Virus record (IMG/VR): IMGVR_UViG_3300042319_001613
Span: 1 to 24,686 of that record
Source of the DNA: a virus
Reading direction: 5' to 3' (one strand)
DNA: 24,686 nt
Shown: positions 1 through 24,686 of the stretch, one piece after another
How the letters are laid out: every line of letters starts with the position of its first letter
Numbering within the stretch: position 1 is the stretch's first letter
Made by a program: the position numbers and the translations under genes
Notes under the pieces: generated by a model
What the model was told of the DNA's origin: nothing
Seen by the model: only the letters and a program-made list of their open reading frames with translations
Database searches by the model: none

Positions 1-341
1 GCAGGCGCAGGCGCTGCGGCTTCAGCCACGGGCTCAGCAGCGGCCACCGGCTCGACTGCCGAGCTGGCTTCCACGACACCGGCAGAACCGCTGCCGATGA
101 CCAGGCTCAGGGGAGCGGTGCTTGGGAGCACCAGGCCAGTGGTGATCGGGCCAGTGACGGTGCCGATGGCAGCAGCAGCAGGCTCGTCGCCTTCGATGTC
201 GACTTCAGCCGACAGACCGTTGTTCTTGCGGCCCGAGGTGAACTCGATGGTGATGGTCTTGCCGGCGACGGCGATGCCACGCGAAGCGATGAACTGCTTG
301 AGGGCTTGTTCGATCTCGGCTTGTTTCAGGGTGATGAGCAT
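1..341 (-). CDS. Unknown phage protein, cut by the left window edge
   Basis: The minus-strand frame opens with ATG at 341 (MLITLKQAEIEQALKQF) and stays open to base 1, so at least 113 residues are present and the C-terminus is missing. The first ~45 residues look like a compact fold ending in KTITIEFTSGRKNNGLSAEV. After that the chain is rich in Ala, Pro, Glu and Val (AAAEPVAEAAAP), which suggests a flexible low-complexity tail. The start overlaps the end of the RuvC-like gene by 16 bases, so it is the last visible gene of the leftward replication operon. I do not recognise the family. Its position beside ssDNA-binding and resolvase genes makes a DNA-metabolism accessory role possible, but that is inference only. 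Confidence 0.7.
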   Translation of the reverse strand, partial: MLITLKQAEIEQALKQFIASRGIAVAGKTITIEFTSGRKNNGLSAEVDIEGDEPAAAAIGTVTGPITTGLVLPSTAPLSLVIGSGSAGVVEASSAVEPVAAAEPVAEAAAPAP

Positions 342-946
342 AGGATGCTTTCTTTGGTTTGGTTTGGAAGGGCAGGGGGAAAGGACAGCTTCAACATTTG
401 CTTGAAGCTGGTGAGGTTCAGGCCGGCATGAATGGCAGCGACTGCATCTGCCATGTGCTCTGCCTTGGACTCAGACACCTTGGTTTCTCCGCCTCGAACG
501 TAGCGGGGCCAGTTGTTGTTGGGGTGCTGGGCCATTGCCCAGGTGATCATCTGCTCTTTGGTGGCGTTCTTGGTCAGTCCAGTAGCCAGCTTGACTTCAG
601 TGGGCGTGAGCTCAAAAAAGGGAATGCTGTTGGCCCTGAGACTGCCAAGAACTCCGGCGACTACCCCGTAGGCTGCAGAAGCACGAGCGCTTTGCGATCC
701 TTGTGGAACTTCCACAAAGACAGCATCAGCGTCTACTACTGAAACCATGGCGTACCGGTAGAGCCACTCTGCTGCAGCCAGATCCAGTGAGTTTTGCCTC
801 ACTTGTTTGCCTGTAGGCAAAACAGGTTGAGCAAGCGCCACTGATTCGATCTGCAGCGACTCACCGGTAAACGTGCCATGGGCAACACCCCAGTTCCGAA
901 GACTGGGATCGAAGCCCACGACACGCAAAGGCCGGTCGAGCAGCAT
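326..946 (-). CDS. RuvC-like Holliday junction resolvase
   Basis: This 206-residue protein has the RuvC/RNase H-fold pattern. A first acidic residue lies in a beta strand (GFDPS, D13). A second follows in VFVEVPQGSQS (E79), with basic residues in TPTEVKLATGLTKNATKEQM (about 114-133). A C-terminal acidic residue is in EHMADAVAAI (D167). RuvC enzymes are dimeric metal-dependent nucleases that cut four-way junctions. In a phage this would resolve recombination intermediates or debranch DNA before packaging. It overlaps the upstream 109-residue gene by ATGA at 944-948 and the partial gene downstream, so translation is probably coupled. Confidence in the fold is high; substrate preference cannot be told from sequence. 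Confidence 0.87.
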   Translation of the reverse strand: MLLDRPLRVVGFDPSLRNWGVAHGTFTGESLQIESVALAQPVLPTGKQVRQNSLDLAAAEWLYRYAMVSVVDADAVFVEVPQGSQSARASAAYGVVAGVLGSLRANSIPFFELTPTEVKLATGLTKNATKEQMITWAMAQHPNNNWPRYVRGGETKVSESKAEHMADAVAAIHAGLNLTSFKQMLKLSFPPALPNQTKESILCSSP

Positions 947-1275
947 CAGTTCACCAGGGCAGTGCCCGTGACAGCTGCAGCGACTTCACCAGGAGCGTCA
1001 GCTTCGTCGATGGAAACCATGGCCTCGAAAGGCAGGTTCTCGAGCTCGCTGATGGCCAGGCGGATGCCGGTCTGGAAGGCGACACGGACTTCACCGGTCA
1101 AGACGGTCTGGGGACCGTCTTCGACCGAGAACTCGGTGCCTTCAGGCATGTCGACCATGTGGCGCAGCAAGGCGATCTTGCTGGCATGCCAGGCCGTCAG
1201 GTGACGGACGAAGGTGTCGATGTCGGTGATCTCCAGGAGTTCTTCCTGGGGTTGGGCGGGCTTGGCTTGATCCAT
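946..1275 (-). CDS. Hypothetical phage protein (109 aa)
   Basis: This is a small, acidic, soluble protein (MDQAKPAQPQEELLEITDID at the start) with no membrane segment and no motif I recognise. Its central part (TAWHASKIALLRHMVDMPEG) looks helical, followed by strand-like segments (TVLTGEVRVAFQTGI). The stop TGA overlaps the ATG of the RuvC-like gene, so the two are translationally coupled. A hairpin at 1301-1323 separates it from the ssDNA-binding-like gene upstream. The location between a probable SSB and a resolvase suggests a replication or recombination accessory role, without direct evidence. Confidence 0.7.
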   Translation of the reverse strand: MDQAKPAQPQEELLEITDIDTFVRHLTAWHASKIALLRHMVDMPEGTEFSVEDGPQTVLTGEVRVAFQTGIRLAISELENLPFEAMVSIDEADAPGEVAAAVTGTALVN

Positions 1276-1300
1276 GAGATCTTTCGTGAGGAAGGGAAAC

Positions 1301-1323
1301 CCAGCTCTTTTGAAGAGAGCTGG
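1301..1323 (-). terminator. Hairpin after the SSB-like gene
   Basis: The arms CCAGCTCT (1301-1308) and AGAGCTGG (1316-1323) form a perfect 8-bp stem with a 7-base loop, just past the stop of the 1332-2075 gene. On the minus strand the stem is followed by GTTTCCCTTC, a weak pyrimidine tail. It could attenuate rather than fully stop transcription into the downstream genes. Confidence 0.5.
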
Positions 1324-1331
1324 TCAGGGCA

Positions 1332-2075
1332 TCAGCCGAACAGGCTCTTGCTCTTGGGGGCGCCGGCTGCGGCTGCAGCACCGTTCAGGCGAGGAGCACC
1401 CGGCTTGCCAGCGGCTGCGGCACCCTTGGCACGGTTGCGGGTCACGCCCGTGTTCTTCTCGGCCCAGGTGTCGGCAAACGTGGCCGTCTCGGCTTGCGCA
1501 CGGATCTCGGCGGTCGTCATGCGGTCCTTGGCACGGAACAGCTTGTCGATGACGTTCTCGTCACGGGTCTCGCCCGTGGCCTCGTAGGCGCCGGTCGCCT
1601 CGTTCTTCTTGGTCCTGTCCACCGTCTGCTTGACGATGCCGGCCAGGATCTGCTGGCCCAGCAGGTCCATGATCATGTTGACCTTGGTGGGCACTTCCTG
1701 CTTGGCTTCTGCGTTGTAGACGCCGACAACCTTCTCTTCGGTGTCCAGTTCGCTGATCTCCTTGCCCACGGTCAGCAGGGCCAGGCTGTTGGCCACGAGG
1801 TATCCCGGCAGGTAGATCTTCTCGCCGTCCTTCTCGTAGTAGTTCTTGGCGCCCTTGGCGGTGCCCGAGGACATCCACAGGGTTTCACGGTACTCCTGGC
1901 CGGAGCTGGTCTTGGCGCCCAGCACCAAGCCGAGGGCACCGCTGGCGGCGACGGTGACGTAGGCCAGGGTGATGTTCAGCATGTGCAGGCCGGTGTCCAG
2001 GACACGGCTGCCGCCGAGGGTGTCTTTCTCGTTGGCGATGGATTGGTCGGATGCGAGGTTCTTGAGCAAGCTCAT
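1332..2075 (-). CDS. Probable phage single-stranded DNA-binding protein
   Basis: The protein is 247 residues. The N-terminal ~150 residues contain alternating strand-like segments (MLNITLAYVTVAASGALGLV, ETLWMSSGTAKGAKNYYEKD, KIYLPGYLVANSLALLTVG), as in phage OB-fold proteins annotated as ssDNA-binding. The segment TKVNMIMDLLGQQILAGIVK follows, then a charged region (ETRDENVIDKLFRAKDR). The C-terminus is a low-complexity Ala/Gly/Pro/Lys tail ending KSKSLFG, not the acidic tip of bacterial SSB. The ATG at 2075 has an AAGGA Shine-Dalgarno sequence seven bases upstream. It lies between a Sak4-like recombinase and RuvC, matching a recombination module. The SSB assignment comes from overall pattern and context, not from a catalytic motif, and should be treated as probable. 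Confidence 0.6.
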   Translation of the reverse strand: MSLLKNLASDQSIANEKDTLGGSRVLDTGLHMLNITLAYVTVAASGALGLVLGAKTSSGQEYRETLWMSSGTAKGAKNYYEKDGEKIYLPGYLVANSLALLTVGKEISELDTEEKVVGVYNAEAKQEVPTKVNMIMDLLGQQILAGIVKQTVDRTKKNEATGAYEATGETRDENVIDKLFRAKDRMTTAEIRAQAETATFADTWAEKNTGVTRNRAKGAAAAGKPGAPRLNGAAAAAGAPKSKSLFG

Positions 2076-2130
2076 GATGATTTCCTTGGAGAGGGGATTT
2101 GGGTGAAGGGAGGTAACTGTATTTCATATT

Positions 2131-2158
2131 CCCTGCTTGGAGAGTATCTCTAGCAGGG
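2131..2158. promoter_or_regulatory. Intergenic hairpin containing AGATACTCTC
   Basis: The arms CCCTGCT (2131-2137) and AGCAGGG (2152-2158) pair perfectly and enclose a second short stem GAGA/TCTC. Read on the minus strand, the loop side carries AGATACTCTC. The same ten bases occur in another minus-strand leader at 9733-9742. GATACT resembles a -10 box, but I see no convincing -35. The element sits in the 93-base gap between the Sak4-like gene and the SSB-like gene. It may be a terminator, a processing site or a promoter for the SSB-like gene. Confidence 0.4.
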
Positions 2159-2168
2159 TTTATGAATC

Positions 2169-2900
2169 TCAGTCGTAGTACTGGTTCAGCCTGTCGATGA
2201 CATGCTGCATGTTGTTGTCGATGTAGATCTCGTTGGCAGCCCAAAGGCCGAGAGGCCCGCGCATGCGCTCGTTGACCGTTTCCTTGGTCAGCCGAGTTTG
2301 GAACACGTACTTGAAACCCAGCGCTTCTTCTTCGGGTGTGATCACCAGAAGGGGATTCTTCATCTCCTTCAGGGCTTTGAGCGGCACCTTGCGGGCGCTC
2401 AACACCGTCGAGAAGTAACTCTCGATGCCGTTGCTCTTGAGCGAGCCCTTCACGGGAACAGAGGTCTCCATGACCATCTCGTTCTCGTTCAGCTTGTCGG
2501 CCACGTGAGCCAGGAAGATCACGTTCTTGGTGCTCTTGGCCACGTGCTGCTGCATCAGCACCTTGAAGTACTGGGCGAACTGGCCCCAGGCTTGCATGGT
2601 GTTGGCCGAGTTGAGCACGTACATCGACTCGTACATCTCCAGCAGGTACGTCAGCGTGTCGATGACGATGGTGTGGATCTCGGGCATCGTCTCCGCGACC
2701 TCGAAGGCCTCGTAGATCTGCATGGGATCCGTGACGGTGAGCTCTTTGAACTTGGAGCGAAATGGCAGCTTCTTGCCGGCTTCGCAGTTCAAATACATCA
2801 CACCTTCGGGCTTCTGCAGTCCCATGAGGGACGCAGACTTGCCCACTGCCGACTTGCCGCCGATCAGGACGAGCTTGTCGTTGACTGTGGTTTGACTCAT
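2169..2900 (-). CDS. Sak4-like RecA-family ATPase / single-strand annealing protein
   Basis: From the ATG at 2900 (MSQTTVNDKL) the protein has 243 residues. A Walker A loop GGKSAVGKS lies at residues 14-22 and a Walker B strand TIVIDT at 77-82, followed by VIFLAHV, the usual third strand of this ATPase group. Such RecA-core proteins of phages (Sak4) anneal or exchange single strands with help from an SSB, and an SSB-like gene is the next gene in the operon. The frame is open upstream to 2960, but that extension would translate a terminator hairpin (2935-2956), so 2900 is the better start. The Shine-Dalgarno sequence is weak. The general call (RecA-fold ATPase in recombination) is firm; the Sak4 subfamily is likely. 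Confidence 0.8.
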   Translation of the reverse strand: MSQTTVNDKLVLIGGKSAVGKSASLMGLQKPEGVMYLNCEAGKKLPFRSKFKELTVTDPMQIYEAFEVAETMPEIHTIVIDTLTYLLEMYESMYVLNSANTMQAWGQFAQYFKVLMQQHVAKSTKNVIFLAHVADKLNENEMVMETSVPVKGSLKSNGIESYFSTVLSARKVPLKALKEMKNPLLVITPEEEALGFKYVFQTRLTKETVNERMRGPLGLWAANEIYIDNNMQHVIDRLNQYYD

Positions 2901-2934
2901 TGATGGTCTCGATGAAGTTGTAGTGACCAAAGAA

Positions 2935-2956
2935 AAAGCCACCCGAAGGTGGCTTT
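2935..2956 (-). terminator. Rho-independent terminator upstream of the Sak4-like gene
   Basis: On the minus strand the sequence forms a perfect 9-bp stem AAAGCCACC/GGTGGCTTT with a TTCG tetraloop, continuing into TTTTTCTTTGG. This is a textbook terminator and would end transcripts coming from the primase and 3000-3473 genes. The Sak4-like gene would then need its own promoter or readthrough. A second short hairpin (GTGCCC/GGGCAC, 2972-2986) lies beside it in the same gap. Confidence 0.8.
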
Positions 2957-2999
2957 GCACGTGATCACCAAGTGCCCGGAGGGCACCTGTTTGATGTAG

Positions 3000-3473
3000 C
3001 TACTGAAACCAGAACACTACTCTGCGCTCATCCGCAGGAGTGGCTTTCTTCAGTGTGGCAGTCAGGGTGTAGATAAGGTCAGCGAGTCTCAGCTTCAGCA
3101 CCTGGGCTTCTGGCCTGTGGTCTGTGCCGAGCTCGATGTACTTTTCCATCAGCTCTTGGACGGTGAGATAGTTGTCACCGAATCCCTCGGTGTTCCAGGT
3201 TTCTCTCAGAGCTTGCAGCTCTGGTGATGCGTCTTCTGGAAACCCCTTTGCCCAGCATGACCAGGGCAGAGAATCCCATACCCCATCGGTCAGCATGCTG
3301 TAGAGCAGCCGATCTTTGGGGCAAGGGATTTCTTCCATGGTTCGCAGCAAGCAACCCTTCTGGATCAGAGATTCTCTTTCCCGAAAGGTTGCAGCTGCCT
3401 CTGCTTGCCAGGCACCGGTTGGTGCCTTGGTTTCAACAAACAGATGGAGGTGGGTAGGAGTCAGGGCCATCAT
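3000..3473 (-). CDS. Hypothetical phage protein (157 aa)
   Basis: The frame begins at a TTG (3479) and has two ATG codons at 3473 and 3470. I take 3473, with no clear Shine-Dalgarno sequence. The predicted product (MMALTPTHLHLFVETKAPTG) is soluble, mixed alpha/beta and acidic near the middle, with FRERESLIQ and LLYSMLTDGVWDSLPWSCWAKGF segments. I recognise no family and no catalytic motif. It lies between the primase-ATPase gene and the Sak4-like gene. Hairpins bound it on both sides (3535-3585 and 2935-2986), so it may be a separately expressed unit. Confidence 0.65.
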   Translation of the reverse strand: MMALTPTHLHLFVETKAPTGAWQAEAAATFRERESLIQKGCLLRTMEEIPCPKDRLLYSMLTDGVWDSLPWSCWAKGFPEDASPELQALRETWNTEGFGDNYLTVQELMEKYIELGTDHRPEAQVLKLRLADLIYTLTATLKKATPADERRVVFWFQ

Positions 3474-3534
3474 GTCCAATCCCGAGGGTTTGGTTGCAAT
3501 GGCCGGACTATCGTTTTCTCTACCGTTTTGGGAT

Positions 3535-3553
3535 ACCCCTATGTTCTAGGGGT
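3535..3553. promoter_or_regulatory. Intergenic hairpin upstream of the 3000-3473 gene
   Basis: The arms ACCCCTA (3535-3541) and TAGGGGT (3547-3553) pair perfectly around a 5-base loop. It lies in the 100-base gap between the primase gene and the next minus-strand gene. Similar C4/G4 hairpins occur at 9644-9682 and 9687-9710, always in gaps of this operon. It may be a terminator or an RNA-processing element; the T-tract is poor on both strands. Confidence 0.4.
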
Positions 3554-3566
3554 TAGCCCTTACTGC

Positions 3567-3585
3567 CTACTCCATCACGGAGTAG
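3567..3585 (-). terminator. Hairpin overlapping the primase-ATPase stop codon
   Basis: CTACTCC (3567-3573) and GGAGTAG (3579-3585) form a 7-bp stem around the stop codon (3575-3577) of the large ATPase gene. No strong T-tract follows, so it may stabilise the mRNA 3' end rather than terminate. Confidence 0.4.
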
Positions 3586-5746
3586 TCGAGCTTGCTCCAG
3601 CGCTCCCGCGCTTGATCAGCTCTCGGCCTGCTGTCGTCATGACCGTGGACAGAAGCTCAGCTTCGCTCAGCTTGTCTGCGATCTTGTCGTTCAGGGCAAA
3701 GACCTTGACTCGGATGTCATCGAAGCCAAAGCCAGCGTCCACCAGGATCCGAACGTAGCGGTGCAGCATGTTGTTGCGGTTGCCGTCACCGATGTTGTTC
3801 ATGACCCAGCGCTCGAGCGCATCGAGGTTCTGCTGGCTGTCGAGCAGTGCCTTGCGCTCTTCGTTCTTGCTGGTCTTCGGAATGAAGGGCAGAACGTCCA
3901 GCACTTGGCCGTCTTGGTACTCGAAGTGCCCATCGTGGCTGAGCCACTTGCGAGCACGCTGGAACGTAGCCGTGTCCACATCGAAGGGCATCCAGTCCTT
4001 GATGTTGTTCATCAGCTCTCGGTAGTCCTTGGCGTCCAGCTTCAACTCGTAGTTGATGGGCAGGACGATGCGGAAGCGGTGCTCGGTGTCGGTGTGCCGC
4101 TTGGTCGTGTAGAGCAGGAACTTGTAGTCCTTGAGCAACAGCTTGGCGGTGCTGATGTTCACTCCACCGTCCACGTCGATCACCACGAGGTTGAAGCCGG
4201 GGATGGCGTTGTCCTCGTTGCGGTAGCCGTTGGTCAGGTGGTGCGTAGTCCAGTGCAGGCCTTGCTTCTGGGTCAGGATGTGCAGCTTGTCGAACGGAGC
4301 CAGCTCAGGCTTGTAGCCTTCGACGATGTCCGTGCTCCAAGCCACCACCATCTCGTCCAGGTTGGTGGGCTTGAGGGCCTCACCGCGCATGAACTCGATG
4401 CCGTCGCTGAACGACTTCTTGATGACGATGTTGTTCTTGTAGCCCCAGGCAGTAGCCAGGGTCATCATCTCAGCGCGCTGTGCCGACGAGCCTTTGTAGA
4501 ACGGGAGATCTTCGACCATGTCGGCTTGCGTCACTTCGCGGCCGATGTCTGCGATGTACTTGGCCAGCTTGACGTAGGGGCGGTCCCGCGTCAGCAACTG
4601 GTTGAAGGCTGCACCCGATTCTTCGGCCAACTTGATGGCGTAGTACAGATGCTGCTCGGTGACTTCAGGGCTGCCGTCGATGAAAGCGTAGGCACCTGCG
4701 AGCTTCAGGCTCTTGAAGTGACGGTGAGCCACTTCCTTCTTCTTGAGCTCGTCATGCACCGGCAGCTCACTGGCTCGCTTGCTGCACAGCAGTTCGTACT
4801 CGTTCAGCAGCAGAGAGGTGTCTTTGCTGATGGCCAGTTGCTTGTTGGCGTTGAGCACATCAGCCAGGCTCTCCAAATGGTCCGCGTAGTCTTGCAGGAA
4901 CTGGTGAGAGTCCTGCTTGGTACGCATCTCGTAGAGCTGCTCGGGGGTGAGGTCGGTGCGCTTGTCCGTGCTGCGGTTGTAGGCGAAGAAGCAGCGGCGT
5001 GCGTAGCCCGTGTCGAGCAGCGAGTACAGCTGCTCTTCGGTCTTGCTGCCATCCAGCAGGCGCACAGGCTCACCGAACATCAGCAGGTTGGTGGGTGTGC
5101 TGCCGTGGATCTCTTCGGTGCGCTTGCTGTCCGAAGTGTTCTTGGTCAGCTTCTGCTTGACGCGACCCACATCGTAGAGTTCCAGGAAAGCCGGAAAGAC
5201 TTCCATGGAGCCCATCAGCGTTGAGCCGATCTCGTCGATCTCCAAGTTCACGCTGCCAGCGTCAGCCATCAGCAGCTTGTGGCGCATCTGTTTGACAGCA
5301 GGCGTGGTGGCTTCGCTGAAGTCAAACAACAGAGAGCCTTGATCCTCGAACTCCTTCTGCACTTTCAGCAGCTCGTCGTCCGGATCGGTGCCTTTGCGGG
5401 TGGCCCGCTTCAGGCTGATCTTGGGCATGTTCTGCTCGGCCAGCAGCGGGAAGGTCTCGTTGAGGAAGCGCTTGCGGAACAGATGCGCGACTTCCTGTTC
5501 GAGCATGCCGGTCGAGACGCCTTTGCCAGTGCCCGAGGGTGACAGGGCCAGGGTGTAGGAGTTGACCGGAATGGGGCCACGGTCATGCGTGGCCACGGTG
5601 GCCCGCATCATGGCGGCGATCTTGCACCAGTAGTAGGCGACGATCACTCGAAAGAACAGTGGGTTGCTGTTCTGGGTCTTGTTGCAGAGGATCTGCACCA
5701 GCTTTTCGGAAGCTGGGTGAAAGTCCATTTGGTCGAAAGGCTTCAT
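3575..5746 (-). CDS. Replication ATPase-primase: DUF3987-like helicase domain followed by a primase-like domain
   Basis: From the ATG at 5746 (MKPFDQMDFH; GGAGAG lies nine bases upstream and an ATGA overlaps the previous gene) the protein has 723 residues. The N-terminal half has a Walker A loop SPSGTGKG (69-76), a Walker B LEIDE (168-172) and the later segments LLMFGEPVRLLDG and GYARRCFFAYNRS. This order resembles DUF3987/YfjI-type phage ATPases. The C-terminal half has VVIDVDGG (521-528), HRFRIVLP (556-563) and DVDTATFQRARKW (589-601), which fit the catalytic acids and conserved strand of archaeo-eukaryotic-type phage primases. A short helical domain follows (NNMLHRYVRILVDAGFGFDD). Together this suggests DNA unwinding and primer synthesis for phage or plasmid replication. 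The ATPase-then-primase order is the reverse of the common primase-helicase layout. The general role is likely; the exact subfamily is uncertain. Confidence 0.72.
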   Translation of the reverse strand: MKPFDQMDFHPASEKLVQILCNKTQNSNPLFFRVIVAYYWCKIAAMMRATVATHDRGPIPVNSYTLALSPSGTGKGVSTGMLEQEVAHLFRKRFLNETFPLLAEQNMPKISLKRATRKGTDPDDELLKVQKEFEDQGSLLFDFSEATTPAVKQMRHKLLMADAGSVNLEIDEIGSTLMGSMEVFPAFLELYDVGRVKQKLTKNTSDSKRTEEIHGSTPTNLLMFGEPVRLLDGSKTEEQLYSLLDTGYARRCFFAYNRSTDKRTDLTPEQLYEMRTKQDSHQFLQDYADHLESLADVLNANKQLAISKDTSLLLNEYELLCSKRASELPVHDELKKKEVAHRHFKSLKLAGAYAFIDGSPEVTEQHLYYAIKLAEESGAAFNQLLTRDRPYVKLAKYIADIGREVTQADMVEDLPFYKGSSAQRAEMMTLATAWGYKNNIVIKKSFSDGIEFMRGEALKPTNLDEMVVAWSTDIVEGYKPELAPFDKLHILTQKQGLHWTTHHLTNGYRNEDNAIPGFNLVVIDVDGGVNISTAKLLLKDYKFLLYTTKRHTDTEHRFRIVLPINYELKLDAKDYRELMNNIKDWMPFDVDTATFQRARKWLSHDGHFEYQDGQVLDVLPFIPKTSKNEERKALLDSQQNLDALERWVMNNIGDGNRNNMLHRYVRILVDAGFGFDDIRVKVFALNDKIADKLSEAELLSTVMTTAGRELIKRGSAGASSTTP

Positions 5747-5952
5747 AGAGTCTTCTCTCCGTAGATGTGGTTGGTCGGGATGTAGCTGAAGATTTTCTTG
5801 CAGTGGATGCAATAGATGAAGGCGTAGCAGTTCTTCTCGTCAGTCCACGCAGCTTTGTCTTGGTTGGCTTTGCCAAAAGGACTTTGTGTGTGTGCTCTAT
5901 CGATACTGATTTGCTTGTGCCTGCACAGAAAGCGCTTGAACAGGCCTGCCAT
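5743..5952 (-). CDS. Small CxxC protein, possible zinc-binding
   Basis: This is a 69-residue basic protein (MAGLFKRFLCRHKQ). It has one N-terminal Cys (residue 10), a mid-protein Cys in KNCYAFIYCIHCKK, and a C-terminal aromatic segment. The cluster C-x4-C-x2-C with the N-terminal C-x-H could hold a zinc ion. Its start overlaps the stop of the nuclease gene (TGATG at 5950-5954). Its own stop overlaps the ATG of the ATPase-primase (ATGA at 5743-5746), so it sits tightly inside an operon. Small zinc proteins are common in phage replication regions; I cannot assign a function. Confidence 0.7.
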   Translation of the reverse strand: MAGLFKRFLCRHKQISIDRAHTQSPFGKANQDKAAWTDEKNCYAFIYCIHCKKIFSYIPTNHIYGEKTL

Positions 5953-6953
5953 CACTGATCCATGAGCAGATCACCAGCAGCGATCAGTGCATCTTTTTGG
6001 GTACAGACAGGAAAAGCAGGGCAGTACTTGCAGGCAGTGACTTCGCCTGGCTTCTCCAGCACAACGCCTTTGCTGCCGTCTTCGACAAAGCGAAGCATGG
6101 CGTCGTGTTTGTTGTCGAAGTTCTTGGTGCTGCGGCCAGTCAGCTTCTCTGGGTTCTTGTAGTACTTGAACACCGGATCACTGCGCCACAGGTCTTCGTC
6201 TTCGCACAGCGGAATGTCAGCTTCGTCTGCATTCCAGTACTTCTCCATCAGTGCGAGCTTCTTGCTGATGAAGGCCTCGATCTCCTGCACAGACTTCAGA
6301 GCGAAGCTCTGCTTCTTGAAGGGATGCGAGGGGTAGTTGGGATCACTGCGAATCTTCGACCGCTGCCAGTCGGTGAAGATGAAGTGAATGTCCATCTCGT
6401 TCTGAGTGATCAGCTTCGGGTCCAGCCAGCGATAGATGGAACCTTGCAGTGCGTACTTGTTGTTGTTCACTTGGTTCTGGTAGGTCCAGACAGAGGTGGA
6501 CTTGAAGTCCTGCACTCGACCTTCACCGATGAAGTCGAACTTGCCGCTGATGGTCCACTTGCCCAGCTTGCGGTGCAGTCGCTGCTCCAGGTAGACAGGG
6601 ATGCTGTCAGGGTGGGCGACCAAAAAGTCATCGCTGGGGTTCACTGCGATGCGGTTCACGATCTTCTGGGGGTAGCCCAGAGCCAGCATGGCAGCTTGGT
6701 GGTTGGTCTTCCATGCCCGCTCGATGGCGTCATGGATGGCTGCGCCCATGCGGTTCTTCATCATGTCGGGCAGAGGCACTAGGCCTTGGCCCGGTGGCAC
6801 TCGTGTTGCCAGAATGAGTTGCCGCAAGGGCTTGAGCAGCGTCGTCGCACTGATGGTGTGCGGATCGTCGTTGTAGTCGTAGTTGTCGGAAGCCAGGAAC
6901 ACTGCCAGAGCCAGAGGCACTTCAGCGGTGTGGGAGTAGCGGGTTGATTGCAT
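5952..6953 (-). CDS. PD-(D/E)XK nuclease, RecB/Cas4-like
   Basis: The protein is 333 residues from the ATG at 6953; a TTG at 6977 would add eight. The motifs of the Cas4/RecB exonuclease family are in order. They are a histidine in GAAIHDAIE (H74), an acidic residue in GKFDFIGEG (D140), the core QDFKS (D149, K151), and the following helix QGSIYRWL (Q170, Y174). The C-terminus has C-x2-C-x5-C (CKYCPAFPVC). This recalls the cysteine cluster that holds a 4Fe-4S centre in Cas4 and AddB relatives, but I see no clear fourth cysteine partner near the N-terminus. It probably resects DNA ends to make single strands for the Sak4-like annealing protein. No CRISPR array or other cas genes are near, so a CRISPR role is unlikely. 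Confidence 0.83.
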   Translation of the reverse strand: MQSTRYSHTAEVPLALAVFLASDNYDYNDDPHTISATTLLKPLRQLILATRVPPGQGLVPLPDMMKNRMGAAIHDAIERAWKTNHQAAMLALGYPQKIVNRIAVNPSDDFLVAHPDSIPVYLEQRLHRKLGKWTISGKFDFIGEGRVQDFKSTSVWTYQNQVNNNKYALQGSIYRWLDPKLITQNEMDIHFIFTDWQRSKIRSDPNYPSHPFKKQSFALKSVQEIEAFISKKLALMEKYWNADEADIPLCEDEDLWRSDPVFKYYKNPEKLTGRSTKNFDNKHDAMLRFVEDGSKGVVLEKPGEVTACKYCPAFPVCTQKDALIAAGDLLMDQ

Positions 6954-6980
6954 GGTGGTGTGCTTGAGAGTTTTCAAAGA

Positions 6981-6995
6981 GCGCCAGGAAGGCGC
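6981..6995 (-). promoter_or_regulatory. Short hairpin before the nuclease gene
   Basis: GCGCC (6981-6985) and GGCGC (6991-6995) form a GC-only 5-bp stem, followed on the minus strand by TCTTTG. It lies in the 65-base gap between the 7019-7663 gene and the nuclease gene. It may be a weak attenuator. Confidence 0.3.
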
Positions 6996-7018
6996 ATGTG
7001 TTGGCTCTGGCGGCTGGC

Positions 7019-7663
7019 TTACTTGATGAACGACTTGGAGAAGCCTTGAAGGTGCGGCTTCTGACGCAGAGCAAAGTAGTCGGCGTAGGCCTTGTTGAGG
7101 ATCTGAAGAGAGCCTTCTTTCGGGTAGAGCACGATCCAGACAGGATGAACGTCAAAGACGCGAGCCATCCACTGCATGGCCTCTTCTGAAGTCTTGGCTT
7201 CCACCACAAAGTTCTTTGGGCGGTAGCGCCGGTCAGCGTCTTGCTCGTAGTAGAGGACCAAGAACGAAGCAAGGTCTTCTGCTGGCTTGGGCAAGACCAG
7301 CTTCAAAGCAGGTGCTTCAACTTTTTTGGCTTCCTTCTCACGAAGGTACAAGTCCAGCTTGGCCAGCGCGTTCCAGGCTTCATGAGCCAGGTGCGGCAGG
7401 TTGCTGTCCTTGTCGTACTCTTCGCCCATGTGCCGGCTGGCTGCATGGCGTTGCTGAGCGTCTTCGTAGCGCCGGAAGCCATCGGGCACATGGACCCAAC
7501 CACCATCGGTGTACTTGGCTGCTCCGAAGGTGCCGACCTTGGCGACTTCGGTGAGAGCTCGTGCCATGCCGCCTGTGATCAGGTGCATGCGGACTTTGCC
7601 TGAGTCGACTTTCGCGCCAGGCTCATGCTGGGATTTGCCCAGCGGGTCTTTCTCGATTTGCAT
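7019..7663 (-). CDS. dNTP diphosphohydrolase-like protein (DUF5664-type N-terminal domain)
   Basis: This is a 214-residue protein. Residues ~20-110 carry KYTDGGW (50-56), RYEDAQQRH (65-73), EEYDKD and HLAHEAWNALAKLDLY (91-106). These are hallmarks of the phage DUF5664 domain, which has been annotated as the N-terminal domain of dATP/dGTP diphosphohydrolases and is related to all-alpha NTP pyrophosphatases. Such enzymes trim the dNTP pool. The C-terminal ~100 residues (LASFLVLYYEQDADRRYRPK onward) are a separate, unknown alpha/beta domain. The gene follows the ribonucleotide reductase and ThyX genes, supporting a nucleotide-pool role. Substrate and activity are inferred; no Shine-Dalgarno sequence is evident before the ATG. 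Confidence 0.68.
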   Translation of the reverse strand: MQIEKDPLGKSQHEPGAKVDSGKVRMHLITGGMARALTEVAKVGTFGAAKYTDGGWVHVPDGFRRYEDAQQRHAASRHMGEEYDKDSNLPHLAHEAWNALAKLDLYLREKEAKKVEAPALKLVLPKPAEDLASFLVLYYEQDADRRYRPKNFVVEAKTSEEAMQWMARVFDVHPVWIVLYPKEGSLQILNKAYADYFALRQKPHLQGFSKSFIK

Positions 7664-7691
7664 GAATGTGTAACTTCAAGAGGAAATGAAA

Positions 7692-7719
7692 AGAGCCCCA
7701 AGGTTTCCCTTGAGGCTCT
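7692..7719 (-). terminator. Rho-independent terminator of the ribonucleotide reductase gene
   Basis: On the minus strand AGAGCCTCAAGG pairs with CCTTGGGGCTCT (12 pairs including one G-T wobble) around a GAAA tetraloop, followed by TTTTCATTTCC. It begins ten bases past the stop at 7729. This is a strong terminator, so the genes to the left probably have their own promoter or rely on readthrough. Confidence 0.85.
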
Positions 7720-7728
7720 CGCTTGCGA

Positions 7729-9597
7729 TCAACCGAAGTTGATCTCGCAGGCACCACCTGCGCAGGCCAGCTCACCGGCCAGGTTCACGTCATCGCCGTT
7801 CACCTCGAACACTTGCGACACGTCGATGGCAGCCAGTGCAGGCAGCATGGCTTCGTACTGCTCTTTGGTGCAGTCTTCGAAAGGCATCTGCGGGTACGCA
7901 GTCGAACCGAAGTACGGCAGCACCGAGATGCCGTTGTAGTACTCACGGTTGTCCCACATCCAGCCACCGAGCTGATCCCACTCATCGTCCTTGACGGAGA
8001 TGGTGCAGCTCACGTTGTGGCGGTTGTCGCCCCTGTTGTGGCCTTCGTCAATCCACGTGCTGGCGATGGCTTTGACTCGCTCCAGGAGATGGAGCATCGG
8101 CTCGTCACGGAACACAGCGCCTTCAGGTGCCTTCTGCGGGAAGCTGAGCACGACCCCGTCAGGGTTCATGACATCTTGCTCCACGAGTTGAGGCACAACT
8201 CGCTGCAGGTACTTGACCAGTGCTTCGTCCTTACCCGCGCGCATGCGACGGATGTAGTACGGAGCGTGCCAAGCGTGGACACCGGAGCTGGTGCCCAAAA
8301 CCAGAGAGCTGGTGCCTTCTGGCTTGACGCAGGTGATGCGAGCTGCAGCGTTGATGTTGATGTCACGCGCAGTCGTGAGGTTCTGCAGCGTGGCTTCTGC
8401 AGCCGCTTGGCGCTGATCCAGGGGTTCCACCGTGCCCGAAGCGATGCCGGTCATGGACACGCCCAGCAGTGCATCGAGCTCACACGCCTGTTGCCATTTG
8501 GGATTCAGGTAGTGGAAGTCGGTGTAGCCGGCTTGGAGAGTGCCCAAGAAGGCTGCAGCACGCGAGGCCTCGTTGTAGTCTTGCTGGCTCTTGATCATCG
8601 AAGCGTTGATCGTGCTCAGATTGCACATCTGGTACGGACGCAGGCCGATCTCGACGCAAGGGTTGGTGCCCCAGTCTGGGTTGTTGGTCCAGTAGACGCC
8701 AGGCTCACCGCAGCCAGAGTCCTTGATGCGCTTCATCAGCGCCTGAAACTCTCGTTCGCTGACCTCGTTGCGAGGCAGGACAGCAGAGTTGTTAGCGCGT
8801 GCGCGGTACGGATGGGTGATGTACCACTCACCGGCCTTGCAGGTCAGCATCTCTTCGTCGAAGCGGTCGAACAGGCAGATCATGGCGGCACGACGAATGC
8901 CACCGGCCAGCACAGCATCGGCCACGATGCAGGCAATGTCATGCACTTCGATGGGACGAAGGCGGCGACCTACTGCAGCACGGAAGATCGGGATGATCTT
9001 TTCGATGCACTTGCGCAGAGGCTCAGGGCCAGGGGCCTTGCCGCCAGAAGTCACCAGGTCGGTGCCCTTCTCACGGATGTCCCGGTAGTCGAAGACCGGC
9101 AGGGTGCCACCGTTGAAGAAGGCCTTGGAGACCACCTTGATGGCATCAGCCCAACCGATGATCGAGTCCTGGATCTGGAAGCGGTACTCACCGTCTGATT
9201 CAGGCGACTTGATCTTGGGCAGCTGATCCACGTGGCGCTTCTGCACCGAGTAGCCGACACCGGTTCCACCAAGCAGGAGGAACATGAGTTCAGCGAAGCA
9301 CTTGGTGTGCTCCATCGGGAAGTAGGCGCAGTTGAAGATGCGGTTGGGCGACAGCAGGATGGGTCGGCCGCCGAACTGCAGGCTGCGCATCGAAGGCAGC
9401 ACCCGCTTGGTGCGAACGAAGGTGTTGTAGACCGCGTCGATCTGGGGGGCCATGTGCGGGTACTTGGCCTTGTGCATGTCTGCGTTGCGAGTGCAGATCT
9501 CGTCCCAGCTTTCACGCCGGCCCAGGTCGGGCACGAACTTGGCGTACTTGTTGAAAATGGTGATGTCGGAGAGGGCGGCTTTGTCGAAATTTTCCAT
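7729..9597 (-). CDS. nrdJ: Adenosylcobalamin-dependent (class II) ribonucleotide reductase, monomeric type
   Basis: The 622-residue protein reduces ribonucleotides to deoxyribonucleotides using a cobalamin-derived thiyl radical. The active site is complete. NPCVE (312-316) supplies Asn312, the radical Cys314 and Glu316. The redox pair is Cys90 (IFNCAY) and Cys325 (QMCNLS). Their spacing matches Asn406, Cys408, Glu410 and the Cys119/Cys419 pair of the Lactobacillus leichmannii enzyme. The C-terminal CAGGAC provides the shuttle cysteines (612 and 617, five apart as in that enzyme). It is shorter than the ~740-residue monomeric enzyme. The gene lies between ThyX and the dNTP-hydrolase-like gene, forming a nucleotide-supply module. 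No clear Shine-Dalgarno sequence precedes the ATG; a hairpin-rich leader does. Cobalamin must come from the host. Confidence 0.95.
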   Translation of the reverse strand: MENFDKAALSDITIFNKYAKFVPDLGRRESWDEICTRNADMHKAKYPHMAPQIDAVYNTFVRTKRVLPSMRSLQFGGRPILLSPNRIFNCAYFPMEHTKCFAELMFLLLGGTGVGYSVQKRHVDQLPKIKSPESDGEYRFQIQDSIIGWADAIKVVSKAFFNGGTLPVFDYRDIREKGTDLVTSGGKAPGPEPLRKCIEKIIPIFRAAVGRRLRPIEVHDIACIVADAVLAGGIRRAAMICLFDRFDEEMLTCKAGEWYITHPYRARANNSAVLPRNEVSEREFQALMKRIKDSGCGEPGVYWTNNPDWGTNPCVEIGLRPYQMCNLSTINASMIKSQQDYNEASRAAAFLGTLQAGYTDFHYLNPKWQQACELDALLGVSMTGIASGTVEPLDQRQAAAEATLQNLTTARDININAAARITCVKPEGTSSLVLGTSSGVHAWHAPYYIRRMRAGKDEALVKYLQRVVPQLVEQDVMNPDGVVLSFPQKAPEGAVFRDEPMLHLLERVKAIASTWIDEGHNRGDNRHNVSCTISVKDDEWDQLGGWMWDNREYYNGISVLPYFGSTAYPQMPFEDCTKEQYEAMLPALAAIDVSQVFEVNGDDVNLAGELACAGGACEINFG

Positions 9598-9643
9598 AGG
9601 TGCGAGAGGGAGTTACTGGGGATTCCTGCTAAGGAAATGGAAA

Positions 9644-9682
9644 ACCCCTCTAGGACGTATGAAGCAAACATCCTAGAGGGGT
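9644..9682. terminator. Bidirectional terminator-like hairpin between thyX and nrdJ
   Basis: The arms ACCCCTCTAGGA (9644-9655) and TCCTAGAGGGGT (9671-9682) form a perfect 12-bp stem with a 15-base loop. A-rich sequence lies on the left and TTTAT on the right, so it could act in either direction. It stands in the 178-base gap between thyX and nrdJ. Confidence 0.65.
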
Positions 9683-9686
9683 TTAT

Positions 9687-9710
9687 AGATTCCCCTGGCT
9701 GGGGGAATCT
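9687..9710. promoter_or_regulatory. Second hairpin in the thyX-nrdJ gap
   Basis: AGATTCCCC (9687-9695) pairs perfectly with GGGGAATCT (9702-9710). A third inverted pair follows (GTATTTCAGCCC near 9719 and GGGCTGAGATAC near 9751, one wobble). The minus-strand motif AGATACTCTC (9733-9742) lies between its arms and is shared with the leader at 2131-2158. The gap holds no gene; the density of structure suggests regulation of nrdJ by promoter, processing or attenuation. Confidence 0.45.
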
Positions 9711-9775
9711 AGTCTACGGTATTTCAGCCCATCAGAGAGTATCTGTCGGGGGCTGAGATACTCGAAGCTGAAGTA

Positions 9776-10558
9776 TCAGTACGCACCTTGGGTCAAGGCT
9801 GCCCAGCTCACAGGGAACAGCGGGGCGATGATCTGGTTCACCTGTTCCGCCAGCTCCTGGATTTCCTTCTGAGCGTGGGAATCCGAGCGCTGGTTGTAGA
9901 AGTTGGCGAAGGCGTAGAGGCTGCCTGTCCACACCCAGTTGACTTCGCAGCCTTGGGGCAGGATGAACCTGGCTTGCTCTGGGCAGACACCTGCACCGAC
10001 CATGGACTCGTAGAGCTCAATGGCGGCCTGGGTTTGCTCTTTGTAAGCAGCCATCCACTGGCCGCTGTACTGGTGCTTGCCTCCGCTGCCTTGTTTGACG
10101 TTCTCGGCCTTGGCTCGGAAGAACGGGGGTACGAAGACCTCGGGCCTGGTGCTGATGTAGCGCCTGGATTCCTCACTCTCCACGAAGCCGATCTTGTGCT
10201 TGAAGCACTGCACCCGGATGGGAATGGGTGCCTGCATGCGCAGGGTGATCTGCGGGTGGCCGAAGGGAACCCAGTGGCACGGGATCGAGCGCATGTAGAC
10301 GGCCAGGTCGTGGAGCTCCTGGTCGTTTTTCTTCTCCCTGAGAGAGCCCACAGGCGCTACATAGTCCACTTTGCCGTGGTATTTCATCTGTTGGATGAGT
10401 TTTTCCCAATCCCCCGACTGCATACCCCGAGCCAGGAACCGTATGAGTTTGTCATTCTGGTCCTTGGTGAAGTTGTCAGCCAGTTTGTCGAAACTCTGGC
10501 GGGCAAAGTTTGCGACATCGTGGTCTGAGAGATAATGGTTTTCGTAGGTGGCTTTCAT
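9776..10558 (-). CDS. thyX: Divergent flavin-dependent thymidylate synthase
   Basis: From the ATG at 10558 (MKATYENHYL; AAGGG upstream) the protein has 260 residues. ThyX makes dTMP from dUMP with FAD, NADPH and methylenetetrahydrofolate. The family signature RHR-x7-S appears in the altered form KHKIGFVESEESRRY (120-134), preceded by the usual VQCF segment. ARFILPQG and the conserved WTGSLYAFANFYNQR segment follow, as in ThyX proteins. Both arginines of RHR are replaced by lysine. The chemistry may be preserved, or the enzyme may act on another pyrimidine. It is the first gene of the leftward module and diverges from the tail gene. No ThyA is visible. Confidence 0.83.
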   Translation of the reverse strand: MKATYENHYLSDHDVANFARQSFDKLADNFTKDQNDKLIRFLARGMQSGDWEKLIQQMKYHGKVDYVAPVGSLREKKNDQELHDLAVYMRSIPCHWVPFGHPQITLRMQAPIPIRVQCFKHKIGFVESEESRRYISTRPEVFVPPFFRAKAENVKQGSGGKHQYSGQWMAAYKEQTQAAIELYESMVGAGVCPEQARFILPQGCEVNWVWTGSLYAFANFYNQRSDSHAQKEIQELAEQVNQIIAPLFPVSWAALTQGAY

Positions 10559-10614
10559 GCTGCCCTTTTTGCTATGTGGATGGCGGAAAGAGATACTAGC
10601 CGGGAAACCCAAGC
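10559..10614. promoter_or_regulatory. Divergent intergenic region between thyX and the tail gene
   Basis: Only 56 bases separate two divergent starts, so the promoters for the leftward replication module and the rightward tail segment must lie here or inside the genes. The plus strand carries GAGATACT (10588-10595), a possible -10 (GATACT) also seen near 9754 (plus) and in the minus-strand leader at 2131-2158. I find no matching -35 hexamer. Confidence 0.4.
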
Positions 10615-13600
10615 ATGCCCACTGAACTACAAACCTGCTCTGGAAACTTCTGTGGCACAGGTGGCTGGGCTGGCCCACTTCCTGGGGATCCAGGCGATGC
10701 TTATGGGTTGACCGCCACCCCTGCCTTTGGTGGGGTGCAGCTGACGTGGAACTTGCCTGGGGTGAATCCACAGGCGGTGGCCTATATCTCGGTGTATCGA
10801 GGCTTTAACCCCGACTTTGCGCTGGCTGTGAAGCTCAGCGATTGGGGCGGGAGTTCGTACTTCGACCAGACAGGGCTCGGAGAGCCCTTGCGTCAGAAGT
10901 ACTACTGGGTCCGTGTGATGTCGGTGAACGGCACTCCGGGGCAGTTGGTCGGCCCGGCGTCAGCCGTGGCACGACCAACGGTCACGGAGATGCTAGAGAT
11001 CCTGGCAGGGCAGATCGGTGAGAGCGAGCTTGGCCAGGCTCTGAAAGCTGAAGTGGCTCGGATCCCTGTGGTGGATCAACGAGTGGCTCAGGAGACCTTG
11101 GATCGAATCCAAGACAACCAGTCTGTGATGCTGGCTCTGAACGCTCTGGATTCCCAGACGGGGGAGTTCCGCACGCTAGTCACGAACGAGCTTGTGGTGG
11201 TCAAGGACGCCCAGCAAGCTATCGTGAACGTGCTGAACACCATTGCTGCAGGCGGCGGTGGTGGTAGCGCTGAAGCACTGGTTCAAGTAGAGCGTGATGC
11301 TCGAATTGCTGCAGATGCTGCGATTGCTTTGGATGTCACTACGCTCTACACGCGGGTAGAAGACAACGAAGCGGCCATCATAGACGAGTCGATTGCTCGG
11401 ACGACTGCGATCAACGCTACGACTCAGACGCTGAACACCCAAGTCAGCAACTTCCGTGGTGAAGCTCTTGGTGCAGTGGCTACCGAAGCCAACACTCGGG
11501 CCAGTGCAGACACTGCTTTGGGGCAGCGGATTGACACTGTGCAGGCTACAGCGACTACGTTGGCTGCGACTGTTCAAACCAACAACCAAGCCCGCATTGA
11601 TGGTGACGCTGCGAACGCGCAGCAAATCACTACGGTTCAGGCTACGGCCAACGGCAAAGGAAAGATCCTTTACCAGAACACTACGCCTGCTGTTGCTGAC
11701 CGCCTGGAGCAGAACCTGTGGGTTGACACAACCAACAACGCCAACACGCCGAAGCGGTGGAACGGTACAGCTTGGGTTGTGGTGACGGACAAGGTGGCTA
11801 CTGATGCCGCTGCTCTGGCTGAGACTGCTCGTCAGGCTTCAATCACAAACGCAGCCTCCATTGTCACCAACAACCAAGCACGCATCGACGGCGATGCTGC
11901 TTTGGCTTCCCAGATCAACACGGCGCAGACGACTCTGAACGGAGCCATTGCTTCAGCAGAGACTCGGCTGCAAGCCAACATCAACATCGTTGATGGCAAG
12001 GCTGTGGCGATCGGTGCTCGATGGACGGCCATTGTTGATGTCAACGGGCTCATCGGAGGCTTTGGCATCTACAACAACGGCCAGCAGGTGGACGCTGGCT
12101 TTGATGTGGACTTCTTCTGGGTTGGCCGAACGACCAACAAGCGTAAGCCGTTCATCATCCAGAACGGCGAAGTGTTCATCGACAAGGCAGTCATTGGCAC
12201 GATCACTGCTGACCAGATCGACACTCGTGGTCTGACGATCAGAGACACCAACGGGCAGATCATTCTTTCTGCTGGTGCCAGCTTGAACTCGCAAGTAGCT
12301 GCTCTTGCAAGTGTGCAGGCTGCGGCTCAGACGGCTAACTGGGGAACGGTCACTGGCAGGCCGACTGACGACAGCATTCGCAACAACCTGATCGACCTCT
12401 CGTGGTGGAGGCGCGATGGCACTTGGCCCTGGGCTACCAACGGCGAGTACAACCGGCTTGTCTCAGGCCCATCAGGCGACGTTAATCAGCCTGGGCCACG
12501 CGGCGGCTCGGACATCATGTGGTACGCCCAAGAGATTGGCGAGAATGTTGGCGAAGGCGGCGGCGGTTGGAACAGTGGCACGTTCGTAACTTCACGACTC
12601 GACCCGAGCAAAGCGTACCGTCTTGTTGTGCCTATCCGCCGCATGGCGGGCACCGGCACATACTACTGGGGCGGGTATGGTTTGTGTGAACTTAACACCA
12701 CCGCTGTTAACACGAATCCATATTTTGCGGTTGCAAGCTCGGCAACACTGGAGTCGGATCGGTGGTATCTCTTTGTTGGCTACGTCTACCCTTACGGCTC
12801 TAGCGGCAACAACAGCGATGCAGCGGGTGTGTACGACTGCAAGACGGGTCTCAAGGTCGTGGGAGGCACAAACTACAACCACGAAGCGGAAGGCATGTAC
12901 CACCACCGGGCGTACCAGTTCTACGCTTCGCTCAACGCCAACTGCCTTTTCGGCCGTCCATTCTGCAACGTGGTGGACGGCACCGAGCCAAGCCTCCGGG
13001 AATATTTCGAGACAAGCGCCGTTCTCAACCAAGCGCTTGTGCCGTCGATCAACGCGGCAGCTCAAACTGCTAATTGGGGGTCTGTTACGGCGCGTCCCAG
13101 CAACATAGCCTCGCTGGTGGGTAACGAGGGGATCCTCAACGGCCTAATTGGCATCAACTCATCTGGTCAGCTTTATGGCATCGGTGCGGGCGACGGCGTC
13201 ACCGTGTCGAATCAGCAGATTCTGGTCCAGAACGGCACGCTCACTGGTATCGGCACGCCTGGGGTTGTCGTTGACAACAACCGAATCACTGTCGATGCCA
13301 CTACAGGGGCCATCTCAGGTATTGGTGGTGGGGACGGCACATCCGTAGCAAACAACCAAGACTTTGTGATTAGAGCCCCTGGAGGCGGGGTGTTCACGGG
13401 TCAAACCGCTCCCATACTCGGTGCGTTGAAGATTCGCCTGCCGCAGTTCTTCACGAACACAATGTTGAAGTTCACTGTGGAGATCTACGAGTACAACACA
13501 GGGTTCTCGTGTACGTTGGAGCTTGCGGGCTATAACTACCAACCAGACACTGTTTGGTACAGCGTAACCGCTCGGGTGGTAGGCGGATCGAACGTCGAGT

Positions 13601-14622
13601 ACCCAGTGTTCTTCGGTCACGATGGAACGCGGTGCTGTGTCTGGATCGACTCTCCTTCTACTGGTTCGTGGGTCTACCCACAGGTCCGAATCCGAGATGT
13701 TTTCGCGGGCTACAGTAACTTCAGCAAAAGCCTTTGGGAGAACGGCTGGCAGATCAGCTTTGACCAAACCAACATTACCAGCGGCACCGGGGCCAACCAG
13801 TTCAGCGCCAGTGTCGAAGACACCCTGCCTGGGTCTGATTGGCGGAAGTCTTCTGGAAGGCCGGCAAACTTGGCCGGCTTGTCGGGCTCTGAGCCGATTC
13901 TCAACAGCAACATCAACATCACGCTGAATAGCAATGGCACGTTGAGTGTTGGTGGGGGTCCGTCTGGTGGTGGCTCTTTGAGCCTGGCTTCGCTTGGTGC
14001 TGGCGCTTTCTCAACGCTGAACCAAATCACCGCTGGCAACATCAGCACCTACATTGCTGGCGCCGCCATTGACATTGCGCAGATCAAGCTGGCTAGCATA
14101 ACAAACCTGGCTGCGCTGTCTTCTGTGCTGGGCACTGTTGAAATTGTCAACGGCGGCTACTTGCGCAGCGGTTCTGTTGGGTTCAACTTTGGCGATGGTT
14201 TCGCCATGGGCTGGATTGGTGGAGAGCCGTACTGGAAGATTGGCAACGACAGTACCTACATCAGGTACAAGCCGTCGACTGGCCTGGAAGAGAAGAAGAA
14301 TGTTTTCACTGCTTCAGTGAACCCAGACACCATAACTATCTCAACCCCAAACTCTGCAGCCATCTCACAAACAGTCAACATTTCTTTGTTTGGTGGTGTA
14401 GAGCCATTCACTTATTCCTGGTCGATTCTCTACAGCTCTACGGGAAATGGCGCTATCACGATCTCCAGCCCGTTCTCGTCAAGTTCTGTTCTGGGCGTCT
14501 ACGCTACAGCCCTCAACAGTGATTCAACGGTGGCAGGCTATGCAACATGCACCGTGCGTGACGCAAATGGCCGAGTTGCCCAGGCATCTGTCTACCTTTC
14601 TGCTTACGCATACCCTCAATGA
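10615..14622 (+). CDS. Tail-tip / central fibre protein (lambda J C-terminal type) with receptor-binding modules
   Basis: The 1335-residue protein begins with a fibronectin-III-like domain (about 25-125). A long Ala/Thr/Asp-rich helical coiled-coil region follows (~130-460, with repeats of NNQARIDGDAA). Around 470-560 is the DUF1983-type signature of phage host-specificity protein J (DFFWVGRTTNKRKPF, IQNGEVFIDKAVIGTITAD, QIDTRGLTIRDTNGQII). The rest is modular. Units start with NWGTVTGRPTD (~574), NWGSVTARPSN (~817) and DWRKSSGRPAN (~1073), with Gly/Asn-rich beta structure between them. A C-terminal Ig/PKD-like domain (~1245-1335) ends the protein. It probably contacts the host receptor. It lacks the ~700-residue N-terminal part of J that binds the tail, so that part must be encoded elsewhere. 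The next gene overlaps by ATGA. Confidence 0.82.
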   Translation: MPTELQTCSGNFCGTGGWAGPLPGDPGDAYGLTATPAFGGVQLTWNLPGVNPQAVAYISVYRGFNPDFALAVKLSDWGGSSYFDQTGLGEPLRQKYYWVRVMSVNGTPGQLVGPASAVARPTVTEMLEILAGQIGESELGQALKAEVARIPVVDQRVAQETLDRIQDNQSVMLALNALDSQTGEFRTLVTNELVVVKDAQQAIVNVLNTIAAGGGGGSAEALVQVERDARIAADAAIALDVTTLYTRVEDNEAAIIDESIARTTAINATTQTLNTQVSNFRGEALGAVATEANTRASADTALGQRIDTVQATATTLAATVQTNNQARIDGDAANAQQITTVQATANGKGKILYQNTTPAVADRLEQNLWVDTTNNANTPKRWNGTAWVVVTDKVATDAAALAETARQASITNAASIVTNNQARIDGDAALASQINTAQTTLNGAIASAETRLQANINIVDGKAVAIGARWTAIVDVNGLIGGFGIYNNGQQVDAGFDVDFFWVGRTTNKRKPFIIQNGEVFIDKAVIGTITADQIDTRGLTIRDTNGQIILSAGASLNSQVAALASVQAAAQTANWGTVTGRPTDDSIRNNLIDLSWWRRDGTWPWATNGEYNRLVSGPSGDVNQPGPRGGSDIMWYAQEIGENVGEGGGGWNSGTFVTSRLDPSKAYRLVVPIRRMAGTGTYYWGGYGLCELNTTAVNTNPYFAVASSATLESDRWYLFVGYVYPYGSSGNNSDAAGVYDCKTGLKVVGGTNYNHEAEGMYHHRAYQFYASLNANCLFGRPFCNVVDGTEPSLREYFETSAVLNQALVPSINAAAQTANWGSVTARPSNIASLVGNEGILNGLIGINSSGQLYGIGAGDGVTVSNQQILVQNGTLTGIGTPGVVVDNNRITVDATTGAISGIGGGDGTSVANNQDFVIRAPGGGVFTGQTAPILGALKIRLPQFFTNTMLKFTVEIYEYNTGFSCTLELAGYNYQPDTVWYSVTARVVGGSNVEYPVFFGHDGTRCCVWIDSPSTGSWVYPQVRIRDVFAGYSNFSKSLWENGWQISFDQTNITSGTGANQFSASVEDTLPGSDWRKSSGRPANLAGLSGSEPILNSNINITLNSNGTLSVGGGPSGGGSLSLASLGAGAFSTLNQITAGNISTYIAGAAIDIAQIKLASITNLAALSSVLGTVEIVNGGYLRSGSVGFNFGDGFAMGWIGGEPYWKIGNDSTYIRYKPSTGLEEKKNVFTASVNPDTITISTPNSAAISQTVNISLFGGVEPFTYSWSILYSSTGNGAITISSPFSSSSVLGVYATALNSDSTVAGYATCTVRDANGRVAQASVYLSAYAYPQ

Positions 14623-15179
14623 AAACCTTTGTAAAAACTCAGGCAACCCCGCGAGGGGAGAAGATAGTTTCTGTGGCTCAAATGTCAGTGTTCCCTGATG
14701 AGCCGGGCTGGATAGAGATTCAGACTTCGGAGTGGGAAGGGTGGAAGAACTCAACCATGCCAGAGAGAAGTCCTTTCCTGTCTGCACAAGGTAGGGTTAT
14801 TTGGATTGATGCCCGAGACCTTGAAGTGGAACGTCAAAAGAAGCGTGCCCAGATTGACAGTTGGCGTTTGAAGGCTAACTCCAGTGGGTTTACCTATCAA
14901 GGCAAGACAGTGTCCACAGACACTCTCAGCATGTTGGACATCAGCAATGCAGCAATTCAAATCTCTGCTCTAAACGCTATGCCTGTAGATTGGCCTGGTG
15001 GGTGGAAAGCCAAAGAAGGTTTCATACCAATCAGCACAGTGGCTGAATGGAACTCATTTTTCAATGCTATGTACTCTCAAGGACTGGCAAACTTCAACAA
15101 ATCCAGGGCTTTGAAAGAGTTGGTGAACGGAAGCAATGACATTCAGTTCATCAAGTCTTTGACTTGGGATTCTCTGTAA
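14619..15179 (+). CDS. DUF4376-type tail-associated protein
   Basis: This is a 186-residue protein coupled to the tail gene by an ATGA overlap. The C-terminal ~110 residues (KKRAQIDSWRLKANSSGFTY, GKTVSTDTLSMLDI, ISALNAMPVDWPGGWKAKEG) match the pattern of DUF4376, found next to or inside phage tail fibre proteins. The N-terminal 65 residues are beta-rich (MSVFPDEPGWIEIQTSEW) with no family I recognise. Such proteins are often called tail fibre assembly or fibre-associated proteins; the biochemical role is not established. No membrane segment or signal peptide is visible. Confidence 0.72.
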   Translation: MKTFVKTQATPRGEKIVSVAQMSVFPDEPGWIEIQTSEWEGWKNSTMPERSPFLSAQGRVIWIDARDLEVERQKKRAQIDSWRLKANSSGFTYQGKTVSTDTLSMLDISNAAIQISALNAMPVDWPGGWKAKEGFIPISTVAEWNSFFNAMYSQGLANFNKSRALKELVNGSNDIQFIKSLTWDSL

Positions 15180-15193
15180 CTCTGAAAGCTCGA

Positions 15194-16363
15194 ATGGCTA
15201 TTGACAAAGAACTGCTGAAACTCAGCACACCGGCACAGAAGAAGGTTCTTCTGGCTTTGGGCAAAACCAAAGGTGATGTGCGCAAAGCTGCAACAGCTTT
15301 GGGCTACCACCCTCGAACGGTGGAGAAAGCTCTTGCTGCTGTGAAGAAGCTGGCTGCGTACTCGGGCTACAGCCCAGCGCACGACATGACGCACACGGTG
15401 CCTGCGGGCTTTGTCGTAAAGGGTGTCTCCACCTTTTACGACAAGGACGGCAAGCCGACGAACCAGTGGGTCAAGTCGAAGCTCGATGACGAGGCACGCA
15501 CTCAGGCCATGCTTGAGTTCATCAAGGACGCTGCAGAGAGCTTGCCCAGGCTGCCCCTGATCGCTGCACCATCGAGCTCACTGAGCGAGCTGTGCAACGT
15601 CTACACGCTGACGGACTCCCACTTTGGAGCTCTGGCTTGGGGCGAAGAGACCGGTGGCCAAGACTGGGATCTGGAGATCGCAGAGCGCACGCTGACGGCT
15701 TGCCTGCAGCGCATGGTGATCTCGGCCCCCAAAGCCAAGGTGGGCATCCTGGCTCAGCTGGGAGACTTCTTGCACCAGGATGGCATCAACGCCCTGACGC
15801 CCACTTCAGGCCATCTGCTGGACGCCTCGGCACGGTTCTACAAGATCATCCAGGCAGCGGTGAACCTGCTCCGGAATGCTGTGGACTTTCTGCTGCAGCA
15901 TCACGAGGAAGTCGTTGTGCTCATGGGCGAAGGCAACCACGACATCACGAGCTCGATGTGGCTGCAGGCCATCTTCTCGGCTCTCTACGAGAACGAGCCT
16001 CGGGTCAAGGTGATGAAGTCACCGATGCCCTACTACGCCTACCAGCATGGCGAGACCATGCTTGGGTGGCACCACGGGCATCTGAAGCGCAACGATGACC
16101 TTCCTGGGGTCTTTGCGGCCAGGTTTGCCAAGATGTGGGGCAACACCAGCAAGCGCTACATCCACACGGGCCACAGGCATCACGTGGAAGAGAAAGAGCA
16201 CAACGGGGTGATCGTGGTTCAGCATGCGACTCTCGCAGCGCCGGATGCCCACTCGTCACGCCATGGCTACAACTCGGAGCGCCAGGTTCGAGTGATGACC
16301 TACCACCAGAAGTACGGTGAGGTTGGTCGTGTCGTCATCACACCGGAGATGGTGGGAAGTTGA
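15194..16363 (+). CDS. Calcineurin-like metallophosphoesterase with N-terminal helix-turn-helix
   Basis: From the ATG at 15194 the protein has 389 residues; a TTG at 15164 would add ten and overlap the previous gene. Residues ~10-55 form a probable helix-turn-helix (GDVRKAATALGYHPRTVEKA). From ~135 the five metallophosphoesterase motifs follow in order: DSH (141-143), GD (190-191), GNHD (247-250), GWHHGH (291-296) and GHRHH (326-330). These bind two metal ions and cleave phosphodiesters or phosphomonoesters. Similar proteins occur in phages, with unknown substrates (DNA, cyclic nucleotides or NAD-type signals are possible). The DNA-binding-like N-terminus favours a nucleic-acid substrate or target. 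It lies at the end of the tail segment and runs convergently against the trfA operon with an 8-base gap. Confidence 0.85.
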   Translation: MAIDKELLKLSTPAQKKVLLALGKTKGDVRKAATALGYHPRTVEKALAAVKKLAAYSGYSPAHDMTHTVPAGFVVKGVSTFYDKDGKPTNQWVKSKLDDEARTQAMLEFIKDAAESLPRLPLIAAPSSSLSELCNVYTLTDSHFGALAWGEETGGQDWDLEIAERTLTACLQRMVISAPKAKVGILAQLGDFLHQDGINALTPTSGHLLDASARFYKIIQAAVNLLRNAVDFLLQHHEEVVVLMGEGNHDITSSMWLQAIFSALYENEPRVKVMKSPMPYYAYQHGETMLGWHHGHLKRNDDLPGVFAARFAKMWGNTSKRYIHTGHRHHVEEKEHNGVIVVQHATLAAPDAHSSRHGYNSERQVRVMTYHQKYGEVGRVVITPEMVGS

Positions 16364-16371
16364 CATAACCT

Positions 16372-16653
16372 TTATCGTGCCCAGTCCACCTCAACCGAGA
16401 GCAGGGCTTGGGCACGAACCAACATGGCACACCATTCAGGGCCTACACGGTCAATGGCTTCAGCCAACGTGTAGCCCATCTCAAAGATCCAGATGGGTTC
16501 GTTGAGTACAAGCGCCACAGCCAGGCGCTCTCCAGTGGACATGGGATACCAAGCGTCTTGGCCGTTGTGGTGAACTTCTTTGGCTTTCTGAAGTAGCTGG
16601 TTGAACTCTGCTACTTGCTGCTTTGAGTACTCAGTTCCAACGACGACATTCAT
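16372..16653 (-). CDS. Hypothetical protein co-transcribed with trfA (93 aa)
   Basis: The start ATG at 16653 overlaps the trfA stop (ATGA), so the two are translationally coupled. The product is small and acidic, and mostly helical (EYSKQQVAEFNQLLQKAKEV, MGYTLAEAIDRVGPEWCAML), without membrane segments or recognisable motifs. Coupling to a replication initiator suggests a role in replication control or an unrelated hitch-hiker. I do not recognise it. Confidence 0.65.
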   Translation of the reverse strand: MNVVVGTEYSKQQVAEFNQLLQKAKEVHHNGQDAWYPMSTGERLAVALVLNEPIWIFEMGYTLAEAIDRVGPEWCAMLVRAQALLSVEVDWAR

Positions 16654-17438
16654 GTCGACATTCTCCTTAGGTTTCTCTCTACGAAAACCAAGTCAGATCT
16701 GCTGTCGATATGCGCAGTTGTGAAGAACTGCTTTTCAACTAGCAGCTCCAGGGCTTGCTTGAGCTTGTAGCGAAACTGGTACAGCTGCTTGATCTCTGAA
16801 CCAGTCAGAGTCTTCAGCTTAGCCACTGAGTATGGAACTGGTTCTCGGTGGGTGTAGTAGAAACTGTGCAGCCACTTTGCCAAGGGCGGTAGCTGCAGCC
16901 GGGTTCTCCACTCAAGTCGAGAGTAGTCGGTAGGCCCGAAGAGCGACACGATCTCTTTTTCCAAGAGGATCTGCCACTGACGAAGCGGAGCGTCTTCAGC
17001 TTCTTGCTTCCACCGGAAGGCTCGAATCAAAGAGCCAGCGTAGCCTCGTTGGACTCCGCTGGGAAGATCTAGCGTAACGGTGATGGAAGTGGCCTTGAGC
17101 CGATCCAGGCAGTCGATAAGCCGCTTGTACGAGGCTGAGTTGGTTGTCCAGCCCAGCTCTTTCAGCATCGAGTAGGCCGTGAACTGGACAAAGGTGCCCA
17201 GCTCGTAGAACCGGCTGATGTGCAGGATCTGCAAGAAGACATCTTCGTCGTCTTGCCGCAGCTCTTCGCCTGTGTAGCTGATGGTGATGCCATTCACTGA
17301 GGCGATCTGCTTGCGCTTGAAGTTCTCTCGGGCTCCCTTGCGGGTGTTGGCCACGGTGAACAGGGCCGATCGAGCAAATGCATTGGGCAGCCCACGCATC
17401 TCTTCCGGCCACATAGGTAGCTGGGTGGCTGTCGCCAT
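16650..17438 (-). CDS. trfA: TrfA-family plasmid replication initiator
   Basis: From the ATG at 17438 the protein has 262 residues, close to the ~284-residue short form of RK2 TrfA; an ATG at 17465 would add nine. The N-terminal segment LPMWPEEMRGLPNAFARSALF and ITISYTGEELRQDDEDVFLQ are characteristic of TrfA, as are the winged-helix segments TAYSMLKELGWTTNSASYKR and FYYTHREPVPYS. TrfA binds iterons as a monomer, melts the origin and recruits host helicase with DnaA. Eight iteron-like repeats and a DnaA box lie just upstream (17436-17776), and one overlaps the start codon, so the protein could repress its own gene. Finding it between phage tail and lysis genes implies that the element replicates as a plasmid. 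Confidence 0.9.
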   Translation of the reverse strand: MATATQLPMWPEEMRGLPNAFARSALFTVANTRKGARENFKRKQIASVNGITISYTGEELRQDDEDVFLQILHISRFYELGTFVQFTAYSMLKELGWTTNSASYKRLIDCLDRLKATSITVTLDLPSGVQRGYAGSLIRAFRWKQEAEDAPLRQWQILLEKEIVSLFGPTDYSRLEWRTRLQLPPLAKWLHSFYYTHREPVPYSVAKLKTLTGSEIKQLYQFRYKLKQALELLVEKQFFTTAHIDSRSDLVFVERNLRRMST

Positions 17439-17527
17439 CACTGTTGAGCTATGCCTGGGGACCATGGGGGCGTGTGTGAGGTGTGGGAGACCGATCGTGA
17501 AGCAGCTTTGGTCAGAAGTCCACAGCC

Positions 17528-17619
17528 TAAGAGTGATGCTCCCTAGTCCAACAGTGATGAACTAGGCACCCTGCCCTTCTGGACAGCGGTATTTGGTTTT
17601 TCTTAGCTCAAGAGTGATG
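17528..17619 (-). repeat. Three inverted-orientation iterons
   Basis: The copies at 17528-17538 (TAAGAGTGATG), 17549-17559 (CAACAGTGATG) and 17609-17619 (CAAGAGTGATG) are reverse complements of the plus-strand iterons. They lie between trfA and the DnaA box. Opposed groups of iterons can allow handcuffing copy-number control in this plasmid type; that function is inferred. Confidence 0.8.
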
Positions 17620-17630
17620 GTTGCGGTCAC

Positions 17631-17639
17631 TTATCCACA
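17631..17639 (+). promoter_or_regulatory. DnaA box
   Basis: TTATCCACA is a perfect match to the consensus DnaA-binding 9-mer. It sits between the two iteron groups, where DnaA would cooperate with TrfA to open the origin. Confidence 0.85.
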
Positions 17640-17641
17640 GG

Positions 17642-17776
17642 CATCACTGTTGCACCTGGTTCAAAGGTGAGCAAGTTGTCCCAGTTAGAGAGAGTTACCT
17701 CTTCTCTAGGACCATCACTGTTGGACTGTGCCGGCATCACTGTTGAACCGTCAGCTTGGCGAAAGCATCACTCTTG
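17642..17776 (+). repeat. Four direct iterons
   Basis: Copies of CATCACT(G/C)TTG start at 17642, 17713, 17735 and 17766. The start-to-start spacings of 22 and 31 bases in the last three suggest helically phased initiator binding (about two and three turns). A further plus-strand copy overlaps the trfA start at 17436. Confidence 0.82.
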
Positions 17777-17842
17777 GGCCGATACCTCACCTGGTTCAAC
17801 GGTGAGGGGTATTTTGTGTGTGGGCAGATACTGAATATCTTG

Positions 17843-17881
17843 TTGACCTTCAAAATAGGGGTCTGGTATATTCAATACCAG
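17843..17881 (+). promoter_or_regulatory. Promoter with overlapping palindromic operator for the lysis genes
   Basis: TTGACC (17843-17848) and TATATT (17867-17872) form sigma-70-like -35 and -10 boxes 18 bases apart, with an extended -10 TGG. The inverted repeat CTGGTAT (17863-17869) / ATACCAG (17875-17881) covers the -10, which suggests a repressor site. It would drive the holin, endolysin and following genes, starting ~100 bases before the holin ATG. Confidence 0.65.
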
Positions 17882-17979
17882 TTTGATTCACGGCCCGAGT
17901 GCTTGCTTGGGATACTGCAAGGAATACTCCGATGGCCCTCCCCTACTCTGCTCAACTGGTTTTCGGAAAGCGCTGAACG

Positions 17980-18213
17980 ATGTCTGCGCACAACACAGAA
18001 AACCTGAAGCAAGCTGCTGATCTACTGAGCCTGACCACGGTGCTCGCCACCTTGGCAGCATGGCTCCCCCCTCTGGCTGCTCTGGTCAGTATCGTGTGGG
18101 GTCTGATTCGGATTTACGAAACCCCAACGGTGCAGAAATTTCTGGAGCGAAGAAAAGCCAAGCAGTGTGTCTGCGAAACCCCCGATCAAACCAAGACTCC
18201 GGAGATTCTCTGA
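17980..18213 (+). CDS. Holin
   Basis: This is a 77-residue protein. Residues ~12-45 are hydrophobic (LLSLTTVLATLAAWL, then PLAALVSIVWGLIRIY, separated by a Pro pair), so one helical hairpin or two short membrane helices are likely. A charged C-terminal tail follows (FLERRKAKQC...). This is the layout of small phage holins that collect in the inner membrane and release endolysin at a set time. The stop is two bases before the endolysin ATG. GGAAAG upstream may be the ribosome binding site. The identity rests on size, hydrophobicity and position. Confidence 0.75.
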   Translation: MSAHNTENLKQAADLLSLTTVLATLAAWLPPLAALVSIVWGLIRIYETPTVQKFLERRKAKQCVCETPDQTKTPEIL

Positions 18214-18215
18214 AT

Positions 18216-18848
18216 ATGCCCAAGCAGATTGCCCAGGTTACTTTGGCTGCCCTTCGTGCGGCTGGTGCTTCGCCCACCAAAGCCAAAGAGCTTCTGGAGC
18301 CTACCAAGGCTGCTTGCGCTCTGTTTCAGATCGACACCGCTCAGCGGATCAGCCTATTCCTGGCCAACGCTGCTCATGAGAGCAACAAGTTCCAGTCGAT
18401 GCAGGAGAACCTGTACTACACGACTCCTGACCGCTTGGTGGCAGTGTTCCCGAGCCGCATCAAGAACTTGAACGAGGCTCAGAGCTTCACCAAGAACCCT
18501 CAAAAGCTGGCGAACCGGGTCTACGCCAACCGGATGGGCAATGGTGATGAGGCCTCTGGTGACGGCTGGAAGTACCGTGGTCGTGGGTTGTTTCAGCTCA
18601 CCTTCCGGGACAACTACAAAGAAGCCCAGGAAGCGCTGAACCGCCCTTACCTCGATCAGCCTGAGCTGGTGGGTGAAGTGTCCGACGCAGTGCTCACTGC
18701 AGCCTGGTTCTGGCACAAGGCTGGCTGCAACGAGCTTGTGGACACGCACCAGTACGGTCTGGTGACTCGTTCTATCAACGGCCCTGCCCGCTTGGGCCAT
18801 GACGATCGGATGGCTCACTACAAGGCGGTCATGGACACCTTGGCTTGA
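18216..18848 (+). CDS. Endolysin, glycoside hydrolase family 19 (chitinase-like muramidase)
   Basis: The ATG at 18216 follows GGAGA and gives 210 residues (MPKQIAQVTLAALRAAGASP). GH19 features are visible: the catalytic glutamate in NAAHESNKFQ (E55), a second acidic position in MQENLYY (E64), and the conserved YRGRGLFQLT (120-129) before NY. It would cut the glycan strands of peptidoglycan. There is no signal peptide, so it needs the holin encoded immediately upstream. No separate peptidoglycan-binding domain is visible, apart from the N-terminal helical segment. No Rz/Rz1 spanin pair is evident downstream. Confidence 0.92.
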   Translation: MPKQIAQVTLAALRAAGASPTKAKELLEPTKAACALFQIDTAQRISLFLANAAHESNKFQSMQENLYYTTPDRLVAVFPSRIKNLNEAQSFTKNPQKLANRVYANRMGNGDEASGDGWKYRGRGLFQLTFRDNYKEAQEALNRPYLDQPELVGEVSDAVLTAAWFWHKAGCNELVDTHQYGLVTRSINGPARLGHDDRMAHYKAVMDTLA

Positions 18849-18852
18849 TGGG

Positions 18853-18914
18853 GTAGGTTGAACCTACTTCAAACGAATCTAGGTAGGTTGAGGTGGTCTC
18901 AACTTACTTGAGGT
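18853..18914. repeat. parS: Candidate partition-site palindromes, cluster 1
   Basis: GTAGGTTGAACCTAC (18853-18867) is a perfect palindrome around a central G. The full 20-mer GTAGGTTGAACCTACTTCAA is repeated exactly at 20623-20642. Next to it GTAGGTTGAG (18883-18892) and CTCAACTTAC form a second inverted repeat with one mismatch. The cluster starts four bases past the endolysin stop and repeats near the parA-parB pair, so it probably binds the centromere-binding protein. Confidence 0.7.
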
Positions 18915-18951
18915 GGAACGAAGCCAGATGGCTTCAAACAAGGAGAACGAG

Positions 18952-19119
18952 ATGAAAGAATGGATCCTTGCCCGACTGCGCGAGCCGTCGACCTGGAAGG
19001 GCCTGGCTCTGCTGGCTGGTGTGGCCGGCGTCAACGTGAGTCCGGAACTGCTGCCGCAGATCGGCACGGCTGTCGGTGCTGCCATCGGTGCTGTCGACCT
19101 GATCCGCCAGGAACGCTGA
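18952..19119 (+). CDS. Small holin-like membrane protein
   Basis: The best start is the ATG at 18952, because AAGGAG lies seven bases upstream; upstream ATGs at 18913 and 18928 lack one. The 55-residue product starts MKEWILARLREPSTWKGLAL and has two short hydrophobic segments (LALLAGVAGV and IGTAVGAAIGAVDLI). This is the pattern of a widespread family of short phage proteins found beside endolysins, sometimes annotated as holins. It may be a second holin or a holin modulator. Function is inferred from layout and position. Confidence 0.7.
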   Translation: MKEWILARLREPSTWKGLALLAGVAGVNVSPELLPQIGTAVGAAIGAVDLIRQER

Positions 19120-19125
19120 GACCCC

Positions 19126-19395
19126 ATGGACGAGTTTGACCGAGCCCAAGAGCTGGAGCTGGTGCAGCGAGAAGCTGCTATTGCCCAAGCGAGTGCCAGT
19201 ACCAACCGAGGGCCGGTCTACTCGGGTCAGTGCCACTACTGCAGTGCTGCCCTACTCCCGCCTCGCAGGTTCTGCGATGGCGAGTGTCGTGAAGGCTGGG
19301 ACAAGGTGGAAGCTGCGAAGCGACGCAACGGCACCCCGTTGATCCCTGGCATCTTCTACGACGATCCGATGGACGACTTCACCCCTTCAGCCTGA
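19126..19395 (+). CDS. Zinc-finger protein with DksA/TraR-like N-terminus
   Basis: This is an 89-residue protein. The N-terminal helix DEFDRAQELELVQREAAIAQ resembles phage TraR/DksA-type proteins, in which such a helix enters the RNA polymerase secondary channel. The cysteines are arranged CHYC...FCDGEC (residues ~36-54). This differs from the usual TraR finger, so the zinc site may be a different type. It follows the holin-like gene by six bases and probably shares its transcript. RNA polymerase modulation is possible but unproven. Confidence 0.65.
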   Translation: MDEFDRAQELELVQREAAIAQASASTNRGPVYSGQCHYCSAALLPPRRFCDGECREGWDKVEAAKRRNGTPLIPGIFYDDPMDDFTPSA

Positions 19396-19399
19396 GATG

Positions 19400-19620
19400 G
19401 GTTGGCCCTACTTCAAACCACCTGACACCAGCTAGTGCTGAGTCAACCGGCTTGGATCTGGCTGAAGCGAAGTGACGTGGGCTGCATCGAGACGAGTTCA
19501 ACTAGGTTGAGTTCGTTTGGGTGCAGCCCGCATCACTTAGGGTAGGTTCAAACCACCTGGATTCACTTCAGATGGGTTGTCTTGACCCGGTTTGAGGCAG
19601 GCCTACACTACGCCCCCAGT
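19400..19620. repeat. parS: Non-coding partition region with repeats and a large inverted repeat
   Basis: This ~240-base gap before parA holds no gene. It contains GGGTTGGCCCTACTTCAAAC (about 19400), GAGTTCAACTAGGTTGAG (about 19494) and GGTAGGTTCAAACCACCTGG (19541-19560), all variants of the palindromes at 18853 and 20623. A large inverted repeat (AGTGACGTGGGCTGCA at 19471-19486 and TGCAGCCCGCATCACT at 19522-19537, 14 of 16 pairs) encloses the central GTTCAACTAGGTTGA. The density of sites next to parA suggests the main centromere and/or the parA operator. Confidence 0.65.
19582..19609 (+). promoter_or_regulatory. Probable parA promoter
   Basis: TTGACC (19582-19587) and TACACT (19604-19609) are separated by 16 bases, and the start codon is 30 bases further on. 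The promoter adjoins the repeat variants at 19541-19580, so the centromere-binding protein or ParA could repress it. Confidence 0.55.
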
Positions 19621-19639
19621 ACAACTACAGGGGTGCGAG

Positions 19640-20287
19640 ATGATCTTGGCTTTGGCAGCTGAGAAGGGTGGGGTAGGGAAGACCACGTTGGCTATCAACC
19701 TGGTCGTTTGGAGGGCTCGACAGGGGCGCAGGGTGCTTCTGATTGATGCCGACAAGAAACAGGCGTCAGCGTCCTCCTGGGTGGCTCTACGCATGCACGC
19801 AGAGCTTGAGCCTGGTGTCACCTGTGCTGTGCTGGACGGAGAGATGGTCTCCAGCCAGGTCAAGATGTTTGCCCCCTTGTACGACGACATCGTCATCGAC
19901 GGGAGAGGGGCCAACGACCCAGGGCTGCACGGTGCCTTGGTGGTGTCGCAGCGGTGCTTGACCCCAGCCAAACCAGGCCAGTTCGACTTGAACTCGCTGG
20001 GCAACATGGCTGAGCTTGTTGGACTTGCCAGGTCTATGAATCCAGAACTGGACGCACTGGTGGTGCTGAACCAGGCTCTCACCAACGATGGTGATGTGGA
20101 CGCCTTTGCAGCCCAGGATGCGATCTCTGAGACGGTTCCCAACTACCGGTTGGTCAAGACTGTCTTGCACAGCCGGAAGGCCTTCTCGAACTGTGCCAGG
20201 ACAGGCATGGCAGTGATGGAGATGGCCCCAGCTGATCCTCGTGCTGTGGCTGAGCTTGATGCTTTGGCTCAGGAGGCATGGGCATGA
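19640..20287 (+). CDS. parA: ParA-type partition ATPase
   Basis: From the ATG at 19640 (MILALAAEKG) the protein has 215 residues. The deviant Walker A KGGVGKTT (9-16), the strand VLLIDAD (33-38) followed by SASSW, and DDIVIDGRG as Walker B define the ParA/MinD group. Lacking an N-terminal DNA-binding domain, it resembles the short type Ib ParA proteins (ParF, IncC2 and Delta size). It would separate plasmid copies at division using its partner encoded immediately downstream, overlapping by ATGA (20284-20287). The preceding region carries repeats and a promoter. Confidence 0.93.
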   Translation: MILALAAEKGGVGKTTLAINLVVWRARQGRRVLLIDADKKQASASSWVALRMHAELEPGVTCAVLDGEMVSSQVKMFAPLYDDIVIDGRGANDPGLHGALVVSQRCLTPAKPGQFDLNSLGNMAELVGLARSMNPELDALVVLNQALTNDGDVDAFAAQDAISETVPNYRLVKTVLHSRKAFSNCARTGMAVMEMAPADPRAVAELDALAQEAWA

Positions 20288-20631
20288 AGAAGAGTGGCTT
20301 TGTGAACCCCATGGCACTGCGCCAGGAGCTGGTCGAGCGCACAGGGGCTTCGCCCCTGCAGCTCGAGCCAGCGGCTGAAGCAGGGCCGTTGAAGGAAGAG
20401 AAGCAGGAGAAGAAACCCGAAGTGGTTCAGGTGTCTTCTGCTGATCCCTTGCCCTGGTTGAATGCACATCCCAAGGTGAAGATTCACTTTGGGTTGCGCA
20501 TACCAGAGAAGCTGCACAAGCAGTTTGAGTACGCTGCCAACCATACGTTGGGCGACAGCATGCAGACGTTTGCTTTGCGGGCTTTGGAAGAAGCAGTGGT
20601 GAAGAGGTTGAAGGAGCTTGGAGTAGGTTGA
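20284..20631 (+). CDS. Centromere-binding partner of ParA, probable ribbon-helix-helix protein
   Basis: The ATG at 20284 is chosen because AGGAGG lies seven bases upstream; an ATG at 20278 is too close to it. The 115-residue product has a flexible, charged N-terminal part (residues 1-60, rich in Glu, Lys and Pro). The C-terminal region VKIHFGLRIPEKLHKQFEYA (65-84) plus the helix MQTFALRALEEAVVKRLKEL fits a ribbon-helix-helix fold. Type Ib partition systems use exactly such small partners (ParG or Omega type), with a mobile N-terminus that stimulates ParA. The gene's stop lies inside a copy of the 20-base palindromic repeat (20623-20642). Confidence 0.75.
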   Translation: MKKSGFVNPMALRQELVERTGASPLQLEPAAEAGPLKEEKQEKKPEVVQVSSADPLPWLNAHPKVKIHFGLRIPEKLHKQFEYAANHTLGDSMQTFALRALEEAVVKRLKELGVG

Positions 20632-20642
20632 ACCTACTTCAA
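20623..20642. repeat. parS: Exact second copy of the partition-type palindrome
   Basis: GTAGGTTGAACCTACTTCAA is identical to 18853-18872. It covers the stop codon of the ParA partner gene and touches the stop of the convergent HD gene, so it also lies at a transcription-convergence point. Confidence 0.7.
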
Positions 20643-21061
20643 CTCGCCAAGTAGTTGATCTGCTCGGTGTACTTGCGGATCCTGGCTTGGTCGAAGCGCA
20701 TGACACTGGCTCGCAGGTTGCACAGAGAGTCGTGGATCTTCACGATGCGTGCTATGGAGTTGGCTTTGCAGCGATCCAGGTACGCAATCCGGTCTTCACC
20801 AGGGATGCGAGTCATGGCAACGACTGCTGCTACTACGCTTGCGTTGAAGAGCACTGCCAGAGTCTCTTTGAGCATCTTGGTGTCTTCCAGGATGTCGTGC
20901 AGCCAGGCCACTTGAAGCAGGTCATCGAGAGGCTCTTTGAAAGCAGTAGCGTCTAGGACGCTGTCTTTCACTTCTCGCAAGTGGCAGTAGTACGTCCTGT
21001 CGCCGTACATTTGCTTTGCGTGAAACTTGCAAGCGATGTGTTCTGCGAGTTCAACTGACAT
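20639..21061 (-). CDS. Small HD-domain phosphohydrolase, SpoT/MESH1-like
   Basis: This is a 140-residue, all-helical protein. The HD residues follow the order seen in (p)ppGpp hydrolases: His27 (YYCHLREV), His55-Asp56 with Glu59-Asp60 (AWLHDILEDT), and Asp111 in KIHDSLCNL. The HDxxED pattern is characteristic of SpoT and MESH1 hydrolase domains, which remove pyrophosphate from alarmones. No synthetase domain is present. It may remove ppGpp to keep the host permissive, or act on another nucleotide. Its start overlaps the end of the 21051-21440 gene by 11 bases. The HD fold is clear; substrate is inferred. Confidence 0.75.
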   Translation of the reverse strand: MSVELAEHIACKFHAKQMYGDRTYYCHLREVKDSVLDATAFKEPLDDLLQVAWLHDILEDTKMLKETLAVLFNASVVAAVVAMTRIPGEDRIAYLDRCKANSIARIVKIHDSLCNLRASVMRFDQARIRKYTEQINYLAS

Positions 21062-21440
21062 GGTTGGCTTTCAGGTTCTCGACAAAGAGCACTTGTACGG
21101 TGAAACCGTTCAGCTCTTTTTCGCTGGTGCAGAGGTAGCTGCCGTTGCCGTAGCGCTTAGACATGCGACTGGACAGCGAAGCACGAAGAGAGGCGGCTTC
21201 GTCTGCGGTTTTGACTTGGTGAGTGAAGACATCGCCTGGCTTGCAGGTGTCCAGGAAGCTCAGGTAGACATCTGCCCAGCGGAACTGGACAGGGCCACGG
21301 CTGCGAAGAGGCTTTTCAGGCTCAGGCTGAGCCAGTTTGGCGTTGCCAAAGGTCTGGCCTTCGTAGAGCACTGCGAACTGAGCTCCGCTGGCTTGGAGCA
21401 GGGTGACGGCTTGGTGAATGGCTCGTTGTTTGACTTGCAT
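21051..21440 (-). CDS. Hypothetical protein upstream of the HD gene (129 aa)
   Basis: The N-terminal part (MQVKQRAIHQAVTLLQASGA) is helical and is followed by AQFAVLYEGQTFGNAKLA. The C-terminal part is mixed alpha/beta (ADEAASLRASLSSRMSKRYG, FTVQVLFVENL). No membrane segment or known motif is visible. It overlaps the HD gene by 11 bases and is probably co-transcribed with it. I do not recognise the family. Confidence 0.65.
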   Translation of the reverse strand: MQVKQRAIHQAVTLLQASGAQFAVLYEGQTFGNAKLAQPEPEKPLRSRGPVQFRWADVYLSFLDTCKPGDVFTHQVKTADEAASLRASLSSRMSKRYGNGSYLCTSEKELNGFTVQVLFVENLKANHVS

Positions 21441-21458
21441 GAACTGGCTCAGGTTGAG

Positions 21459-21488
21459 GTGGTTTGAACCCAGGTAGGTTCAAACCAC
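21459..21488. repeat. Inverted repeat of partition-type motif / possible terminator
   Basis: GTGGTTTGAACC (21459-21470) and GGTTCAAACCAC (21477-21488) are a perfect 12-base inverted repeat with a 6-base spacer. The core AGGTTCAAACCAC also occurs in 19541-19560. It lies between two minus-strand genes. It has no T-tract, so a protein-binding site is more likely than a terminator. Confidence 0.6.
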
Positions 21489-21492
21489 TGGC

Positions 21493-21900
21493 TTAGCCCT
21501 CGATCTTCTTGAGGGTCTTGGGGATCTCTGCGTTGCAGCGGTTCTCTTGCGTGCTAAGGACGGTGCGCCCCTTGAAGTCCTCGGCCTTGTAGCAGCCGAC
21601 TGCACCGCTGACGGTGCTGCACTTCAGTTGAACTTGTGCTGCCTTGGTCTTGGGGTCGATCAGGTCGACGCTGGCCCAGCCGTCGCCTTGAGGGCAGTTG
21701 GCTTGCTGCGTCGAGTCGCCTCGGCCCAGGATGTTCAGCGTCTCGAATCCGTTCTCGGCCCGCCACTTCTGGGCGTTGTAGCGGGCGTTGTCGTTGGCCA
21801 CGGAGCGCTGCAGTTCGAGGGTGTCGAACGACACTTTCTCTTCACCGCAAGCGGCGAGGAACAGTGCGCAAAGCACTGCGAGGATCGCCATGAGTTTCAT
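21493..21900 (-). CDS. Small secreted lipoprotein
   Basis: This is a 135-residue protein with a signal peptide (MKLMAILAVLCALFLAAC) ending in the lipobox LAAC. The mature protein would therefore start at Cys18 with an attached lipid. The mature part has several further cysteines (ANCPQG, LKCSTV, GCYKAE, NRCNAE), probably disulphide-bonded in the periplasm. Phages and plasmids often encode small lipoproteins that block superinfection or entry (for example Llp of T5, TrbK of RK2). This gene, in the accessory zone of a phage-plasmid, could do the same, but no sequence similarity is claimed. A weak AAGAAAG sequence precedes the ATG. Confidence 0.78.
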   Translation of the reverse strand: MKLMAILAVLCALFLAACGEEKVSFDTLELQRSVANDNARYNAQKWRAENGFETLNILGRGDSTQQANCPQGDGWASVDLIDPKTKAAQVQLKCSTVSGAVGCYKAEDFKGRTVLSTQENRCNAEIPKTLKKIEG

Positions 21901-21959
21901 GTTTCACTTTCTTGGTTTGGTGCCTTTGGACAGGCAGGCACCGTAGCCTGTTTTTCTTC

Positions 21960-22247
21960 TTACTGGCTTTTCAGAGTGGCAAGGGCTGCGCGGGCTGCTT
22001 GTACGCATTCCTCTGTCTCTGGATCCCAGTTGCCGCATTCGCCGCAATTCACCAGACCGGTGTAACGGTCAAGCATCCCTGTCAGCGCTTTACTCAGCAA
22101 CGCAAGCAGCTCATCACGCTTGGCATCCGCCTTCAGCGCAAGCTCTGCCGCAGCGTGGCGGGCGTCCCGGTGGCCCAGCATGTAAAAGTCCATGCCGGCC
22201 GGCACTTGGCGCTCTCGCAAGTTCATGATCTGTCCGTGCAAGTCCAT
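21960..22247 (-). CDS. Cassette 1 protein, phage Ea22-like (95 aa)
   Basis: The ATG at 22247 has GGAGAG ten bases upstream, so it starts 40 bases left of attC1, inside the cassette body. The product is helical and Ala/Leu-rich (GHRDARHAAAELALKADAKR). It then has a possible zinc knuckle, NCGECGNWDPETEECVQAAR, resembling the C-terminus of small Ea22-type accessory proteins of temperate phages. The function is unknown. The gene runs opposite to the attC polarity. Its stop (21960) is about ten bases from the presumed left end of the array. Confidence 0.7.
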   Translation of the reverse strand: MDLHGQIMNLRERQVPAGMDFYMLGHRDARHAAAELALKADAKRDELLALLSKALTGMLDRYTGLVNCGECGNWDPETEECVQAARAALATLKSQ

Positions 22248-22286
22248 TGCTCTCTCCGTGTTCCTTGCCAGCGTTTCGCGGGTGCT

Positions 22287-22348
22287 GGCTAACCCTTCAC
22301 TGAGCCCCGGACCCGCTAAAGCGGGCCGGGTTAGTTCGGCCGTTAGGC
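22287..22348 (+). other. attC: attC1 recombination site (62 bp)
   Basis: The cores are GGCTAAC (22287-22293) and GTTAGGC (22342-22348), with inner arms GGACCCGCT and AGCGGGCC forming a short stem and a small loop. The left core departs from the RYYYAAC consensus at its second base. No start codon lies in this short site. Confidence 0.8.
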
Positions 22349-22352
22349 GCCA

Positions 22353-22616
22353 TCAGTATTCGACGCGCTCAATGGTGAACTCGTGTTCGCAGTGCTCGCA
22401 CGTCACCTCCCAGCCTTCGAGCTTGTCCCAGTCGTTCGTGAAGATGCGGCGCGCAATGTCGTGCTCGCAGTCGTGCTGTGCGCGGGCCAGGTCGTTGCTC
22501 TCCCCGCACTTCGGGCAGTCAACATGCAGGCTCCAGTCAAGCAGCGCGGTCGGCCTCTTCGCTCCGTCACCAGCGCCTAACCCTTCGCTCAAGCGCCGAC
22601 CGCAAACGGCGGTCAC
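22353..22616 (-). CDS. Cassette 2 zinc-ribbon protein
   Basis: The frame is open from inside attC2. I choose GTG at 22616, in the attC terminal loop, by analogy with cassettes 3, 4 and 6; this gives 87 residues. Another GTG at 22652 and a CTG near 22545 (AGAGG upstream) are possible. The N-terminal part (VTAVCGRRLSEGLG) is attC-encoded. The folded part has VDCPKCGES and VTCEHCEHEF, two CxxC pairs ~40 residues apart that would form a zinc ribbon. It may bind nucleic acid or protein. The stop is four bases from attC1. Confidence 0.6.
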   Translation of the reverse strand: MTAVCGRRLSEGLGAGDGAKRPTALLDWSLHVDCPKCGESNDLARAQHDCEHDIARRIFTNDWDKLEGWEVTCEHCEHEFTIERVEY

Positions 22617-22659
22617 GTTGTCTCTGTGGCTTGCGTCGGCCGTAGCTCCCACGTTAGGC
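22575..22659 (+). other. attC: attC2 recombination site (85 bp)
   Basis: The cores are GCCTAAC (22575-22581) and GTTAGGC (22653-22659), with left arm CGCTCAAGCGCCGAC and right arm GTCGGCCGTAGCTCC. The loop includes a possible GTG start for the reversed gene of cassette 2. Confidence 0.85.
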
Positions 22660-22998
22660 CTCTTCAGTCACGATCATTTGACGCCCGAAACAACCATCCA
22701 CCTCGTAGCAGTTGACAAGGTATGTGCCCGCGTATGTTGGATTGCTGCTCCATTTGGGCGGCCCTATCTTTGCCCAATCAACGCCAGCCACGATAACAGC
22801 CGCTTCGCGCGGAGTGTCGGCCGACACAATCCGGGTGTTCTGCGTTGCCTCTCCAATCCAATCAACAGCGAACCTTTTATGGTTTCTGTGGGCAAACCTT
22901 TCTGCCCTTCGGCGCATAGCATCGTCTGCTAGCCTTTCGCGGTCGAGGCCTAACCCCTCGCTCAAGCCGAGCACTGCCGGCGTACTTTCTGTGGTCAT
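22654..22998 (-). CDS. Cassette 3 hypothetical protein, start inside attC3
   Basis: The ATG at 22998 lies in the terminal loop of attC3 with AGGAG (23004-23008) five bases upstream, a strong ribosome site. The TAA stop is the complement of bases 22654-22656, the TTA of the attC2 core G/TTAGGC. The gene thus fills its cassette from core to loop. The 114-residue product starts MTTESTPAVLGLSEGLGLDR, in which LSEGLG comes from the attC left arm. A charged helix (DDAMRRRAERFAHRNHKR) and a mixed alpha/beta C-terminus (REAAVIVAGVDWAKIG, YLVNCYEVDGCFGRQ) follow. I recognise no family. Confidence 0.78.
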   Translation of the reverse strand: MTTESTPAVLGLSEGLGLDRERLADDAMRRRAERFAHRNHKRFAVDWIGEATQNTRIVSADTPREAAVIVAGVDWAKIGPPKWSSNPTYAGTYLVNCYEVDGCFGRQMIVTEEA

Positions 22999-23043
22999 TT
23001 CAACTCCTGTGCCGGCAGTGCCGGCTTAGCTCAAACGTTAGGC
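22948..23043 (+). other. attC: attC3 recombination site (96 bp) containing a start codon and ribosome site
   Basis: The cores are GCCTAAC (22948-22954) and GTTAGGC (23037-23043). The left arm GCTCAAGCCG has one more C than the complement of the right arm (GCTAAGCCG). The inner stem CACTGCCGGC / GCCGGCAGTG extends the hairpin. The loop (about 22983-23010) carries the Shine-Dalgarno sequence and ATG of the reversed cassette-3 gene. Confidence 0.9.
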
Positions 23044-23337
23044 CCCGGCCGGCTTGGTCAGCCCGCCACTGCCGCCGCAATCGTGGCAAGGGTCGCCATC
23101 GTCCAGATCGCCAGTGCCGCTGCAAGTTCTGCACGGGTGCAGCGGGCGCACGCCAGCGCGCGTCATCTTGGCGGGCGTCGTGTAGGTATCGCGGTAATCG
23201 CTCGTCGCCTTGTCGCTTTGCAGCCATTCGTCGCTGACAACAAGCCCCCGGTCGTCCATCCAGTGCGTGGGCCTAACCCCCTCGCTCAGCCCCCGACCTG
23301 CGTCGGCGTTGGGGCTTTGGTTCGCTTCGTGTTTCAT
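23038..23337 (-). CDS. Cassette 4 DnaJ-type cysteine-motif protein, start inside attC4
   Basis: The ATG at 23337 is in the terminal loop of attC4, with AAGGAGGC seven to eight bases upstream. The TAA stop is the complement of the attC3 core TTA (23038-23040). The 99-residue product contains the attC-encoded GRGLSEGVRP near its N-terminus. Its centre is polar (DKATSDYRDTYTTPAKMTRA). The C-terminal part has CRTCSGTGDL and PCHDCGGSGG, two CxxCxGxG-type repeats like those in the zinc-binding centre of DnaJ. It has no J domain, so it is probably a small zinc protein rather than a chaperone. Confidence 0.78.
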   Translation of the reverse strand: MKHEANQSPNADAGRGLSEGVRPTHWMDDRGLVVSDEWLQSDKATSDYRDTYTTPAKMTRAGVRPLHPCRTCSGTGDLDDGDPCHDCGGSGGLTKPAGA

Positions 23338-23376
23338 GGTCTCGCCTCCTTGTCGGGGTTAGCTCGCACGTTAGGC
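23271..23376 (+). other. attC: attC4 recombination site (106 bp) containing a start codon and ribosome site
   Basis: The cores are GCCTAAC (23271-23277) and GTTAGGC (23370-23376). The left arm CGCTCAGCCCCCGAC again has an extra C compared with the right arm (GCTAACCCCGAC in complement). The large loop holds the Shine-Dalgarno sequence and ATG of the reversed cassette-4 gene. Confidence 0.88.
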
Positions 23377-23378
23377 CA

Positions 23379-23717
23379 CTACAGCAGCCCGTAGGCGTGC
23401 GGCTGCATCGGTGTGGGGCCGTACTCTTCCGGCCCGTCGCCGCCATCCTCTACGCGCTCTTCATCTTCGTCGGGCGGCGGCGGCTCCATGCCGTGCGGGC
23501 AGTGGCGCACGCAGTCAGCGTGTCCTGGCCCGCCCGGCTCGCCGTAGTCGTACTCGCCAGTTTTCAGGTCCACGTACACAGCCTGCGAGCAGTTGTCCCA
23601 ATCCAGCGGGCAGCGTCTGCCGCCCTCGATTTGCCATAGCCTCGCGCCGTGGCTCACCTGGCCTTCAGTGCCGGCCAGTTGCATCGCGGCGGTTATCAGG
23701 TCGTTCAGTGTTTGCAT
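23379..23717 (-). CDS. Cassette 5 hypothetical protein (112 aa)
   Basis: The ATG at 23717, preceded by AGAGGA, lies 30 bases left of attC5, so the whole gene is in the cassette body. The product has a helical start (MQTLNDLITAAMQLAGTEGQ). Then come four cysteines (RRCPLDWDNCSQ, ADCVRHCPHG), possibly metal-binding, and an acidic proline-rich tail (PPPPDEDEERVEDGGD). It stops three bases from the attC4 core. I recognise no family. Like its neighbours it runs opposite to the attC polarity. Confidence 0.72.
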   Translation of the reverse strand: MQTLNDLITAAMQLAGTEGQVSHGARLWQIEGGRRCPLDWDNCSQAVYVDLKTGEYDYGEPGGPGHADCVRHCPHGMEPPPPDEDEERVEDGGDGPEEYGPTPMQPHAYGLL

Positions 23718-23746
23718 GCCTTGGTCCTCTCGCTTCGGAAACAGTG

Positions 23747-23821
23747 GCCTAACTGGTCGCTCAAGGGCGACCTCCTACGGGCCTGCGGCCCTACGTCGGC
23801 GCCTTAGCTCCAACGTTAGGC
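23747..23821 (+). other. attC: attC5 recombination site (75 bp)
   Basis: The cores are GCCTAAC (23747-23753) and GTTAGGC (23815-23821), with left arm CGCTCAAGGGCG against right arm CGCCTTAGC. The inner stem GGGCC/GGCCC closes a small loop with no start codon. The reversed cassette-6 gene reads through the right core and stops inside this site (23791-23793). Confidence 0.87.
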
Positions 23822-24138
23822 CCGCATACCCGCTCGATGAAGCGCAGGCCCATGCCGAGGGGTACACGATCACCGTAAGCGCTAAACAGCGTCGGTTCAA
23901 AAAGCACGGTGCGCTGCGTGATCTCTGCAATCGTCAGCGTCACGCATACCGTCGCGCCATTACGCAGGATGTGCCACGTTTCGCCGGGTTTCGGTGTCAC
24001 GCATCTATCAACGTTGGTGCATAGGCCAGGTGTCGGGCAGGCAAGGCACGGGCTCACCACCAACGGGCCTAACCCCTCGCTCAAGCGCGACCCATCGCGG
24101 TGGGTGGCGTCGTCTGCACTCGGTAGCTTCTCAGTCAT
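23791..24138 (-). CDS. Cassette 6 hypothetical protein, start inside attC6, stop inside attC5
   Basis: The ATG at 24138 lies in the loop of attC6, with AAAGGAAG four bases upstream. The 115-residue product begins MTEKLPSADDATHRDGSRLS, followed by the attC-encoded LSEGLG. It then has a cysteine-containing segment (VSPCLACPTPGLCTNVDRCV) and a small beta-rich domain (KPGETWHILRNGATVCVTLT, RTVLFEPTLFSAYGDRVPLG). The last ~10 residues (GPNVGAKAPT) are encoded by the right arm of attC5, so both ends of this protein come from recombination-site DNA. The frame is open upstream to 24363, but that part belongs to a different gene. I recognise no family. Confidence 0.75.
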   Translation of the reverse strand: MTEKLPSADDATHRDGSRLSEGLGPLVVSPCLACPTPGLCTNVDRCVTPKPGETWHILRNGATVCVTLTIAEITQRTVLFEPTLFSAYGDRVPLGMGLRFIERVCGPNVGAKAPT

Positions 24139-24185
24139 CGGTCTTCCTTTGCGCCGCGCTGGGCGGCTTAGCTCGAACGTTAGGG
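24067..24185 (+). other. attC: attC6 recombination site (119 bp) containing a start codon and ribosome site
   Basis: The cores are GCCTAAC (24067-24073) and GTTAGGG (24179-24185); the last base departs from consensus. The left arm GCTCAAGCGCGACCC carries the extra C compared with the complement of the right arm (GCTAAGCCGCCC). The long loop contains the Shine-Dalgarno sequence and ATG of the cassette-6 gene. Confidence 0.85.
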
Positions 24186-24363
24186 CGCACGCGGCGGGCG
24201 CAGCTTGTGCGCCTTCAGCAGCGCGGCTTCGATCAACTCCGCAGGCGTCTCGGGCTGCTCTGCCATCCACTGCACTAGCCATGTGGGCAGGCGTAGCGGG
24301 ACGTTGACGCGGCGCAGGCCGGGTGGTGCGGGGGGGCGCCCCCCCTTTGCTTTTGTCGTTCAT
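24180..24363 (-). pseudogene. Cassette 7 small DNA-binding-like gene with a +1 frameshift in a G tract
   Basis: The ATG at 24363 starts MNDKSKGG. Seven G residues (complement of 24339-24345) then shift the frame. With six Gs the frame would continue as RPPAPPGLRRVNVPLRLPTW, then LVQWMAEQPETPAELIEAAL and LKAHKLRPPRAP, stopping at the TAA formed by the attC6 core (24180-24182). That would be a ~60-residue protein with a strand-helix-helix pattern, like ribbon-helix-helix antitoxins or repressors. A palindromic run (seven G, CG, seven C in complement) makes slippage or a sequencing error plausible. It overlaps the upstream gene by ATGA. Confidence 0.6.
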
Positions 24364-24662
24364 GCTTCAATCACGCAGCAATCGACGCGACCGTCTGCAT
24401 GCACTCGATGGCACCACACACCGGGGAAGCGGCCATAAACCTGCGCCTTGCAGCCAAGCACCACGTAGGCCGGCTTGCCTTGCTTTTGCGCGACAGCTTG
24501 CGCGCGCAAAGCGGACTTGACGAAAGGCGCGTGGATCGTGGTCACTGTCCAGGCAGCAACAGCGCACCGCTCGCGCTCTGCGGCCACGCGCGCATCTGCC
24601 CACGCCTGCAAACGATGGGCTGCCAGTTCATCAGGCAACTCGTCGCGGATGTATTGCGGCAT
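24360..24662 (-). CDS. Cassette 7 hypothetical protein, possibly extending past the right edge
   Basis: This is a 100-residue product from ATG 24662 (GGAG three bases upstream). The frame has no stop before the window edge, so a start further right is possible. The N-terminal half is helical and acidic (PDELAAHRLQAWADARVAAE, then RERCA), as in many small phage accessory proteins. The C-terminal half is strand-rich with cysteines (YVVLGCKAQVYGRFPGVWCH, RVDCCVIEA). Its stop overlaps the ATG of the frameshifted 24180-24363 gene, so cassette 7 carries two coupled genes. I recognise no family. Confidence 0.65.
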   Translation of the reverse strand: MPQYIRDELPDELAAHRLQAWADARVAAERERCAVAAWTVTTIHAPFVKSALRAQAVAQKQGKPAYVVLGCKAQVYGRFPGVWCHRVHADGRVDCCVIEA

Positions 24663-24686
24663 CCGCTCCGGTGGCGTCAGCGGCCG

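Follow-up and report, generated by a model that had tools for sequence, protein, structure and literature searches.

Can the gene of an integron cassette run against the polarity of its own attC site and take its start codon from within that site? Integron cassettes are generally regarded as promoterless, aligned with attC and read from Pc. An apparent departure from this scheme lies near the right end of the sequence analysed here (henceforth the window, a stretch of 24,686 bases that is a fragment of an IMG/VR virus record), where a consensus scan identified six attC sites, all of plus polarity, and where an earlier note had described cassette genes on the minus strand. The replication genes of the window are N4-like and comprise a primase (phrog_2135), a single-strand binding protein (phrog_743) and an exonuclease (phrog_2139); a tail fibre gene is present as well. 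No tyrosine integrase was found in this 24.7-kb record, itself a fragment, and intI is thus absent beside its array. With at least two clustered attC sites (here six) and no tyrosine integrase in the record, the array classes as a CALIN. A sister contig, L111, continues past the end of the window. DNA similarity searches returned no match among isolated phages and only two 50-bp matches among plasmids, Rfam gave no match at the gathering threshold, and the N4-type primase had no match in 50 related records, in a weak search that returned no match anywhere. The related viral contigs are metagenomic, and phage genes were checked in some of them. The features of the array are as follows.

21960-22247, minus strand: reversed gene left of attC 1, 95 aa, ATG 22247 outside attC 1
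22287-22348, plus strand: attC 1, 62 bp, a degenerate site that departs from the consensus at 8 positions (consensus scan)
22353-22616, minus strand: reversed cassette 2 gene for a zinc-ribbon-like protein; its GTG start is weak
22575-22659, plus strand: attC 2, 85 bp, loop without Shine-Dalgarno sequence (SD), GTG 22616 only
22654-22998, minus strand: reversed gene of cassette 3, 114 aa, TAA stop on the attC 2 core
22948-23043, plus strand: attC 3, 96 bp, loop holding the SD and ATG of gene 3
23004-23008, minus strand: SD of gene 3, AGGAG, from the sequence
23038-23337, minus strand: reversed cassette 4 gene of 99 aa with a DnaJ-type zinc motif (CxxCxG), ending on the attC 3 core
23271-23376, plus strand: attC 4, 106 bp, holding the start signals of gene 4 (SD, ATG); R''-L'' spacer longer by one C (CCCCC)
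23345-23351, minus strand: SD of gene 4, AAGGAGG, from the sequence
23379-23717, minus strand: reversed gene of cassette 5, 112 aa, ATG 23717 just outside attC 5, SD at 23725-23731
23747-23821, plus strand: attC 5, 75 bp, short loop with no start within
23791-24138, minus strand: reversed cassette 6 gene of 115 aa, ending within attC 5 at 23791, off the core
24067-24185, plus strand: attC 6, 119 bp, holding the SD and ATG of gene 6
24145-24149, minus strand: SD of gene 6, AAGGA, from the sequence
24186-24548, minus strand: body of cassette 7, 84-97% homologous to cassette bodies of several other viral contigs

The strict cores RYYYAAC and GTTRRRY (complementary R'' and R') are matched by attC 2 to attC 5, while those of attC 1 and attC 6 are degenerate. 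The inner arms L'' and L' read GCTCAAGC versus GCTTAGC in attC 3 and attC 6, and are variant in attC 4 and attC 5. The 95-aa gene left of attC 1 has no convincing family match, and for cassette 4 there is no protein match among isolated phages. By reading of the sequence, a G/C run at about 24329-24345 seems to shift the frame of cassette 7. Separately, attC 5 (23747-23821) is 98.6% identical to a site in L104 across the site only, both flanks being different.

The earlier note had placed the starts of genes 3, 4 and 6 in the large terminal loop of their own attC, and indeed each ATG (22998, 23337 and 24138) lies inside its site behind a well-spaced AGGAG, AAGGAGG or AAGGA. The GTG at 22616 that it had offered as a possible equivalent start of cassette 2 is in frame within attC, but since it has no SD the start is weak; in the sister phage L111 the body of cassette 2 carries both SD and ATG. 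The stops of cassettes 3 and 4 (ORFs ending at 22654 and 23038) are the exact complement of TTA in the core G/TTAGGC. As a rule for every cassette, a stop on the core proved too strong: among 43 testable cases, 19 stop exactly on the core TTA and 11 more close to it or just inside, so that the feature is frequent without being universal. The start within the loop is likewise one of two forms, the second occurring at short attC sites, where the start lies mostly outside R'' and has its own SD. Start positions are accordingly bimodal, mostly 15-48 nt outside R'' or else 46-76 nt within the site.

The assignment of plus polarity to attC and minus orientation to the genes held on each line of evidence. 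The extra C sits in the left arm (GCTCAAGC, versus GCTTAGC on the right), cassette borders fall at R', and of 26 attC sites near intI in related records, 25 have the standard sense. The segment 22652-23045, made up of body 3 and attC 3, recurs at 99.5% identity in L064 and L072 (records G002 and G003), where the neighbours of the shared cassette differ on both sides and identity stops at the R' cores. That this sharing is cut at R' cores supports both plus polarity and recent movement, and other contig pairs at least 99% identical likewise break at R'. Cassette 3 has the properties of a mobile cassette, that is, a unit of body and attC bordered by R', and from such shared units we infer that the cassettes move. 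The usual orientation of the gene with attC polarity, which is not strictly defining for cassettes, is absent here. As judged from the sequence, polarity and borders are those of an ordinary cassette (the unit being the body with its right-hand attC, cut in G/TTAGGC), and only the gene is reversed.

A major question was whether this arrangement extends beyond one phage. Viral and bacterial attC sites were fetched with patterns requiring no start codon, and we counted ORFs of at least 50 aa with an SD (at least 5) and ATG in or beside the site. At 181 viral sites with flanks, such an ORF was reversed in 76 cases and forward in two; at 177 chromosomal (bacterial) sites of the same type, from a scan that required long loops, none was reversed and nine were forward, and 44 sites near chromosomal intI gave none and five, respectively. 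Because contigs share loop sequences, the viral sites are partly non-independent, hence a second count over unique long viral loops: 51 of 121 hold a reversed SD (at least 5) with ATG, against two forward and against a mean of 3.06 reversed in shuffled loops (maximum 8 in 200 shuffles). Reversed starts thus exceed chance. A start with SD of at least 5 is found on neither strand at 104 of the 181 viral sites, and 35 have none even at SD of at least 4. When only the strand of the longest ORF in GC-rich bodies was scored, a count that ignores starts inside attC, 119 bodies were reversed and 77 classical. A generic detector with strict attC criteria lacked sensitivity. The observation of inverted cassettes in the window is therefore real and part of a wide pattern, and the class in which attC would act as a translation-initiation region, proposed for the window, appears on this survey to reach far past it. 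In L040, a contig of a Rubrivivax MAG that is possibly a prophage or phage contig, a reversed frame of 287 aa accompanies an attC of viral type.

Purifying selection on the reversed frames, which the earlier note had put forward as a check, is evident: across homologues these frames are conserved and under purifying selection, with dN/dS mostly 0.12-0.6 in comparisons with measurable dS and, summed over pairs, one stop in 2381 codons. The highest value, 0.87, comes from one 48-codon pair that includes the leader. In a six-frame comparison the reversed frame of window cassette 4 had an omega of 0.11 and that of cassette 5, compared with L153, an omega of 0.16, both without stops; two further pairs gave 0.10 and 0.06, and another a moderate 0.31. 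The clear pairs carry this result, two short pairs being uninformative. A rival plus-strand frame was sought in the same comparisons, and in the clear pairs every plus frame has stops or a higher omega; those plus frames that do have a low omega in the cassette 4 and 5 comparisons contain stops. As for content, 75 proteins of reversed cassettes were compared with known families: N6/N4 DNA methylases are matched by three of them, an HNH endonuclease, an RNA ligase and the Acb2/Tad1 hairpin domain by one each, and most are without a known family.

Integron integrases scoring above the TIGR02249 cut-off are encoded in four of the 50 related viral records. A wider scan of viral contigs yielded 120 integrase relatives, and 80 of them were retained. 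A tree of 97 integrases built with FastTree places 34 viral members in a single clade (support 0.998) that neighbours 28 chromosomal Burkholderiales integrases (0.901), and all 12 tips with detected reversed arrays fall in this viral-only clade. Within 3.5 kb on the 5' side of intI, SD-ATG ORFs running with (towards) intI outnumber those running the other way by 62 to 7 in the viral clade, compared with 4 to 30 in the chromosomes. The same count gives 69 to 4 in other viral contigs, which we treat as secondary evidence because some duplicate clade integrases and some may lack attC arrays. Among isolated phages no integrase of this clade came to light, the best match being below 60% identity. 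Two of the related records deserve mention as phage contigs with both an integron integrase and reversed cassettes, G027 (L166/L167) and G045 (L163/L164). Both also hold tape-measure and tail-fibre genes, G045 in addition a major head protein, and a DNA methyltransferase gene adjoins the G045 array. In a further virus, Rctr41k (L323), an integrase 44% identical to the phage-clade IntI lies among co-directional genes, including methyltransferase-like ones.

Based on these findings, we consider it very probable that the window holds a phage-resident integron array whose genes are inverted relative to attC, with attC doubling as an initiation region and N-terminal leader, and the interpretation given in the earlier note is supported. 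By sequence, each gene opens either within the attC that belongs to it, in the large terminal loop, or close beyond R'', and its end often falls on or near the core before it. A leftward phage transcript would read the whole array like an operon. Such an mRNA would share its sequence with the attC bottom strand and could form the hairpin of that strand, in whose apical loop SD and AUG would tend to stay unpaired. RNA folds predicted for 43 sites fit initiation from this loop (mean unpaired probability 0.58 for the SD and 0.66 for the AUG, compared with 0.35 for the whole site). As to the interference between attC folding and translation that the earlier note considered possible, the folds show no more than this tendency of SD and AUG to be unpaired. 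The bottom-strand hairpin of attC 3 is clear, and most related sites also fold in this way with RNA parameters; under DNA parameters, other folds are preferred by the bottom strands of attC 4 and attC 5. Translation of the hairpin's 3' arm, made up of L'' and R'', would give a leader peptide reading ..LSEGLG.. or ..LERGVRP.. according to frame. Two core frames are used, 36 and 25 times, and the third, which contains TAG, is not used at all. In attC 4 (23271-23376) and in L074 (6755-6857), an extra spacer C brings a VRP body into the frame of the LSEG leader, an apparent frame correction seen in two cases only. Since the R' crossover falls outside the gene, gain or loss of a cassette would spare its neighbours. 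The cassettes would be moved by an integron integrase from the host or from related phages, and a viral integrase clade accompanies such arrays.

Two readings would remove the phenomenon altogether. Long plus ORFs do cross the array and GC-rich DNA opens many frames, so the reversed ORFs could be chance frames, with the true genes on the plus strand; the reversed frame nevertheless has the lowest omega and no stops in the clear cases, strong SDs lie almost solely on the reversed strand, and on these grounds we rejected plus-strand genes as hardly credible. Nor do we see much in the idea that the hairpins are ordinary intergenic or regulatory repeats of phages that resemble attC by convergence. 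It would suit their location at the 5' ends of phage genes, but cores, arms and extra base match the attC of chromosomal integrons, integron integrases adjoin such arrays, and the detector finds no site in shuffled sequence. Chance hairpins were also considered and discarded, and convergence is very unlikely.

A subtler alternative keeps the integron and turns its polarity round: crossover would occur at the left core, genes would have the ordinary orientation, and the start would be borrowed from the neighbour's attC. It draws on changes at left cores. Near-identical L111 is without attC 2 and body 3 (22575-22967), the breakpoint lies inside GCCTAACCC of the left core, and the deletion sets body 2 behind the strong SD-ATG of attC 3. 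More left-core changes separate L064 from L086, L003 from L103 and L109 from L144, and the leader MTTESTPAVLGLSEGLG is joined to three bodies, consistent with left-core exchange, while conversely one body occurs with different leaders. (Apparent events in L078/L123 and L108/L114 lie at contig ends and were discarded.) Against reversed polarity stand the extra base in the left arm, the cassette 3 common to several phages with both ends at right cores, the exchanges at 99% identity or above that break at the right core, and the standard sense of attC relative to intI; we regard it as improbable. With the inverted array retained as the preferred reading, left-core crossovers also occur and join one leader to different bodies. 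These exchanges concern shuffling only, and we are inclined to ascribe them to homologous or annealing recombination of the phage at the 20-bp R''-L'' arm, an origin compatible with the main explanation and slightly favoured over IntI. Genes for a Sak4-like annealing protein and for a RuvC-like resolvase are present in the window phage, and the arms of attC 2 and attC 3 agree at 19 of 20 bases; on the other side, few events are resolved, and the best-resolved breakpoint lies within the 9 bp of the arm that belong to the core, which is what a site-specific event would give. Cassette 2 of L111, placed behind a strong SD-ATG, is in its own right a natural experiment on leader use.

Phage genomes carrying CALINs and integrons are already known (Qi et al., 2023, PMC9892861) and share with the window attC arrays, sometimes with intI. 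As far as the part of that source used here goes, its arrays are typical, and no mention of inverted genes or of starts inside attC was found there. In one of its examples, the Shewanella M16-3 record, the cassettes diverge from intI as in ordinary integrons. In phage TJE1 the attC sites could not be located. The chromosomal integrons of Burkholderiales share the attC consensus, the attC polarity relative to intI and related integrases, but their genes follow attC polarity and run away from intI. In the reverse integron of Treponema, intI is transcribed towards attI (PMC3607928, PMC4909258) and the cassette genes point the same way as intI, as they do here; by contrast, in the related records that bear intI, the array lies on its 5' side, with cassette genes that run against attC. 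Recombination sites with translation signals are also known: attI1 contains ORF-11, and short ORFs occur in attC (review: PMC8876359). These ORFs share a core-supplied stop codon with our sites, but they run in the sense direction and help the next gene, whereas the signals described here lie on the opposite strand and give the cassette gene its own start and N-terminus. The open-access literature yielded no description of inverted cassettes whose genes start within attC, subscription papers and preprints falling mostly outside the search, and novelty is claimed provisionally.

A broader reading, on which we are evenly divided, is that these arrays form a distinct phage integron lineage with its own integrase clade, which would have evolved inverted cassettes. 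Their attC would combine the roles of recombination site, ribosome-binding site and exchangeable N-terminal exon, and recombination at either core could swap entire genes or leaders alone. Phages would turn the usual cassette scheme round, with a viral integrase clade, and one palindrome must serve single-strand recombination, mRNA folding and coding together. Leader swapping may be a route to new cassette genes, which bears on the question of cassette origin, and the arrays open tests of how phages gather small accessory genes.
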